This document shows, piece after piece, positions 1 through 64,000 of a DNA stretch of 64,000 bases. The notes beneath the pieces are model-generated. The model saw only the letters and a list, made by a program, of their open reading frames with translations. It was not told the DNA's origin and made no database searches. A program made the position numbers and the translations under genes. The first letter of the stretch is position 1, and each line of letters starts with the position of its first letter. This stretch comes from Leisingera sp. ANG-Vp (GTDB lineage: Bacteria; Pseudomonadota; Alphaproteobacteria; Rhodobacterales; Rhodobacteraceae). Location of the stretch: the NCBI RefSeq assembly GCF_000813725.1, contig NZ_JWLD01000027.1, positions 1-64,000 of the forward strand, given 5' to 3'.

Positions 1-76
1 CGCGCCCGCCGGGGGGGGGGCGGACGCGTGCCCGCCGCTAGCGCGACGGGCGGGAAATCTGAGGAAACACGGCACT

Positions 77-835
77 TCAATGCCCCAAAACTTGGCTGAG
101 GAAGGTTTTGGTGCGTTCGTTCTGCGGGTTGTCGAAGAACTGTTCCGGCGTGCCCTGCTCGACAATTTCGCCATCGGCCATGAAGATCACCCGGTCGGCG
201 ACCTGGCGGGCAAAGCCCATCTCATGGGTGACGCAGACCATAGTCATGCCCTCTTCGGCCAGCGACACCATCACGTCGAGCACTTCGGAAATCATCTCAG
301 GATCCAGGGCCGAGGTGGGTTCGTCGAACAGCATGATCTCGGGCTTCATGCAGAGCGCCCGGGCAATGGCGACGCGCTGCTGCTGGCCGCCGGACAGCTG
401 GCCGGGGAATTTGTCGGCCTGCTCGGGGATCTTGACCTTGTGCAGGTATTCCATCGCCACCGCTTCGGCCTCTTCGCGCTTCTGCTTGCGGACCAGGATC
501 GGCGCGAGGGTGCAGTTCTCCAGGATGGTCATATGCGGGAACAGGTTGAAGTGCTGGAACACCATGCCGGTCTCGCGGCGGATCTCGTCGATGTGGTCGA
601 GGTTGTCGTCCAGTTCGGTGCCCAGCACGTTGATCGAGCCCGCGTGGTAATCCTCCAGCTTGTTGATGCAGCGGATCAGGGTGGATTTGCCGGAGCCGGA
701 GGGGCCGCAGACGACGATCTTTTCGCCCTTGCGGATATCAAGGTTGATGTTTTTCAGCGCGTGAAAGCTGCCGTAGTATTTGTCCATATCGGCGATGCGC
801 ACGGCGGTGCCGGTGTCAATAGCAGTAGCGGGCAT
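77..835 (-). CDS. aapP: General L-amino acid ABC transporter ATP-binding protein (AapP/BztD type)
   Basis: This 252-residue protein is the cytoplasmic ATPase that powers a polar amino acid importer. The Walker A motif (GPSGSGKST) lies near residues 39-47, followed by the ABC signature LSGGQQQR, Walker B (IMLFDEP) and the switch histidine in VTHEMGF. The length matches the HisP/GlnQ/AapP family. An open frame continues far upstream, but it only shadows the permease gene; the ATG at 835 gives the normal N-terminus (MPATAIDTG). It lies 11 bp after the permease gene and is the last gene of a four-gene minus-strand operon. Substrate range is inferred from the AapJQM partners. Confidence 0.93.
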
Positions 836-846
836 GGGTTCCTCCC

Positions 847-1914
847 TCAGCGGCTGGCAACGGCCAGGCGGCGTTCCAGATAGGCGCCGTAGCGGGACAG
901 CGCGAAGACGAAGACAAAGAAGATAAGCGCCACGAAGCTGTAGACTTCGATATGGGCAAAGCTCCATTCGGCGGTGCCAAAGGCGGCATTGCCCGAGGCC
1001 ATCACATCGAAGAAGCCGATGATCACAACCAGCGAGGTCTCTTTGAAGGTGATCACAAACTGGTTGATGGTCGGCGGCAGCGCGTTGCGGAAGGCCTGCG
1101 GCAGCACGATGTAGCTGATGCGGTGCCAGTAGGACATGCCTAGCGCCTTGGCGGCCTCTTCCTGGCCAGCGGGCAGCGCCTGCATGCCGCCGCGGATGAT
1201 CTCGGCCTGGTAGCAGGCAAAGAACAGCGCGTAGCCGACGATTACCCGGTAGAGCTTGTCGCCGATCAGCCAGCCCGGCAGCACGAAGGGCAGCACGATG
1301 GCAAAGGTGAACATGATCGACAGCAAGGGCAGCGAGCGGATGGTGTCGATCACCAGCCCCATGGTGCGGGCGATCCACGGGAGCTCGGACCGGCGCAACA
1401 GGGCAAAGACGATCGACAGCGGCATGCCGATGATGGCGACGGCGGCAAAGACAAAGATGGTCAGTGACAGACCGCCCCAGCTTTGCGGCGGGATTTCCTT
1501 GAGCCCGAAATAGCCACCCGCCATCAGCACATAGAAGATGGCAAAGCCGGTGAGCCACAGCACCGGCAGGCGTATGGCATTCCAGAACCAGGGCACGCAG
1601 GAGAGCGCGGTGACCAGCACGATGGCGGCGCAGGCGATGGCAGAGCGCCACTGTTCCTCGAACGGGTAGAGGCCGAACAGGATCAGCCGCCAGCGCGCGT
1701 CGATCACCGACCAGCAGGCGCCGGCATCATGGCCGCAGTGCTCCTTGTCGGCGGCACTGAACACGGCGTCCAGAACGGCCCAGTTCAGCAGGCTCCAAAG
1801 GATCCACAGGGTGATGGCGCCAAAGAGGACCGACATGGCGGTATCCAGGCGGGTGGCGAAGTAGCGGGTGCGGATGTGATCCAGCAGGGTGGGGCGGTGG
1901 TAGGTCTTGGCCAT
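847..1914 (-). CDS. aapM: General L-amino acid ABC transporter permease (AapM/BztC type)
   Basis: This 355-residue inner-membrane permease is one of the two channel subunits of the Aap/Bzt importer. It has several hydrophobic segments, a HisM-type permease domain in the C-terminal half and the EAA loop ([23 protein letters not shown]) that contacts the ATPase. As in AapM/BztC, there is extra N-terminal sequence compared with a minimal HisM permease, although this copy is towards the short end for the family. It sits between aapQ and aapP with short gaps, so the operon order aapJ-aapQ-aapM-aapP is preserved. Confidence 0.92.
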
Positions 1915-1927
1915 GGCGTGTGCTCCT

Positions 1928-3097
1928 TCAGATCCGCAGCTGCGTGCCTTTGAGCTTGATCGCGTCGTTCACGCGATTGAGCACCCAGGCCATGGAGTAG
2001 TTGATCAGCAGGTAGCCCCCCATCAGGATCCCGATCAGCTCCAGCGTCTGGCCGGACTGGTTGATCGAGGTGGAGACCACCATGAAGAAGTCCGCAAAGC
2101 CGATGGCGATGCCGATGGTGGTGGCTTTGAACAGCCAGACGTACTGGTTGATCATTGTCGGCAGCACCACGCGGATCGCCAGCGGCAGGCGGATGCGGCT
2201 GAAGATTTGCCAGCGGGTCAGGCCAAGGGCGTGGCCCGCCTCGCTCTGGCCGCCGGGGATGGCGTTGAAACCGGCGCGGATGATCTCTGCAATATAGGCG
2301 GCGCCGTAGATCGAAATGGCGATGATGCAGGCCAGGAGCTCCGGCGAGATGCGGATGCCGTCTCGGTAATTCAGCCCCTTGAGGTAGGGCATGTTGACCA
2401 GCGGGGTGTCCGGCAAGCGGCCGAGCCATATCGACAGGATGCCAAGGATAATGGCACCCAGCCACAGGCTGCGGCGCAGCGTTTTCTTACGTGCCTTGCC
2501 CATCCGCGAGAAGCGGCGCGCAGCACCGAGCCAGAGCGACAGGCCGAACGCGGCAAGCAGGAACAGGAAGGCGAGAAAGACGGAGCCGCCGGAGACATTC
2601 AGCCCGGGCACAAAGATGCCGCGGCCGGTGAGGGCAATGGAGTCCCAGACAAAAGGCGCCTGTTTCGGCTTTGGCAGCCCGATCAGCAGCGCGTACCAGA
2701 AGAACAGCTGCAAGAGCAGCGGCACGTTGCGGAAAATCTCGACAAATGCAGTGCCCAACAGCTCGGCCATGCCGTTGCCGGAAGTGCGCATGACGCCTGC
2801 GGTGACGCCCAGGACGGTTGCAACGGTCAGCCCGATGGCGCCGACAAACATTGAATTCAGCACTCCGACCAGAATGGCCCGCCAATAGGGAGAGGATGTG
2901 GAATAGTCGATCAGGGAGAAATTGATCTCCCAGCCGGTGGCGCGCTCAAGGAAGCCAAAGCCGGACGTCAGCCCCTGTGCCTCCAGGTTGGTTTGCGCGG
3001 TCAGTACAAAGACCACGATCATGATGAACAGGCCGCCGGTGAAGCCGGCCTGCAGGCCTGCGTCGCGCACGGATTTGCTTCTGAGCAAAGCTGTCAT
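1928..3097 (-). CDS. aapQ: General L-amino acid ABC transporter permease (AapQ/BztB type)
   Basis: This 389-residue inner-membrane permease is the second channel subunit. The N-terminal half contains a long region (around residues 50-220) that is typical of AapQ/BztB and absent from short HisQ permeases. The C-terminal half carries the EAA-type loop (SEAGHALGLTRWQIFSRIRLPLA) and ends VNDAIKLKGTQLRI. It begins about 60 bp after aapJ, beyond a strong hairpin, and a GGGGGGAGACACT stretch precedes its ATG. Assignment to the general amino acid family follows from the length, the paired permeases and the gene order. Confidence 0.92.
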   Translation of the reverse strand: MTALLRSKSVRDAGLQAGFTGGLFIMIVVFVLTAQTNLEAQGLTSGFGFLERATGWEINFSLIDYSTSSPYWRAILVGVLNSMFVGAIGLTVATVLGVTAGVMRTSGNGMAELLGTAFVEIFRNVPLLLQLFFWYALLIGLPKPKQAPFVWDSIALTGRGIFVPGLNVSGGSVFLAFLFLLAAFGLSLWLGAARRFSRMGKARKKTLRRSLWLGAIILGILSIWLGRLPDTPLVNMPYLKGLNYRDGIRISPELLACIIAISIYGAAYIAEIIRAGFNAIPGGQSEAGHALGLTRWQIFSRIRLPLAIRVVLPTMINQYVWLFKATTIGIAIGFADFFMVVSTSINQSGQTLELIGILMGGYLLINYSMAWVLNRVNDAIKLKGTQLRI

Positions 3098-3120
3098 AGT
3101 GTCTCCCCCCTTTGTTTGAC

Positions 3121-3144
3121 GGGCAGAGCCGGATGGCTCTGCCC
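3121..3144 (-). terminator. Intercistronic hairpin between aapJ and aapQ
   Basis: A perfect 10-bp inverted repeat (GGGCAGAGCC, loop ggat, GGCTCTGCCC) lies between the aapJ stop and the aapQ start. It has no following U-run, so it is more likely an RNA-stabilising or attenuating hairpin than a full terminator. Such hairpins behind binding-protein genes commonly keep the binding protein in excess over the membrane subunits; that role is inferred here. Confidence 0.7.
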
Positions 3145-3158
3145 GGGTTCAAACCGGA

Positions 3159-4190
3159 TCAGTCGATGATCATCGGGTAGAAGACGCCGCCCTCGGTATA
3201 GAGCGCGTTGATGCCGCGGGGCAGGTTGTAGGGCGAGCCGGAGCCGATGTTGCGCTCGTAGATCTCGCCGAAATTGCCGACTTCCTTGATCATGTTGTAG
3301 GCCCAGTCGTCCTTGAGGCCGAGGCGCTCGCCGTAGCCCGGGGTCACGCCCAGGAACTTGCCCACGGTGGTCGACGGCGGGTTGGCCTTGAACTCATCCA
3401 CGTTGGCGGAGGTGATGCCTTGCGCCTCGGCGTACCAGAGCGAGTTCAGCATCCAGTTCTGCACATCCAGCCAGTCCGGGTCGCCTTCGGGCACGATGAT
3501 GCCTTCGGCTTCCAGCTCCAGCACGTCGGGCAGGATCACATGGGCGGAGGGGTCTTCGGCCTCAACCCGGGCGGCGGCCAGGCTGGGCGCCCATTCGATC
3601 AGCCCGTCGCAGCGGCCGCCGAAGTAGGAGGTGCGGACCTCGTCGCCTTTCTCAAAGACGATGATTTCGGCGTCGATGCTGTTGCTTTCCAGGTATGAGG
3701 CCAGGACACGCTCGGTGGAGGTGCCGGCCGAAACGCAGATCGAGCCGCCGTCCAGATCCGCCACGCTTTCCGCTTCGGTTTCGGCATGGGCCATCACCTG
3801 GAAGGCGCCGATGAAATAGGGGCGGCTGTAGGCCAGGTTCAGTTCGGTGTCGCGGCTTTGGGTCCAGCCGGAGACCTTGATCACCACGTCGATGTCGCCT
3901 GACTGCAGCGCCGGCCAGCGCTGGGCCCAGCTGATCGGCACGATTTCCAGGTTGCCGTCGGACTGGCCGAACAGGCCCGCCGCCAGCGCCTTGCACAGGT
4001 CGATGTCGACGCCCTTCCAATTGCCCTGATCATCCACCTCGGCAAAGCCCAGGAATGAGCCGTTATGGCCCGAGCACAAGAGCGAGCCACGCTCCAGGAC
4101 AGTGCTGAGGCGGGTGTCATCAGCGGCAAATGCGGTGCCTGCCGCCAGTGCGGCAGCGCCTGCTGCGGCGCTCAATACCAGTGGTTTCAT
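3159..4190 (-). CDS. aapJ: General L-amino acid ABC transporter substrate-binding protein (AapJ/BztA type)
   Basis: This 343-residue periplasmic protein captures amino acids for the Aap/Bzt importer. A Sec signal peptide (MKPLVLSAAAG to TAFAAD) is followed by an SBP_bac_3 domain with the expected RGSLLCSGHNGSFLGFAEVD opening, FKGVDIDLCKALA-like segment and family length. The open frame begins 12 codons earlier, but GGGAGGAAAAC lies directly before the ATG at 4190 and the signal peptide starts there. It is the first gene of the operon and is divergent from a GntR regulator. Confidence 0.94.
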   Translation of the reverse strand: MKPLVLSAAAGAAALAAGTAFAADDTRLSTVLERGSLLCSGHNGSFLGFAEVDDQGNWKGVDIDLCKALAAGLFGQSDGNLEIVPISWAQRWPALQSGDIDVVIKVSGWTQSRDTELNLAYSRPYFIGAFQVMAHAETEAESVADLDGGSICVSAGTSTERVLASYLESNSIDAEIIVFEKGDEVRTSYFGGRCDGLIEWAPSLAAARVEAEDPSAHVILPDVLELEAEGIIVPEGDPDWLDVQNWMLNSLWYAEAQGITSANVDEFKANPPSTTVGKFLGVTPGYGERLGLKDDWAYNMIKEVGNFGEIYERNIGSGSPYNLPRGINALYTEGGVFYPMIID

Positions 4191-4206
4191 GTTTTCCTCC
4201 CATTCT

Positions 4207-4251
4207 TGTCGACATTTTGTCTGCACGTTTTGTGTCGACAGTTTGGCGACA
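4207..4251. promoter_or_regulatory. Candidate GntR operator: repeated TGTCGACA palindromes
   Basis: The gap between aapJ and the GntR gene holds two exact copies of the 8-bp palindrome TGTCGACA, at 4207-4214 and 4233-4240, and a one-mismatch copy TGGCGACA at 4244-4251. The first two are 26 bp apart. FadR/FCD-type GntR proteins commonly bind short palindromes with GT...AC half-sites, so these are good candidate sites for the adjacent regulator. Binding is inferred. Confidence 0.6.
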
Positions 4252-4329
4252 CGTCAATAAATTTGTTTGGCCCGGCAAATGCTGTATGAGTAGGCAGAGG
4301 AGCCGCTTGCCGCCTTTGGAAGAGTAAAA

Positions 4330-5034
4330 ATGACGGAAAATCAGCAGTCTGCACAAAAGCTTGCCAAGGGGCGCGGGGCCAAATTTGTCTATGACGAGCT
4401 GCGCCGGGAGATCCTGACGCTGGAGCTGGCCCCGGGGGAACCGCTGGATGAGACCAGCCTGTCGCAGCGATTCGCCATGTCGCGCTCGCCGATCCGCGAA
4501 GCTTTGGTGCGGCTGTCAGCCGACGGGCTGGTTGAAATGCTGTCGAACCGCTCGACCCTGGTGGCGCCGATCCGGCTGGGGGAGTTTCCCCGTTACGTCG
4601 AGGCGCTGGATTTCCTGCAGCGGATAAATACCAGGCTGGCGGCAGAGTTCCGCAGCGCGGCGGATCTGGAGCAGATGACCCGGGATGCAGAGGCCTTTGA
4701 GGAGGCCTGCCGCAAGAACAATTATCTGCGGATGTCTGCCACCAACCGGGATTTCCATATGACCATCGCGGCAGCGGGCCGGAACCCCTATCTGGCGCGG
4801 TCTTACGGGCAGCTGCTGGATGAGGGGCGGCGGCTGCTGCACATGCATTTCGACTATATCCAGTCGTCGGCGACGGATCATCTGCTGACCAGCGAGCATT
4901 TCGATATCATCGAGGCAATCCGCAATCAGGACGTGCCGCTGGCCGACAAGCTGGCGCATGAGCATACCCGGCAGTTCCATGACCGGTTCATGAACTTCCT
5001 GAGCGCGCGCTACCACTCAGATTTCGAGTTCTGA
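4330..5034 (+). CDS. GntR family transcriptional regulator, FCD type
   Basis: This 234-residue regulator has an N-terminal winged-helix GntR domain (residues about 18-80, with ETSLSQRFAMSRSPIREALVRLSADGLVEM) and an all-helical C-terminal FCD ligand domain (about 90-225). The FCD metal/ligand histidines are represented by NRDFHMTIA, SEHFDII and LAHEHTRQFHDRF. It is divergent from aapJ across a 139-bp gap with palindromes, so it probably controls amino acid uptake in response to an acidic metabolite. The ligand cannot be read from sequence. Confidence 0.9.
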   Translation: MTENQQSAQKLAKGRGAKFVYDELRREILTLELAPGEPLDETSLSQRFAMSRSPIREALVRLSADGLVEMLSNRSTLVAPIRLGEFPRYVEALDFLQRINTRLAAEFRSAADLEQMTRDAEAFEEACRKNNYLRMSATNRDFHMTIAAAGRNPYLARSYGQLLDEGRRLLHMHFDYIQSSATDHLLTSEHFDIIEAIRNQDVPLADKLAHEHTRQFHDRFMNFLSARYHSDFEF

Positions 5035-5338
5035 GCCCGGCGGCAGCCCCGCAAACATCTGACACGATTCCCTGCCACCTGCCGCTTGCGGGCAGAGCGG
5101 AGCCGTTGAGCGGTACAAACTGCTGGGCCTGAACGTCCTGTCCTAGACAGCTGATTTCTCCTGTTTGCAAGGTCTTACGGCATCGCTTGAGCGGTTGCGG
5201 GTCACTGCTAATTGTAGCAAATGGAACTGAAAATAACAAAAGTATTGCAAATGCAACAAATCTCGACCTAAAGTCTCACCCGATGCGGCCCGCAAGAACC
5301 CGCACCAGTCTGACGCGTCCTGAGCAAGGGAGGGAAAC
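5035..5338 (+). promoter_or_regulatory. Upstream region of the TRAP operon with candidate operator
   Basis: This 304-bp gap holds no credible gene. Its AT-rich part (about 5205-5265) contains ATTGCAAATGCAACAAAT at 5244-5261, which includes the near-palindrome TTGCAAATGCAA. The core ATTGCAAATG recurs at 8332-8341, just ahead of the RpiR gene downstream of the TRAP operon. A shared site for that regulator is the simplest reading. An AGGGAGG ribosome-binding site immediately precedes the SBP start. Confidence 0.45.
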
Positions 5339-6352
5339 ATGCTCAAATCACTCAAATTCGGAAAACTCCTGGGCCGGGCCGGCCTGGCAGGCGCCCTGGC
5401 CCTGTCCGTTGCCACCCTGGCCTCCGCTGCCGACATGCGCCTGAAATTCGCAGGCACCTTCCCGGTCGATCACCCCGGCACCAAGATGATGGAGCAGATC
5501 AAGGCGGATATCGAAGCTGCTGACGTGGGCCTCAAGGTCTCGCTGTTCCCGGCCAACCAGCTGGGGTCAGGCGAAGCGCTGATGGAAGACACCATCCGCG
5601 GCAACATCGACTTCACCGCCGCCTTTATCTACAGCCACAAGGATCCGCGGCTGGAGTTCCTGTCGATGCCGTTCCTCGTCAACAATTTCGACGAGATGGA
5701 CAGCATCATGCGCAACATGGACAGCCCCTTTAACCAGATCCTGCAGGAGCGCCTGAACGAACTGGGCCTGCGCCTGCTGGCCAACAACCCCGAAGGATTC
5801 ACCGGCATCGTTGCCAACAAGAAGCCGGAGAACTGGAACGTCATGGGTTCCAAGGACATGAACATCCGGGTCTGGTCTTCGCCTGTTGTGAAGAACATGG
5901 TCGAAGGCCTGGGCTTTCAGGCAACCACCATGGCCTGGGGCGACATCTTCCCGGCGCTGCAGTCGGGCATCGTGGACGGCGCGATCTGCTGCACCAAGTC
6001 GGCGACCTATTCGATCTTTGCGCAGTCGGATGTGGGCAAATACTACGTCCAGTACAACTCGGTGTCCGAGCTGACCTCCTATTACGCCTCCGAGAAGACC
6101 TGGGCCAAGCTGGACGACGCGCAGCGCGCGGCTGTGCAGGCAGCCTTCACCAAGGCGTCGGATGATTTCTTTGCCTACAACCGCGAGAACGACGCCAAGT
6201 TCGGCGAGCTGCTGCAGGAAAAGGGGTATGAGATCCTGGCCCTGAACGACGACGAGCAGGCTGCGATGGCCGCTTGGGTGCGTGAAAACATCTGGCCGAC
6301 CATGGTGGACACCATCGGCCAGGACACGCTGGACCGTCTGACCGCGGAGTAA
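5339..6352 (+). CDS. TRAP transporter substrate-binding protein, DctP family
   Basis: This 337-residue periplasmic binding protein belongs to a tripartite ATP-independent transporter. A signal peptide (MLKSLKFGKLLGRAG to TLASAAD) precedes the DctP fold, with the typical FAGTFPVDHPGTKMMEQ opening, the arginine-containing NIRVWSSPVVKNMVEGLG segment that usually pairs with a ligand carboxylate, and PALQSGIVDGAICC. AGGGAGG lies 6-12 bp before the ATG. It is followed by small and large TRAP permeases in one operon. The substrate is unknown, although the conserved arginine points to a carboxylate. Confidence 0.92.
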   Translation: MLKSLKFGKLLGRAGLAGALALSVATLASAADMRLKFAGTFPVDHPGTKMMEQIKADIEAADVGLKVSLFPANQLGSGEALMEDTIRGNIDFTAAFIYSHKDPRLEFLSMPFLVNNFDEMDSIMRNMDSPFNQILQERLNELGLRLLANNPEGFTGIVANKKPENWNVMGSKDMNIRVWSSPVVKNMVEGLGFQATTMAWGDIFPALQSGIVDGAICCTKSATYSIFAQSDVGKYYVQYNSVSELTSYYASEKTWAKLDDAQRAAVQAAFTKASDDFFAYNRENDAKFGELLQEKGYEILALNDDEQAAMAAWVRENIWPTMVDTIGQDTLDRLTAE

Positions 6353-6420
6353 TCCAAGGACTGGGGCCGGCGGCATCCTGTGCTGCCGGCCCCTTCTGCC
6401 ACGGCGAAAGGGGAGGGCTG

Positions 6421-6978
6421 ATGAGCGAGATTACCGAAAGACTGCCGCATGGCGCAGCTGCCCCGCTGCGGGCGGCGCTGCGGTTCATGCGCCTGTTCGT
6501 GGCCGCAGGCGGCCTGTTGATGGCGCTGACCTTTCTGGCTGTTGTGATCATCCGCTACGGCTTTGCCGGCAATCTCTTTGCTTATGAGGAATGGCTGCTG
6601 GCGATCAGCTTCTGGACCTTCTTCTTTGGCGCCGCGCTGGCGGGCGAAAAGAAATCCCACGTCAACGCCGATATCCTGGGCGTGGTGCTGGGGGACGGCA
6701 AGCTGGCCTGGGCGCGGGGCATCCTCGTCTACCTGATCGAAATCGGGGTCGGCGCCTATATCGTCTACTGGTGCTACCTGGCGGTGGAGAGCGAGATCAT
6801 CGCCTACCCGCTGTGGGAGCGGACCACGGCGCTGAAGATCCCCGCTGTTCTCCCCCGTGCCGCGATCATGACCGGCTTTGCCTTCATGACCCTCTTCAAC
6901 GCGATTTACTTCGTGCTGCATCTCATCGATGGGCCCGACGCCTATCACGCGCCCCGCCCCGAGGAGGACGACGCATGA
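6421..6978 (+). CDS. TRAP transporter small permease, DctQ family
   Basis: This 185-residue membrane protein has four predicted transmembrane segments and the DctQ hallmark EEWLLAISFWTFFFGAALAGEKKSHVNADIL. It links the large permease with the binding protein in the inner membrane. GGGGAGGG precedes the ATG by 5 bp. Its stop codon overlaps the large-permease ATG (ATGA), indicating translational coupling. Confidence 0.9.
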   Translation: MSEITERLPHGAAAPLRAALRFMRLFVAAGGLLMALTFLAVVIIRYGFAGNLFAYEEWLLAISFWTFFFGAALAGEKKSHVNADILGVVLGDGKLAWARGILVYLIEIGVGAYIVYWCYLAVESEIIAYPLWERTTALKIPAVLPRAAIMTGFAFMTLFNAIYFVLHLIDGPDAYHAPRPEEDDA

Positions 6979-8267
6979 TCATCTTTGGCAGCATTGTCAT
7001 CATCTGCGGCCTGCTGTTGCTGGGCGTCAGCGTCTATATCGCCTTTGGCGCGGTTCTGCTGTTTCTGGCCATGACCGGCGGCCATGACATCACTGGCTAT
7101 CTGCCGGCGGGCTATTGGAAGATGAACACGCTGGTTCTGCTGGCAATCCCGCTGTTCATGATCTCCGGTGCGATCATGGAAAAGGGCAAGATCGCCGCAC
7201 CGCTGGTGGCATTGGCAGAGCTGTTCATCGGCCATATCAAGGGCGGTCTGTCCGCCGCTGCGGTGGTTGCCTCGGGCATTTTCGGGTCGATCTCCGGCAG
7301 CGCAAACGCGACACTTACCTGCATCGGCGGCATCATGATGCCGCATCTGCGCAAGGCGAATTACCCGGATGGCCTGTCTGCGGCGCTGATCGTCAGCGCC
7401 AGCCCCTTGGGTCTGCTGATCCCGCCGAGCTCTTCGCATATCCTCTATGCCTGGGTGGCGCAGCAGTCGGTGCTGAAGGCGTTCCTGTCGACCGTTTTTC
7501 CGGGCATCATCCTGATCGTCCTGCTGATTGCCACCAACCAATTTGCCCTGCGCAAATACAAGGACATCAAAACCACTGAAAAGCCGGTGGATTTTGCCCC
7601 GCAGTTCAAGCTGCAGACCCGTCAGGCAATGCCCGCGCTGCTGATGCCGCTGATCATCCTGGGTGGCATCTATGGCGGGATCATGACACCAACCGAAGCC
7701 GCGGGCGTGGCGGTGGTCTACTCAATCCCGATTGCGATTTATGTCTACCGCGGCCTCACCTGGCGCGGTCTGATGGAGACGCTGACCGGCGCGGGCATCA
7801 CCATCGGCGTGGTGATGACGATGATCTTCATGGTGCTGATCGTCTCGCGCTTCCTGATCTTCGAGGACATTCCGAACATCGCCCGCGATCTGGTGTTCTC
7901 GGTCTCGGAGAACCCGATTGTGATCCTCTTGATGGTCAACCTGGTGATGATCCTGATCGGGATGCTGATGGACGATATCTCGGGTCTGCTGCTGGCAACA
8001 CCGCTGCTCCTGCCCATTGTGCGCGATGTCGGGGTCGATCCGATCCATTTCGCGGCGATCCTGGGTGTGAACCTCGGGATGGCGAATGTCACCCCTCCAA
8101 CCGCACCGCTGCTTTATCTCGGCGCGCAGGTGACCGAGACGCCGGTGGGCAAGATGCTGGGTCCGACGCTTCTGTTCATCTTCTGTGCCTGGCTGCCGAC
8201 ACTGGCGCTGACCACCTTTGTTCCTCAGCTGTCGCTCTGGCTGCCGGATGTGCTGCTGAGCCGCTGA
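6975..8267 (+). CDS. TRAP transporter large permease, DctM family
   Basis: This 430-residue inner-membrane protein is the sodium-coupled transport subunit of the TRAP system. It is almost wholly hydrophobic, with about 12 membrane segments and the DctM repeats IPLFMISGAIMEKGKIAAPLVAL and SGSANATLTCIGGIMMPHLRK, plus PPSSSHILYAW and the C-terminal repeat with MLMDDISGLLLATPLLLPI. The frame is open far upstream through dctQ, but the ATG at 6975, overlapping the dctQ stop, gives the family's normal N-terminus and length. Confidence 0.92.
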   Translation: MIIFGSIVIICGLLLLGVSVYIAFGAVLLFLAMTGGHDITGYLPAGYWKMNTLVLLAIPLFMISGAIMEKGKIAAPLVALAELFIGHIKGGLSAAAVVASGIFGSISGSANATLTCIGGIMMPHLRKANYPDGLSAALIVSASPLGLLIPPSSSHILYAWVAQQSVLKAFLSTVFPGIILIVLLIATNQFALRKYKDIKTTEKPVDFAPQFKLQTRQAMPALLMPLIILGGIYGGIMTPTEAAGVAVVYSIPIAIYVYRGLTWRGLMETLTGAGITIGVVMTMIFMVLIVSRFLIFEDIPNIARDLVFSVSENPIVILLMVNLVMILIGMLMDDISGLLLATPLLLPIVRDVGVDPIHFAAILGVNLGMANVTPPTAPLLYLGAQVTETPVGKMLGPTLLFIFCAWLPTLALTTFVPQLSLWLPDVLLSR

Positions 8268-8273
8268 GGCCTC

Positions 8274-8308
8274 CCCGGGCGGCAAGATGATCCCCCGCGC
8301 CGCCCGGG
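8274..8308 (+). terminator. Hairpin after the TRAP operon
   Basis: A perfect 10-bp inverted repeat (CCCGGGCGGC and GCCGCCCGGG, 15-nt loop) begins six bases after the DctM stop. It has no strong U-run, so termination may be incomplete and allow some read-through into the downstream RpiR gene. Confidence 0.55.
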
Positions 8309-8331
8309 CCTTGAACTTCCCCGTTGCAAAG

Positions 8332-8341
8332 ATTGCAAATG
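8332..8341 (+). promoter_or_regulatory. ATTGCAAATG motif upstream of the RpiR gene
   Basis: This AT-rich stretch (GTTGCAAAGATTGCAAATG at 8323-8341) contains a repeated TTGCAAA core. It shares ATTGCAAATG with the site at 5244-5253 upstream of the TRAP operon. I infer a common regulator, most simply the RpiR protein encoded next. Confidence 0.4.
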
Positions 8342-8411
8342 TAAAATCTTGTGCAGCGGGGTGTATCGAATGGATCGGGCTGCACCCTTGGCAATTGCAG
8401 GGGAGCCTTGG

Positions 8412-9320
8412 ATGCAACAGGAGACGTCGGCCGGCATGAATACCTACCTTCACGTGAGCGACAGGCTGAAGGAGCTGTTTCCGCAGCTCCCGCGCGCGCT
8501 GAAGGTGGCGGCGACCTATATGCTTGAGCATCCGGGCGATATCGCGACGCTGTCGATGCGGCAGGTGGCCGGCAATGCGGGCGTGTCGCTGCCGAATTTC
8601 TCGCGCCTGGCCAAGGCGCTGGGATTTGAGACCTACAGCGAGCTGCGCGAGGTTTACCGCAAGCAGGTCCAGCAGAACGATATCAACGAGTACCACCTGC
8701 GGGCCGAGAACCTGCAGAAATCCGGTGGAGACCAGGCGGCGCGGGAGGTCTGGGAGGACTTCCGCAACGCTACGATTGGCAACCTCACGGCGATCTTCGA
8801 TTCCATCGATCCCGACTATTTTGCCAGCGTGGCCAAGGTGCTGAACGACGCTGAACAGGTTTATGTGGTGGGGATGCAGGCCTCGGCCAGCTTCTCGGCC
8901 TACGCGCACTACATCGGCGGCATGGCCAGCGGCAAGGTGCGGCTGGTGCGCGGCGAGGGCGGGGTGTTTGCCGACCCTGTCGCCGACATCGGCGAAGGCG
9001 ATGTGATGATTGCCATCAGCCAGCAGCCCTGCGCGCGGGCCGCGATCGAGCTGGCGATGCTGGCGCGGGAGCGCGGTGCCAAGGTTATTGCGATCACCGA
9101 CAGCCCGGCCTCCCCCATCGCAATGGAAGCGGACTATGTGCTGCTGGGACCGAACCGCAGCCCGCTGTTTTTTGAATCCTATGTCGGAACCACGGTGCTG
9201 ATCGAAGCGCTGATCGGATTCTTCACCATTGGCCAGCCCAGCGGTGTGGTGGAGCGGATCGAGCGGATCGAGGCCGACCGGCTGCGCATGAACGAATACT
9301 GGAAAAACAAGAAAGCCTGA
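8412..9320 (+). CDS. MurR/RpiR family transcriptional regulator
   Basis: This 302-residue regulator has an N-terminal RpiR helix-turn-helix domain (residues about 10-85, with LSMRQVAGNAGVSLPNFSRLAKALGF) and a C-terminal SIS sugar-isomerase-like domain (about 130-280, with VYVVGMQASASF and VIAITDSPASPIA). The frame is open 21 codons further upstream, but GGGGAG sits 7 bp before the ATG at 8412. Its position between the TRAP operon and a nitrilase gene 3 bp downstream suggests that it senses an intermediate of the compound imported by the TRAP system. Confidence 0.88.
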   Translation: MQQETSAGMNTYLHVSDRLKELFPQLPRALKVAATYMLEHPGDIATLSMRQVAGNAGVSLPNFSRLAKALGFETYSELREVYRKQVQQNDINEYHLRAENLQKSGGDQAAREVWEDFRNATIGNLTAIFDSIDPDYFASVAKVLNDAEQVYVVGMQASASFSAYAHYIGGMASGKVRLVRGEGGVFADPVADIGEGDVMIAISQQPCARAAIELAMLARERGAKVIAITDSPASPIAMEADYVLLGPNRSPLFFESYVGTTVLIEALIGFFTIGQPSGVVERIERIEADRLRMNEYWKNKKA

Positions 9321-9323
9321 GCC

Positions 9324-10172
9324 ATGACCGCCACCGAGACCCTGACCCTTCTGGCCTGCCAGATCAGCATCCCGCCGATGACCAGCGCGGCGGAGCGCGA
9401 TGCGCATCTGGCGGCCTCGGCGGCCAAGGTGCGTGCGCAGCTGGAGGCGGCGGACGGCAAGGTGGATCTGGTGGTGCTGCCGGAACTGTCGAGCATCGAC
9501 TATGCCCGTGACACCTTTGCCCGGCTGGATGAGATTGCCGAACCGCTGGACGGCGCCTCTTTCCAGGCCTGGAGGCAGGTGGCGCAGGTGCATGGCGTGC
9601 ATGTCTCCTACGGGTTTGCCCGCGCGGGCGAGGGCGGCCCGTTCATCAGCATCGGCGTGGTGGGCCCGGACGGGGAACTGGCCGGTCATTATGACAAACT
9701 GCATCTGGCGCAATACGGCGCCTCGATGGAGAAAGAGTACTTCAACCGCGGCAGCCACTTGTTTGTGTTTGAGGTCAACGGCTTCCGCCTGGCACCGATC
9801 ATCTGCTACGACATCCGCATCCCGGAGCTGGCGCGCACCTTGGTGGTGGACCACGGGGTCGATGCGATCCTGCATTGCGGCGCCTATTACCGGGATGAGA
9901 GCTTTCACACCTGGCATCCTTTTGCGATTGCGCGGGCGCTGGAAAACCAGGTGTTCTTTCTGTCGCTGAACCGGGCCGGGGAGACCTATGGCAACTCGCT
10001 GTTCTGCCTGCCGTGGCAGGACGAAAACACCCCGCCGGTGGCGTTTGCCGAGACTGCGGAGGAGTTCCGTCTGATCACCCTGGACCGGGAAACCCAGGCC
10101 AAGGCGCGGCGGGATTACACGTTCCTCAAGGACCGGCTGGACGATTACCGGATCAGCGTTCTGTCGGCCTAA
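9324..10172 (+). CDS. Carbon-nitrogen hydrolase (nitrilase superfamily)
   Basis: This 282-residue cytoplasmic enzyme should cleave a non-peptide C-N bond in an amide, carbamoyl compound or nitrile. The catalytic triad is visible: Glu54 in LVVLPELSS, Lys125 in GHYDKLHL and Cys161 in PIICYDIRIPEL. The sequence is closer to the omega-amidase/aliphatic amidase branches than to true nitrilases. It starts 3 bp after the RpiR gene, so the two are co-transcribed and probably process the substrate of the upstream TRAP transporter. The substrate is unknown. Confidence 0.88.
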   Translation: MTATETLTLLACQISIPPMTSAAERDAHLAASAAKVRAQLEAADGKVDLVVLPELSSIDYARDTFARLDEIAEPLDGASFQAWRQVAQVHGVHVSYGFARAGEGGPFISIGVVGPDGELAGHYDKLHLAQYGASMEKEYFNRGSHLFVFEVNGFRLAPIICYDIRIPELARTLVVDHGVDAILHCGAYYRDESFHTWHPFAIARALENQVFFLSLNRAGETYGNSLFCLPWQDENTPPVAFAETAEEFRLITLDRETQAKARRDYTFLKDRLDDYRISVLSA

Positions 10173-10223
10173 TTCCTGCTTCCCACGTAATACTTCCGAA
10201 CTTCCCGGATCGCCTAGCGATCC

Positions 10224-10355
10224 GGTTCGCGCCCGGCCCCGCCCCCCAAGGGCGGGCGCGAAACACTGTCAGAGCAGGATGTGTTAAAGCGTATTGAGGA
10301 AGCGCACCCTCGCGCCAAGCCGTGAAGCGCCCACCCTCGGGACCGGGCGCGAACC
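10224..10355. repeat. Inverted repeat block between convergent genes
   Basis: The 206-bp gap between the nitrilase gene and a convergent RpiR gene carries GGTTCGCGCCCGG (10224-10236) and its exact reverse complement CCGGGCGCGAACC (10343-10355). A shorter overlapping partner (GGCGGGCGCGAA, from 10251) can pair with the first arm as a local hairpin. The block may serve as a bidirectional terminator, or it may be a GC-rich intergenic repeat. No U-tract is present. Confidence 0.5.
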
Positions 10356-10378
10356 TGCTGTTGCACGAGGCCTAGCGG

Positions 10379-11278
10379 TTAACTCCGGATGCGCGGCGTG
10401 CGGCCGGCCTTGTAGTACGCGCCGCTGTCTTCGCGGGTGGCCTCGTAGTCGGCAATCCGCTGCTGGGCTTCCTCGCCGCCAAGCGACACGAGATGGCCCA
10501 GCAGGCACTCCAGCACCGCCATCGCTCCGCCGTAGCAGCCGAAGTAGTGATGCGACTGGGTGGTGATGGGGAAGACAACATCCGGGTCGATTTGCGGCGC
10601 GACCACCTCGCTGTCGGAAATCACGATCAGCCTGGCCCCGCGGCTGCGGGCATAACGCAGCGACTGGATGGTCTCGGCGGAGTAAGGGGCAAAGGTAATG
10701 GCGATCAGGCAGTCCTGCTCGGTCGCGCCGATCAGCTCATCCACGGCTGACCCCATATGGCGGGGGATCAGCTGCAGGCCGGGCAGCGCCATGCGGCCAA
10801 CGTAGTGGAAGTAGTAGGCCATGGCGTAGCTGGAGCGGGTGGCGGTCACGTAGCAGTTGCGCGCTTCGGTCATGCAGCGCAGCGCGGTCTCGATCCGGTC
10901 CTGCGACATCATCCGCAAGGAGCGTGAAACGATATTGATCTCGTTACGGGCCAGCCTCCCTTGCGTCTGGGCCAGGCTGTCGCCGTCGTCCAGCTGGGCA
11001 ATCCAGTCGGCGCCCATCTGGTCTTCGCGTTCGGTCACCAGGGCATGGCGGAATGGGTCGCGGAACGGCTCGAAGCCGTCAAACCCCATCTTCTGCGCCA
11101 GCCGGACCAGTGAGTTGGGACTGACCCCGATTTTCTCGGCCGAGACGCGGATCGGGTCCATGCCAAAGTCGCCGGGATTGTCGATGATGTACTTGGCGAT
11201 CACCTTGAGCCGCGGCGGCAGGCTGCCGATGGCGGCTTTGAGATCGGCGAGGAGACGGGCTTTGCGGTTTTTGTCCAT
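10379..11278 (-). CDS. MurR/RpiR family transcriptional regulator
   Basis: This 299-residue regulator has an RpiR HTH domain (DPIRVSAEKIGVSPNSLVRLAQKMGFDGFEPFRDPF, residues about 30-80) and a SIS domain (about 120-270, with NCYVTATRSSYAMAYYFHYVGR and ARLIVISDSEVVAP). The frame extends upstream to 11425, but that part overlaps the divergent dehydrogenase gene; the ATG at 11278 gives a normal start (MDKNRKARLLADLKAAIG). It is divergent from the FAD/GcvT dehydrogenase gene, with a perfect palindrome between them, and is therefore its likely regulator. Confidence 0.88.
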   Translation of the reverse strand: MDKNRKARLLADLKAAIGSLPPRLKVIAKYIIDNPGDFGMDPIRVSAEKIGVSPNSLVRLAQKMGFDGFEPFRDPFRHALVTEREDQMGADWIAQLDDGDSLAQTQGRLARNEINIVSRSLRMMSQDRIETALRCMTEARNCYVTATRSSYAMAYYFHYVGRMALPGLQLIPRHMGSAVDELIGATEQDCLIAITFAPYSAETIQSLRYARSRGARLIVISDSEVVAPQIDPDVVFPITTQSHHYFGCYGGAMAVLECLLGHLVSLGGEEAQQRIADYEATREDSGAYYKAGRTPRIRS

Positions 11279-11284
11279 GCCTAA

Positions 11285-11304
11285 ATAAGAACGAATGTTC
11301 TTAT
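11285..11304. promoter_or_regulatory. Perfect palindromic operator candidate (ATAAGAAC-N4-GTTCTTAT)
   Basis: ATAAGAAC at 11285-11292 and GTTCTTAT at 11297-11304 form a perfect 8-bp inverted repeat around GAAT. It lies 7 bp from the RpiR start codon and 72 bp from the divergent dehydrogenase start. RpiR-family proteins bind such palindromes, so autoregulation and control of the dehydrogenase are likely. Confidence 0.65.
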
Positions 11305-11375
11305 ATTGGCAAATTGAAAACACGTGTGGAGAGGGCAATCTGGCGCAAATCTGAGTTTTAGAGAAAGACAGGCCC

Positions 11376-13760
11376 ATGTCCCTTCCTTCCCACGCCTCGG
11401 TCGTTGTCATTGGCGGCGGCATCATGGGGTGCTCGACGCTGTATCACCTGGCCCAGATGGGGGTGCGCGATGCGATCCTTCTGGAGCGCAACAAGCTGAC
11501 CAGCGGCACCACCTGGCACTCGGCGGCGCAGGTGCGGGCGCTGCGCCATTCCCAGAACCTGACCCGGATGATCCAGTATTCGGTGGATCTCTACTCGCGG
11601 CTGGAGCAGGAGACCGGCCAGTCGGTGGGCTGGATCCAGAAGGGCAGCCTGTCGATTGCCACCAACCCGGACCGGATGACTCACATCAAGCGGCAGGAAG
11701 CGCTGGCCCAGGCTTACGGCGTGCGGGCGCAGTCCGTGAGTGCGGAGGAGGCCAAGGAGCGCTGGCCGCTGATGAATGCGGAAGACGTGATCGGCGCGGT
11801 TTGGTCTCCGGATGACGGGCGGGTGTCTCCGTCGGATGTCTGCGCGGCACTGGTCAAGGCGGCCAAGGGGCTGGGCGCGAAGATTTTTGAGAACACCGGT
11901 GTCACCGGCATCCTGACTGAGAACGGCAAGGTCGTGGGGGTCGAGACCACGCAAGGCACCGTGATGTGCGATGCGATTGCGCTGTGCACCGGTCTGTGGT
12001 CGCGCGAGGTGGGCGCTATGGCCGGGGCCGAAGTGCCCGCGCTGGCCTGCGAGCATTTCTATCTGCTGACCAAGCCGATTGACGGCATCACCGGCAACAC
12101 GCCGACGCTCAGCGACCACGACAACCATCTCTATATCCGCGACGACAGCGGCGGGCTGCTGGTGGGCTGCTTTGAGCCGATGGGCAAGCCGATCAAGCCG
12201 GGCGTGCTGGACGAAAGCTTTGAATTCGGCCTGCTGCCCGAGGATTGGGAGCATTTCGAGCCGATGATGATGAACGCGCTGCACCGCTTGCCCGCGCTGG
12301 AGACGGCGGAAGTGAAGATGCTGCTGAATGGCCCGGAGAGTTTCACCCCGGACGGGATGTTCATGCTGGGTGAGACGGCGGAAACCAAGGGGCTGTTCCT
12401 GGGCTGCGGCATGAATTCGGTTGGTCTGGCTTCGGGCGGCGGTGCGGGCATGAATCTGGCGCATTGCATCGTGCACGGGCACACCGCCTATGACCTGGGC
12501 GAGGCCGATGCCAAGCGGTTTGCCCCAGTTTACAACAGTCTGGAGCATCTGATGGCGCGCGCGCCGGAGATCCTGGGCACCCATTACGAAATTGCGTATC
12601 CGGGGCGGCAGCTCTCAACGGCCCGGGGTTTGCGCGCCTTGCCGCTGGAAGCCGAGTACAAAGCGGCGGGCGCGCATTTCACCCAAGTCTATGGCTGGGA
12701 GCGGCCGCTGTATTTCGGCAAGACTGCCGAGCCGCGGATGACCTTCGGCAAGCCGGACTGGTTTGAAAATGTGAAGGCTGAGGTGATGGCGGCGCATCAG
12801 AAAGCCGCCGTTTTCGACGCCTCGCCCTTTGGCAAGATCGAGGTACAGGGGCCGGATGCGGAGGCCTTCCTGCAGCACACCTGCGCGTCGAATATGGCCA
12901 AGGCGCCGGGCAGCGCGATTTATACCGCGGTGCTGAATGGGCGCGGCACCTATGAAAGCGACATCACCGCGCACCGGATTGCCGGGGACCACTACCGGCT
13001 GTTTGTCGGCACCAATGCGATCAAGCGCGACTTTGCCTGGTTCAAACGGTACGCCGAAGGCTTTGACGTGACCCTGATCGACAGCACTGAGGACTATGCG
13101 GTGCTGGGCCTGATGGGGCCGGAGGCGGCGCGGATCATTTCGGACTGCGGCGCGCCGGAGCTGAATGAATTGGGCTACTTCAAGGTTGGTCCGGCGCATG
13201 TGGCGGGATGCCATGTGCGGGCTGTCCGGATGTCCTATGTGGGCGAGGCCGGCTGGGAGCTGACCATGAAGGCGGAGGATGCCTCTGCAGTCTATGCGGC
13301 GCTGACCGCTGCCGGGGCGGTGCCTGCGGGGATGTTTGCCCAGACCTCGATGCGGGTGGAGAAGGGCTTTGCCGCGATGGGGCATGAGCTGGACAGCGAC
13401 ACCAGCCCGGTTGAAGCGGGGCTGGACATGCTGGTCTCCAAGAAGAAGAGCTTCATCGGCTCCGAAGCGCTGGCCGGGCGGCGCAAGGACGCGAAGCGCG
13501 CAATGATGACGGTGATCATCGAGGATGAGAGTGCGGTGCCGCTGGGGCACGAGCCGGTTTATGCGGGCGGCAGGATTGTCGGGCACACCACCACGGCCTG
13601 CTTTGGCTACCGCGTCGGCAAGCCGATCGCACTGGCCTATGTCCGTATGGAGGACGCGGACGGGGCCGCGGCCGAGGTCGACATTGCGGGCACCCGATTT
13701 GCTGCGCTCCTGCAGTTTGCCTGCGCTTTCGATCCGAGCGGCAGCCGGATGAAAGGATAG
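11376..13760 (+). CDS. FAD-dependent oxidoreductase fused to GcvT domain (dimethylglycine/sarcosine dehydrogenase-like)
   Basis: This 794-residue enzyme probably demethylates a methylated amine such as dimethylglycine or sarcosine and passes the one-carbon unit to tetrahydrofolate. The N-terminal DAO domain starts with VVVIGGGIMGCSTLYHLA, and the SGTTWHSAAQVRALR segment contains the histidine (His48) at the position used for covalent FAD in this family. An FAO_M linker follows (about 375-430), then a GcvT folate-binding domain (about 430-690, with YESDITAHRI and MSYVGEAGWELTM) and a GcvT C-terminal barrel. The 80-83 kDa size fits DMGDH/SarDH. Proximity to quaternary amine uptake genes supports this role; the exact substrate is unproven. 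Confidence 0.85.
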   Translation: MSLPSHASVVVIGGGIMGCSTLYHLAQMGVRDAILLERNKLTSGTTWHSAAQVRALRHSQNLTRMIQYSVDLYSRLEQETGQSVGWIQKGSLSIATNPDRMTHIKRQEALAQAYGVRAQSVSAEEAKERWPLMNAEDVIGAVWSPDDGRVSPSDVCAALVKAAKGLGAKIFENTGVTGILTENGKVVGVETTQGTVMCDAIALCTGLWSREVGAMAGAEVPALACEHFYLLTKPIDGITGNTPTLSDHDNHLYIRDDSGGLLVGCFEPMGKPIKPGVLDESFEFGLLPEDWEHFEPMMMNALHRLPALETAEVKMLLNGPESFTPDGMFMLGETAETKGLFLGCGMNSVGLASGGGAGMNLAHCIVHGHTAYDLGEADAKRFAPVYNSLEHLMARAPEILGTHYEIAYPGRQLSTARGLRALPLEAEYKAAGAHFTQVYGWERPLYFGKTAEPRMTFGKPDWFENVKAEVMAAHQKAAVFDASPFGKIEVQGPDAEAFLQHTCASNMAKAPGSAIYTAVLNGRGTYESDITAHRIAGDHYRLFVGTNAIKRDFAWFKRYAEGFDVTLIDSTEDYAVLGLMGPEAARIISDCGAPELNELGYFKVGPAHVAGCHVRAVRMSYVGEAGWELTMKAEDASAVYAALTAAGAVPAGMFAQTSMRVEKGFAAMGHELDSDTSPVEAGLDMLVSKKKSFIGSEALAGRRKDAKRAMMTVIIEDESAVPLGHEPVYAGGRIVGHTTTACFGYRVGKPIALAYVRMEDADGAAAEVDIAGTRFAALLQFACAFDPSGSRMKG

Positions 13761-13766
13761 CTTCCG

Positions 13767-14807
13767 TCAGGAACACCCCGGTGCCAGCGATGACGTTGGC
13801 GCCGGACTGCCGCGCGCCGGCAGATAGGCCTGTTTGCGGTCCTGAACGGGCGTGACGCCGTAGAACTTGCGGTAATGCAGCGTCAGGGTTGAGGAACTGG
13901 CATAGCCGACCGCATGGGCGATGTCCGAGACGGAATCCCAGGAGTAAAGCACCATCTGCCGGGCCGCCTTCAGACGCTGGCGCCTGTAGTATTCGCCGGG
14001 GCTGAGGCCGGTGGCGGTACGGAAGCTGCGCTCCAGCTGGCGCGGGGAGATGCCGGCCATGCGGGCCACGTCGCGGATGCAGACCGGCGTCTCGAAGTTT
14101 TCTGAGAAGATTGCCATGGCCTCCTTAACCGCGGGCGGCATCTGGTCGACGGTGCGGTCGCTTTGCAGCACCGGGATTTTCTGCCGCGCACTGCCGTTGC
14201 GGATGATGGGGTGCTGGAACATGCAGGCAACCTCGTTCATGGCGTCGGCACCAAGCGCTTTGCCGATCAGCTCAAGCGACAGGTCGAACATGGCAGTGGC
14301 GCCGGAGACTGTGTGGACATTGCCGTCGCGCACGATCAGCCGGTCGACGGCGGTGCAGTCTGGAAAGGCGGCCTCAAATGCGCTGCGGTAGCACCAATGC
14401 ACGGCAGAGCGCCGCCCGGCCAGCACGCCGCTGCGGGCGAGCGGGAAGACTCCGCCGGACACCGCGCCCAGGGTCACACCGTGGCGGGCAAGGTAGCGCA
14501 GCCGGCCGGGGCTGGCGACCGGGTCTTCAAACTCGGCTTCCGGGCCGGACAGAAGGAACAGGCAGTCGAACCCCTCGGCCTCTGCCAGGCTGGTTTCCGC
14601 TGGAAAAAGGACCCCGGCAGAAGCCTTTGCGTCCGCGCCGGTTTCCGTCACGAGGGACCAGGAGAACACCTGGTGCCCGGCGATTTCATTGGCGGCACGC
14701 AAGGGCTCCATTGCCGAGGTCAGGCAGGCCATGGGAAAGCCTGGAAACAGCAGAAAGCCTATGCGGGTATGGGGGGCGGGGCCGAAGTCGTTTGAATGGA
14801 TCGTCAT
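13767..14807 (-). CDS. GlxA/GbdR-like AraC family transcriptional regulator
   Basis: This 346-residue regulator combines an N-terminal DJ-1/PfpI-like amidotransferase fold (residues about 15-190, including LGAVSGGVFPLARSG, where the usual nucleophile Cys is replaced) with a C-terminal AraC double HTH (about 235-330, with IRDVARMAGISPRQLERSFRTATGLSPGEYYRRQRL). This architecture is that of GbdR, CdhR and ArgR, which control catabolism of betaine, carnitine and arginine. It lies 4 bp downstream of the transporter permease gene and ends 6 bp from the convergent demethylase gene. I infer control of methylamine or betaine use. Confidence 0.85.
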   Translation of the reverse strand: MTIHSNDFGPAPHTRIGFLLFPGFPMACLTSAMEPLRAANEIAGHQVFSWSLVTETGADAKASAGVLFPAETSLAEAEGFDCLFLLSGPEAEFEDPVASPGRLRYLARHGVTLGAVSGGVFPLARSGVLAGRRSAVHWCYRSAFEAAFPDCTAVDRLIVRDGNVHTVSGATAMFDLSLELIGKALGADAMNEVACMFQHPIIRNGSARQKIPVLQSDRTVDQMPPAVKEAMAIFSENFETPVCIRDVARMAGISPRQLERSFRTATGLSPGEYYRRQRLKAARQMVLYSWDSVSDIAHAVGYASSSTLTLHYRKFYGVTPVQDRKQAYLPARGSPAPTSSLAPGCS

Positions 14808-14811
14808 GGTC

Positions 14812-16776
14812 TTACTCCAGCCCCAGCGCTTCTTTCTTGGTCTTTGCCCAGGTGGTGACCAGATGGTCGACCATCAGCCCCATGAAGGCGACGGCGAGGC
14901 CAAGGACCAGGCCTTTGCCCACATCGGTGGAGGAGAGTGCGCGCTGCATCTCTTGGCCCAGGTCCTGGGTGCCGATAAAGGCGGCGATGATCACCATGAA
15001 GAGCGAGAACATGACCGACTGGTTCACGCCGACCATGATGGTGGGCAGGGCCATCGGCAGACGGACCTTCCACAGGGTCTGTGACCGGGTGGCGCCGGAC
15101 ATATCGGCGGCCTCAATCAGGGTTTCCGGCACCTGGCGCAGGCCTTCGATGGTGTAGCGCACCAGCGGCACGGCAGCGAAGAGGACCACGGCGCCGATCA
15201 CCGCCACGTCGTTCACGCCGAACAGCATGACCACCGGGATCAGATAGATGAAGCTGGGGAAGGTCTGCAGCGTGTCGCAGATCAGCAGGGCGAGGGCCGA
15301 GCGTTTTTCGTGGAAAGAGCCCCAGATGCCCAGCGGAAAGCCGATCACGGCAGCAATCGAGACGGCGACCACGACAGTATAGACCGTGATCATCGCGCGG
15401 TCCCACCAGCCGGACATGGCGATGAGGCCAAAGAAGGCGAGGCAGACAAGGGCGGAGCGCAGGCCGCCTATGGCCCATCCAACGGCCGCCAGCAGCGCCA
15501 GCACCGCAGCATAGGGCATCCACAGGAAGGCGTCGCGGATCGGGATCAGCACCCAGGTGATCAGGAACCAGCGCAGCCATTGGGTGATCGGGTCGATCAG
15601 CACGATGAACCAGTCCGCAACCGCGTCGATCGGCTTGGAGATGGTGAAGGCATCGCGGCGGCCGATCTGGTCCATCAGCGGGATGAACTGTGCCAGTACC
15701 AGGCAGGCCAGCGACAGGCCGGCGCCAAGCAGCAGGAACTTGTTGCGGACAGCGAAGGAGGTGCCTTTCTCAAAGTGCTCGGGCTGTTTGGTGGCCCAGG
15801 CCTTGGTGCAGCGGTCCAGCATGACCGCCAGCAGCACGATGGTGATGCCGATCTCGACCGAGCGGCCGATCTTGAGCGCCTGCAGGAGCTGCAGCAGCTT
15901 CTGGCCAAGGCCCGGCATGCCGATGAAGCTGGCCAGAACCACCATGGCGAGGCACTGCATGATCACCTGGTTCACGCCCACCAGAATCTCGGTCCGGGCG
16001 GTGGGAATGCGCACGTAGCGCAGCAGCTGCCAGCGGGTGGAGCCGCACATGTGGCCGCTTTCGATCACCTCATGCGGAACCTTGCGCAGGCCGAGGAGGG
16101 ACATGCGGATCATCGGCGGCACTGAGAAGATGATGGTGACGATGGCGCCTGCCTTGGGACCGACGCCGATGAAGACAACCACCGGGATCATATAGGCGAA
16201 ATGCGGCAGGCTTTGCGCGATGTTGAGGATCGGGTTCAGGATCCGCTCGAACGTCTTGGACCGCCAGGCACAGATGCCCATGACCAGGCCGAACAGGATC
16301 GAGAAGGGGGCGGCGACGACGATGACCGAGAGGGTCTCCATCGCCCATTTCCACTGCCCCATGACGGCGATCCAGACAAAGGTGCCGCCGGTGAGCAGCG
16401 ACAGGCGCCAGCCTTGCAGCGCGTAGCCGATGACAAAGCCGATGCTGGCAATCACGGTCCAGGGGATCGGGCCGATGCGGGGCCAGCGGTTCTTGCCGTA
16501 GAGCAGGTTGGCGGTCACATCGAGCAGCCATTCGACACCATCGGCAAAGGCGCGGGTCAGGTAGAGAAGGCCCAGGTCATCGCGCAGAAAGGCAAAGATG
16601 GCATTGATCCAATCGGCAAAGGGCAGCACCAGCCATTCCGGCGGACGCACCAGCCCTGCGGGCAGAATGGAGTTGCCAATGGCCAGCAAGCAGGCTGCGG
16701 CAAAGATTGCCCAGCCGGTTTTGGCCCGTGTCCAACTGTGGGATTTTCCGGCAAGTGTCATGGTTTGGTCTGTCAT
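14812..16776 (-). CDS. proW: Quaternary amine ABC transporter permease, double-domain (ProW/TmoW type)
   Basis: This 654-residue inner-membrane protein contains two tandem binding-protein-dependent permease domains. Each has its own EAA loop: HMCGSTRWQLLRYVRIP in the first half and ADMSGATRSQTLWKVRLP in the second. Normal ProW has a single domain of 300-350 residues, so this is an internal duplication or fusion that makes a whole channel from one chain. Its ATG overlaps the ATPase stop codon by 4 bp. Substrate could be glycine betaine, proline or TMAO; the adjacent TorTSR genes make TMAO plausible. Confidence 0.88.
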   Translation of the reverse strand: MTDQTMTLAGKSHSWTRAKTGWAIFAAACLLAIGNSILPAGLVRPPEWLVLPFADWINAIFAFLRDDLGLLYLTRAFADGVEWLLDVTANLLYGKNRWPRIGPIPWTVIASIGFVIGYALQGWRLSLLTGGTFVWIAVMGQWKWAMETLSVIVVAAPFSILFGLVMGICAWRSKTFERILNPILNIAQSLPHFAYMIPVVVFIGVGPKAGAIVTIIFSVPPMIRMSLLGLRKVPHEVIESGHMCGSTRWQLLRYVRIPTARTEILVGVNQVIMQCLAMVVLASFIGMPGLGQKLLQLLQALKIGRSVEIGITIVLLAVMLDRCTKAWATKQPEHFEKGTSFAVRNKFLLLGAGLSLACLVLAQFIPLMDQIGRRDAFTISKPIDAVADWFIVLIDPITQWLRWFLITWVLIPIRDAFLWMPYAAVLALLAAVGWAIGGLRSALVCLAFFGLIAMSGWWDRAMITVYTVVVAVSIAAVIGFPLGIWGSFHEKRSALALLICDTLQTFPSFIYLIPVVMLFGVNDVAVIGAVVLFAAVPLVRYTIEGLRQVPETLIEAADMSGATRSQTLWKVRLPMALPTIMVGVNQSVMFSLFMVIIAAFIGTQDLGQEMQRALSSTDVGKGLVLGLAVAFMGLMVDHLVTTWAKTKKEALGLE

Positions 16777-17804
16777 GATGCCTCTCCCAGAAGCACGTCG
16801 AGCGCCTCCTGGCGGCTCATGGCTCCAATCAGGCTGCCGGCGCCATTGGCCACGGGCAGGAAGTCGCGGTTGTCATTGACCAGCAGACGGGCCAGTTCGG
16901 AGATGGTCTGCTTTTCGCCAATGGGGGTGCCTGTCAGGCTGTGGCCGTTCACTTCGCGCGCCAGCACGCCAGCATGGACAACGCGGGATTTCTCGATCTC
17001 CTCGGTGAACTTGGCGACATATTCGGTGGCCGGGTTCAGCACGATCTGATCCGGGGTGTCGCATTGCTCAACCACACCGTCCTTCATGATGGCGATCCGG
17101 TCGGCGAGGCGCAGGGCCTCGTCAAAGTCGTGGGTGATAAAGACAATCGTTTTGCCCAGCATCTCCTGCAGGCGCAGGAATTCGTCCTGCATTTCGCGGC
17201 GGATCAGGGGGTCGAGGGCGGAGAAGGGTTCGTCCAGGAACCAGATGTCGGGCTCGATTGCCAGGCTGCGGGCAATACCCACACGCTGCTGCTGGCCGCC
17301 GGAGAGTTCGCGTGGGAAGTAATCTTCGCGGCCGGAGAGGCCCACCAGTTCGATCACTTCCAGCGCACGCGCGCGGCGCTCAAAGCGGTCCTGGCCGCGC
17401 ATTTCCAGCGGAAAGGCGACGTTGTCCAGAACGGTGCGGTGCGGCAGCAGGCCGAAGCTTTGGAACACCATGCCCATCTTGTTGCGGCGCAGATCAATCA
17501 GCTCTTTCTCGGACATGTCGCCGATGTTCTGGCCTTCGACACGGACCTCGCCGCCAGTGATGTCGATGAGGCGGGACAAGCAGCGCACAAAAGTCGATTT
17601 GCCGGAGCCGGAGAGCCCCATGATCACCAGCATTTCCCCCTTGGCAATTTCCAGGGAAACGTCGCGCACCGCGGCGATGTAGCCGGCCTGGCGGATTTCA
17701 TCAAAGCCCGGGTTGCCGGTCAGCGACTTCAGATACTGTTCCGGATTGGCGCCAAACAGCTTCCAGACGTTTTTGCAGGAAATGACGGGGGTGGCGGCGG
17801 TCAT
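16773..17804 (-). CDS. proV: Quaternary amine ABC transporter ATP-binding protein (ProV/TmoV type)
   Basis: This 343-residue ATPase has Walker A GLSGSGKST, the signature [16 protein letters not shown], Walker B DIWFLDEP and switch histidine FITHDFDEAL. The C-terminal 80 residues (ARLLVNDNRDFLPVANG) form a short CBS-type segment, as in ProV/OpuA proteins, where such domains sense ionic strength. The ATG at 17804 (MTAATPVISCKNVWKLFG) is the first with the family's N-terminus; the frame upstream overlaps the proX end. It lies between proX and the double permease. Confidence 0.9.
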   Translation of the reverse strand: MTAATPVISCKNVWKLFGANPEQYLKSLTGNPGFDEIRQAGYIAAVRDVSLEIAKGEMLVIMGLSGSGKSTFVRCLSRLIDITGGEVRVEGQNIGDMSEKELIDLRRNKMGMVFQSFGLLPHRTVLDNVAFPLEMRGQDRFERRARALEVIELVGLSGREDYFPRELSGGQQQRVGIARSLAIEPDIWFLDEPFSALDPLIRREMQDEFLRLQEMLGKTIVFITHDFDEALRLADRIAIMKDGVVEQCDTPDQIVLNPATEYVAKFTEEIEKSRVVHAGVLAREVNGHSLTGTPIGEKQTISELARLLVNDNRDFLPVANGAGSLIGAMSRQEALDVLLGEAS

Positions 17805-17820
17805 GGGTCTACTTTCGCTA

Positions 17821-17851
17821 GTAAAAAATCCGGGGCAGCAGGCCGCCCCGG
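17821..17851 (-). terminator. Rho-independent attenuator after proX
   Basis: On the minus strand a 7-bp GC stem (CCGGGGC ... GCCCCGG, 17830-17851) is followed directly by ATTTTTT. It lies between the proX stop and the proV start. A partial terminator here would give much more binding protein than ATPase and permease, a common arrangement in such operons. Confidence 0.75.
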
Positions 17852-17874
17852 TGAGTTGGAGAGGAGTGCGTGGT

Positions 17875-18948
<1,074 letters not shown>

Positions 18949-19011
18949 GCTGGTCAGTGATGTTAAAATTTGTTAACCGGTAGGAAAATTCCGCGAAGGG
19001 GCACTGCGTTC

Positions 19012-19704
19012 ATGGCGCATATTCTGATCATCGAGGACGAGCCGGTCACCCGGGCCACCCTCGCCAGTTATCTGGATGCGCAGGGGTATGATGTCTCGCA
19101 GGCCGAGACCGCGGAGGAGGCGGAGAAAATCCTGGAAGAGCAGGAGGTTGACCTGCTTTTGGTTGACATCAACCTGCCCGGAAAGGACGGCTTGCAGATC
19201 ACCCGCGAGCAGCGCGGAAAATCGGAAATTGGTATTATCCTTGTGACTGGAAGGGATGATGAGATCGACCGGATCGTCGGGCTGGAGCTGGGTGCGGATG
19301 ATTACGTCTGCAAGCCGTTCAACCGGCGTGAACTGCTGGCGCGCCTGAAGAATCTCTTGCGGCGGACACAGGACATCCGGCGGCTGTCGCGCCGGATCTA
19401 CAAGTTCGGAAAGTTTCAGTTCGATGTGGCCGCGCGGCATCTTCAGACGGCGGAAGGCGATAGTATTTCACTGACCCGCGCCGAGTTCGAAGTGCTTGAC
19501 ATGCTGGTGAGCAGGGCAGGGGAGGTGGCCACTCGAGATGCGCTGATGAGCCGGGTGACCCACCGGCAGTACGGTGCCAATCCCCGCACTGTCGATGTGC
19601 TGATCCGGCGTTTGCGCGGCAAGCTCGAGGAAGATCCGGCAAACCCGCGGGTGATCACCACCGTACACGGGGAAGGCTATGTCTTCACGGCGCCTTTGAA
19701 CTGA
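19012..19704 (+). CDS. torR: TorR-like response regulator, OmpR/PhoB family
   Basis: This 230-residue response regulator has a receiver domain (residues 1-120) with the acidic pocket in IIEDEP, the phosphoacceptor in [13 protein letters not shown], the switch Thr in LVTGRD and the lysine in VCKPF. A winged-helix DNA-binding domain follows (about 130-230, ending [12 protein letters not shown]). A TTG at 18970 is in frame, but the ATG at 19012 gives the correct receiver start [11 protein letters not shown]. It ends inside the convergent torS gene (20-bp overlap). TorR identity rests on torS/torT linkage. Confidence 0.88.
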
Positions 19705-22609
19705 CGGCTTTGCAATCCCGCATGACAGCAGCAAGCGCTCTAAGGATTTGCGGTGCCAGCCGTTGGAGCGCGCTCAGCTTTTCCGCGGCAGCTGACCGGC
19801 CGCCGTCTCCGGCTTGGGTTTCAAGGCTTGCCAGCAGCGCCGCCAGATCTTTCTGGCCAAAAGTAGCCGCCGCACCCTTGGCCCTGTGCGCCTCCTTGGC
19901 AAGGGCTGCGAAATCCAGCGCCTCCAGCGCCGTTTCCATACGCGCAATGCTTTGCGGCAGTTCCCTTTCGAACATCAGCGCGATGTTCAAGGCCTGCGGT
20001 TCTCCGAGGTCTCTGATGTTCTCCTGCATTTGCTGCAGAAGGCCGGCATGGCGGTCAGGCGGTTCTGCTCCTGCCTGCCGTGCCGACAGGTAGATTGCAC
20101 CTTCCCGGCCCTGTGTGACGCTGTCGAGTGCCTTGGCAAGGCGCTCGGGCGAGACCGGCTTGGCGACGAATCCGGTCATCCCGGCCTGCAGGTGGGTTTC
20201 GATCTGCTCTTCCTGCACATGCGCGGAGATGCCGATGACCGGCAGCCTGGCGAGCTCCGGGTCGGACAGGGCACGCAGGCGGCGGGTGGCCTCAGTGCCG
20301 CTGATACCAGGCAGGTTTATATCCATCAGGACAAGATCAAAACCAGAGCCCGGCAACAGCTCCAGTGCCTCTTCGGCACTGGCGACACATTGGCAGGAAT
20401 GGCCCATGCGCTCCAGATATCCCTGGGCGACCATTTGGTTGATCTCATTGTCCTCCACAACCAGGACTGACAACGGGTTCTCGGCCACTTGCACCGGGGC
20501 CGGGACATCTTCCGGAACCAGATCAGCGGGATCGCCCTCTTCAAGTTCCAAGGCAAGGGTAAACACCGAACCAACGCCCTGTGTGCTTTCCAGAGAGAGC
20601 CGGGCGCCGATGGTTTCTGCAAAATGCTTGCTGATCGCAAGCCCCAGCCCGGTGCCGCCAAACCTGCGGGCTGTATCGCTGTCCTCCTGCTCAAAAGCCT
20701 CGAAAATACGGGATTTGGCCTCTTCTGAGATGCCCATGCCGGTGTCGCTGACTTCAAAGGCAACCTGGTGACGGCCATTGCCTTCACCATTGGCACGGAC
20801 CCGCAGGATGACCTCGCCTTCCTCGGTGAACTTCAGCGAATTGGAGAGAAGATTGAATAGGATCTGACGAAGCTTGGCGGCGTCGCCCCGGACCACGTCG
20901 GGCAAGTCTGAGGGTGCATCGAGCCAGAGATGAACGCCCTTTGCATCAGCACCAGGGCGCAGCAGCACAACAATATCCCGGACCAGCCTGTTCAGCGAAA
21001 AGGCGGTTTCCTCAGGCTGCAGCGCGCCGCTTTCGATCTTCGAGTAATCCAGAATGTCGTTGAGGATCTTCAGCAGGTTCTGGCCGGAGACCAGCGCCGC
21101 CCGCAACCGTTCCATCTGCCGGGGCGGCAAGCCATCATCAGAGAGGCTGCGCAGCATGCCCAGCACGCCATTCATTGGCGTGCGGATCTCGTGGCTCATC
21201 ATCGCCAGGAACTCGGATTTGGCCTGATCGGCTGCCTCGGCCTTTTGCCGGGCCTCGTCATGGGCTTCGACCTCTTCACGCAGCCGTTCAGTCTGGTCGT
21301 CGACCAGGGCCTGCAGGTTGTTGCGGTGCTCGCGAAGCTCCTGCTCGTTGCGGTCGCGAACCCTTTCCAGCTCAAGTTTTTCGATGGCTTGCTTGCGGAA
21401 CACTTCAACCGCTTCTTCCATGCGGGCGATCTCGTCCTGACCTCTGGGGCGCAGGGGGCGGTTGAGCTGGCCGCGCATCAGGGCGGCCATGGTGCCGGAC
21501 AGCTGGTTCAGGCGCCGGGTGATGCTGCCGCGCACGTAGAACCAAAGGACCGCCAGCGACAAGGCAAACCCAGCCAGGGCTGCGAAACCATTGCGCAGCT
21601 GCGCCCGCTGCACATCGAGCGCTGCGTCATTGCCGGAGCGGATCGCCCGTGCCTGTGCCTGGTCTGCGACGGCTGCGGCCTCATCGCCGAGGCGCAGCGC
21701 TGTGTTCTGCAAGTCCTGCTGCAGAGCGGTTATGCGGGTTTCAGTGGACAGGATCCGGTCGCGCAGCACAAACAGCCCGGTCTCCGTGTCGGAAATGGTC
21801 CGCAGCTGAGCGGCAGAGGCTTCAGCCTGCTGGCGGCGGCCGGGGTCGCGGATTGCTTTGATCCGGCGGGAGACGATCAGCAGGCGGCTGGTCAGCGACG
21901 CTTCGATCTCACCAAGCTCAATCTCACTGCCGGCGTCTTCGATCCGGTTGATCAGCAGGCCGATCTCAGCAGTTTGCGAGCGCAGTTCGAACATCAGGCC
22001 AAGCTGGAACAGATCCACTTCGATAAGCTTGTCCAGCGTGTCGGTGCGGGCCTGCTCTTCAACCGGGGATGAACCGGGGCCGTAGAGGCTGGAGATCACC
22101 GCAGTCGTGCCCATCTCGGCATTGGCAACCAAAGTGTCGGCCATGCTGAGCAGGTTGCTGGCAGCCGAGAGGTTGCGTCCTGTCAGCTCCTTGAATTCGC
22201 TGTGCAGGGCGATTCGCGTTTCGACCAGCTCGTTCAGCAGGGACAGCGTCCGGGAAGCTTCGGTCACGGTATCCCGCAGCCGCGCAGAGCCGCCCCCGGT
22301 CTGTTCCAGCGCTTCCAGCCGCAGCGTCAGTGCACCAACCTGATCTGCCAGGAACTGAGCCCGGTTCTGCCGGTCGGACTGGGTCGTCACAGCTGCCAGT
22401 TCCGGCGCAATCGCGATGATGCGGGTGCTTTCCTCGGCCATGCCGCGGACTTCGGCTATGGCGGGGATTGTCTGGCTGATCACCTCGGCCTGGCGCCGGG
22501 CCAGCACACGCAATTCGACCAGTCCAAGGATGCCCGCAAGAGTGGGCAGCCCCGCAATGACGATGAATGCGAGGCTCAGTTTTCCGCCAAGGCCGAGCTT
22601 TCCTAACAT
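19685..22609 (-). CDS. torS: TorS-like hybrid sensor histidine kinase
   Basis: This 974-residue membrane kinase senses a TorT-bound ligand and drives a four-step phosphorelay to TorR. A first transmembrane segment (about 8-28) is followed by a roughly 320-residue periplasmic helical sensor, a second membrane segment (about 350), HAMP and coiled coil, and HisKA with His473 in [12 protein letters not shown]. HATPase_c with [12 protein letters not shown], a receiver with Asp763 in LVLMDINLP and a C-terminal Hpt with His908 in [13 protein letters not shown] complete it. The frame is open 30 codons upstream, but [15 protein letters not shown] is the sensible N-terminus. It is divergent from torT. 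Confidence 0.9.
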
Positions 22610-22701
22610 ACCCGAACTTTCGCGCGCATCGGCACGCTGTGCAATTTTGAATTTCCCTTTTCTCTTCCTCTGCCTATCCTCTGAGCCGGGAAGGGGCACA
22701 C

Positions 22702-23754
22702 ATGCGCGCGATCTGGCTGCTGATTTTCACTGTTGTTTGCTCTGCCGCAGCTGCAGAAAGCTGGCGGCTGCAGTTGCCCAGGACGCCGTTCGACTACCAA
22801 AGCGGTTTCGGGACGGAGGACTACCAGCCTCTGGAAAGGGCGGCCCGGGACTGGCGGCTGTGCATTGCTTATCCGCATCTGAAGGACGCCTACTGGCTGA
22901 GCGTCAATTACGGAATGGTGGTGGAGGCTGCGCGGCTGGGCGTGTCCTTCAAACTGGTTGAGGCAGGGGGCTATCCTAACCTGCAGCGTCAAATCCGGCA
23001 GGCAGAGGAGTGTGTGGCGGCTGGCGCTGATGCTCTGATCCTGGGACCGGTTTCTTTTGCCGGGCTGACCCCGGCCGTCGAACGGATTGCCGCTTCGGTG
23101 CCGGTCATCGCTGCCGTGAATGACATCGCTGATGCAGGGATCACGGCCAAAGTGGGGGTGTCCTGGACCGAGATGGGCGCCGTTGCCGGGCGGATTATCG
23201 CCGCGCGTCACCCCAAGGGGACGCCGCCGGTCAAGGTCGCTTGGTTCCCGGGGCCGGAGCAGGCGGGCTGGGTGAAGTTCGTGGAGCAGGGGTTTCACGC
23301 GGCGCTGGCAGACAGCTCGGCCATAGTTTCGGTGACAAAGTACGGCGACACCGGGCGGGAAATCCAGGTGCGGCTGGTTGAGGATGCGCTGGATGAGGTG
23401 CCGGATCTGGACTACATTGCCGGTTCTGCACCGGCAGCGGAGGCCGCGGTCTCAGTGCTGCGTGCCCGCGGCCTGCATGGCAAAGTGCAGGTCGTTTCTG
23501 ACTATATGACCCATGCGGTGTACCGCGGAGTGCTGCGCGGCCGCGTCATCGCGGCACCGACGGATTCGCCTGTGCTGCAGGGGAGGCTGGCGGTTGAAAT
23601 GGCGGTGCGCGCGATCGAAGGCAAATTGCGGACCAAGCACGCCGGTCCGGAGATCCGTGTGTTCGACCGGAATGCGCTGCAGACAGAGGTGCTGGAGCAA
23701 TCTCTGGCACCGGCCAGCTTTGTTCCTGTCTTTGACTTCCGGCCGCAGCGGTGA
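22702..23754 (+). CDS. torT: TorT-like periplasmic TMAO-binding protein
   Basis: This 350-residue periplasmic protein of the LacI/ribose-binding fold binds TMAO and presents it to the TorS sensor domain. A signal peptide ([20 protein letters not shown]) precedes the TorT-typical segments [26 protein letters not shown] and [28 protein letters not shown]. The length matches E. coli TorT. GGAAGGGG lies before the ATG. It diverges from torS across 92 bp. No torCAD reductase genes follow. Confidence 0.88.
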
Positions 23755-23922
23755 TGCGGTTTTCAGCCGGCTTAAGGGGACTGCGTTGCTTTGGGCAGTG
23801 CGAGCCAAGGGCCCGGAACCGGGAATGCCGCTTCGGCAGCATGGGGCCGTTAAGAAATACTTCTGAACCCGGCTTTTTTGGGGTTGCGACTCTGCAGTGC
23901 TATGATTAAACCCCGCCGCAGT

Positions 23923-23999
23923 GGACCGATAGCTCAGCTGGATAGAGTACTTGACTACGAATCAAGGGGTCGGGGGTTCGAATCCTCCTCGGTCCGCCA
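23923..23999 (+). tRNA. tRNA-Arg (anticodon ACG)
   Basis: The 77-nt sequence folds as a complete cloverleaf. The acceptor arm GGACCGA pairs with TCGGTCC and the D arm contains AGCTCAGCTGGATAGAG. The anticodon stem CTTGA/TCAAG encloses loop CTACGAA with anticodon ACG, and the T arm is GGGGGTTCGAATCCTCC. CCA is encoded at the 3' end. The following sequence starts a 225-bp repeat within 6 bp, and an integrase lies 3 kb downstream. Confidence 0.97.
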
Positions 24000-24004
24000 C
24001 TTCC

Positions 24005-24229
24005 AAATTGTCGAATGCCAAGCAAAACTGACCTTCTTGTCAGGTTTTTGACCCAATTCCCGTTATCTGCTCGCGGGGTCTGTTAGGTTTGATCTGACTT
24101 CCTTCAGGAAAATTAGGGCTGATTTGCAGATTCAATCGGCGAAGTTGCCTGTTCTTGCTGAGCCATCAGTTGCTATGAGCACCAGGCCGGATTGCTGCGG
24201 GCGCAGTCGGTCACTAGCAGCCCTAAGCA
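24005..24229 (+). repeat. 225-bp dispersed repeat, copy A
   Basis: This stretch aligns end to end with the reverse complement of 60542-60766, at roughly 85% identity by eye and almost without gaps. It contains two short hairpins: CTGAC-cttctt-GTCAG-like at about 24029, and a TTCCT/AGGAA stem near 24105. A 77-codon frame runs through it, but conservation is not codon-shaped. I see no transposase. The 434 bp from 24230 to 24663 hold no gene I can support. Confidence 0.75.
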
Positions 24230-24623
24230 AACCGTCGGCCTGCCTAACATCCGGGACCGGTACTCATGCAAGTCGGGCGGATTCCGGTAGTTCGCCGCAG
24301 GCGCGAGCCGAACATGGTGAAACGTTGGAAGCCGACCTCCAGGCAACGCCGCAATAGGATTCTGTTCTGCATCGCCGCAGGTCAATTGAGCCCTGAGCCG
24401 CCATCCCCCGGCAGATGGGATGCTGCAGGCGCAAGAGGCCGGCCACAGCTCATAGCCACCGTTCATACGCAAGGGAGAATGGCGGAAAAGTAGCGTTCCT
24501 AAATGCGGCGTTGACCTGGCGAGCTTCCATGCAGACGACATCAAAGCCATTGTTCGTGAGCCCGTATTCCGCCAACGTAGCGATGATTAGCAGGTGGTGA
24601 CTGTGGGCATCTTCCTAAAGAAC

Positions 24624-24648
24624 GCCAGCCGAAACTTTGTCGGCTGGC
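24624..24648 (-). terminator. Terminator after the SGNH hydrolase gene
   Basis: A perfect 9-bp inverted repeat (GCCAGCCGA, 7-nt loop, TCGGCTGGC) lies 16 bp after the stop codon. On the minus strand it is followed by GTTCTTT. It is a reasonable intrinsic terminator. Confidence 0.6.
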
Positions 24649-24663
24649 CCTATCATAATGTAG

Positions 24664-26718
24664 TTACTGGCTCCCCCAAATTTTGTCGTAAACCAGCTGA
24701 GCGATCAACCTGTGGCCGGTCAGGTTTGGATGAACCGCACCGGTTATTCTTTTGTCGCCGGGTTGAGTGATAACTGTATCATTGCCCGTTCTTATCGCAC
24801 GCGTTTCGCTCTCATAAGCATAAGGGTTCCAGTCCCACACTGCCCAGTATGGTTTGGTATTCGGGAGATTCCCACGCGATCCTTTCCACCACCCGTACCC
24901 GACAAATGCATCACGTGTTTCACAAACAAAAGAGATACCTCGGTCGCGTGCTGTGTTTGAAAGAACTTCCCGGAGTTCATCAAATTGTTTCAGGGCGAGC
25001 CCAGCTTCACTTGCTGTAAGGTTGAATTGCCAGCGACGAAAGTTTCGCCCAGGCAAGTCACTCAGAGTTCGGATGAGGCCCTTTGACGCGGCTGCTTTCA
25101 AACCGTACCAAGCGCCTTGAGGGTTGAACACCTTGGGAGCGTCGCCTGGCACTCGAAAATCCGTTGAGGCGAGTGGCTCGCAAACCGGGCTGGGAGAAGC
25201 AGTATCGCGCAGAGGGTCGGGGTATTGTGCCATCACAATCTGCTTAGGCTCCAATCCTAAACGGTGTTCTAAGATGTTGAACAATAGGGTGTATCGATCC
25301 TTCATACCCAGCGACCCAGTTTGACCATTGGTCAGATCACCGGAGTGATAGTTGATTTTCTTGTCTAGTCTCTTGCAATAGCGGTCCAGTTGTCGATTAT
25401 CCTTGGAAGCCACTCGGTACTCTGGGCTGGGGCAGACTTCCGGAAACAGGAGATTGCCGACAATGCCTAGCTTCCACTGTGTCGGAACAACAAAGTACTG
25501 CACGATATCTGCAAAACCCATGCTGTTCCCGCCTTCGTTCAAGAGCACGTAGTCAGGCGTTCGAATTTTCCCTGTTGCACAGGTTAACAACCCGGACTGC
25601 GGGAAGTGCCCATTATTTTTTTCCCGGATGCTCTGTGTAAACCGGCTAAAGTTATCCAGTTCCGGATTAGGTATTAGGTTGCTGTGGCTGCGCGGCCGAT
25701 TGCCAGGGCCGCCTCTACGGTGGAAAGCGCGAATGTTTATGCCGCCGGTTTCTTTTTTTGAAACCGCCTCATAAATTGGCGCCGCTTCGCCAAGAGGTTT
25801 CCCATCTTGACAGAGCTCACGGATTGCAAAATTTACTTGGGAGTACGGGACATAAATTCCTTTTCCCCAAGCTTGGTATTGCGGCACAAGCAGGCCATCG
25901 AAGGCTTCAGCGCCTGTGCAGGCATAGTGTAGAAAAGAAACGTAGGCGTGCGGGTTTTCTGAAGCGATCTTGAGCGCAGTAAGACTCTGGTGGCTATAAA
26001 AGCTGCGGTGGCAGGTATCGTCTACCCAGTGGTTAGATTTCGCATCTGGCGCTTCTGCTGGAGAAACGAGACGGTTCTTATAATCAACCAGCCACTCCAG
26101 TTCATTGTTTCCAGGGAGGGTTTGGCCTGACTTCCAGTCGCCCGGGTAATCAGGGTTGCCTTCTCCGGAGGCGTAACTGTCTCCCATGCCGATGATGACT
26201 ACGTGGTTTGGATTGATCGGTTCTTCGATTTCCTTTCCATCAAAGGTCACTTGCAATTTTGCGCCTGAAAGCGGCACTTGGAATAAAAAACCGAGTTCAC
26301 AAGGCTGCGTTGTCATTTCTCCCTGAAAGGACCAGGTGCAATCCGATTGCGAAGCCACTCTCGCGACGGCTGTAATCGTGGTGCTGGCGTCGTTTTCGTT
26401 TCTGACATAGCTTAGAATTTTGGCCCTGTGCTGTTTGGTGCGCTGATCCCAGTGCATGTTTTCATGCTGACCGGCTTTGAGTGCTGCGCGATAGGGCGAG
26501 GGCAGACCTCCAGCCGACAACCGCTTATGCCAGTCCTCAAAATTCTCCCCCGGGGCCAACTTGTAGCGCTCAAACAGATTGGCCGGGTCCTTCTGTGTAG
26601 CGAAGGGGCCAAACCTGTTTACAACTTCCCATTCGATTGTCTGCAAACTCTCTTCGGCTGAAAACCCGAACGAAGGTGTAAGTGTCGCAAGAAGCAGCAG
26701 TGGTCGAAATAAACGCAA
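24664..26718 (-). CDS. Secreted SGNH/GDSL-type hydrolase
   Basis: This 684-residue protein begins with a signal peptide (MRLFRPLLLLATLTPSFGFSAEE). It has the blocks of the SGNH fold: GMGDSYASGEGNPD (Ser181) for block I, NEGGNSMGF for block III, and AVHPNLTGHRL near the C-terminus for block V. The blocks are far apart, so the catalytic fold is split by long insertions, and an N-terminal region of about 170 residues precedes it. It should be an exported esterase or lipase acting on lipid, acyl-sugar or cell-wall substrate. The base composition is visibly lower in GC than the flanking operons, consistent with transfer. Confidence 0.7.
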   Translation of the reverse strand: MRLFRPLLLLATLTPSFGFSAEESLQTIEWEVVNRFGPFATQKDPANLFERYKLAPGENFEDWHKRLSAGGLPSPYRAALKAGQHENMHWDQRTKQHRAKILSYVRNENDASTTITAVARVASQSDCTWSFQGEMTTQPCELGFLFQVPLSGAKLQVTFDGKEIEEPINPNHVVIIGMGDSYASGEGNPDYPGDWKSGQTLPGNNELEWLVDYKNRLVSPAEAPDAKSNHWVDDTCHRSFYSHQSLTALKIASENPHAYVSFLHYACTGAEAFDGLLVPQYQAWGKGIYVPYSQVNFAIRELCQDGKPLGEAAPIYEAVSKKETGGINIRAFHRRGGPGNRPRSHSNLIPNPELDNFSRFTQSIREKNNGHFPQSGLLTCATGKIRTPDYVLLNEGGNSMGFADIVQYFVVPTQWKLGIVGNLLFPEVCPSPEYRVASKDNRQLDRYCKRLDKKINYHSGDLTNGQTGSLGMKDRYTLLFNILEHRLGLEPKQIVMAQYPDPLRDTASPSPVCEPLASTDFRVPGDAPKVFNPQGAWYGLKAAASKGLIRTLSDLPGRNFRRWQFNLTASEAGLALKQFDELREVLSNTARDRGISFVCETRDAFVGYGWWKGSRGNLPNTKPYWAVWDWNPYAYESETRAIRTGNDTVITQPGDKRITGAVHPNLTGHRLIAQLVYDKIWGSQ

Positions 26719-27116
26719 AACTATACCTCCAAAAATTGAAAAGAATGACGTAAGCTTAGCTACTCACCCGTACATACAGCTTTTGATTGATTTTCAGGTC
26801 AAGTAAATTGGTACCTGTGATGGCCTGCGGTGTGTAAGCAGCTCGGTCTATGCTGGGTCCGTTCTCAATGCCTAGGATCAGGCTGTTCGTGACTAGTCAT
26901 CTAATGTAGGCGCGACGAAAGCTCCTTCTGCACCTGAAGCTTGTTCGGCACCAGATTTGCGCACCCGCAGCGAACGACCGAAGGTCCCGCGTGGAGGTAT
27001 CGGTTGGTTCGAAATGCTGCACGCTGCGTGAACGGCAGGTTTGACGGCCGCACCGCAGCATTCACGATGACTGCTGAATGTCTCCTCAGGGCCGTCCTTG
27101 AAGACGGCCCATAACC
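26719..27116. repeat. Gene-free gap with degenerate intergenic repeat
   Basis: The 398 bp contain no credible gene. The part from about 26957 to 27112 belongs to a degenerate intergenic family: GCAGCGAACGACCG (26967-26980) recurs as GCAGCGAATGACCG at 60417-60430, and AACGGCAGGTTTGACGG (27031-27047) recurs exactly at 46085-46101. GGGCCGTCCTTGAAGACGGCCC (27090-27111) is a palindrome that could terminate transcription between the integrase and SGNH genes. Confidence 0.5.
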
Positions 27117-27749
27117 TTAGATTTCAATGGCCTCTGCAATCGCAAGAGCATCTTCCAACTCAACGCCGAGATATCTAACAGTGCTGTCCATCTTGGTGTG
27201 GCCCAACAGGAGCTGAACGGCGCGCAGATTGCCCGTCTTCTTGTAGATCTGGGTCACCTTGGTGCGCCGCATGGAATGGGTGCCGTATGCGCTCGCCTCC
27301 AGACCAATCGACGTCACCCAGTCACGGACAATCCGTGCATACTGACGGGTTGAGATGTGAAGACGTTCGTGAAACCGACCGGGCCATAGGTATTCAGATC
27401 CGACCATCAGCGGGTCTTGCATCCACTTTTCCAGTGACGCCCGCGTGCCTTCAGAGATTTCGAAGCGTACAGGTTTCTGTGTTTTGCTTTGCAAAACCGA
27501 TGCGCGTTCCTTGATTTGGCCTGACGCCATAACGTCGATGACCTTCATTTTGACAAGATCGCAACCGCGCAGCTTGCTGTCGATTGCCAGGTTGAAGAGC
27601 GCAAGATCTCGTTGGTTATCAGCGAGCTCGAGCCGGACCCTGATCGCCCAGACATGTTTGGGCTTCAATGGTCGCTTTTGCCCAACAATGCGCCCCTTAT
27701 TCCAAGCGGGACGAAGTGCGCGAATGGCAGGTAAGTTGGCAATGGTCAT
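27117..27749 (-). CDS. Tyrosine-type recombinase/integrase
   Basis: This 210-residue protein corresponds to a nearly stand-alone catalytic domain of a tyrosine recombinase. The active-site set is complete: Arg61 in KLRGCDL, Lys89 in the SKTQKP beta-hairpin, His158-x-x-Arg161 in THSMRR, His184 in LLGHTKMDST and Tyr193 in VRYLG. It lacks the usual N-terminal SAM-like core-binding domain of phage integrases, so it resembles XerC-like small recombinases of Rhodobacterales. GGAGG lies 7 bp before the ATG at 27749. It probably mobilised an element near the tRNA-Arg, but no att repeat was found. Confidence 0.88.
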   Translation of the reverse strand: MTIANLPAIRALRPAWNKGRIVGQKRPLKPKHVWAIRVRLELADNQRDLALFNLAIDSKLRGCDLVKMKVIDVMASGQIKERASVLQSKTQKPVRFEISEGTRASLEKWMQDPLMVGSEYLWPGRFHERLHISTRQYARIVRDWVTSIGLEASAYGTHSMRRTKVTQIYKKTGNLRAVQLLLGHTKMDSTVRYLGVELEDALAIAEAIEI

Positions 27750-27976
27750 GATGGTTCCTCCCATCCGCCACGACCCACCACAGCGCCAACCGGACGTTGA
27801 CAATCCAAGGTAACACTCTCAGGTTTCATCGCGGACAAAGGCGGGAACGAGCCCAAAGCGACTGATGCTGCAAGTTACATTCCGGTCAGGTTGGGTACTG
27901 ATACGCGATATCAGTTACAGCCCATATTGAAGTGATGCGCGCGATTATCGCGCGCATCGGTCTGAGGCATTTCAGA

Positions 27977-28963
27977 TCACAGCTCTACAACGACTTTCCC
28001 GAGCGTAGAGCCGTCTGTCAGATGTACAAAAGCCGCGCCGGTATCTGTCCATTCAAACCTGCGTTCGTCGACAATCGGTTTAAGCGCGCCAGCATTGGCC
28101 ATGTCCGCCAGTGTCTTCAGGATACCGCCATGGGTTTGCCGTCCGACATTGTGCATCATCGGGATCAACATGAAGACGACGTGCAGGGTCAGGCCTTTGA
28201 AATGCACAGGCGTTAAGTCGATCTCGACCATCGCAACCGTTGAGGCGACCTGGCCATTGAGCTTGGCTGCTGCAAACGAGTTCGTCATATTCACCCCGCC
28301 CACGCTGTCAAACACCATGTCAAAGCCTGCGCCGCCGGTATGTTCAGCCACATAGTCTGCGACGTTTTGGGATGTGAAATCCACGGCACGCGCACCGAGT
28401 TCTTTGATCAGGGCCAGCTGATCTGCGCCGCGGCCTGTTGCAGATACGGTTGCGCCAAGGTGGCGGGCGATTTGAATGGCGATATGCCCAACACCGCCGG
28501 CACCGCCCTGGACAAGAACGGTCTGGCCCTCGCCAACACCTGCGCGTGTCAGACCTTCGTAGGCGGTGATGCCGACGAGAGGCAGCGCTGCGGCTTCCCG
28601 CATGCTAAGCGTCCGGGGTTTATGCGCAATCAGGCGGGCATCTGCATTGATGTACTCTGCCAGAGAGCCGGGAAGGTCCATCAAACCTCCAGCACAGCCG
28701 TAGACCTCATCGCCTATGGCAAAGCCTGTCACGTCTTCGCCAATTGCGACGACTTTGCCAGCAAAGTCCATGCCAAGCACGGCGGGCAATGCGGGGGACA
28801 GGGGCAGCTCTGCGCCCATGCCCCGGATCATTGTGTCGACAGTGTTGACGCTGACCGCGGCCACTTTGACAACCACATGGCCGGCTGTCGCAACCGGGTC
28901 GGGCACTTCAGCAAGTTCGAACGGCGCGTCGGGTCCGTAGGAGTTAAGAACCATTGCTTTCAT
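27977..28963 (-). CDS. Quinone oxidoreductase-type (MDR) alcohol dehydrogenase
   Basis: This 328-residue NADPH-dependent enzyme of the medium-chain dehydrogenase superfamily has the GroES-like N-terminal domain (residues about 20-130) and a Rossmann domain with VQGGAGGVGHIAIQIARHLGA. The zinc-ligand residues of classical ADH are absent, as in zeta-crystallin/quinone reductases. It is the last gene of a five-gene minus-strand cluster starting at 32536. The substrate is unknown; reduction of an enone or quinone is typical for the family. Confidence 0.87.
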   Translation of the reverse strand: MKAMVLNSYGPDAPFELAEVPDPVATAGHVVVKVAAVSVNTVDTMIRGMGAELPLSPALPAVLGMDFAGKVVAIGEDVTGFAIGDEVYGCAGGLMDLPGSLAEYINADARLIAHKPRTLSMREAAALPLVGITAYEGLTRAGVGEGQTVLVQGGAGGVGHIAIQIARHLGATVSATGRGADQLALIKELGARAVDFTSQNVADYVAEHTGGAGFDMVFDSVGGVNMTNSFAAAKLNGQVASTVAMVEIDLTPVHFKGLTLHVVFMLIPMMHNVGRQTHGGILKTLADMANAGALKPIVDERRFEWTDTGAAFVHLTDGSTLGKVVVEL

Positions 28964-29044
28964 TGGTGTGTTCCTTTTGGTGTCGTCACGCCAGGGGAGC
29001 GTCGCAGCAACGCACGCCTGACGGGATTATTGTTTTGTGGGTGG

Positions 29045-29890
29045 TCAGGTGATGTCCTGCACTTGCATCACCAGGTTGCCCCATTGGCGCTGGTTTTCGA
29101 TGTCGTGCTCCAAACCTTGTTCGTCCGCGATGGTGAAACGTTTGATGGCCGGGGTTTTGCTGGTGGCCTGATACAGCCAATAGGCTTCGGCCCTCAGCGC
29201 CTCATCAATGGGTTTGTCGATGGATTCATAGACCATCTGCTTGCAGGCATTGATCGACTCTGCTGGGAATTTTGCGATCCGTTCGGCCAGCGCGGTTACG
29301 TAGGGGCCAATTTCATCCGGCTCCAATGCCTTGTTGATGGTGCCAAGACGCTCTGCGTCATCCGCGTCATAGTCCTGCGCGCTCAGGATGATCTCCAGCG
29401 CTTTGCCCAAACCGGTCTGGCGCGCCATGCGCGAGGCACCGCCGCCGCAGGGGAGGATGCCCATCCCGACTTCCATCTGCATGAACTTGTATTTTCCGCG
29501 CGCGGCAAAGCGCATGTCGAGCGCCAATGCCAGCTCGTGGCCACCGCCGCGTGCAAACCCTTCCAGCTTGGCTATGGTGGCCTGCGGCACCTTGCTGATC
29601 CGTTCACAAACCGATTGCAGGTCCAGAAGCTGTGCGTCCGCGCGGGACACCGCTTCAGTCGACATGTCTTTCAGCAAGTCGGTATCGTAGTGGCAGACCC
29701 AGATTTCCGGGTTGGCGGATTGGAAGATCACGACTTTGGTTTCACGGTCCCGTTCCAGCCGCATGGCCAGACTGTTGAGATCGGCCAGCATTTCCTGGCC
29801 TTGCACGTTCACGGAGCCAAAGTTGAATGTCACCGTGGCGACGCCGTTTTCGACGGTGACCTCGAAGGTTTGAAAGTTTTCGTATTTCAT
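29045..29890 (-). CDS. Enoyl-CoA hydratase/isomerase family protein
   Basis: This 281-residue crotonase-fold enzyme has the oxyanion-hole segment FARGGGHELALALDMRFAA and the second motif QMEVGMGILPCGGGASRMARQTG. The frame is open 11 codons further upstream, but the ATG at 29890 gives a normal N-terminus (MKYENFQTFEVTVENG). It sits between the SDR and the quinone oxidoreductase genes. Whether the substrate is a CoA ester is not certain, since no acyl-CoA ligase is in the cluster. Confidence 0.83.
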   Translation of the reverse strand: MKYENFQTFEVTVENGVATVTFNFGSVNVQGQEMLADLNSLAMRLERDRETKVVIFQSANPEIWVCHYDTDLLKDMSTEAVSRADAQLLDLQSVCERISKVPQATIAKLEGFARGGGHELALALDMRFAARGKYKFMQMEVGMGILPCGGGASRMARQTGLGKALEIILSAQDYDADDAERLGTINKALEPDEIGPYVTALAERIAKFPAESINACKQMVYESIDKPIDEALRAEAYWLYQATSKTPAIKRFTIADEQGLEHDIENQRQWGNLVMQVQDIT

Positions 29891-29981
29891 CAGGCAGTCC
29901 TTTCCTGGCCCCCGGCGCGGCATGCGCGGGGAGTAGCGAAGAGTTAAAGGGGGAAGGCAGGGCGCTGTTTCGCCGCGATGG

Positions 29982-30770
29982 TCAGCGCGTCTGGCTGATC
30001 AGACCTTTGATTGTGTTCATGACCTCGGCAACGTGCGCGTTGTCCAGTGCTGCGGAATGCGGATTGGCGAAGGCACCGCTGTCATTGTCGAAATAGGCAC
30101 CTGACGCGTCAGCGAACCGCGCGCCCAAGGCTGCGTCAATCAGGATATCAGCCCCTATGCTCATATCGTTCCCAGCGATACCAAAGCCTTCTTTCACCAT
30201 CTTGGACGCCAGAAGTGATCCGGGGTTCACCGCGACCATCACCGGCGCATCCGGCTTTGATTTGGCCCAATCCTGGGTCCAGATGGTGATTGCCAGCTTG
30301 CTTTGGGCATACGCGTCCATGTCGGACAGCGGTACACTGCCCTGCAGGGCCTTGATGTCGACCGGGGCCTGAGCTGCCGAGGACAGGTTCACAACGCGCC
30401 CGTCGGCGGGAAAGATCGGCAGCAGCAGTTCGGTCAACAGATAGGGAGCGAGCGTGTTCACGACAAAGCGGATGTCCTGCCCGTTCGCAAGCACAGGCTG
30501 CGGAGCTTTCAGCACGCCTGCGTTATTGATCAGCACATCCAGCTTATCATGTTTGGCCCGTATGTTTTCGGCCAGTTTTTGCACTGCGGACAGGTCGCTC
30601 AGGTCAGCGGCATAGGTTTCGGCAGCCCCGCCGACTGAGGCGGCTGCGCTTTCCAGTTTGGGCAGACTGCGGCCATGCAAAAGCACTTTGTGCCCCTCGG
30701 CTGCCAGCTTTTTTGCCGTGAGCAAGCCAATGCCGTCGGTTGAACCTGTAATGAGTATGGTCTTTGTCAT
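29982..30770 (-). CDS. Short-chain dehydrogenase/reductase
   Basis: This 262-residue SDR has the cofactor motif [21 protein letters not shown] at about residue 85 and the active-site pair Tyr/Lys in [12 protein letters not shown]. The arginine in LHGRSLPKL after the second strand suggests NADP(H). It reduces or oxidises an alcohol/ketone of unknown identity. It lies 12 bp after the luciferase-like gene in the same operon. Confidence 0.87.
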
Positions 30771-30782
30771 CGGTTTGATCCT

Positions 30783-31748
30783 TTAGGAAAAGTCAGGCAG
30801 CACGGTGTCCGCCAGCAGTTGGAGGGTTTTTTCGATGGGGGCTTGGTTGAACCTAAGGTTCAGAGCGACGTGATTGACCCCAAGCGTTTCAATCTCGCGC
30901 AGATAGCTGCGAAGGAAACCGGTGCCGGACTGAAAACCCAAATGGATCGGGCGCGGAGGCGCCGCAGGATCGGCAACGACATCAACGTAAAGCGATTGCA
31001 TAACGGGCTTATCAGGCTGGCCTGCGGCCTTCACGCGCCGCCGGTAGTCCACGATGGCCTGGCCCTGAGCCGCCGCGTTGCGCGGGTAGGTCATCCATCC
31101 GTCGCCGTTCTGCGCCACCCAATCAGGTGTTTGCTGGCTGCCGCCGGTTATCATCATCGGCAGGCGGGTGCCGTGCGGCTTTGGCAATAGATCTATACTG
31201 CCAGTCAATGTGCCCTGCGCGCCTTCATGCCTCGGATAGGCGGAGCTGGCTGCGCGGATGTAGTCAATGCTATCGCGGAAACGTGCCCCTCGGTCGTCAT
31301 AACTCTGGTTCAATGCCGGATACTCCTCGGGCCGGTCACCAGAGGCCACACCCAGAAGAAACCGCCCGCCCGACAGCACATCTGCGGTGGCTGCGGCCTT
31401 GGCGACATGGGCGGGGTGGCGCAAAGGCAGGATCACACTTGACGTACCCAGCGCAATCCGGCTGGTCGCCGTGGCCAGCGCTCCCAGATAGACAAACGGA
31501 TCAAAAACCTGTCCAGGATCACCAAAGCTGGGAACATTGAAGGGCACGTCGCGCAGCCAAAGCGCTGCAAACCCAAGCTCTTCCGCGCTTTGCGCCGCTT
31601 CCAGATGTCCCCGCAGTGCTGGCTCTGCGCCGGCTGCGTATGCTTCGAGCGGCAGCACCAGGCCAACGCTTAGCCGCCCGGGACAGAACACCCGGTTGTA
31701 GGCCACATTGATCCGGGCAAACTCAGCAGGCTGCATTTCATCCAACAC
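30783..31748 (-). CDS. LLM class (luciferase-like) flavin-dependent oxidoreductase
   Basis: This 321-residue protein has the bacterial luciferase/F420 TIM-barrel fold, with LGFAALWLRDVPF, RIALGTSSVILPLRHPAHVAKAAATADVLSGGRFLLGVASGDRPEEYPA and QNGDGWMTYPRN. Such enzymes use FMN or F420 to oxidise alkanes, amines, sulfonates or aromatic compounds. It starts 11 bp after the CmcJ-like gene. The 'TIGR03571-like' roseobacter members are uncharacterised as far as I know. Confidence 0.85.
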   Translation of the reverse strand: MLDEMQPAEFARINVAYNRVFCPGRLSVGLVLPLEAYAAGAEPALRGHLEAAQSAEELGFAALWLRDVPFNVPSFGDPGQVFDPFVYLGALATATSRIALGTSSVILPLRHPAHVAKAAATADVLSGGRFLLGVASGDRPEEYPALNQSYDDRGARFRDSIDYIRAASSAYPRHEGAQGTLTGSIDLLPKPHGTRLPMMITGGSQQTPDWVAQNGDGWMTYPRNAAAQGQAIVDYRRRVKAAGQPDKPVMQSLYVDVVADPAAPPRPIHLGFQSGTGFLRSYLREIETLGVNHVALNLRFNQAPIEKTLQLLADTVLPDFS

Positions 31749-31759
31749 ATCCGGTCCCC

Positions 31760-32536
31760 TTAATAACGCACCAAAGTGCGGCTCTCGATGCTTTTGCGAA
31801 CGGTGGTGACGGTTGGGTCCTCGACCATATCGAGCGCGCTATGGGCAATCGATGGCAGGCCTTGGTTGTCATAGATGTTGAAGATCGCGACCTCATCCGG
31901 TGACATTTTGGACTGATAGATCCATTCATGCCTGGGGTTTCCCACCAGCCCCATGATTTGCCCTGTGCGGTCAGGATAGATCAGGTCCAGCAAAAGCCAG
32001 TCAGACGGGTCAACCGACGCCGGGCGGACAAAGCCCAGCGGGGCTGAATTAATCGGACGCTCCACGGGGCGCCACACATTGACAAAAGCATAGTGGCCTT
32101 GCGCCCATTCCGCTGCGGTTCCGGCTCCCAGCAGGTCGACAAGCCGCTGTTCGGCGCCATCTTTGCTGTAGTCACTATGGACGTTACGCGCGGGTTTGCG
32201 TGGCGCATCCGGGTCATCTGTCCGAACCGTATGATCAAAAACAACAACCTCGCGTGCGCCCAGCCTGTCCGAGAGCAGTGCCGTCAGCTCTGCATCGTAT
32301 GTTGGTTTCCAGGCGTCACCTGCAAAACCTTGCACCGCCGTTGTTAGCGAAATGAATTCAACCGCGTCAGACGCAAATGTCATTGAACTGTTTGTGTCGC
32401 GGGTATCCATCAGCGTAACGCCCGTGGGGGCGAGTTCAGGGGAAATCAGGTTGCCTGCAATCCCGCCAGCATCCAGCGCAAAGGCTTGGCGATAGGGCTT
32501 GTGTACGTGGTAGTTGACTGTGGCTGTCCGCGTCAT
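31760..32536 (-). CDS. CmcJ/NvfI family oxidoreductase (2OG-Fe(II)-like)
   Basis: This 258-residue protein matches the family named after CmcJ of cephamycin biosynthesis and fungal NvfI/AsaB-like enzymes. Visible family features are VVVFDHTVR, the metal-site candidate VHSDYS (His-x-Asp), WRPVERPI-(N)SAPL, DLIYPDRTGQIMGLVGNPRHEWIY and FNIYDNQGLPSIAHSALD with a likely third ligand histidine. The family catalyses hydroxylation or endoperoxide/rearrangement chemistry with iron and 2-oxoglutarate in known cases. It is the first gene of the five-gene cluster and is divergent from a LysR gene, which suggests an inducible catabolic or tailoring pathway. Confidence 0.78.
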   Translation of the reverse strand: MTRTATVNYHVHKPYRQAFALDAGGIAGNLISPELAPTGVTLMDTRDTNSSMTFASDAVEFISLTTAVQGFAGDAWKPTYDAELTALLSDRLGAREVVVFDHTVRTDDPDAPRKPARNVHSDYSKDGAEQRLVDLLGAGTAAEWAQGHYAFVNVWRPVERPINSAPLGFVRPASVDPSDWLLLDLIYPDRTGQIMGLVGNPRHEWIYQSKMSPDEVAIFNIYDNQGLPSIAHSALDMVEDPTVTTVRKSIESRTLVRY

Positions 32537-32643
32537 TTGCGCCTCCTGCGTTTGCGTCGTTGCATCGATGAGAGGGATTTAACGTTGATCCATTTGCATA
32601 TAAACTGGCCATTAATGGAATGATAATTCGGGTTTTCGATATA

Positions 32644-33555
32644 ATGGGGCTAGATACAGACGCGCTGCGCTTGTTTGTTACAGCAGCAGACAGGTTGAAC
32701 ATCAGCGCTGCGGGACGTGTACTGGGAATGGCCCCGGCCGTCTCAAGCGCAAAGCTGGCCAAGCTGGAGCACAGCTTGGGCGCGGAACTGCTGCATCGCA
32801 CAACACGCAAAGTCTCACTGTCGGTTGAGGGGGCCGATTTCCTGCCTTTCGCCCGAGAGATCATCGCGCAGGAAGAGGCCGCACTTGCGGCTTTGGGCAA
32901 GCAAACAACAACGATCAAGGGCACATTACGCTTCGCGGCACCCAGCAGCTTTGCGCAACTCTACATCGCACCGATCCTGCCAAAATTCCTGCAACAGCAC
33001 CCCGGCCTCACGCTCGATTTGCGGCTGTCAGATGTTCAGTTTGACCTTATCGAAGGGAGCTATGACCTCGCACTCAGGAACGCGCCGCTTGTCGATACCA
33101 GCCTGAAGGGGCGAAAGCTTGCTGATGACCGGCGTATTCTCTGCGCCGCGCCAGACTATCTAGACACATACGGCACACCCAAAACACCCGGCGATCTGAA
33201 AGACCACAACCTGATCGCTTTCCAAAACCGCAATCCCCGCCCGCTGAAAGGAAAGGCAGGTGAGACAGCCGCATTCGACCCGGCAATGGCGAAGGGACAA
33301 TTGATAATCGACGACGGCCACAGCCAAGTCAGCGCCACGCTGGCCGGGGCTGGTATCTCCTTGAACGCACTATGGAGTGTGCATCATCACCTGAAATCGG
33401 GCCGGTTGGCACAAGTTCTGCCGAATTTTGAGGCCGCCGAGGACAATGTTCTGTGGCTTATCTATCCCAAGTCCAACGTACTATCCCCCAAAGTGCGCGT
33501 ATTCATGGATTTTCTAATCGCAGAGGTTGGTGCAAAGCCGCCTTGGGAAATGTAG
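32644..33555 (+). CDS. LysR family transcriptional regulator
   Basis: This 303-residue regulator has an N-terminal LysR HTH (residues about 5-63, MAPAVSSAKLAKLEHSLGAELLHRTTRKVSL) and a substrate-binding domain (about 90-300). The ATG at 32644 (MGLDTDALRLF) is the conventional start; an ATG at 32620 is also in frame and has a slightly better GGA upstream, so the start is not settled. It is divergent from the CmcJ-like gene and should activate the five-gene cluster. Confidence 0.88.
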   Translation: MGLDTDALRLFVTAADRLNISAAGRVLGMAPAVSSAKLAKLEHSLGAELLHRTTRKVSLSVEGADFLPFAREIIAQEEAALAALGKQTTTIKGTLRFAAPSSFAQLYIAPILPKFLQQHPGLTLDLRLSDVQFDLIEGSYDLALRNAPLVDTSLKGRKLADDRRILCAAPDYLDTYGTPKTPGDLKDHNLIAFQNRNPRPLKGKAGETAAFDPAMAKGQLIIDDGHSQVSATLAGAGISLNALWSVHHHLKSGRLAQVLPNFEAAEDNVLWLIYPKSNVLSPKVRVFMDFLIAEVGAKPPWEM

Positions 33556-33850
33556 ACCAAGAAAATACAACCTCAGTTGCGAGAAACCTCCCAACTTCAA
33601 GGTCGAATAAGCAGCAAAACGGACACGCCAATCATAGTCATGAATGGCTGGATTGCCTGCAGTGTGTGAGTTCGCATTTCGCGTGATTTTGCAGGCGCAG
33701 CAAATGTCTCCTTTAGCGGGCCGCGCCGCAGCACCCAGCCATAGTGGCGAGTGACCGCAATGGGCCGCCAATACGATTGGTTGCTGGGTGCTAAACCGGG
33801 CTGCAAGGAGACCTATTCGAATTGAACCCATTAGCAGCTTACGCAGAAGT

Positions 33851-34765
33851 TTAACCGTTGAAACTATCGGCGATATCCAACCTTTGTCGCTGCTGTGGCC
33901 GAGGCCGCACCAACCCGACCCCCAACACCATCAGTCCTAAGGAAACTATCAAGGCGGGCGGCGCCGTCTCGTTCAGGAACAAAGTGCCGGACAAGAAACC
34001 GCCAATTGTCACGAAATAGGCCACCTGGCTAGCAAAGACCGCGCCGGTCCGGGCAACGATTGCAAAATAGGCCGCGTAGCACAGAACATGCAGCAGGCCG
34101 GAGAGGATGAGTGCCGTAAAGGACAGAGAGAGTGTTGCCAGGGCCAGCGGATCGGTGCCGCAGCCAAAGACCAGGGGCAGAGCAAGAAGGCAAGACAGGC
34201 CGGACGCATAGAACAGTGTTTCGACAGGGTCGAAGCGGTCGCGAGCGCTGGCGGCAATCACGTTGCTCTCGGCCGCGTAGCAAAGCCCGGGCAGCAAGGC
34301 GATAGCTATGCCCCAGGCTGCCTGCTGACCCAGCAGCGTGAGCGAAATGCCCAGCAGCAGGAGGATGGACGTGGCGCCTAGGAGCAGACCGGAGCCGCGT
34401 CGGAGACTGAGCGTTTCCCGGCCCAGGCCGAGGGCGATCATGTAGGCTGCCATCGGGGTGACGGCGATGCCGATGGACATCATGTTCGCCTGCACCATGC
34501 TGACGGCCGCAAAGCTCAGCCCGTGCGGCAGCAGCGTACCCAGCGACGCAACAATGAAATAGAGACCCCATTGCGGTCTGGCCCCTCTGCGCTGCCCTTT
34601 CAGCCGCCGGAAAGACTGCCAAGCCAGCAGTAGGGCAAACCCGGCCAGCTGCTGCCAAAAGACCAGGGCAGCAGTGGAATGCTCACCCGCCACGGCGAGC
34701 TTGTTTAGAGGTATGGTTGCTCCCCAAGCCAGTCCCAGGAAGATCAGAAGCAGTGTCCAGCGCAT
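33851..34765 (-). CDS. EamA/DMT family transporter
   Basis: This 304-residue inner-membrane protein has about ten transmembrane helices in two EamA repeats, with LGLAWGATIPLNKLAV at the N-terminus and LLHVLCYAAYFAIVARTGAVFASQVAYFVTIGGFLSG in the second repeat. The family exports amino acids, nucleotides or other metabolites. AAGGAG precedes the ATG at 34765; the frame upstream overlaps the TetR gene. It lies 22 bp after the TetR stop. The 295 bp between 33556 and 33850 hold only a degenerate repeat. Confidence 0.87.
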   Translation of the reverse strand: MRWTLLLIFLGLAWGATIPLNKLAVAGEHSTAALVFWQQLAGFALLLAWQSFRRLKGQRRGARPQWGLYFIVASLGTLLPHGLSFAAVSMVQANMMSIGIAVTPMAAYMIALGLGRETLSLRRGSGLLLGATSILLLLGISLTLLGQQAAWGIAIALLPGLCYAAESNVIAASARDRFDPVETLFYASGLSCLLALPLVFGCGTDPLALATLSLSFTALILSGLLHVLCYAAYFAIVARTGAVFASQVAYFVTIGGFLSGTLFLNETAPPALIVSLGLMVLGVGLVRPRPQQRQRLDIADSFNG

Positions 34766-34783
34766 TGTGGTTTTCTCCTTAAA

Positions 34784-34799
34784 CACATCAATCATTAAG
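34784..34799 (-). promoter_or_regulatory. Shared motif upstream of the EamA gene
   Basis: CACATCAATCATTAAG at 34784-34799 is 19 bp upstream of the EamA start and overlaps the TetR stop codon. The same element, CACATCGATCATTATG (14 of 16 identical), occurs at 36656-36671, 22 bp upstream of the unknown 140-residue gene. Both are preceded on the plus strand by CTCCTTAA. It is a candidate operator of the TetR protein. Confidence 0.45.
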
Positions 34800-35408
34800 A
34801 TGCAGGCTGGCACTGCCTGCCTGGCAGCGTGTGGCGGGACGGATCAGGGCGCAGAGGCCTCTGAGGTGATCCAGGATAAGGGGTTCCGGGCTGCGCGACC
34901 GGATGAGCAGGCCGAGAGTGTACATGCCGTTGGCCAGTAGCCCCGCGTGTGTGCGGCGCGCGGGTTCCGAGTCTTCAGGTACCGCACGCTGCAAGAACCT
35001 GACAAACCCCTGCGACAGTATCCGGCGGTTGTGGGCTGCCAGTTCGGCAGCCTGCTCATCGGTTCCGGACATTTCGACCATGCTGGAGCAAGCGAAGCAG
35101 CCTAGCGGCTCGCCGCCCGGGGTCAGCCGCTCTCTTGCGCCCTGCAAGGCGCTGCGCAGCCCTTCGGGGCTGGCGCCGGCTCGGGCAATACCGCGGGCCA
35201 GCGGGGCGGTTACGTCCCGGTTGTAGCGGTCGAAAGCGGCCAGGTATAAGCCGTGTTTGGAGCCGAAGACCGAATAGAGACCGTAGTTGTTGACACCGGT
35301 GCCAGCGATCAGATCCTGCAGAGAGGCATCATGGTAGCCTTTGCGCCAGAACACCTTGAGCGCAGCTTCCACGGCATCGTCCGGGTCGAATTCCTTGTGC
35401 CTTCCCAT
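34788..35408 (-). CDS. TetR/AcrR family transcriptional regulator
   Basis: This 206-residue regulator has a TetR HTH (residues about 12-60, ASLQDLIAGTGVNNYGLYSVFGSKHGLYLAAFDRY) and a C-terminal helical domain with GCFACSSMVEMSG, typical of the TetR_C_16/AcrR subgroup near small-molecule reductases. The ATG at 35408 (MGRHKEFD) is preceded by GGAAG. It is followed 22 bp later by an EamA exporter, a frequent regulator-efflux pairing. Confidence 0.87.
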   Translation of the reverse strand: MGRHKEFDPDDAVEAALKVFWRKGYHDASLQDLIAGTGVNNYGLYSVFGSKHGLYLAAFDRYNRDVTAPLARGIARAGASPEGLRSALQGARERLTPGGEPLGCFACSSMVEMSGTDEQAAELAAHNRRILSQGFVRFLQRAVPEDSEPARRTHAGLLANGMYTLGLLIRSRSPEPLILDHLRGLCALIRPATRCQAGSASLHLND

Positions 35409-35468
35409 GGTGCTCTTCCTGTTGCTTGAGGCCGCGGCGGGCAAAGAGCACCTGCCGCGGCTGCGGGG

Positions 35469-36209
35469 TCACCACTCTTCCGCAAAGGGGCGGATTGTGG
35501 TCTCAAAGGACCAGGTGGTCCGGTGCTGGTGGGTGAAGTGATAGATCTCTGCGGCGATGCCGTCGGGATGGGCGAAGAAATCCTCCCGCGCATGCGGCCA
35601 GTCAGCGGGCGGCACCAGCCAGCTGGGGCGCTCTGCGTCGCTGGCGCCCAGCCAGGTCACGTCGATGGCGGCATCCACCGACAGGTAGCAAACGTGGATA
35701 CCTTCCGGGCCCAGGTCCCGCGCCAGCGCCTCGCATAGGTTGCGCTGTGCGGCCTTTGTCGGGGCAAACAGCGCGTAGTTCGGCACACCGCGGTGCGACG
35801 CAGTATTGCCGGTGGCCAGGATTGCCCCGCCGCCGCTGGCGGCCATTTTGTCCGCAAAGAAGCGGGCAAAGACCAGCAAGGCGGTAGTGTTGACCCGGAA
35901 GTTCCGTTCGATCTCCAGCGGATCCAACTCGCGGAACCGGCCAAAACTGTGCGACACCGCATTATGCACCAGTACCCGGGGCACACCCATTTCCGCCTCG
36001 ATCCTGGTCAGGCAGGTTTCGAAGGTGTGCAGATCAGAGATGTCGCAGGCATAAGCCTGCGCGCCGGGGTGCTGGTCTGCAAGCGCCTGCAGGCGGTCCG
36101 CGCTGCGGGCGATCATGGCCACACGGTAGCCTTGCGAGATGAACTTGCGCACCGTGGCGCTGCCGGTGGCGTCGCCGACGCCGGTGATGATGCAGAGAGG
36201 TCCGGCCAT
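35469..36209 (-). CDS. Short-chain dehydrogenase/reductase
   Basis: This 246-residue SDR has the modified cofactor motif TGVGDATGSATVRKFI in place of the usual TGxxxGIG, then ARSADRLQAL, HNAVSHSFG and a catalytic region in which LATGNTASHRGVPNYALFAPTKAAQRN provides Tyr-x3-Lys in spaced form. The ATG at 36209 (MAGPLCIITG) is the family N-terminus. It starts 2 bp after the unknown 140-residue gene, and the two are surely co-transcribed. Confidence 0.85.
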   Translation of the reverse strand: MAGPLCIITGVGDATGSATVRKFISQGYRVAMIARSADRLQALADQHPGAQAYACDISDLHTFETCLTRIEAEMGVPRVLVHNAVSHSFGRFRELDPLEIERNFRVNTTALLVFARFFADKMAASGGGAILATGNTASHRGVPNYALFAPTKAAQRNLCEALARDLGPEGIHVCYLSVDAAIDVTWLGASDAERPSWLVPPADWPHAREDFFAHPDGIAAEIYHFTHQHRTTWSFETTIRPFAEEW

Positions 36210-36211
36210 GG

Positions 36212-36634
36212 TCAGGCCCACTGCTTCTTGCGGATTTCGGTATAAGGCGCGCCGTATTTTCCATTCTCCTCGCCGGCGGTGATGACGGTCATGATCGCGG
36301 GGTCGTACTCGTAGGTCCGGATCCATTGGCGGCCGCCCTTTTCCATCAGCATGTGAGAATGGGTCGAGCGCGCACGGCGTGTGTATTCCACTTCCACCAT
36401 CCGGCAGGACTGGCCGCCAAAGCCATAAGAATACTCATCGGCACCGGGCTGCACAAAGCGGGCATGATAGAGTTTCCAGTACTGGCCATCGTGTTTGTAG
36501 ATGGCGAAGGTCATCTCGTGGGTGTCGTACTGCCAGTGCCAGGTGCTGTCCTGGTAGATCTTTTCCCAATCTGCCAGCAGGCTGCCGTCCCGGAACGAAT
36601 GGCCTTCGATTTTCCAGCCCAGAGTGTCGGTCAT
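36212..36634 (-). CDS. Conserved-looking protein of unknown function
   Basis: I do not recognise this 140-residue protein. It has no signal peptide or membrane segment and is rich in aromatic residues (for example WEKIYQDSTWHWQY, KHDGQYWKLYHARF, YSYGFGG), with alternating polar and aromatic stretches that suggest a small beta-barrel. A GGAG precedes the ATG at a normal distance. It is coupled to the downstream SDR by a 2-bp gap and shares an upstream motif with the EamA gene. A lipocalin-like ligand carrier or small enzyme partner of the SDR is possible, but that is a guess. Confidence 0.75.
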   Translation of the reverse strand: MTDTLGWKIEGHSFRDGSLLADWEKIYQDSTWHWQYDTHEMTFAIYKHDGQYWKLYHARFVQPGADEYSYGFGGQSCRMVEVEYTRRARSTHSHMLMEKGGRQWIRTYEYDPAIMTVITAGEENGKYGAPYTEIRKKQWA

Positions 36635-36655
36635 TTTCGTGTCTCCTTAAGTTTT

Positions 36656-36671
36656 CACATCGATCATTATG
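36656..36671 (-). promoter_or_regulatory. Shared motif upstream of the 140-residue gene
   Basis: CACATCGATCATTATG matches the element at 34784-34799 at 14 of 16 bases and lies 22 bp ahead of the start codon. It sits beside the end of the ornithine cyclodeaminase-like gene, so it is probably an operator within a promoter for the 140-residue/SDR pair. Confidence 0.45.
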
Positions 36672-36679
36672 AAAAGGCG

Positions 36680-36700
36680 GCGGCAGGTCTCGCTTGCCGC
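36680..36700 (-). terminator. Possible terminator after the ornithine cyclodeaminase-like gene
   Basis: GCGGCA and TGCCGC (36680-36685 and 36695-36700) form a short GC stem downstream of the stop codon. On the minus strand the stem is followed by CGCCTTTTC. The stem is short, so the call is tentative. Confidence 0.35.
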
Positions 36701-36725
36701 AGCGGCTGCAGCAAAGCTGCCGTCT

Positions 36726-37721
36726 TTATCCGGTCTTTTGCGCGGGGGATGAGTTGGCACGGGGCGTTTCCCAGCTGAACAGGGCTGAAACCGCAGCAAG
36801 GTCCTGCACGCCCAGCCCGGTCAGGCTGCAGACGATGACTTGGCGTCCGTTGTTGCGCAGCCGGTCATTGTTGGTCCAGGCAGCGCCCAATTCCTGCATC
36901 CCAAGTTCTGCCTCCGTCAGGCCAGAAGACAGGGCGCGGGCTGCGTTGCCATAGGCGCGGGCCTGTCCGAGGCTGTCGGTAAAGACCTTGTCGGCCCGGG
37001 AGAGCAGAGCGGCGGGTATCTCGCATTTGGTTTCGTCATCGGCACCGGCGCTGATCACCGTCTGTCCGGGCTCAATATCTTCAGCCTGGAACAAGGGGTC
37101 TGTGGCGGCGGTGGCGCAGACAACCAGCCGGGCTCCACGCATCGCTTCGGCAGTGCTGCCGGCGGTGGAGATCCGGCTTGCCGGAAGTCCGGCCTGCAAG
37201 ACGGCGGCCAGCGAATTGGCCGCCTCAGGCCGGCGGGCCCAGATGCGGAGGCTGCGGATTTCCCGCAATTGCGCCAGCGCCTGGATCTGATGGCGCGCCT
37301 GGGTGCCGGCGCCCAGCAGCGCCGCGTCCACCGGGCCGGCGGAAAGGCCGCTGTGCGCGGCCAAAGCGCCGGCGGCACCGGTCCGGTAGTCGGAAATCAG
37401 GTGGCCGTCGTGAAGCAGCGCAAGCGGCTGGCAGGTCTTGGAGTCGCATGCCAGGATCAGCCCGCTATGGCCGCTGCCGGTGGCTGCTTTCAGGCTTTCC
37501 GACCAGCCCGCGAGCTTGACGGTGAAAATGGGGGCGCCAGGCAGAACTGCGCTTTTGACATGCACATCGGCGCCCGGCGCCGGGAACAGCACCTGAGCCG
37601 CCGCGGTGGCTTTGCCCGTGCTGTAGGCTATCATCGCCTGGCGCACTGGTGACAGCAGGGCTGCGTGGGACAGCCGGGCGGAGATTTCTTCGCGGGTGAT
37701 GTGGCGCAGGGCAAGGGTCAT
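36726..37721 (-). CDS. Ornithine cyclodeaminase/mu-crystallin family protein
   Basis: This 331-residue NAD(P)-dependent protein has the family's substrate segment HLISDYRTGAAGALAAHSGLSAG and dinucleotide motif ALLGAGTQARHQIQAL. Members include ornithine cyclodeaminase, ketimine reductases, alanine dehydrogenases and the SbnB-type N-glutamyl diaminopropionate synthase precursor enzyme. Its ATG overlaps the stop of the upstream PhzF gene by 4 bp, so the two proteins likely act in one pathway on an amino acid-like compound. The reaction is not identifiable from sequence. Confidence 0.85.
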   Translation of the reverse strand: MTLALRHITREEISARLSHAALLSPVRQAMIAYSTGKATAAAQVLFPAPGADVHVKSAVLPGAPIFTVKLAGWSESLKAATGSGHSGLILACDSKTCQPLALLHDGHLISDYRTGAAGALAAHSGLSAGPVDAALLGAGTQARHQIQALAQLREIRSLRIWARRPEAANSLAAVLQAGLPASRISTAGSTAEAMRGARLVVCATAATDPLFQAEDIEPGQTVISAGADDETKCEIPAALLSRADKVFTDSLGQARAYGNAARALSSGLTEAELGMQELGAAWTNNDRLRNNGRQVIVCSLTGLGVQDLAAVSALFSWETPRANSSPAQKTG

Positions 37722-38584
37722 GGCAGCACCTCGAACCGGCCGGTGCCCAGGATCGAAACCTGACCTCCGACTTGGACAGCTCTGATCCCATCCGGCCCGC
37801 TGTCGACCTGCACCGAAATCCGGCTGGGGCGGCCTGCATACTGCCCCTGCTTAAGTTCCAACGTGTTGGCCGCGTTCAGCAACCCGTGCTTATGGGCATA
37901 AGCGCCAATGACGCCTGCGGCGCTGCCGGTTGCGATGTCTTCGATCCGTCCGTCGTTTGTCCAGTGGCGCCCCTCGTTCCGATGAACATCGAACAGATAG
38001 GCAAACTGGGCGCCCACATCCGCCAGCCGATGTTCCAGATCCGGGACCCGGATGGCCGCACTGTCCAGGCCCTGGTGAACCGGTACCACCAGATAGCGCA
38101 GCCCTGTGGAAATGACTTCCATCGGCAGGCCCGGGGCCAGATCCTCCGGCGCCAGTGAGAAACAGCTGGCAAGCTCCCGGGCGGCGGGGCCGTTCAGCTC
38201 TGCCAGGTACAGCGGCTTTCCCTGATCCATCCACACGTCAAACCCGGCTGCGCAGCGGGCAGAACACAGTGTCACCCGGCGGTCTCCCAAGGCAAAGGCG
38301 GTCTCAGTTTTTGCTGCGGGCTGCTCCAGGTGATGCAGCACGGCCGCGGCTCCCAGCATAGGATGGCCGGCAAAAGGCAGTTCCTCTTCCAGATCGAAAA
38401 CCCGCAGTGGGCGGCTGCCGTCCGCGAGGGCGGGCCCGGTCAGAAAGGCGGATTCAAAATGCTTGAGCTCCCGGGTCAGTTGCAGCATCTGCCGACCGTC
38501 CAGTGCCCGGGCCTCGGGGAAAACCGCCAGGCTGTTGCCGTAGAACGGGCCGTCCGAGAAAACATCGCATAAGACATAGTGCAT
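37718..38584 (-). CDS. PhzF family isomerase
   Basis: This 288-residue protein has the diaminopimelate epimerase-like double fold of PhzF. The general acid/base glutamate is kept in ELKHFESAFLTG, followed by the LPFAGHPMLGAAAVL motif and the C-terminal DIATGSAAGVIGAYAHKHGL motif. It is translationally coupled to the ornithine cyclodeaminase homologue. A second, longer PhzF protein is encoded at 39707-40747. PhzF homologues mostly have unknown substrates; phenazine synthesis is not implied because no other phz gene is present. Confidence 0.87.
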   Translation of the reverse strand: MHYVLCDVFSDGPFYGNSLAVFPEARALDGRQMLQLTRELKHFESAFLTGPALADGSRPLRVFDLEEELPFAGHPMLGAAAVLHHLEQPAAKTETAFALGDRRVTLCSARCAAGFDVWMDQGKPLYLAELNGPAARELASCFSLAPEDLAPGLPMEVISTGLRYLVVPVHQGLDSAAIRVPDLEHRLADVGAQFAYLFDVHRNEGRHWTNDGRIEDIATGSAAGVIGAYAHKHGLLNAANTLELKQGQYAGRPSRISVQVDSGPDGIRAVQVGGQVSILGTGRFEVLP

Positions 38585-38649
38585 GCCGCACCCCCGCTGA
38601 ACTGAGCATCTGCCTGCTGGCTAGCTCAGAAAGAGGGCGCGGGGCGAAC

Positions 38650-38680
38650 CATATGTACATGAGCCCGCCTCATGAATATG
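38650..38680. promoter_or_regulatory. Imperfect palindrome upstream of the PhzF/OCD operon
   Basis: CATAT-gta-CATGAG (38650-38663) and CTCATG-a-ATATG (38669-38680) form an inverted repeat centred 66-96 bp upstream of the PhzF start and just after the LysR stop. It could be an operator for the neighbouring LysR protein, or a hairpin ending the lysR transcript. Confidence 0.45.
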
Positions 38681-38684
38681 GGGA

Positions 38685-39623
38685 TCAGCCCGTACTGAAC
38701 AGCTTTGATTGCTGCGCGCGGATTGCTGAAATCTCCTCATGCACCCACTGGCGCAACGCCTGATACCCATCGGTGGCGGCATTGGCGGGGGGGGGGACCA
38801 GCCAGTAGCGGGCGCGGGATTTCACCGGCTTTCCAACAACTTCCAGGAATCTAGCCTCAAGATCATTTTCCACCAGCAGGCTGCGCCCGAGCGCAATGCC
38901 CATGCCGCCAATGGCAGCCTGGATGGCAAGATCGGCACGGGCAAAGGCGTTGATGGAGCGTTCGAACTCAATATCCCAGCCGCGGCCGGCAAAATATTCC
39001 TGCCAGCTGAAACCTGTGCCGTCGCTTTCGCCGAAGCGATCCACCAGAAGCCGGGCGCCGGGCTGGCGGCAATAGTCCTGCAGCGGCACCGGCCCCAGAT
39101 AGCCGGGCCGGCTGACGGGCAGCAGAACCGCCTGCAGCAGAGGCTCGGAATGCAGCCCGGGATAGGGGCCCAGCCCATAGCGGATTGCCGCCTTGGCCTC
39201 ACCTGCGTGCAGGTCGACCAGCCGATCATCCACGTCGACTAGAAGATCCAGCCCGCTGTCCTGCGCACGCTGCAGGGCGGGCACAACCCATTTCATCGCC
39301 ACCGAGGAAGACACTGAAAGGCGCAGGCTGCGGCTGGTCTTCAGGTCATGCAGCCGGGTGAGGGCTGCGCGCCAGGCGCTGCCGCTGTGCTGCGCGGCGT
39401 CACACAGGATGCGCCCGGCGTCGGTCGGCATGATCCGGCGGGTGGTGCGGTCAAACAGCGGCACCCCAAGCGCTTCTTCCAGCGCCTTGATCCTGTGGCT
39501 GACTGCCGATTGCTCAATGCTGAGACGCTCCGCGGCGCGGGTGAAGTTCTGCTCTTCGGCTATTGCCTCCAGCAAGGGTGAGCTCTGGATCAGCTTCGGC
39601 AGCAGGCTGTCGGTCTGTTTCAT
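38685..39623 (-). CDS. LysR family transcriptional regulator with a C10 coding tract
   Basis: This 312-residue regulator has a LysR HTH (residues about 14-72, RAAERLSIEQSAVSHRIKALEEALGVPLFDRTTRRI) and an effector domain similar to the GcvA branch (WQEYFAGRGWD, GMGIALGRSLLVENDL). It lies between two phzF genes, divergent from the second and upstream of the first, so it probably controls both. A run of ten identical bases (38787-38796) encodes the PPP of WLVPPPANA near the C-terminus; slippage there would alter the last 30 residues. Confidence 0.88.
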   Translation of the reverse strand: MKQTDSLLPKLIQSSPLLEAIAEEQNFTRAAERLSIEQSAVSHRIKALEEALGVPLFDRTTRRIMPTDAGRILCDAAQHSGSAWRAALTRLHDLKTSRSLRLSVSSSVAMKWVVPALQRAQDSGLDLLVDVDDRLVDLHAGEAKAAIRYGLGPYPGLHSEPLLQAVLLPVSRPGYLGPVPLQDYCRQPGARLLVDRFGESDGTGFSWQEYFAGRGWDIEFERSINAFARADLAIQAAIGGMGIALGRSLLVENDLEARFLEVVGKPVKSRARYWLVPPPANAATDGYQALRQWVHEEISAIRAQQSKLFSTG

Positions 39624-39706
39624 GAATCAGGATCATAGTTATATCAATGTATTCTTGGCAAGGGATGGATCATGCTGACGGCAATTCATGAAAAGGAGCC
39701 GAAAGC

Positions 39707-40747
39707 ATGACCCACACTGAAGCCACGGTCACCGCCCGTATCGTCAACGGTTTCGTCACGCTCAAGGATTGCGGCGACCCGGAGCTTCTGAAGGCCGGGC
39801 GCGACGGGTTGAGCGACGAAGACCTGAAGCGCGTTGGAAATGGCGGTGCCGCCCGGCCGTCCGCAACCGGCGGCAATCCCGCCGGCGTCGTGCTGGATGC
39901 AGACGGTCTGAGCGATGCCCAAATGCTTGAAATTGCGCAGAAGGTCGGCCTGTCCGAAACCGCCTTTGTGTCCCGTTCTGAAACCGAAGGCTTCAAGCTG
40001 GATTTCTTCACCCCGACTCGCCGCATAGCCCATTGTGGCCATGCAACCATCGCTACCTTCAGCTATCTTGCCGAGCTCGGACGGGTGAGTGAGGGTGAGA
40101 CCTCGAAAGAGACCGTGGACGGCCCGCGCAAGATTATCATCCGGGATGGCGCCGCCTATATGGAGCAGCTGGCACCGCGCTACGAAGACCCGTCTGAGTG
40201 GGCGGACAGGGGCGTTCAGGAACAGGATGTGCTGAACGCACTGGGGCTGACGCCGGAGGATTTGAATCCGCGCTTCTCTCCCAAGCTGGCCAATACCGGC
40301 AACAGTTTTGTGCTGGTTGCAGTCAAAGACGGTGCCGCGCTCAAGGCGGTGAAACCTGGCCTAGCGCAACTCGAGGCCATCAGCGAAGCCTTGGATCTGA
40401 TCGGCTTTTACGTGTTCACGACGGATCCCGGTGCTACCTCTGCTGACGCCACCGCTCGCATGTTTGCACCGCGTTACGGCATCAGCGAAGAATCGGCCAC
40501 CGGAATGGCAGCCGGACCGCTGGCCTGCGCGTTGTATGACCACCTCGGCGTGCGCAGGCCAAAGCTGCTGATCGAGCAGGGCCACTTCATGGAGCCCGCT
40601 TCGCCCAGCGAGATCACGGTTGAACTGAACCTCGACGCAGGCCGGGTCACCGGGCTGATGGCCGGCGGCTACGGCGCGGTGATGAAGGAACTGCAGATCA
40701 AGCTGGATCACAGCCCGGTACCGGCAGTGGGAGGGGGAAATGATTGA
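39707..40747 (+). CDS. PhzF family isomerase (long form)
   Basis: This 346-residue PhzF-fold protein keeps the catalytic glutamate in GLSETAFVSR, the IAHCGHATIATFSYL motif and the EESATGMAAGPLACALYDH motif. It carries about 50 extra N-terminal residues, including an insertion (LKAGRDGLSDEDLKRVGNGGAARPSA) just before the usual GGNPAGVV start. AAGGAG precedes the ATG. It overlaps the GST start by 8 bp. The substrate is unknown and could differ from that of the short paralogue. Confidence 0.85.
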   Translation: MTHTEATVTARIVNGFVTLKDCGDPELLKAGRDGLSDEDLKRVGNGGAARPSATGGNPAGVVLDADGLSDAQMLEIAQKVGLSETAFVSRSETEGFKLDFFTPTRRIAHCGHATIATFSYLAELGRVSEGETSKETVDGPRKIIIRDGAAYMEQLAPRYEDPSEWADRGVQEQDVLNALGLTPEDLNPRFSPKLANTGNSFVLVAVKDGAALKAVKPGLAQLEAISEALDLIGFYVFTTDPGATSADATARMFAPRYGISEESATGMAAGPLACALYDHLGVRRPKLLIEQGHFMEPASPSEITVELNLDAGRVTGLMAGGYGAVMKELQIKLDHSPVPAVGGGND

Positions 40748-41348
40748 TCTTTACGGATGGACCACCGGCAACACCTACAGGGTGCTGATCGCTCTGGAGG
40801 AAACTGGGCTGCCTTACCGGGCCGTGCCTGTGAACCTGCGCGAGCGGGATCAGGACAGGCCGGGGTTCCTTGCCCTCAACCCGATGGGCCAGGTGCCGCT
40901 GATCATCGACAGCGAAGGCCCTTGCGGCGCCCAGATCACCCTGAGCCAATCCATGGCGATCCTACTGTATCTGGCCGAAAAGTCAGGCCAGTTGCTGCCA
41001 GCCGCCCGGGCGGACCGCGCCCACGCGCTTGAAGCCCTGAGCCTAGTGATGACCGACCTGGTGGCTCCCGTCAATTTCGGGCTCAGCCTGGAGCGCGAAG
41101 AGGGCAGCAGCGCCGGCCAGGCCTTTGGCGAGGCGCGGGCAACGCGCGCGCTTGCGGCCATCGAGCAGCGGCTCGGCATCTGCAGTTTCCTCGGAGGCAC
41201 CCGTTTCGGAGCGGCGGACTGTGCCGCTTTTCCCATGATCCACCTGCTGGGTACCGGCCGCCTAAAGGACTTGCCGGCCACCCTGCGCTGGTACCACGAG
41301 GCGCAGGAGCGCCTCCCGGTGCAGCGCGCGCTTGCAGCAGTTTTCTAA
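40740..41348 (+). CDS. Glutathione S-transferase family protein
   Basis: This 202-residue protein has the thioredoxin-like GST N-domain (residues 1-80, with LYGWTTGNTYRVLIALEETGLPYRAVPVNL, FLALNPMGQVPLI and the glutathione-contacting LSQSMAILLYLAE) and an all-helical C-domain. The sequence resembles the YfcG/YghU Nu-class proteins. It overlaps the PhzF gene by 8 bp (AGGAGGGGGAA serves as its ribosome-binding site) and is followed 20 bp later by a carbonic anhydrase-like gene. Confidence 0.87.
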   Translation: MIDLYGWTTGNTYRVLIALEETGLPYRAVPVNLRERDQDRPGFLALNPMGQVPLIIDSEGPCGAQITLSQSMAILLYLAEKSGQLLPAARADRAHALEALSLVMTDLVAPVNFGLSLEREEGSSAGQAFGEARATRALAAIEQRLGICSFLGGTRFGAADCAAFPMIHLLGTGRLKDLPATLRWYHEAQERLPVQRALAAVF

Positions 41349-41368
41349 CTTGATGAAAGGAGATTAAC

Positions 41369-41962
41369 ATGTGTGGCAATCATCAGAGCTTCGACGCTTA
41401 TGCCTTTTCCAAGCAACCCGGCTTTGACGAAGCGGCGGTGCGCAAGGAATTCGCCAAGGCAGTGCCGCTGAAAACCGTGGTCGTCTATTGCTATGACCCG
41501 CGCATCGCCCAAGTGCCGCGGCTGGTCGCCGAAGAGTTCGGTCAGACACACCCTGGAGAGATCATTACCGACGGCAATGGCAGCAAGATCGCTTCGACCA
41601 CAAATGTCTTCGAGATTTGTGTGGCAGGAGGCCGGGCTTATGACGCCCTGCGGTCCGTCACAGTGGCGCAGCACCTGTTCGGGATCGAGAACATCGTCAT
41701 CATTCACCACACCCATTGCGGCGCCACTTCGTTCACCAAAGGGGGGATCATTGACGCTTACAAGCAGGAACATGGTGCCGATATTGAACAGCTTTACCCA
41801 GCGGAAAGCATTTGCATTAGCGACTACACTGCCTCCCTTGAGCATGATGTCCAATTGATGCGGGACTCCGCCGGAACCCCCCAACACGCCAATATCTACG
41901 GTTACATGTACGACATCGACGAGGAAAAGCTGATCAAGGTCGCGCAATCGCTGGCCGTGTGA
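41369..41962 (+). CDS. Beta-carbonic anhydrase-like protein
   Basis: This 197-residue protein has the beta-carbonic anhydrase fold signals: the first zinc ligand Cys41 in VVVYCYDPR, the Asp43/Arg45 dyad, and His114-x-x-Cys117 in IIHHTHCGA. The canonical CxDSR is CYDPR here, with proline replacing serine, and the region after HxxC is unusual (TSFTKGGIIDAYKQEHG). AAAGGAG precedes the ATG. It may hydrate CO2, or belong to the divergent branch that includes CS2/COS hydrolases. It ends the plus-strand PhzF-GST operon. Confidence 0.8.
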   Translation: MCGNHQSFDAYAFSKQPGFDEAAVRKEFAKAVPLKTVVVYCYDPRIAQVPRLVAEEFGQTHPGEIITDGNGSKIASTTNVFEICVAGGRAYDALRSVTVAQHLFGIENIVIIHHTHCGATSFTKGGIIDAYKQEHGADIEQLYPAESICISDYTASLEHDVQLMRDSAGTPQHANIYGYMYDIDEEKLIKVAQSLAV

Positions 41963-42047
41963 CTTTTCGGGCCGGCGGCAGAGCTGTCGGCCTGCTGCAG
42001 CGCGTAAAGGATATTGCGTTAGCCGCTTGCCAAAATTGGAGGCTGGC

Positions 42048-42437
42048 ATGAGACAGCAGGATGTTAAAGACTGGCTGAAGGCCTATGGCAGGGCCTGGAT
42101 CGAAGGCGACCCGGACGAGGCGGCCGCCCTGTTCACGGTAGCTGCAGAATACCATGAGACCCCTTTCAGCGAACCGCTGACGGGCCGGGATCAAATCAGG
42201 CAGTATTGGCAAGAAGGTGCGGCAGACGCGCAGGAAGACGTCAGGTTTTCAGCGCAGATCTGGTCTATTGCAGGGAACACAGCAATTGCAGGATGGCAGG
42301 CCGCCTTCAGGCGCAAAGCCTCTGGGAGGCTTGTAGAACTGGACGGGGTATTCCGGGTGGTCTTTTCCAGTTCCCGGAACGGCGTGATCTGCAACCGCCT
42401 GGAGGAATGGTGGCACCGAAGGGAGAGCCAGAGCTGA
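42048..42437 (+). CDS. SnoaL-like/NTF2-like protein
   Basis: This 129-residue protein looks like a nuclear transport factor 2-type alpha+beta cone: an N-terminal helix WLKAYGRAWIEGDPDEAAALFTVAAEYHETPFSEPLTGRDQIRQYW, then the beta-sheet with DVRFSAQIWSI, AGWQAAFRRK and VFRVVFS. The in-frame TTG at 42027 lacks a ribosome-binding site, while GGAGG precedes the ATG at 42048. Such domains act as small isomerases, cyclases or ligand binders. The role here is unknown. Confidence 0.78.
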   Translation: MRQQDVKDWLKAYGRAWIEGDPDEAAALFTVAAEYHETPFSEPLTGRDQIRQYWQEGAADAQEDVRFSAQIWSIAGNTAIAGWQAAFRRKASGRLVELDGVFRVVFSSSRNGVICNRLEEWWHRRESQS

Positions 42438-42695
42438 TTGGCAGCGCTCTGGATTTTCAGGCCGCGCTACCTGCCAATGTCCGATATCGCGTGCTGCACT
42501 GCAGAGCCGACCACCCCACTCAATGTCCGCGAAGGGCCGGTCATACTGGCCGTGACCTGTCAAACCTAATGGCTCACTGCACCGCAGAAATTGGGGCTCT
42601 GGACCTTGCTCCTTGAGCAGCCTGTCCGGCCAGCTTGTCTTTAAACGCCATATGCTTCACGCTTGCCCCGTAAACTCTAGGGAACATGCGTCTAA

Positions 42696-43607
42696 GTGGA
42701 CTTCAACCAGATACGATACTTCCTTGCGCTCGCAGACACTTTGAACTTCACGCGGGCGGCGGAGCAGTGTTTTGTCTCTCAGCCTGCGCTGACCCAGGCG
42801 ATCAAGCGCCTGGAAACCGAGCTTGGCGGGGAGCTGATACGCAGGGATGGCCGGGAAAACGCGCTCACCGATCTGGGCAAGTCCCTAAGAGCGCATTTCG
42901 AGCAGATAGACCGCACGCGGCATTTGGTGCGGGCAACCGCAAACGCCGTGAACGCAGGCGAAATCGCTGAGCTCAACATCGGGCTGATGTGTACGATTGG
43001 GCCTGGTGTCCTGGCGCCGATGCTGGATGCATTCCATGTTGCGCACCCTCTGGTGTCAATTGTCCTGCATGATGTCGCACCTGACGCAATTTCCGATCTA
43101 TTGCTGACCGGCGTGCTGGACGGTGCCTTTTGCGCGCGCCATGGGCCGCCGCATCCGCAGCTCAGCTATGTCGAACTGTTCGAGGAGCCTTTGGTCATAG
43201 CCTTTCCGGAAGGCCACACCTTTTCGCAGATGGAGGCGGTTTCCCTGCGCGACATAGCAAAGCAGCAGTATGTTGAGCGGCTTCACTGCGAGTTCCGGGA
43301 AGAGGTCCTTGAGTACTACAAGGACCTTGATCTCGAGCTTGAAGTTGCCTTTCGCAGCCAGCGCGAAGACTGGATCCAGGGGATGGTCCGCAATGGCGTC
43401 GGCGTCTGCTGCATCCCGCGGTATTCGTTGTTGCGGCCCGAGTTGGACCACAGGCCGATTGTGGACCCGGCACTATCGCGAAAGGTTGCTTTTGCCACTG
43501 CGGAGCAATCTGAACAGCTGCCTGCACTGAAACTGCTAGCGGAAATGGCACGTGCGCATGACTGGCCGGTCTACGCCTCTGAACGGCAGAAAGGGCCTGC
43601 GGCCTAA
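42696..43607 (+). CDS. LysR family transcriptional regulator (CbbR/OxyR-like branch)
   Basis: This 303-residue regulator starts at a GTG and has a clear LysR HTH (MDFNQIRYFLALADTLNFTRAAEQCFVSQPALTQAIKRLETELGG) and an effector domain (about 92-295, with LNIGLMCTIGPGVLAPMLDAF). No divergent gene lies close: the 258-bp upstream gap holds degenerate repeat sequence. Its target could be the downstream msrB-DUF4331-P460 set. Confidence 0.88.
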   Translation: MDFNQIRYFLALADTLNFTRAAEQCFVSQPALTQAIKRLETELGGELIRRDGRENALTDLGKSLRAHFEQIDRTRHLVRATANAVNAGEIAELNIGLMCTIGPGVLAPMLDAFHVAHPLVSIVLHDVAPDAISDLLLTGVLDGAFCARHGPPHPQLSYVELFEEPLVIAFPEGHTFSQMEAVSLRDIAKQQYVERLHCEFREEVLEYYKDLDLELEVAFRSQREDWIQGMVRNGVGVCCIPRYSLLRPELDHRPIVDPALSRKVAFATAEQSEQLPALKLLAEMARAHDWPVYASERQKGPAA

Positions 43608-43802
43608 CAAGGCAAGGCTCAGCGCCGATTGGACTGCTGTGCCCCTTTCACCGGGCTGCCATAAGCAGCGCCTATTGAATACGAACAACTGAATATTTCC
43701 CCGCGGCTTTGCCTTTGGCTACGGTTCATCAGGCGGCAGAAAAGCTCTGCTGCAGCAGCAACCTGAACCGAAAAGGATGGATAAGCCGCGGAGGTAGATC
43801 AG

Positions 43803-44222
43803 TTGCCCCGGAAATCTGCCAATAGGCCTGTCGCAGCCGGTTCGTGCATCGCGCCGGAAGCAGCGTTTCAAAACGCCTTCTGGGATCACTGGGAAGCTGG
43901 TCTCTATGTTGATACGGCCAGCGGCATCCCGTTGTTCGCATCGGTTCACAAGTTCAGGTCCGGCAACGGATGGCCTTGTTTCTTTGAGACGATTGCGGGT
44001 GAGGAAGTCAGGGAAACGACGGAGCGCTCAGGCGGCATGATCCGCATCCAGCTGCGGTGCCGGACGTCCGGCACGCATCTCGGGTACCTGTTTCTGGATG
44101 GGCCGGAACCGGCCGGTCTGAGCTACTGCATCAAGTCTTCGGCACTCCGCTTCGTGGCGCGGGAAAACCTTCAGGCGGAAGGCTACGGGGAATTCGTGCG
44201 CCTTTTTACGCTAGAGGCTTAG
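43803..44222 (+). CDS. msrB: Peptide-methionine (R)-S-oxide reductase, non-zinc form
   Basis: This 139-residue MsrB repairs oxidised methionine (R-sulfoxide). The catalytic Cys109 is in the signature GLSYCIKSSALRFV, preceded by THLGYLFLDGPEP. The two CxxC zinc-binding pairs of classical MsrB are absent (for example VDTASGIPLF), so this is the zinc-free type. The start appears to be the TTG at 43803, six bases after GGAGG. It is followed 42 bp later by a DUF4331 gene, suggesting an oxidative-stress unit with cytochrome P460. Confidence 0.85.
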   Translation: MPRKSANRPVAAGSCIAPEAAFQNAFWDHWEAGLYVDTASGIPLFASVHKFRSGNGWPCFFETIAGEEVRETTERSGGMIRIQLRCRTSGTHLGYLFLDGPEPAGLSYCIKSSALRFVARENLQAEGYGEFVRLFTLEA

Positions 44223-44264
44223 GCGGAGCCCGGAATGCAATAATACAAACGGGAGAATGACAAA

Positions 44265-45338
44265 ATGAAGACCAAATCAGCAAAAACTGCCTTGAACTTT
44301 GCGGCGGCCACCGTGGCAACCATCAGCCTGTCCAGTGCGGTGCAAGCATCAGGGCACTTTATCTCAGGCTTGCAGGACCAGTATCCGGCCTATGACCTCA
44401 ATGACACCTATGTGTTTCAGTCCAGCAACGACGGTTTCACATCCTTTATCTCCTCGGCCAATCCCAGCCTGCCGGGCACGAACACGTCGCCCGCAGGCGT
44501 CATCTTTGGCAATGAGGGACTCTATAATCTCCATATTGCCCAGGATGGAGACTTCCAATCCGGCATGACCTTGGTGTTTTCCTTTGACGGGGAAAATGTC
44601 GAAGTCAGCAGAGCGGGCGCCCCCAATGCCTCCGTAGGAGAGGCAGGAGAGCCGCTGGGCAGCGGCAAGGTTGGCGACACCCTGGAGCTGCCGGATGGAA
44701 TCCGCGTGTGGACCGGGCGCGGAGAGGAGCCGTTCTTTGGCAATGGCGTTGGCCTGTCCAAATTCAACGCCGCGAAGCAGGCAGGCAGCTTTGCCCCGGA
44801 GGTTTTCCAGGAGGATGGTGATCTGTTCATGGGAGCAACCGCCAGTTTCATCGTCGTGGACGTCCCCAACACACTGCTAGGCGACGAAGTCAAAGTCTTC
44901 ACCACCACAGCCGTGCCCTACAAGGACGAGTGGAGCCAGATCGACCGGCACGCCAATGTGCTGTTCCCCTATGTGTTCCTGGCTGACACCCCCGCTGTTC
45001 AGGAGGACCACGGCCAGCACCGCCCGGACTTGGATGTAGAGGAACGCCGCCAGGCCATTGTGAACAATGTCTTCTGGGCAGCCTCCGCGTCACAGGCGGT
45101 CGAGGGAAATCCGGTGGAATACGCGGGCAAGGTTGCTGATATGATCATGCCCGACGTGCTGACCTACAAACCTGGCACCAAAGCAAGCTATTCGGTGGAC
45201 GGCCTGAACGGGCGGGCGCTGCAGGATGATGCGATGAACACGGTCCTGCATCTCATGACCGGCGTTGCGATTGACGATAATGCCGACGATGCCAAGCGCT
45301 ATACGGATCAGTTTCCGTACATCGTCTCTGTAAACTGA
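44265..45338 (+). CDS. DUF4331 domain-containing secreted protein
   Basis: This 357-residue protein has a signal peptide (MKTKSAKTALNFAAATVATISLSSAVQASG) and then the DUF4331 pattern: the HFISGLQDQYPAYDLNDTYVFQSSND opening, the GLYNLHIAQDGDFQSGMTLVFSFDGE middle and the AVPYKDEWSQIDRHANVLFPYVF section. DUF4331 proteins are exported and common in oxidative-stress or ECF sigma regulons, but have no known activity. GGGAG precedes the ATG. It lies between msrB and a cytochrome P460 gene. Confidence 0.87.
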   Translation: MKTKSAKTALNFAAATVATISLSSAVQASGHFISGLQDQYPAYDLNDTYVFQSSNDGFTSFISSANPSLPGTNTSPAGVIFGNEGLYNLHIAQDGDFQSGMTLVFSFDGENVEVSRAGAPNASVGEAGEPLGSGKVGDTLELPDGIRVWTGRGEEPFFGNGVGLSKFNAAKQAGSFAPEVFQEDGDLFMGATASFIVVDVPNTLLGDEVKVFTTTAVPYKDEWSQIDRHANVLFPYVFLADTPAVQEDHGQHRPDLDVEERRQAIVNNVFWAASASQAVEGNPVEYAGKVADMIMPDVLTYKPGTKASYSVDGLNGRALQDDAMNTVLHLMTGVAIDDNADDAKRYTDQFPYIVSVN

Positions 45339-45420
45339 TTTAGCCAAAACCGTACCTGCCTTGCCTCCAGGACGCTCTGTTGGAGCTGGCCAGAGGCAGG
45401 CGGTACCTGGAGGGAAAACC

Positions 45421-45990
45421 ATGAAGAATCTTGTTTGGTCAGCTTTTCTGCTGGCATGCAGCGCTGCCGTGGTCAGTGCCGAAGACCCGGCAAAACTGCC
45501 TGTTCCGTTCAACGCTGATGGAACTGTCAACCTGCCGCAAAACTACCGGCAATGGGTCAACGTCGGCACCACGCTGCTGCCGAAGGGAGAGGTGAACATC
45601 ATCGACGGCCTGCCCATCGCAGCCAGCGAGTATATCGACACCTATGTCGAGCCGCAGTCCTTTGCCATCTACATGGAAACCGGAACCTGGCCGGACGGAA
45701 CGCAGATCGTCAAGGAATTCACTGCAACTAAGGATGCCGCACCGGACGAAGTGCTTGTCGAAAGCCACTACACAGGCTTGGCGATGCTGATTAAGGATAC
45801 CGAACTGTTTCCTGCGGAGACCGGCCACCTCGGCTACTTCAACTTTGGCCATCACCGTGAACCATATGAACCGGCCGCGTCAGTGCTGCCAAGGGAACAG
45901 TGCTCCTCATGCCATGAAGCGCTTGCTGCCGATCAGCAGTTCATTTTCGCGGATCATCACATCGGGCTTCAAAGCAAGCCGGCGGAATAA
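45421..45990 (+). CDS. Cytochrome P460 family protein
   Basis: This 189-residue periplasmic haem protein has a signal peptide (MKNLVWSAFLLACSAAVVSAE), a P460-type beta-fold with YRQWVNVGTTLLP and VEPQSFAIYMETGTWPDGTQIVKEF, and a single haem c site CSSCH at residues 161-165. P460 cytochromes oxidise hydroxylamine or bind NO; cytochrome c'-beta relatives bind NO only. The extra lysine cross-link of true P460 cannot be assigned by eye. GGAGG precedes the ATG at 45421. With MsrB and DUF4331 upstream it may help with nitrosative or oxidative stress. Confidence 0.85.
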   Translation: MKNLVWSAFLLACSAAVVSAEDPAKLPVPFNADGTVNLPQNYRQWVNVGTTLLPKGEVNIIDGLPIAASEYIDTYVEPQSFAIYMETGTWPDGTQIVKEFTATKDAAPDEVLVESHYTGLAMLIKDTELFPAETGHLGYFNFGHHREPYEPAASVLPREQCSSCHEALAADQQFIFADHHIGLQSKPAE

Positions 45991-46039
45991 CCTCCAAAGC
46001 CGCCAAGTGTTGCGATTGCTCCGTAAGCCCGGATGGATC

Positions 46040-46165
46040 CCGTGAGGCTGTCAGCCCTGTTGAGGGAATGCTGCGCTGTTCGCCAACGGCAGGTTTGACG
46101 GGCCGCGCTGCAGCGTTGCGCTTGCAGGTCGAACGGCAGGAAAGGGCCGTCTTCAAAGCTCAAAC
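46040..46165. repeat. Degenerate intergenic repeat
   Basis: Part of the 647-bp gap between the P460 and lipoprotein genes. AACGGCAGGTTTGACGG (46085-46101) is identical to 27031-27047, and nearby GCTGC and GGGCCGTCTTCAAAG (46144-46158) echo 27088-27105. It is non-coding and seems to belong to a diverged intergenic family scattered through the window. Confidence 0.5.
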
Positions 46166-46185
46166 GAAGCCTATGGGTCTTGGCC

Positions 46186-46365
46186 CTAGCTTCTAGTGCA
46201 GCCTTCATTACCGAAACGAACATCGCAAACATAGTTGACTTCATTCGCCATCAAAGGTTTTGTGATGCCAGTGAGATATTTACCAGAGTATCTGACTTCA
46301 ACGACCCCCCCAAGGGTCCGCGGCTCTGTTCGAATTGCTAGTTGAAATGCTGCAATTTTGATCAT
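46186..46365 (-). CDS. Possible small protein of unknown function
   Basis: A 59-codon frame (MIKIAAFQLAIRTEPRTL...) runs from an ATG that follows GGGAG at a suitable distance, and a GTG two codons earlier is also possible. It is not antisense to another gene, and its composition is lower in GC than the surrounding genes. I recognise no family. It may be a real small protein, a remnant or chance. Confidence 0.3.
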   Translation of the reverse strand: MIKIAAFQLAIRTEPRTLGGVVEVRYSGKYLTGITKPLMANEVNYVCDVRFGNEGCTRS

Positions 46366-46637
46366 CCGCACTCCCTTTATTCTGCATTCGGCTACGGCAA
46401 CGGGTCAGTGTCGCTGTTCTGCTGCTACTAAACACAAAAGCCCAGCACAAAACGCTTGGAAAGCCTGCAGCGACTTCTCTAAGCAACACAGCTGACTTCA
46501 GAGGATTGGGAGAGTTAAAATTCTCCCTTTTATTTTAATACGTTATTACCATTCATCATGCATATTGCCACCGTTGGCGGCTGCAATGTCTACGCACGCT
46601 GCGGCGTCCTAAGTTCTCAGTTAAACAGGATGGCGGT

Positions 46638-47267
46638 ATGACCTACAAAATTTCCAGAATTGTGCTCTTAACAGGGGCTATACTTTCAACAGCTGCTTGT
46701 AGTGTGAGTGGAAATTCCAATGACAGTCTCAATGGAGCGCTAAGCACCCGCCTCCTAGTTGACGAAGGAATGCCTAGGGAAATTGGCAGAAATTCCATGC
46801 ACGGCAGAGAACAAACCATGAACGTTTTCTTGACTGGCTACAGTTACTGGGACAACACTCCCCGCGGATCGGCACAGATTGCCCGACCAGTGATCCACCG
46901 GCAGGCTGGCGGAACAGGAACCTACGAGGACCCGATCACTCTTGCAGTCGGGCATGTGAAACGAAACGGCCGCAGCTACATGGACTACCCTGCAGGCACG
47001 AAATTCTATGTTAAAAACCTGCAAAGGTACGCAATTGTCGAGGATCTTTGCGGTGACGGGCCAAAACCGCAAGCAGGCCCTTGCCACAGCGGCTATCAAG
47101 GGCACGATTGGCTGGATATCTACGTTGGTGGCCAAGGTATCGACGAGAATTGGGTCGACCGCTGCATGAACCGTATCACGGGAATTCAGCCGGTAATTCT
47201 AAACCCCGGTCCTGGCTATCCGGTTACACCAGGGGAAATTGCAGCCAGCGGATGTGCAGCCCTTTGA
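46638..47267 (+). CDS. Lipoprotein with probable double-psi beta-barrel domain
   Basis: This 209-residue protein has a lipobox ending STAAC (Cys21), so it should be a membrane-anchored lipoprotein. The mature part (about 60-200) has the pattern TGYSYWDNTPRGSAQIARPVIH, AGGTGTYEDPITLAVG, YPAGTKFYVKNLQRYAIVEDLCGD and HDWLDIYVGG. This resembles secreted RlpA/expansin-like barrels, including fungal proteins with similar WDNTPPG and GGTGTYxDPIT motifs that I recall. Four cysteines in the mature part may form disulfides. It could bind or cleave polysaccharide or peptidoglycan, but this is inferred. Confidence 0.7.
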   Translation: MTYKISRIVLLTGAILSTAACSVSGNSNDSLNGALSTRLLVDEGMPREIGRNSMHGREQTMNVFLTGYSYWDNTPRGSAQIARPVIHRQAGGTGTYEDPITLAVGHVKRNGRSYMDYPAGTKFYVKNLQRYAIVEDLCGDGPKPQAGPCHSGYQGHDWLDIYVGGQGIDENWVDRCMNRITGIQPVILNPGPGYPVTPGEIAASGCAAL

Positions 47268-47309
47268 CGCGAAGCTGCAGTAAATCCATGTCTTGCCGGC
47301 TTAAGCCTG

Positions 47310-49859
47310 TCAGTTGAAGCGGGCAAGACGATGGGCAATGGCCTGAAGAATAACACCGTTTGTATTCAAGTCTGTGTAGGCCTCGGTTGTACGGCCGGTC
47401 TTCAGGTATATGCTTGACGCAAACCCGTTCTTCGTTTTCGCGGCACTTCTAGTGAACCTGTATAGTTTCTCAGAGTATTCATGCGGCTGATAAGCTGACC
47501 AGAGAAAAGCAGCCTTACTGCTGATAACCAGATTTTCCTCGCGAAACTCAGGCGTTCTGTATTCAAGCTCCTGCCCAACCGTGTCAATGGCCCAGGTCCG
47601 TTTCTTTGCGTCCAGTTGCAACCCCTGATAGAGGAACCAGGGCGACTTGTCGATTGCCCCTTCCGAGACGCAGATGAGCCGGCCGGTCTCGCGAAAGTCC
47701 TCCAGTTGAGCGGCAAACAGGACATCAGCCAGATAGGCGCTTTCCTTCGACATCCCCATTTCCATTGCTTCAAGCAGCAGGGGTTCTGCGCCGAACGGCC
47801 CGATTTTGGCCGCAGCTTCCAGCAATGCCATTTGCCCGTCGGCCGCCGACCGGCCAGCAAAGACCTCATATGGGGATTTGGCAGCGATCCCCCAACGCCG
47901 GAAGGCCAATGCCGAGTAATGGGCGCTATGTGACACATATGAAGTCTCAAGTTCTCCATTTGTGACCGAGTGAATTTCGCCCTCAAAGATCACCTTCCGA
48001 AGGTTCCAGGAAGCGACAAGCTTAGCCAGTTGCTCTCCGAAACTGCTGTGTCGGCGCAGGTTGTCCAAGGCAGCCAGCAGCCGACCTGCGTCGGATCCGT
48101 CAAAGTCCCTGTTGCCCCATTTGCGGCGATCGGTCCGGATCCATCCCTGCGGCAAGTGACGCCCTTTGAAAGTCCTGCCCGTGATATTGGGTAGGATCTT
48201 GCGGATAGCAGTCTCAAAGTCCGGTTGGCTGATCAAGCCAATCTGTGCAGCAGCCACTAAGCCATTGATGTGACTTCCAACGTCCCACATCGTGACAGCC
48301 TCGTGTTTCCGCCCCCCCGGTGCGAAGTCCACTGTCGCCGGACACAACCCGGTCCTGGGATCAGTGAATTTTTCGAAGTACTGCCAGGCAACATGGGCAT
48401 CTTCCAGAAGCCCTTGCCGCTTGGCATCCGAGAGGTTCTGGCGTGTTTTTGCCAACTCTGGCGCGGCGGCAGCCGTCCTCCTCCATCGTGTTGGCAGCGG
48501 CCCTGCCGGGGCAACGGTCCTGGCAAACTCTTCAAGAAGGAGGAACTTCGTCTCCTCATCCCTGAGCATGTCCTTCAAAAGGGTTTCCAACGCTCGCCGC
48601 TCAGGCGGAAAGGCAATCGCCTCCGGCTGAATAAAAACCACCACATCCCCGGTTCCCGCCGTGGCTGACTCAAATGCTTCCGCCGCACCGCCATCGCTGA
48701 CAACCCGTTGCGGGAATTGCAGGAAACCCGCGCCCTCCAGCCCTTGGACACCACCTGTTTCTGCAATAAAGGCAACGCCGATTCCAGGCCCCAACGGCCT
48801 GACCGTCCGGATTTTCGCCTCACTCCGGCTTTCAATTTCCATAGGGAGCATTCTGTGTTGCGCGGTACTGACCTCAGCGTTCATTGGGTGAAAGTCGGTT
48901 GGAACCCAAAAACCGTTGTCGGCCTCACCCGCAAACTGGTTTCCGGTGGAATGGGGGATTCCGGCTGTCTGAAGAAACTTTGTAAAACCTGAATACCCGG
49001 ATAACTGATCACGATCATTCTCTTGCGGCTTCAGGACATGCAGGCAAACCGTCCGTTTGAAGCCGTAGGTGTCGCGCAGTTGAATGTCTGTCACCGGCAA
49101 TAGCGACACATCTCCATCCAACTCTTGTTGCGACAGCGCGTCGGCAAACCAAACCGCGGCTGCCTTCAACTTTTTCACATCCATCCCAGAGAAATCCTTC
49201 GCTGAGAAGTAGACTATGTTCTGGCTAGCAGAAGGTGCGGCGGTTTGCGTTTTTCCGTCAAAATCGTTCAGGGATACCAGGTTGCCGCCAAACAGCCTCA
49301 CGACACCATTGTCCCAAGTTTCGGTCCTGACCGGGGCTGACTGCGCCGGAACCGAAAGGAGATTGAGAATGCCCGCAGAACGCACTCCGCGCGGAGGAGA
49401 GGGATTTTCCCGGTCCGCACAGGCGATTGCCTGCAGGGCTTTGACCGGCTGCTGGGCGGAGCCGCCCGACCACAGCATCCTTTTCATGGCAGAGACGGCG
49501 TCATGAGCCGTCCGGGCTTGGAAATGCTCGGAAAATGACTGCAGATCCGGAACGTAAGGCACAACATCCAACCCGCTTCTGCCAATCAGATAACCGTTCA
49601 GAACCTGTGCTAGCTTGCTTTTCGCAGTATGCGGGCGGCCTTGTTTATCAAAGGGGTTCACCACGCAGGCGAGCGGTATGTTCTGGTCAACAAAGGCATC
49701 AATCACCGCAATAAGATGCGGGATTGAAATGTCTTCATTGATATCTGTCACTATGGGGACAGTTTGCGCAGGAAGCTTCCACGCAACAGAAGCTGATCCA
49801 ACCTCTGGGAACAGGGCCAAGCCGGCCGCGACCGATTTCAGAAATAACCTGCGTCTCAT
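47310..49859 (-). CDS. Tat-exported DUF3131 domain protein
   Basis: This 849-residue protein starts with a twin-arginine-like signal (MRRRLFLKSVAAGLALF). The middle (about 30-430) looks like a divergent TIM-barrel/deacetylase-type fold without clear catalytic motifs. The C-terminal 370 residues match DUF3131, with AWQYFEKFTDPRTGLCPATVDF, TMWDVGSHINGLVAAAQIGLI and RWGNRDFDGSDAGRLLAALDNL, an (alpha/alpha)-barrel type seen in glucan-processing enzymes. Its ATG overlaps the stop of the large synthase gene (ATGA), so the product probably acts on the same exported polysaccharide. Confidence 0.75.
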   Translation of the reverse strand: MRRRLFLKSVAAGLALFPEVGSASVAWKLPAQTVPIVTDINEDISIPHLIAVIDAFVDQNIPLACVVNPFDKQGRPHTAKSKLAQVLNGYLIGRSGLDVVPYVPDLQSFSEHFQARTAHDAVSAMKRMLWSGGSAQQPVKALQAIACADRENPSPPRGVRSAGILNLLSVPAQSAPVRTETWDNGVVRLFGGNLVSLNDFDGKTQTAAPSASQNIVYFSAKDFSGMDVKKLKAAAVWFADALSQQELDGDVSLLPVTDIQLRDTYGFKRTVCLHVLKPQENDRDQLSGYSGFTKFLQTAGIPHSTGNQFAGEADNGFWVPTDFHPMNAEVSTAQHRMLPMEIESRSEAKIRTVRPLGPGIGVAFIAETGGVQGLEGAGFLQFPQRVVSDGGAAEAFESATAGTGDVVVFIQPEAIAFPPERRALETLLKDMLRDEETKFLLLEEFARTVAPAGPLPTRWRRTAAAAPELAKTRQNLSDAKRQGLLEDAHVAWQYFEKFTDPRTGLCPATVDFAPGGRKHEAVTMWDVGSHINGLVAAAQIGLISQPDFETAIRKILPNITGRTFKGRHLPQGWIRTDRRKWGNRDFDGSDAGRLLAALDNLRRHSSFGEQLAKLVASWNLRKVIFEGEIHSVTNGELETSYVSHSAHYSALAFRRWGIAAKSPYEVFAGRSAADGQMALLEAAAKIGPFGAEPLLLEAMEMGMSKESAYLADVLFAAQLEDFRETGRLICVSEGAIDKSPWFLYQGLQLDAKKRTWAIDTVGQELEYRTPEFREENLVISSKAAFLWSAYQPHEYSEKLYRFTRSAAKTKNGFASSIYLKTGRTTEAYTDLNTNGVILQAIAHRLARFN

Positions 49860-52800
49860 GTGTGACCGGCCGCCAAACTATAGTCTCGTCCTTGGCGCTT
49901 TACGCTACCCCAGCTGGCTAAACGTCCGGTTACGGCACGTAAAACTGAGCGTATTACCGAAAAATACATGAGCGGACGGTAGACGAGGCGTTGAAGCGGA
50001 AACAGCAGCAAGGACCATTTGCTTTCATCCTCATCGGATGTGATGGCAATGGCAGCAATCAACAGTTCCAGCGCCGGGAGTGCTAGGTAGGCCCATATGT
50101 ACTGCATCGGCTGTGTGTGCTGGGAACCTCCTACCTCGGCTGCCCAGCCACCGGCCATCAGCTTGTACAGCATCAAGATCACAAACAGATCTGCGATAGG
50201 GGCCAACAGCGGGAAAACATAGCCAAACACAAACATGTCGGAAATTGATACCAAGCCAACCGAGCGCCTCTCAATGATCGCCCGTTTATGCTTCCAGGCG
50301 CTTTGGAATATTCCAAAGGACCAGCGAAGCCGCTGTTTCAGAAGCTGACTCACCTTTTCCGGCACTTCGGTGTACGCCTTGGCCTTTGGCTCGAAGACTA
50401 TATTATACCCCGCCCGGTTCACCTGGATTGTGAGGTCAGTATCTTCGGTCAGAGTTTCCTCACTGAACAATCCCGCTTTCTTCAAAGCCTCAACCCGCCA
50501 CGCACCGATGGCTCCCGGAACCACCAGAATGCCGTTGATCAGGTCAAACGCTTTCCTTTCGACATTCTGGGACGTTGCATACTCAAATGCCTGAAGCCGG
50601 GTCAGTAGGTTCACACGGTTGCCTGCAATGATTTTACCTGCCACTGCGCCGGTCTTCGGATCTGCAAAGTGCCTGACGAGATGTGTAATTGCGTTTCTGC
50701 ATACTTGCGTATCCGCATCGATGCAGACGACAAACTCAGCATCAGTGCTCAATATCGCCCTGTTAAGCGCACTCCACTTCCCTTGGTTTGGTTGGGAGAT
50801 GAGGCGGACTTCGCTCTTGTGGCCAAACTTGAGCACCTCAATAAGCGTGTCGTCGGTGGAGCCGTCATCCACCACGACAATTTCCAGGTTCTTGTAGCCG
50901 CTGGCGCGCACGCTTTCGATGCTCTGGGAGATCACCTTTGCCTCATTGTGGGCGGGGATTATCACCGCAACCTTCGGCTGTCTTTGCAGGGGTGTAAATC
51001 TTTCACGGCGGTTCAAAAGCGCCAGGATCAGAATGCCGGCTGAGCGAACTATGCCAATTGCGAGCACCGTCCAGAAAACAACAACGACAGCTTGCTGCGC
51101 CATCCAGACAATGGAGAAGGAAACTCTGTCAAAGGCCGGGGATCCGCCCTCGGCAACAGGCATCAGCGCAGCCCGGTTGGTGCCAAGAAGGTCCGCCAGC
51201 GTCGTAAACTCATAGCCTTTTGCCCGCAGCGATCGGATTATCGGGCGAACTGCGTCTACTGTGGCAGTACGGTCCTGGCCACCATCATGCAAAAGAATGA
51301 CATTGCCGCTCCCCTGTTCCACTTGGCCTATCACATAATTTGCGATTTCCCCGCTGTCCCAGCCTTCCCAATCCTTGGGAACAATTTCCATACCCGCAAT
51401 CGCGAATCCCCGGGCTTCGGCTGCCTCCAGAGAGGCCACCCGCTCTGCGCTGATCGGGCCGCCGCTACGTTGGAAGGGTTCGCGGTAGAGCAAGGTTCTC
51501 CGACCGGTTGATCCAGCCAGGATTTTGGCTGAGAGCGAAAACTCCAGATCAACGCGGGTGCTGGAGATCTGGTCCATTCTGGGGTGAGAAAAGCTGTGCG
51601 CTCCAACCTCGTGCCCTTCGTCAACCATCCGGGTGACCAGGTCGGGAGAATCCATGACATTGGTGCCGACAACAAAGAAGGACCCCGGAACGTTCTCTTC
51701 CTGCAGGATATCCAGAATTTCCTTGGTGTATTTTTCATGCGGACCGTCATCAAAGGTCAGCACAAGCTTGCGCCTGTCCGGTTTGCCGTAGAGCTCAATC
51801 GAAAACGGCTTGGGCGGAAGGCTATAGGTCTGGTTGCTGATCAGGCCAGTCTCCACTTCGAAGGACAATTGACGTGCTCCTGCAGTTGCGCGCTGGTCGA
51901 TGCGGATAAATGCGCCCTGTCCTTTGTAATCAACATAGTTATCGAGCTCTACGACATGAAGTTCAGCCCCCAGAATGTCTTTAGAAGCATCTTGATGCTG
52001 CAGGACTTTCCAAATTCCGGGGTCCTCTTGCCCAAGAGACCACACCGCAACGTTGGCAAGGCCAAGCTCCTTGAGGCGGACAAGTTGGTTGTGAGCTGAC
52101 GCAGCATCCAGCATCCAGATTTTGCGCTGTCGCCCTTGGGCGTCACGGTAGCGGCTAAAGCTATTTTGGGCTTTGGCGCTGAACCGCAATTTTGCTCCTG
52201 AGGAGCTTACTCTCTGCATGGCTTCCGAGTATGATAATACCTCAGGCTTTGATACGCCAGAGGTCCACTCAACCGAGAAATTGCCGAGCGCAACAACTAG
52301 CTTGTCTGCCCCGACAGCCAGAACGGCCTCAGTGGTCAAACCTTCTATCCAGGTGTACGGTGCAAGCGGACCTGGCGCGGTTTCCGCCCAAGGCTCCTGA
52401 AAGAGCTTCAGGATGATCTGGTCAAACAGATCAGTCAGATCCGGTTCCTTCCAATAGGGCTGCTGGCCCGCAAGAATAGTGCAGGCCTTCAGCCCCCGGG
52501 AACGGAATGCTTTTGAGAATCCTGACATCAGAGGCTTGAGGCGACGGAACGAGTCTGGCTTCAATCCAGTGAAGTCCAGGCATGCACCTTGGGCATTCAA
52601 TGCCGCTACGGCGGCGGCCATATCTTCGGCAAGGGGTGCCACGCGCTCTGCATCTGCCAGGCTATCCAGAAAGACCTCTTTCTGCCTTGCCTCACCCAGC
52701 AAAATGACCGGCAAAAGCTGCGGACGCAAAGCCGCCTCGGCAATGTACTCTTCAACAGCAATCCGGGTATCCTTGCTGATGACGGATACTGCAGGACGGC

Positions 52801-53278
52801 CCTTTTTCTCGACAATGCTGATCCACTCAGGCACGATCACGCCAATTTGGCCGCAACTGTCATCCAGCGACAAAAAAGCTTGTTCAGATGACACAGGCAC
52901 ATGACCAAAAACCTTGGGAACCGCCGTGTTTGCCAGTGCCGAAAAAAGGGGCTGTTTGCGTCCGTCTCCACAGGAAGTTTCTGCTTCTGGTACCGCAAAG
53001 GCCGAAGCCAAATGAACCTGGTCGTGATGAACGGAACCGTCAGCGGTAAAGGAAGAATGAATATGTTTGTCATCGTAGAAGGGATTCAGCTCCCGCAGTG
53101 CAGACTGCAAAGAGAAAGAGCCATAAAGAAACAGCACAGCCCAGCAAATCACAGCCGTTAGCAAGGCAATAAGAACAGCCCTTACCCGGCGCACACGGAC
53201 CCTTTTGGGATCGGCAAATACCCTGCCGGATGACGCAACAGTTTCAAGTCTGTTCTGATGAAAGGAAAACCGCCTCAA
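49856..53278 (-). CDS. GH18-like/NodB polysaccharide deacetylase/GT2 synthase fusion
   Basis: This 1,140-residue membrane protein joins three modules. After a transmembrane segment (about 33-54) comes a GH18-like barrel (about 120-430), whose catalytic DxxDxDxE strand reads GACLDFTGL around Asp235, with no glutamate. Next is a NodB deacetylase with TFDDGP (Asp510-Asp511) and AHSFSHPRM metal histidines. Last is a membrane-anchored GT2 with VVVDDGSTDD (Asp804), a CIDADTQ DxD, the EDTDLT motif and QRLRW (982-986). The domains correspond to PgaB plus PgaC-type functions: synthesis and deacetylation of an N-acetylhexosamine polymer. The likely start is a TTG at 53278, preceded by GGAGGGG. Confidence 0.82.
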   Translation of the reverse strand: MRRFSFHQNRLETVASSGRVFADPKRVRVRRVRAVLIALLTAVICWAVLFLYGSFSLQSALRELNPFYDDKHIHSSFTADGSVHHDQVHLASAFAVPEAETSCGDGRKQPLFSALANTAVPKVFGHVPVSSEQAFLSLDDSCGQIGVIVPEWISIVEKKGRPAVSVISKDTRIAVEEYIAEAALRPQLLPVILLGEARQKEVFLDSLADAERVAPLAEDMAAAVAALNAQGACLDFTGLKPDSFRRLKPLMSGFSKAFRSRGLKACTILAGQQPYWKEPDLTDLFDQIILKLFQEPWAETAPGPLAPYTWIEGLTTEAVLAVGADKLVVALGNFSVEWTSGVSKPEVLSYSEAMQRVSSSGAKLRFSAKAQNSFSRYRDAQGRQRKIWMLDAASAHNQLVRLKELGLANVAVWSLGQEDPGIWKVLQHQDASKDILGAELHVVELDNYVDYKGQGAFIRIDQRATAGARQLSFEVETGLISNQTYSLPPKPFSIELYGKPDRRKLVLTFDDGPHEKYTKEILDILQEENVPGSFFVVGTNVMDSPDLVTRMVDEGHEVGAHSFSHPRMDQISSTRVDLEFSLSAKILAGSTGRRTLLYREPFQRSGGPISAERVASLEAAEARGFAIAGMEIVPKDWEGWDSGEIANYVIGQVEQGSGNVILLHDGGQDRTATVDAVRPIIRSLRAKGYEFTTLADLLGTNRAALMPVAEGGSPAFDRVSFSIVWMAQQAVVVVFWTVLAIGIVRSAGILILALLNRRERFTPLQRQPKVAVIIPAHNEAKVISQSIESVRASGYKNLEIVVVDDGSTDDTLIEVLKFGHKSEVRLISQPNQGKWSALNRAILSTDAEFVVCIDADTQVCRNAITHLVRHFADPKTGAVAGKIIAGNRVNLLTRLQAFEYATSQNVERKAFDLINGILVVPGAIGAWRVEALKKAGLFSEETLTEDTDLTIQVNRAGYNIVFEPKAKAYTEVPEKVSQLLKQRLRWSFGIFQSAWKHKRAIIERRSVGLVSISDMFVFGYVFPLLAPIADLFVILMLYKLMAGGWAAEVGGSQHTQPMQYIWAYLALPALELLIAAIAITSDEDESKWSLLLFPLQRLVYRPLMYFSVIRSVLRAVTGRLASWGSVKRQGRDYSLAAGHT

Positions 53279-53874
53279 ACAGCCCCCCTCCGAACACAGC
53301 AGTACTGCGCTTCGAAAGCCGCCAGGCACACACCTGCAAAGCAAATATCAACACTGCTGTCAGCCACGGTCCCCCGACCCCTTTGCAGGCCAACACTGTC
53401 GTCAAAATTGCGCGGTGCCTGTCCCCACAGACTTCCACGCATGACAATCAGATCAGGCTACATGGCGTCCAATTTCCCCATTGAGGGAAGGCTTGTCAAA
53501 ATTTCCTCAAATTTTAGCGGAAATTTCCTTTTGAACTCCGAGTTCAAGCGACAATTCCATGACTTTGGGAGACACTGTTGCCACAAGCCGCGTTTGATGC
53601 GGTTGCACGTGAATCAGTCTAAAATCTTTGAGACCTGTAAAATCAGGTTCCCACAGGAGGCCGACGCCGTACCGGCACGGCCTGTTGCCGACATGGGGAC
53701 AATGGCTGATGATTGTCGGGATTGGATGAGAAATCCGGCTGAACATGTGAGGTTTGATTCAGATTCCACAAAAAGTAATTGTTTCTCTTAGGAAGTGTTC
53801 TATCACCTTTTACCCAAGGGGTTTTCAACCGAACGAAAATCCAAGTTTGGGCCAGAGCGCTTAGTGGGGTTCAC
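53279..53874. promoter_or_regulatory. Divergent gap between the synthase and DUF995 genes
   Basis: The 596 bp contain no gene I can support. The AT-rich part (53495-53545) includes AAATTTCC repeats and the palindrome GGAAATTTCC at 53519-53528. Being between divergent genes, it should hold both promoters. Several short frames cross it without family resemblance. Confidence 0.35.
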
Positions 53875-54378
53875 ATGAAGATATCTGTAAATCTGATGGC
53901 CGCCATTCTTTTGGGCACCATTCCATCTCTTGTCCTGGCGGACCCGAAGCCTCGCAGTGCCAAACCTGCACCCCCTCAACTTGTATCGAAAATCTATGCT
54001 GGGAATACTGATATCTGGGCTGAAGGGTGCAATGGCGGCATCTACTACTCGCCTAATCTGCAAGCCCGCGCCTGGTGCGGTGACAACAGTGACAGCCTTG
54101 GCGCCGGGGAATGGAACGTCGACGCCCAGGGCCGCTTGTGCCACCAGCTGTCTTGGTATTGGCCCAACAACAGCCAGGCAGGAAAGAGCATCGGCGATCA
54201 AACGTGCATTTCTCATGTTGTCGACCGCTGGGGAACAGTTTGGCGTAGCTGGCCGAATGACACGGAGTGGTGGCCGCTGTCCGGAAAACACTCTGGAATT
54301 AAGGATTATTCCGGGATGAAAAAAGGTTACAAATTTCATTCGAGTGTTATGGCAACCCGTTCAAAACTGGGGCTTTAG
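53875..54378 (+). CDS. DUF995-like secreted protein
   Basis: This 167-residue protein has a signal peptide (MKISVNLMAAILLGTIPSLVLADP) and a small domain with GNTDIWAEGCNGGIYYSPNLQARAWCGDN, GAGEWNVDAQGRLCHQLSWYW and QTCISHVVDRWGTVWRS. This W...GG-IYY, G-W-VD-GRLC pattern is the one I associate with DUF995. Its four or more cysteines suggest a disulfide-bonded periplasmic protein. GTGGGG precedes the ATG at 53875. Function is unknown; the location beside the polysaccharide genes is suggestive only. Confidence 0.68.
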   Translation: MKISVNLMAAILLGTIPSLVLADPKPRSAKPAPPQLVSKIYAGNTDIWAEGCNGGIYYSPNLQARAWCGDNSDSLGAGEWNVDAQGRLCHQLSWYWPNNSQAGKSIGDQTCISHVVDRWGTVWRSWPNDTEWWPLSGKHSGIKDYSGMKKGYKFHSSVMATRSKLGL

Positions 54379-55515
54379 CAGCTGTTTTTATGGTTAGCTT
54401 GGAACTTGAATCGATCTAATAAGCAGCACTACCGTTATTAGGCAGGCACCGCGTTCAGCACCTGAAATCACATCTTGTAATTTCAGATGGGATACGCCCA
54501 ACGCGTCACCAAGTCCTAAGTTTTTTGAGTAAAGGGCATTGGGCTGATCAACATTGCCTTGATGTTCTTAGCGTATATTGGATTTGGGTGCGCTCGGAAT
54601 TTAATGACTGATCAGCAGTTCAAATCTTCGCCGCCTTCGTGAGCCCGCTTTAGCTTTTCTGAAGCAAACCCCGAGCAACCGCAGCCAATTTTCACTTTCT
54701 GCCCGACCGGGATGAGTGGCTTTAGCGCTCGGTCGGCGGTCAGGAAGTCGGTTTGAGCAGCCTGTAGCCATAGCTTCCGGCAACGGGAGCGGCAACTTTG
54801 TCCGGCGACGTGTGAATTCGGGGTTTCAGACTTGCTGCGGCCTGCCGGAATGGCTGCATTCTCCTCTGCCATGCAGCGAAAGATATTCGGGGGTGCAGCG
54901 GATCGGCGCGCTGCGAGCGCGCGCAGCATGAAAACCAGATTCACAGTTTGGGCTCTTCACCCGATTTCGCCGCTATCAGGCCGAACCTTGGCTTCTGATA
55001 AACGAGTGGCAGCGCATCATCGGAAACGTCGCTGGATCAATCCCTTGGCCAGACCTGTCAATGGCCGGTCCCTGTCCACGCATAACGAGGGGCTTGCTGC
55101 CCAAGCATTCGGCGGCTCCGAGCCCAAACTACTAAACGCTGCGCAAGACATGAACAGGTAAGAAACGCACTAAGCCGCCATTGGCCGAAGTAGTGTCGGC
55201 CTTTTGCGGGCACTCGTGTTGACCTGACTGTTCCGCTTTGCATCCCAGCATTGCGGTCTTTCGGGCATCGTGCAGCCTTGCAGAAGAGCGAGTATAGCAA
55301 TCCGCTCGAAGTAGCCCTCGGGCGCCTGTGGCCGCGGCCCCAGCTTCGCGATCCTGACATCAGCTAGGTTGCGACAGGCTGCACAGTGTAAAGGTCTAGC
55401 TACAGGCGGTAATCTGGATTCTAGCGGTGCCTACCCTGAACTCTGACATACTACGGTAATCCGAAGGTTCAGACCACGCAGCTGCAAGGAGGCCAAGCGG
55501 GAGTGTACTGTGTTC
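54379..55515. other. Gene-poor 1.1-kb stretch
   Basis: I see no supportable gene, RNA or complete mobile element here. Short frames on both strands lack start signals and family motifs. GC-rich islands near 54600-54950 and 55150-55260 resemble the degenerate intergenic repeats elsewhere (for example GGCCGAAGTAGTGTCGGCC at 55182-55200). A decayed gene or repeat cluster is likely. Confidence 0.4.
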
Positions 55516-56166
55516 TCAGCCCCTGTTTGCTGTGAAGGCCCCCGCTAGCGCACTCATCTTGCTTTGTGCGGCTTGCCTTTCTGCATCATTGCTGAATGTG
55601 CGGGTTATGACGGATTCGATCTGAGCCATTGCATCTTCGCGGTTCAAGCCACCAATCTGTAGACCGCACCGCATCCACAGCCCGTCAATCAGCAGGCTGA
55701 CTGTGTGTGATACTTCTTCCGCGGCGTCGTCGCCAATGCCCGTTTGTTTGAAGGCGGACAAGAGGTTGCTGTGAAGCCGATGATAGATGGCATTCTGCAG
55801 CCGCTGAAACTGCGGATTATGGGGAACTTCGGCGCACATTGCGATCCAGCCATGTGCCACTTCCGCCCTGAACGTGGTTGGGGAGAAATTTGCCTCGATA
55901 ATGGCATAGAACCTTTCCCATGGTGTTGAGGCCAGGGCCATAAAGGCAACGGCCTCCTTGCGCAGAGTGGCGTTGGCCCGGCGCATCGCCGATTCAATCA
56001 GGTTCTGCTTGTTGGGGAAGTAGTGCAGTACGCTGGCCTTCGATACGCCGGTATGTTCGGCGACGCGCTGCAGCGTTGTGCCCTTCATCCCGTGCAGTGA
56101 CAAGACCTCAAAGGCCGCTGTGGCAAATTCTTCCCTGCGGATTTCCGCAATGCTCTTGCGTCCCAT
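55516..56166 (-). CDS. betI: BetI-like TetR repressor of choline genes
   Basis: This 216-residue TetR-family repressor has the HTH TTLQRVAEHTGVSKASVLHYFPNKQNLIESAMRR (residues about 25-60) and a C-terminal domain like BetI_C_2 with RAEVAHGWIAMCAEVPHNPQFQRLQ and LIDGLWMRCGL. BetI proteins repress choline uptake and oxidation genes until choline is present. GGAGG lies 8 bp before the ATG at 56166; an in-frame GTG 3 codons earlier overlaps that site and is unlikely. It is divergent from choX with two palindromes between. Confidence 0.88.
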   Translation of the reverse strand: MGRKSIAEIRREEFATAAFEVLSLHGMKGTTLQRVAEHTGVSKASVLHYFPNKQNLIESAMRRANATLRKEAVAFMALASTPWERFYAIIEANFSPTTFRAEVAHGWIAMCAEVPHNPQFQRLQNAIYHRLHSNLLSAFKQTGIGDDAAEEVSHTVSLLIDGLWMRCGLQIGGLNREDAMAQIESVITRTFSNDAERQAAQSKMSALAGAFTANRG

Positions 56167-56196
56167 GTCCGGCACCTCCTGAGATGCACGGTAGAA

Positions 56197-56257
56197 TTTA
56201 TTGACTCCAGGGTCAAATTATCTTACTGGACAGTTTATTGACCTGCGGGTCAGTAAA
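56197..56257. promoter_or_regulatory. Two BetI-type operators between betI and choX
   Basis: Two related palindromes lie in the 114-bp gap. The first (56197-56220) has half-sites TTTATTGAC and GGGTCAAATTA; the second (56234-56257) has TTTATTGAC and GGGTCAGTAAA. Their starts are 37 bp apart. The TTGAC...GTCAA pattern agrees with the kind of dyad bound by BetI, so they should control both betI and the cho operon. Confidence 0.7.
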
Positions 56258-56280
56258 TTTTCCAATGGGAGGAAAAGCCG

Positions 56281-57207
56281 ATGAAGATGAAATTCGCATT
56301 GCCGCTAGCTGCATCCGTGCTTGCGCTGACCGCGCACCAGGTCGCAGCCGGCTGCGAAACTGTGCGCTTGGCAGAGCCGGGCTGGACGGACCTCGCTTTG
56401 ACCACCGGTGTGGCAAGCGTTGTGTTGGAGGGTCTCGGCTACACAGCGGAAAGCGATGTGCTGGGCATCCCGGTGATTTACGAATCGATGGTCAGCAAGG
56501 ATCTGGACGTGTTCCTTGGCTATTGGGATCCAGCGATGGAGACCTACTACCAAGCCTATCGCGACACCGGCGAAATCGAGACGGTTCACCAGAACCTGGA
56601 AGGGGCAAAGTTCACCTTTGCAGTGCCGAAGTACGTCTATGACGTCGGGGTGACAGATTTCAGCCATCTGGCAGAGCATGCGGATAAATTCGACAGCCAG
56701 ATGTACGGGATTGAGCCGGGCTCGAACGACATCATGCTGGACATCGTCGGCAAGGATGCCTTTGGCCTGGGCGGTTGGAAAGTGGTCGAGAGCTCCGAGC
56801 AGGGGATGCTGGCACAGGTCAAGAAGAACGCCCGCAAGGAAGACTGGATCGTGTTCCTGGCCTGGGCGCCGCACCCGATGAACACCGAATTCGAGATTGA
56901 ATACCTGACTGGTGGCGACGACTTCTATGGTCCGAACTTCGGTGGTGCGTCTGTCCATACGCAGGTGCGCAAAGGCTACATTGAGGAGTGTCCGAACGTC
57001 GGCAAACTGCTTACCCAGATGACCTTCGACATCCCGGTGGAAAGCGAAGGCATGGGCTATATCCTGACTGATGGCGACGATCCCAAGGACGCTGGAGCTA
57101 AGCTGCTGCGGGCGCATCCCGACTATCTCGATGGCTGGCTCGACGGCGTTACCGCCAAGGACGGCAGCAGCGGCCTGGAGGCCGTGCGCGGCCATCTAGG
57201 CCTGTAA
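56281..57207 (+). CDS. choX: Choline ABC transporter substrate-binding protein
   Basis: This 308-residue periplasmic protein has a signal peptide (MKMKFALPLAASVLALTAHQVAAG) and an OpuAC domain of the ChoX type. Trp35 in LAEPGWTD, Trp82 in LGYWDPAM and Trp195 in LAWAPHPM sit with nearly the spacing of the aromatic-box tryptophans known in Sinorhizobium ChoX; the fourth aromatic residue is not settled. GGGAGG precedes the ATG. It is the first gene of the cho operon, under two BetI-type sites. Confidence 0.9.
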   Translation: MKMKFALPLAASVLALTAHQVAAGCETVRLAEPGWTDLALTTGVASVVLEGLGYTAESDVLGIPVIYESMVSKDLDVFLGYWDPAMETYYQAYRDTGEIETVHQNLEGAKFTFAVPKYVYDVGVTDFSHLAEHADKFDSQMYGIEPGSNDIMLDIVGKDAFGLGGWKVVESSEQGMLAQVKKNARKEDWIVFLAWAPHPMNTEFEIEYLTGGDDFYGPNFGGASVHTQVRKGYIEECPNVGKLLTQMTFDIPVESEGMGYILTDGDDPKDAGAKLLRAHPDYLDGWLDGVTAKDGSSGLEAVRGHLGL

Positions 57208-57223
57208 GAGCGTGGGGCGGCTG

Positions 57224-58105
57224 ATGCCAAATACTGCCGAAAACCTAAGCAGCTGCCCTATCCATGCAGAGATGCACGGTGACGTCTCGTTGCCGTGCCT
57301 TGTCCTGATCCTCGGATTGGGGATGCGCATTGAGGAATGGCCGCAAGAGGCCGTTGCCGATTTGGCGCGCGACTTCAGGGTGATCTGTATCGACAATCGG
57401 GATTCCGGCCGGTCGGGGCGCTGCGGCCCGAATGTGGACAGCGCTGCTGTCAGAACGCTCGAAAGCGGGGCACCCTATGGCGAGGAGCCGCTGCCCTACA
57501 CGCTGTTTGACATGCGCGACGACGTCTTGCGTGTGCTGAATGAACTGCAGATCGGAAGGTTCGCCGTTGCGGGTTTCTCCATGGGAGGCATGATCGCGCA
57601 GCTTGTCGCCGCCCAGGCTAGCAGCCGAGTAACTGGCATGGTGCAGATCTGCAGCTCTGCTGGGGAAGTTGCCGCCCCGGTGCCGGAAGTGACCTGGCAG
57701 CGCTTCCTGAAGAATGCGCGTCCGTTTGAAAGCCGCGATGCGCTGATCCGGTGGCTTGCAGAAGATCTGACCTGGTGTTCCGCACCATCCCCATTAGCAG
57801 ATGCTGTCGATGCAGCCGAAGCGATGGTGGACGGAGGCTACACGCCAGGTGGCTATGCCCGGCAGCTACTGGCGCTGAGCCAGTCGGGAGACCGCAGCGC
57901 ATATCTGACTCAGATTACCTGCCCGGCCCTGGTGATCGGGGCGGCGCAGGACCGTTGCATCGAGCCGGATAGCTCACGGCTGGCCCAACGGCTTATCCCG
58001 GATGCAGAACTCGTCATCTGCGGCAACACCGGCCATGCGCTGGAGCCGCAGGTGATGGCACATCTTAGCAGCTGGCTCAGGAAGACACTGATCCAGCGAC
58101 ATTGA
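57224..58105 (+). CDS. Alpha/beta hydrolase inserted in the choline transport operon
   Basis: This 293-residue hydrolase has the nucleophile elbow GFSMGGMIAQL, an oxyanion region LVLILGLGMRIEEW, an acid in VIGAAQDRCIEP and the histidine in NTGHALEP. The start is probably the ATG at 57224 behind GGGGCGG, though a GTG at 57212 is in frame. It lies between choX and choW, where rhizobial operons have none that I recall. An attractive guess is release of choline from an imported choline ester. The stop overlaps the beginning of the next frame but not the chosen choW start. Confidence 0.82.
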   Translation: MPNTAENLSSCPIHAEMHGDVSLPCLVLILGLGMRIEEWPQEAVADLARDFRVICIDNRDSGRSGRCGPNVDSAAVRTLESGAPYGEEPLPYTLFDMRDDVLRVLNELQIGRFAVAGFSMGGMIAQLVAAQASSRVTGMVQICSSAGEVAAPVPEVTWQRFLKNARPFESRDALIRWLAEDLTWCSAPSPLADAVDAAEAMVDGGYTPGGYARQLLALSQSGDRSAYLTQITCPALVIGAAQDRCIEPDSSRLAQRLIPDAELVICGNTGHALEPQVMAHLSSWLRKTLIQRH

Positions 58106-58140
58106 ATATCCGCAACACGGACAGGAGGGAGGACCTGAAA

Positions 58141-58974
58141 ATGGAGTGGCTGGAATCTCACAAGATCCCTATCGGAGCATGGGCCAAAGGGTTCGTCGAT
58201 TGGCTCACTGACAATTTCTTCTGGTTCTTCGACGGGTTGTCGGCAGTACTGGAAACTATCATTCTTGCATTGCTATGGCTACTGCAGTCTCCCAACCCGT
58301 TTGTGGTGATTGCGGTCATCACGATTTTGTCTTGGCTGGCCCGGAGATCCGCGGGCTTCACCGTGTTCACGGCGCTGGGACTGCTGCTGATTGTCAACCA
58401 GGGTTACTGGGTCGAGACGACTGAAACGCTGGCGCTGGTCCTGGCCGCTGCGACTGTCTGCATGGGGTTCGGGGTGCCGCTGGGCATTGCTTCCGCCCGC
58501 CGGCCCTGGCTGCACCGGGCGATGGAGCCGGTCCTGGATCTGATGCAGACGATCCCGACGTTTGTCTACCTGATCCCCGCGCTGATCCTGTTTGGCCTTG
58601 GCATGGTGCCCGGCCTGATCGCAACGGTGATCTTTGCCATCCCTGCGCCGATCCGGCTAACCCATCTTGGCATCACCTCCACCCCGACGGCGCTGATTGA
58701 GGCGGGCAAGGCTTTTGGCTCAACGCCGTTGCAACTGATGTGGAAGATCGAGCTGCCCTATGCGCTGCCACAGATCATGGCCGGGCTGACCCAGACCATC
58801 ATGCTGTCGCTGTCAATGGTGGTGATTGCGGCGTTGGTGGGGGCTGATGGGCTGGGCGTTCCGACCCTGCGGGCGCTGAATTCTGTGAATATCGCCAAGG
58901 GGTTCGAAGTAGGGATCGCCATCGTGCTGGTTGCGATCATCTCTGACCGGATGTTCAAGCGGGGAGGTGCGTGA
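58141..58974 (+). CDS. choW: Choline ABC transporter permease
   Basis: This 277-residue inner-membrane permease is a single-domain ProW/ChoW protein with an N-terminal amphipathic segment, about six transmembrane helices and the EAA loop EAGKAFGSTPLQLMWKIELPYALPQIMAG. The first in-frame TTG (58102) overlaps the hydrolase end, but GGAGGGAGG before the ATG at 58141 marks the true start. It probably works as a homodimer with ChoV. Confidence 0.9.
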   Translation: MEWLESHKIPIGAWAKGFVDWLTDNFFWFFDGLSAVLETIILALLWLLQSPNPFVVIAVITILSWLARRSAGFTVFTALGLLLIVNQGYWVETTETLALVLAAATVCMGFGVPLGIASARRPWLHRAMEPVLDLMQTIPTFVYLIPALILFGLGMVPGLIATVIFAIPAPIRLTHLGITSTPTALIEAGKAFGSTPLQLMWKIELPYALPQIMAGLTQTIMLSLSMVVIAALVGADGLGVPTLRALNSVNIAKGFEVGIAIVLVAIISDRMFKRGGA

Positions 58975-58977
58975 GCA

Positions 58978-60036
58978 ATGACTGACACAATGGTTCGTTT
59001 CGACAACGTAAACATCGTCTTCGGCAAAGAGCCAGCGAAGGCGCTGCCGCTGATGGACAAGGGTATGAGCCGCACCGAAATCCAGGAGCAGACCGGCCAG
59101 GTTCTGGGCGTTCACGATTGTTCGATTGATATCAAGAACGGCGAGATCCTGGTGCTGATGGGGCTGTCCGGTTCTGGTAAGTCCACCCTGCTTCGCGCCG
59201 TCAATGGGCTGAACCCTGTGGTCCGTGGCAAGGTCGAGGTCAAAACCGGGCATGGGCTTGTCGATGTGGTGCAGACCGATGCGCGCAATTTGCGACAGAT
59301 CCGCCGCGACCGGATCGGCATGGTGTTCCAGCAGTTCGGCCTGCTGCCCTGGCGCACGGTGATCGACAACGTGGCCTATGGCCTGGAGGTGGCAGGAGTT
59401 CCGAAAGAGGAGCGCTACCGCCGCGCGCGTGAGCAGCTTGAGCTAGTCCATCTGGAGGATTGGGCGGACCGCAAGGTGCAGGAGCTGTCCGGCGGTATGC
59501 AGCAGCGTGTCGGCCTCGCCCGCGCCTTTGCCACCGAGGCGCCGATCCTTTTGATGGATGAACCGTTTTCGGCGCTTGACCCACTGATCCGCAACAAGCT
59601 GCAGGACGAATTGCTTGAGTTTCAGCAGAAGCTGGGCCGTACCATCATCTTTGTCAGCCATGACCTGGACGAGGCGCTGAAGATCGGTTCGCGCATCGCC
59701 ATCATGGAGGGCGGCCGCATCGTACAATGCGCCGAACCCCAGGAAATCGTGCTAAACCCGGCAACTCCCTATGTGGCCGAATTCGTTGCGCATATGAACC
59801 CGCTCAATGTTCTGCGCGCGATGGAGATCATGGTGGATGGTATCCCGCCTATCGAGGTGAACGCCCGCACGATCCCAGATACGACACCCTTGAAGGACAT
59901 CATCGGAATGCTGATAGAGGAGCAGAGCGACATCCTAGTGACAAACGGGACTGGCCCGGTTGGCAAGATTGACGTGAAGGCGGCGCTGTCCAGCTTGCTC
60001 AGAACACAGCAGGGGCAAAGGATGTCGGCACAGTAG
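58978..60036 (+). CDS. choV: Choline ABC transporter ATP-binding protein
   Basis: This 352-residue ATPase has Walker A GLSGSGKST, the signature LSGGMQQRVGLARAFA, Walker B ILLMDEPFSALDP and switch histidine FVSHDLDEAL. The N-terminal 40-residue extension before the core (FGKEPAKALPLMDKGMSRTEIQEQTGQVLGVHDCS) is typical of ChoV and differs from ProV. The C-terminus has a degenerate CBS-like stretch. It starts 3 bp after choW and ends the operon. No betA, betB or betC lies in the window. Confidence 0.92.
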   Translation: MTDTMVRFDNVNIVFGKEPAKALPLMDKGMSRTEIQEQTGQVLGVHDCSIDIKNGEILVLMGLSGSGKSTLLRAVNGLNPVVRGKVEVKTGHGLVDVVQTDARNLRQIRRDRIGMVFQQFGLLPWRTVIDNVAYGLEVAGVPKEERYRRAREQLELVHLEDWADRKVQELSGGMQQRVGLARAFATEAPILLMDEPFSALDPLIRNKLQDELLEFQQKLGRTIIFVSHDLDEALKIGSRIAIMEGGRIVQCAEPQEIVLNPATPYVAEFVAHMNPLNVLRAMEIMVDGIPPIEVNARTIPDTTPLKDIIGMLIEEQSDILVTNGTGPVGKIDVKAALSSLLRTQQGQRMSAQ

Positions 60037-60975
60037 CCTGCGCTGCAAGAGCTGCCACCCTCGCTGTCGCTGCATTGTTTCGAAGTTATTACTAAGCCCG
60101 CCCGCTCGATCTGTGGGCGGGCACTTGAGTTCTCTGACATGATCTTTCGGAGAACTATTCCCAACAGAATACTGTTTCCTCCTTAGAGCACCCCTTGGCA
60201 GCGGGGCCATAGCCTGCGTGGATAGTGCCTTCTCGATTTCAATTGGCTGCTTTCTCTGAGGCAGAGGGGGCGCTGAAGCAGCGAACTTCCTCTTCCGGCA
60301 CTTCCAGCGGAGCGCCGCAGGCAAAGAGCACGGTTTGCCGCCAATAAAGCAAGTTGCAGCGAATTTTCACTTTGTCCGGCAGACTGTGAGTTCGATCATC
60401 TCCAGATTTTGCTCGCGCAGCGAATGACCGGAAAGCGGGCTGCGCCTGCAGCAACGTGAGGGTAGGGCGAAGGTCCGGAATGGCCCGGTTCCCGCCCTTT
60501 GTGCATGACAGGCGAAGAGCGAACAGCAGCTCGGATCGTGTCTGCTTCGGACTGCTAGTGCCCGGCTGCGCCCGCAGCAATCCGGCCTCGTGCTCATAGC
60601 TGATGACGGCTCAGCAGGTACAGACGGCTTCCCCGATTGTACCTGCAAATCAGCCCTGATTTTCCTGAAGGAAGTCAGTTCAAGCGCAACAGAACCCGCG
60701 AGTCGAAAACGGGAATTGGGTCAACAACCTGACAAGAAGGTCAGTTTTGCCCAGCATTCGACAAATTTGTGTCAGATGTCGGCCAAAACTGACTCAATGG
60801 GAGCCGTTTCCTGGGGAAATTTGCCCGCGCGGGCCAGGCATTTCCAGCCCAAGTGTCAAGCATTTCTGACCCAAACCGGACCTTCAGAACAGGATGCGAA
60901 ATGGGCTAGATGCGGGACTTACCTGCCGTCCGTTTCAGTATGGTGAATGGCTGCTTTCGACTCCGCTGTCGAGAA
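60037..60975. other. Gene-free gap holding repeats
   Basis: The 939 bp between choV and the convergent TfuA gene have no credible gene. They hold a degenerate repeat at about 60385-60540 (GCAGCGAATGACCG at 60417) and the second copy of the 225-bp repeat at 60542-60766. The last 200 bp hold nothing I recognise. Confidence 0.6.
60542..60766 (-). repeat. 225-bp dispersed repeat, copy B (inverted)
   Basis: The reverse complement of this stretch matches 24005-24229 along its whole length, at about 85% identity by eye. The most conserved blocks are AAAACTGACCTTCTTGTCAG, CTGACTTCCTTCAGGAAAAT and GGCCGGATTGCTGCGGGCGC. Copies A and B are inverted relative to each other and about 36 kb apart. Confidence 0.75.
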
Positions 60976-62232
60976 TCAACGGGGACGAAAACATGAAATA
61001 TCGGATTGCTTATGTGCGCCGTGGTCGGTTGAGTTTCTCATTTTACCAAAGGAGCGCGCCGCTCGGTTCGCAGCTATTGCATGGCACGCATCTTCAACCC
61101 AAACAATGGGAATGGCGCCAAAGAGCTTTCCGTCCGAAACCTCAGATCTGAGGCTTTCCCAATCAGACAACCCATGCCGTACCGCAATCTCTTCTTGCAC
61201 CCATCTAAGTTGCGCGTCCATGATGTCTGATGCCCGGGAATGCGCTGTGTGAGCGGCGGCCCATCGAGCGATCTCCGCCTCTAACTCGTCCATGAACGCC
61301 ATCTCAAACCAGAATGACTGTGCCAAACTGTCAAAATCGTTCAGCTTCTTCGCCATGACCTTTACCAAAATCTCGCGCGTGGTTTCCGCCTGCTCGTCCT
61401 TTGGCAAAGCTTGGAGCTCCGAAAAATCTGATGCGCCGATCACAATGGGCCAGATATAGGCCTGATACCTCCCGCTCCCGAACAACCAACGCAGAAGGCG
61501 CGGCTTCAGCTCATCTTCGGTTAGACCAAATTTGGCGTCAGATCCATGATAGCGCTGTTGTGGACCCAACTGCGCGATCCGTCGCAGACCCTGTTTCGGG
61601 GCCTGATCTTTTGAAAAGAAACGCGCGGCCAAATTTGCATCCCGTGCTTTGAGATCAAAGGCAACCATCTTCCGAGCAATGTCTTCCGAAATATCCGCGT
61701 CCGTGCCCCAAGTCCGAAGGTCACGCTCAGAATAATGTAGTTTTGACGCCGTCCTCAAGATGTGCCGCGATTGCGGTTCAGAGATCAAGCCAAAACGCTC
61801 AAGGCAACGCAGTGCATAGCGTACATTGATCAACGCATACGTGATCGCGGCATCCTTCGCTGCGGGATTCGTCAATACCGCCACCTCGTCATCGCTCGTT
61901 AGGATACCGCGCCTATAAAGCCGGTAAATCGAGCCGTATCCTTTCATACCCGCAGGCCAACATTCAGCCGCGCGCAAAGCCCCCATGCTGGAGGCGCCCG
62001 CGACCTCGGCGCCATCTTTCAGCACATCCATGACCTCTCGCGGTGAAACAGCCAAAGTCTGAGAAAAGACACCATCTATTATCAACATCCTACGAGCACC
62101 ATTTGCGCGCGCGCGATAAAGGTCCCCCCGCGCGATCGGCGGCAAAAAGTCAGCCTTTGGCAAGTATTTTTGCAGGTCAGAAATCTTGGCTGTCGGTCCA
62201 ACGAATACGACGTCCGAGGTATGCGTGGTCAT
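60976..62232 (-). CDS. TfuA-like protein
   Basis: This 418-residue protein has the TfuA domain in its first half (residues about 8-230): VVFVGPTAKISDL, PPIARGDLYRA, LIIDGVFSQTLAVSPREVMDVL and ASSMGALRAAECWPAGMKGYGSIYRLYRRG. TfuA proteins accompany YcaO enzymes in trifolitoxin biosynthesis and in thioamidation of methyl-coenzyme M reductase, where they are thought to deliver or release sulfide. The C-terminal 190 residues are not recognised. Its ATG overlaps the YcaO stop by 4 bp (ATGA), so the two are translationally coupled. Confidence 0.88.
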   Translation of the reverse strand: MTTHTSDVVFVGPTAKISDLQKYLPKADFLPPIARGDLYRARANGARRMLIIDGVFSQTLAVSPREVMDVLKDGAEVAGASSMGALRAAECWPAGMKGYGSIYRLYRRGILTSDDEVAVLTNPAAKDAAITYALINVRYALRCLERFGLISEPQSRHILRTASKLHYSERDLRTWGTDADISEDIARKMVAFDLKARDANLAARFFSKDQAPKQGLRRIAQLGPQQRYHGSDAKFGLTEDELKPRLLRWLFGSGRYQAYIWPIVIGASDFSELQALPKDEQAETTREILVKVMAKKLNDFDSLAQSFWFEMAFMDELEAEIARWAAAHTAHSRASDIMDAQLRWVQEEIAVRHGLSDWESLRSEVSDGKLFGAIPIVWVEDACHAIAANRAARSFGKMRNSTDHGAHKQSDISCFRPR

Positions 62233-63503
62233 ATCAAGCTCCTCAGCAACCGATCACCTGGGAGACGAGTAGTGAAGCTATAGGGGCATTCCAACCCCGG
62301 TACCACAACGCGAACCACTGGCACGCCTAACTCAGCGCGCGTCATGTTTACCACAATGCACCGGTCCAGACCAACCGTGCGCATCGCCTTCAAAGCCCGG
62401 TTTGTGTTGCGCGCAATGTCCTCGTCACCGTCGCTAACAAAATCAAACGTGGCCAATGCGTCCGGGTTCAAGACACGGATACGTCGCAACAAGCGGCTTG
62501 CCCGATCTGGTCGCGGCCTCATACCTTCAATTGCGTCGCGTGCGCCTAGGAGGGTTACGGAATGCGCCTGCACAGCTTCTGTCACAGCGCGCAGCGCGGC
62601 GCGCCCTGCATCGTAGTCACAGCCGTGGCCAACAAAAACAGTGTCTCGATTCATATTCCCCGGAAAACGACGCGTGAGTACATGGGCGGCGATCACCGGG
62701 ACGCCTAAGTCCGAGGTCTGATCCTGAAACGTGACCACGCAGTTTTCGCTCCGCAATCGTGCGACCCAGTCCGCAACGGTTGGTGGCAGAGTGTGTGTGC
62801 TAAGCATGCGAGGCTGAAATCGCGGCCCGTCGGCGGCCTCGCCGTGCTCCTCAATGAACCGGTCTATCGAGGCCGCGTCTCTTTCAATCACCTCATAGAT
62901 GGCGTGCAGGGTCGCTTCAGCAATACTGTTCCCGGACGCTAGGCCGTTTGTCTCTACCCCTTGAAAAACACCGTCTTGAGGTGGCGTGATCACAGCATCA
63001 GAGGGCAACCAAATCTCAGTCTTCTGCTGTACATCATACCCTTTGGTCCAGTGGATGGATGTTTTATTCGTCAACCTTCCTTGCGCGGGTGCGTTCAGAT
63101 CCCCAGGCGTCACGATTGGCAAATCCTGACGCTCTAGCAGGCAGGAAAGACTGCATCGAACCTGCCGATCGCTCGGCAAGCTCTCTCCGCAGACCCTTTC
63201 TATTGCTTCCATGATTGCGCTTGCTTTGGCAGCCTCCGGTGTCTCGCCCTTGCCGGAATGCACAGTGATATCTGCCGCCAGCGGTGTAACGGCGCCCCAA
63301 ACAGGCAATCCAAGACTGTCAATCGTGCTAAGGTCATAGACCCGTGTGACCGGCACCTTGGGAAGGATCGGGGCAACCGTAGCAAGAGTGTCTGAGATGA
63401 GTCTAACATGCCCTGATGCTGTCACGATGGGCTGCGGGTCAAAATCCGAAGCGCACAAACCACTTTGAACGCTGACAAAATCTGACGTCGTACTCAAGCT
63501 CAT
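62229..63503 (-). CDS. YcaO cyclodehydratase/thioamide synthetase family protein
   Basis: This 424-residue protein has the YcaO ATP-binding signature: KASAIMEAIERVCGE (residues 94-107) and LASGNSIAEATLHAIYEVIERDA (188-210), followed by GMRPRPDRASRLL-type and VPVVRVVVPGLECP segments. YcaO enzymes phosphorylate a peptide amide to form azolines or, with TfuA, thioamides. It ends TTRLPGDRLLRSLI and lacks the C-terminal PxPxP that azoline-forming members often carry, which favours thioamidation. The chosen ATG at 63503 has weak spacing to GGGAAG, and the frame is open upstream to 63605. Confidence 0.87.
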   Translation of the reverse strand: MSLSTTSDFVSVQSGLCASDFDPQPIVTASGHVRLISDTLATVAPILPKVPVTRVYDLSTIDSLGLPVWGAVTPLAADITVHSGKGETPEAAKASAIMEAIERVCGESLPSDRQVRCSLSCLLERQDLPIVTPGDLNAPAQGRLTNKTSIHWTKGYDVQQKTEIWLPSDAVITPPQDGVFQGVETNGLASGNSIAEATLHAIYEVIERDAASIDRFIEEHGEAADGPRFQPRMLSTHTLPPTVADWVARLRSENCVVTFQDQTSDLGVPVIAAHVLTRRFPGNMNRDTVFVGHGCDYDAGRAALRAVTEAVQAHSVTLLGARDAIEGMRPRPDRASRLLRRIRVLNPDALATFDFVSDGDEDIARNTNRALKAMRTVGLDRCIVVNMTRAELGVPVVRVVVPGLECPYSFTTRLPGDRLLRSLI

Positions 63504-63531
63504 CTTCCCGTACAAAAATTGACAAAGCGAC

Positions 63532-64000
63532 CTAGGACCCGGTCTCTCTGGGGATGTGTTGGTGTGCCCACTGACGTTTGAAGACACCGCGTTGCTTGAT
63601 TGCATCGAGCGTATTCAAGTGTTCTGTTGCCCATGAGCAGATGGTCTGTTGCCCCAATTGTTTGGAGACCTCGACCAAGGCTTCAGCCGCGGAAATAGCT
63701 TGTGGGTCCAGCGAAAGCGCAGCAAGATACGCATCGCCCGCCTGGTGCAGATCATCCAGCGCTTCCAAACATTGCCCGATCATGAACCACGCAATCTCGC
63801 GCCCCGGAGGTGCCAGCTCCGCTGCGTGCCGATAGGCTTTCAATGCTTGCTCGAATTCGTCGCGCTCAATGTGAACCTCGCCCAGCTGAAGCCAAACACG
63901 AGAGTCATTGGGGGAAATCCGGGTCAAGCGCTGAATCCGTGACAAAGCAAGCTCGGTATCTCCGTTCCAAAGTGCTTCCTTGGTTCGACTCTCAATAACA
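63532..64000 (-). CDS. TPR repeat protein, 3' part only
   Basis: The frame is open through the window edge, so the N-terminus is missing; about 156 residues are visible. They form tetratricopeptide repeats, for example NDSRVWLQLGEVHIERDEFEQALKAYRHAAELAPPG, then IAWFMIGQCLEALDDLHQAGDAYLAALSLDPQAISAAEALVEVSKQLG. It ends 28 bp before the YcaO start and is probably the preceding gene in the same operon. It may recruit a peptide or protein substrate, by analogy with TPR proteins near other modification enzymes. Confidence 0.75.
   Translation of the reverse strand, partial: VIESRTKEALWNGDTELALSRIQRLTRISPNDSRVWLQLGEVHIERDEFEQALKAYRHAAELAPPGREIAWFMIGQCLEALDDLHQAGDAYLAALSLDPQAISAAEALVEVSKQLGQQTICSWATEHLNTLDAIKQRGVFKRQWAHQHIPRETGS

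What the first reader, a model, noticed from the sequence alone, without database searches (positions are those of the whole stretch)
60976..64000. TfuA-YcaO-TPR locus: candidate thioamide or azoline peptide modification system
TfuA and YcaO overlap by ATGA and follow a TPR gene. TfuA-YcaO pairs install backbone thioamides or azolines. No precursor peptide is visible downstream, so the substrate is either encoded beyond the window or is a cellular protein recruited by the TPR protein. The YcaO lacks a C-terminal PxPxP, and the TfuA has an unrecognised C-terminal half of about 190 residues. The adjacent repeat suggests acquisition.
Basis: partly seen in the sequence, partly recalled or inferred. 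Interest (0 to 1): 0.75.

Follow-up and report, generated by a model that had tools for sequence, protein, structure and literature searches.

The report
Thioamide peptide cluster with nearby precursors
A mobile-looking bacterial gene cluster that probably makes a small peptide, swaps backbone oxygen for sulfur and adds a halogen; its likely peptide genes sit about one kilobase beyond the edge of the sequence first examined.

Summary
The TfuA-YcaO-TPR genes are real. The contig continues past the window, and precursor candidates lie there. On the same strand, upstream of TPR, are pepA (64 aa, C-terminal Trp) and pepB (22 aa), then a hairpin, then TPR-YcaO-TfuA. Divergent to them are a 703-aa protein without detectable relatives and a flavin-dependent halogenase-type enzyme. 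Inverted repeats of 212 nt bracket the set; homology to one congener stops 0.2 kb outside the right arm.

A 39%-identical TPR protein on two Streptomyces plasmids is also preceded by a 22-aa ORF and a hairpin, with no YcaO found nearby. That 22-mer ranks first against PepB among 9,866 small ORFs, but with E=2.8.

Best explanation: an acquired RiPP cluster in which YcaO-TfuA thioamidates PepA, the halogenase acts on its Trp and the TPR protein binds the peptide(s). Thioamide is likelier than azoline. All chemistry is inferred. The cellular-substrate idea is not needed. New variant of a known kind; the TPR + 22-mer module may be its newest part.

The parts
60559..60770 (.). left arm of the inverted repeat that brackets the cluster; the right arm is at contig 69264-69475, beyond the window
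   Evidence: 212 nt, 89% complementary
60976..62232 (-). TfuA, 418 aa: proposed sulfide-releasing partner of YcaO
   Evidence: PF07812 133.4 bits, cut-off 30; 6xp8 by sequence E=2e-28 and by fold E=3.3e-16
62229..63605 (-). YcaO, 458 aa as the longest ORF, probably 424 aa from the ATG at 63503
   Evidence: PF02624 E=7.8e-64; start judged from relatives
63532..64000 (-). TPR protein, the part inside the window; it continues to contig 64836 (434 aa). Further parts beyond the window on the same contig (C64 numbering continues the window's): hairpin 64863-64891(-); pepB 64906-64974(-), 22 aa; pepA 65012-65206(-), 64 aa; 703-aa gene 65352-67463(+); halogenase-type gene 67477-68967(+); right repeat arm 69264-69475

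Best explanation
A horizontally acquired RiPP gene cluster of about 9 kb. Shown: pepA, pepB, a hairpin, TPR, YcaO and TfuA in that order on one strand, a 703-aa gene and a halogenase-type gene divergent, all inside a pair of inverted repeats. Inferred: PepA is the main precursor. YcaO, using ATP, activates one or more backbone amides in its C-terminal part and TfuA delivers sulfide, giving thioamides. The TPR protein binds PepA and/or PepB and presents them to the enzymes. The flavin enzyme halogenates the C-terminal Trp of PepA. A protease, possibly the 703-aa protein, removes the leader.
For: TfuA and YcaO intact and adjacent; thioamidation-type relatives rank first. pepA and pepB have Shine-Dalgarno-like sequences GGGAGG and AAAGGA and codon scores that are highest in the proposed frame of six. 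A hairpin separates peptide genes from enzyme genes. In all 4 of the nearest Mesorhizobium/S. fredii pairs examined a 67-72-aa ORF stands just upstream of ycaO (L013, L020, L021; L022), so this YcaO group usually has a small ORF there. Halogenase-type enzyme by family and solved relatives. Inverted repeats and a break of synteny mark one unit. TPR + 22-mer + hairpin recurs on Streptomyces plasmids.
Against: PepA has no detectable relative. The equivalog cut-offs for thioamidation YcaO and TfuA are not met. Codon scores are weak evidence: YcaO itself scores -0.03 and the 703-aa gene 0.00 with the same model. None of the 80 related YcaO loci has a clear TPR-protein homologue or a 703-aa homologue. 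No transporter gene is seen inside the repeats. The S. cadmiisoli locus, the closest YcaO, gave no convincing precursor. No chemistry was measured.
Confidence: 0.6

Rival explanations
1. TPR and PepB are a peptide-signalling or regulatory pair (in the manner of RRNPP receptors, recalled) that controls the cluster, and only PepA is a YcaO substrate.
For: A short peptide ORF sits next to a TPR gene in three loci, and in the plasmid loci no YcaO or TfuA was found in the 18.5-19.3 kb stretches.
Against: The TPR gene stands in line with YcaO and TfuA, 28 nt before the probable YcaO start. No DNA-binding domain was found in the TPR protein. PepB has no hydrophobic export-type stretch (sequence).
Confidence: 0.2
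2. The 703-aa gene and the halogenase-type gene are a separate, unrelated cassette that only shares the island; the YcaO-TfuA product is thioamidated but not halogenated.
For: They lie on the opposite strand and are not shared by related YcaO loci: a 703-aa homologue in 0 of 80, a clear halogenase relative in 1 of 80 (L079) and a weak one in 1 of 80 (L051).
Against: They lie between the same repeat arms, with no other large assigned gene between them and pepA. PepA offers one encoded Trp, at its C-terminus.
Confidence: 0.25
3. YcaO-TfuA modifies a cellular protein brought by the TPR protein; pepA and pepB are chance or regulatory ORFs.
For: McrA in archaea and uL16 in E. coli are protein substrates of YcaO enzymes (PMC5589413, start of abstract in listing; PMC13063428, passages). 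PepA is an orphan.
Against: The TPR gene and the 703-aa gene are absent from the other 294 family genomes sampled, which is unlike a housekeeping modification; PMC13063428 says no TfuA is encoded near suspected uL16-modifying YcaO enzymes; the E. coli-type YcaO model scores 26 of 700 bits.
Confidence: 0.1
4. YcaO makes azolines rather than thioamides.
For: PepA has one Cys and Ser/Thr in its C-terminal part; the SagD model matches at 127 bits.
Against: The SagD cut-off of 219 is not met, TfuA is adjacent and no PxPxP is present.
Confidence: 0.08

Closest known systems
YcaO-TfuA thioamidated RiPP clusters (surveys PMC8120280, passages; PMC6511847, listing and an empty word search)
   Same: adjacent YcaO and TfuA; a small ORF as precursor candidate upstream; sporadic distribution (TfuA in 9 of 149 family genomes)
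   Different: TPR protein with a second, 22-aa peptide ORF, a halogenase-type enzyme and an orphan 703-aa protein; the words tpr, tetratricopeptide, halogenase and caspase occur 0 times in the main text of PMC8120280
YcaO-TfuA clusters of Mesorhizobium and Sinorhizobium fredii (L013, L020-L022)
   Same: the next-closest YcaO (35-37%) and long TfuA of 396-407 aa
   Different: 67-72-aa precursor candidates of another sequence; a haem-oxygenase-like gene next to ycaO in L013, L020 and L021; no TPR-protein or halogenase homologue
Carrier-type flavin-dependent halogenases (3e1t, which I recall as CndH; CmlS 3i3l)
   Same: 354 bits over about 400 residues with 3e1t, 209 with CmlS
   Different: substrate unknown; CmlS equivalog cut-off not met (256 of 900)
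Pearlin pathways with TPR proteins (BhaC1, AmmC1, AmmC2; PMC9850906 and PMC12424672, passages)
   Same: a TPR protein beside a scaffold peptide that carries a C-terminal Trp, plus a flavin halogenase in the ammosamide cluster
   Different: here the Trp is encoded, no peptide aminoacyl-tRNA ligase domain was found among the five large genes, and the TPR protein was not compared with those sequences
Leader-guided peptidyl brominase (PMC10286304, start of abstract in listing)
   Same: a halogenase acting on a C-terminal Trp of a ribosomal peptide
   Different: no sequence comparison was made; no thioamidation mentioned in what I saw

Membership tests
YcaO-TfuA thioamidated RiPP cluster | intact YcaO kinase domain adjacent to TfuA | tested here: met
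   TIGR00702 162 bits, cut-off 75.65
YcaO-TfuA thioamidated RiPP cluster | precursor peptide gene in the cluster | tested here: inconclusive
   pepA and pepB found, coding signal weakly supportive, no homologue of pepA
YcaO-TfuA thioamidated RiPP cluster | thioamide in the product | not testable with these tools
   needs mass spectrometry
McrA glycine thioamidation pair | equivalog cut-offs of TIGR03266 and NF033432 | tested here: not met
   198 of 365 and 167.6 of 235.2 bits
E. coli-type YcaO (uL16) | NF040716 cut-off | tested here: not met
   26.4 of 700 bits
Azoline-forming YcaO (SagD type) | TIGR03604 cut-off and C-terminal PxPxP | tested here: not met
   127.2 of 219.25 bits; C-terminus RLLRSLI
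Flavin-dependent halogenase | PF04820 over cut-off and closest solved relatives are halogenases | tested here: met
   141.5 bits, cut-off 21; five of the first six of 17 PDB sequence hits are named halogenase or CmlS, the sixth is ChlB4
Flavin-dependent halogenase | halogenation activity | not testable with these tools
   sequences GFIRKPG, WAWFLP and FLDPLFTTG resemble signatures that I recall; no call tests this
Pearlin pathway | peptide aminoacyl-tRNA ligase (LanB-like) in the cluster | tested here: not met
   no such domain in Pfam scans of the five large genes
BhaC1/AmmC1-type Trp hydroxylase | sequence similarity beyond the TPR part and bound FMN | not tested
   those sequences were not at hand
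Caspase/gingipain/CHAT-like protease (703-aa protein) | profile match to C25, CHAT or C14 families | tested here: not met
   no Pfam match to them; hhalign against 3 C25-like and 8 CHAT proteins gave probabilities below 1%; C14 only through Pfam

The most novel reading that the evidence does not exclude
The TPR protein and a 22-aa peptide gene, separated by a hairpin, form an undescribed peptide-handling module shared by Alphaproteobacteria and Actinomycetota. Here it has been joined to YcaO-TfuA and a halogenase to make a thioamidated, Trp-halogenated RiPP, possibly from two cooperating precursors.
Probability: 0.3. Interest if true: 0.72.

Novelty: new variant of a known kind. Interest (0 to 1): 0.55.

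Why it matters
It turns a TfuA-YcaO pair without a known substrate into a compact pathway with two named candidate precursors. It joins thioamidation with a halogenase-type enzyme, a combination that none of the six literature listings I saw (titles and abstract starts) describes. It also points to a TPR + 22-aa peptide module that mining rules based on leader-binding domains or longer precursors could miss. A halogenated, encoded C-terminal Trp would parallel pearlin scaffolds without tRNA-dependent addition.

Tried and rejected
703-aa protein as a caspase/gingipain-like protease: suggested only by an H...C pair seen by eye (GGHS, YNGC). Pfam on the whole and on two halves (one sub-threshold DUF7129 hit, E=0.077), NCBIfam (one sub-threshold hit, E=0.029), PADLOC, PDB sequences, plasmids (none; only hits with E of 3 or more among the 15 of 22 rows shown), 295 and 398 genomes, viral contigs and hhalign gave no support. 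Its AlphaFold model has mean pLDDT 36 and was not used.

TfuA C-terminal half as a peptide-recognition domain: the 29-sequence model (mean pLDDT 74) is confident to about residue 210 only; Foldseek gives 6xp8 as the one match at E<=0.001. No conclusion on that half.

More TPR relatives: genome contigs, 50 stretches matched a pattern, 0 confirmed; viral contigs, 82 matched, 0 confirmed; plasmids, 3 records. The two collection scans rest on two short patterns each, so absence is weak.

PepA relatives: none in plasmids at E<=10; the best of 9,866 small ORFs has E=18. An NCBIfam/Pfam scan of the small peptides was tried and never completed because of coordinate errors of mine.

Empty site: only the right boundary could be placed. 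The left-flank sequence finds 67-77% matches in 9 of 9 congeners, not judged to be the same place.

Azoline chemistry and a cellular substrate were considered and ranked lower (see rivals).

Literature: listings; passages of PMC13063428, PMC8120280, PMC12424672, PMC9850906, PMC12951456, PMC12538549; a word search in PMC6511847 found none of its terms. The TfuA biochemistry paper of 2021 is not held.
Full report
WHAT WAS CHECKED. The window is bases 1-64000 of contig C64 (133,517 bases) of a 5.15-Mb genome, so the cut at 64000 is artificial. In NCBIfam the best models are the archaeal McrA thioamidation pair, below their equivalog cut-offs.

BEYOND THE WINDOW. I fetched C64:58001-92000; contig position = L003 position + 58000. 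The TPR gene reaches 64836 if it starts where its Streptomyces relative starts: 434 aa, roughly 290 residues without a Pfam match and then TPRs. Upstream on the same strand are two small ORFs. pepA (65012-65206) encodes MSKTELGAPKTIATIDFSAEQRKQLEAASGLDGLTGLTLVDLDKEARDRMSPSLVRATVAVLCW after GGGAGG. pepB (64906-64974) encodes MKKKKIKKFETLDSKSPLSVQF after AAAGGA. A 12-pair hairpin (64863-64891) separates pepB from TPR (z -2.55, 1 of 200 shuffles folds as well). Codon scores trained on other ORFs of the contig are highest in the proposed frame of six for both (0.12 and 0.33), but the same model gives -0.03 for YcaO and 0.00 for the 703-aa gene, so this is weak support.

DIVERGENT GENES. On the plus strand are a 703-aa ORF (65352-67463) and a 496-aa flavoprotein (67477-68967). 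The flavoprotein matches PF04820 (141.5 bits, cut-off 21). Its best solved relative is 3e1t, a halogenase that I recall as CndH, 354 bits, against 209 for CmlS and 32 for the peptidyl tryptophan dihydroxylase. By eye it keeps GFIRKPG, WAWFLP and FLDPLFTTG, which resemble halogenase signatures that I recall. The 703-aa protein had no convincing relative in any search made.

ISLAND. Inverted arms of 212 nt, 89% alike, lie at 60559-60770 and 69264-69475; a third copy is at 24005-24213 (86%). The right flank matches 1 of 9 congeners, G1029, at 93%; in 20 kb of that genome the match runs from 69656 outward (91.5% over 6,034 columns) and stops there. The left flank gives 67-77% matches in 9 of 9 congeners, not judged to be the same place. 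The TPR protein is found in 1 of 295 family genomes (E<=1e-10) and 1 of 385 class genomes (E<=1e-20), each time the own genome only. The 703-aa protein is found in 1 of 295 and 1 of 398, again the own genome only. A TfuA of any kind is in 9 of 149 family genomes, the own one included. GC in 500-base bins is 0.46-0.60 inside and 0.61-0.67 from 12.5 kb of L003 on; the left flank, 0.57-0.62, differs little.

THE TPR + SHORT PEPTIDE MODULE. The TPR protein has 39%-identical relatives on two nearly identical Streptomyces plasmid regions and a partial one in Kitasatospora (31.9% over 40%). Upstream of the Streptomyces gene stands MKRNTNNLFQTFNPKRPLTTLV, also 22 aa, after GGAGAA, and between them a strong fold (z -3.89, 0 of 200). 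It shares 7 of 22 residues with PepB without gaps. 14 of 200,000 shuffles reach that score; when each round may choose the best of all 15 x 8 candidate ORF pairs, 2 of 300 do. Searching PepB against 9,866 RBS-preceded small ORFs from 127 loci (seven stretches of this locus left out) puts this 22-mer first, in both plasmids, though with E=2.8. In Kitasatospora a 28-aa ORF and a strong hairpin (z -5.12, 0 of 200) precede the TPR gene; that peptide is not visibly similar. No YcaO or TfuA homologue was found in these three stretches of 18.5-19.3 kb.

RELATED YcaO-TfuA LOCI. A genome scan confirmed 252 relatives and kept the best 80; TfuA was detected in 65 of these 80 stretches. The closest pair is on a Streptomyces cadmiisoli plasmid (L012, YcaO 42%, TfuA 34%), then Mesorhizobium (L020-L022) and Sinorhizobium fredii (L013). 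A 67-72-aa ORF stands just upstream of ycaO in all four of the latter: L013, L020, L021 by an RBS-filtered scan, L022 only without that filter. They resemble each other, not PepA. The same scan found nothing convincing in L012. Of the 80 loci, a TPR-protein hit is in 1 (L087, E=5.5e-5, probably generic), a 703-aa homologue in 0, a clear halogenase relative in 1 (L079, 341 bits) and a weak one in 1 (L051, 30 bits). The second YcaO-TfuA pair of the own genome lies at C133.

MECHANISM. Shown: gene identities, order, boundaries, and the recurrence of TPR + 22-mer in Streptomyces. From the literature: some thioamide-forming YcaO enzymes employ a thiocarboxylated carrier and TfuA as sulfur source (PMC13063428, passage). 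Preferred residues of TfuA-associated YcaOs are a Met in ATP motif 1 and a His in motif 2 (PMC8120280, passage); by eye the window protein has M132 and H234 at what I take to be the matching places. Inferred: PepA as main substrate, because it is a small ORF at the head of the operon; its Trp as the halogenase site, because it is the only Trp in the 64-aa form and PepB has none, and a leader-guided brominase acts on a C-terminal Trp (PMC10286304, start of abstract); the TPR protein as peptide binder, because TPR-domain flavoenzymes are modelled to bind scaffold peptides in pearlin pathways (PMC9850906, passages), and AmmC2, a TPR protein, is proposed for complex assembly (PMC12424672, passage). 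PepB may be a second precursor, a helper or a regulatory ligand. Protease and exporter are not identified.

WHAT SPEAKS AGAINST. PepA has no relative. The PepB similarity rests on one pair and a non-significant E-value. Thioamidation is not demonstrated, and the equivalog cut-offs are not met. Related YcaO loci lack the TPR protein and the 703-aa protein. The structure job on the 703-aa protein failed, and the TfuA model adds only the known N-terminal half.

Noticed in passing
G000:C133:55028-57400 (L001 1285-3851): A second YcaO-TfuA pair (407 and 448 aa) in the same genome; YcaO scores 272.9 bits in Pfam and TfuA 160.6. Its precursor was not sought.
   Followed up: partly
window 24005-24213: A third copy (86%) of the 212-nt repeat that brackets the cluster; possibly a small mobile element remnant.
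   Followed up: no
L079 4253-5659 and 10001-12219 (Streptomyces varsoviensis): A halogenase relative (341 bits) about 4.3 kb from a YcaO-TfuA pair: a possible second case of this pairing, or chance.
   Followed up: no
L013 6688, L020 9709, L021 9711, L022 about 9680: A family of 67-72-aa precursor candidates (MADF/MPDF or MANLPNF, ending CGL or MGL) just upstream of ycaO; a haem-oxygenase-like gene lies divergently in L013, L020 and L021.
   Followed up: partly
L011 8166-12048 (Kitasatospora purpeofusca plasmid): A 28-aa ORF, strong hairpin, TPR gene, a small protein, a membrane-type protein with a weak DoxX match and an MFS transporter in a row: looks like another small-peptide cluster.
   Followed up: partly
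L012 4375-5887 (Streptomyces cadmiisoli plasmid): A JmjC/cupin oxygenase beside a 43-46-aa acidic peptide with a GG site (MNDEKSGEESLTLEEEELIEEEELQDLAGGEQ...), 2 kb from the closest YcaO-TfuA pair.
   Followed up: no
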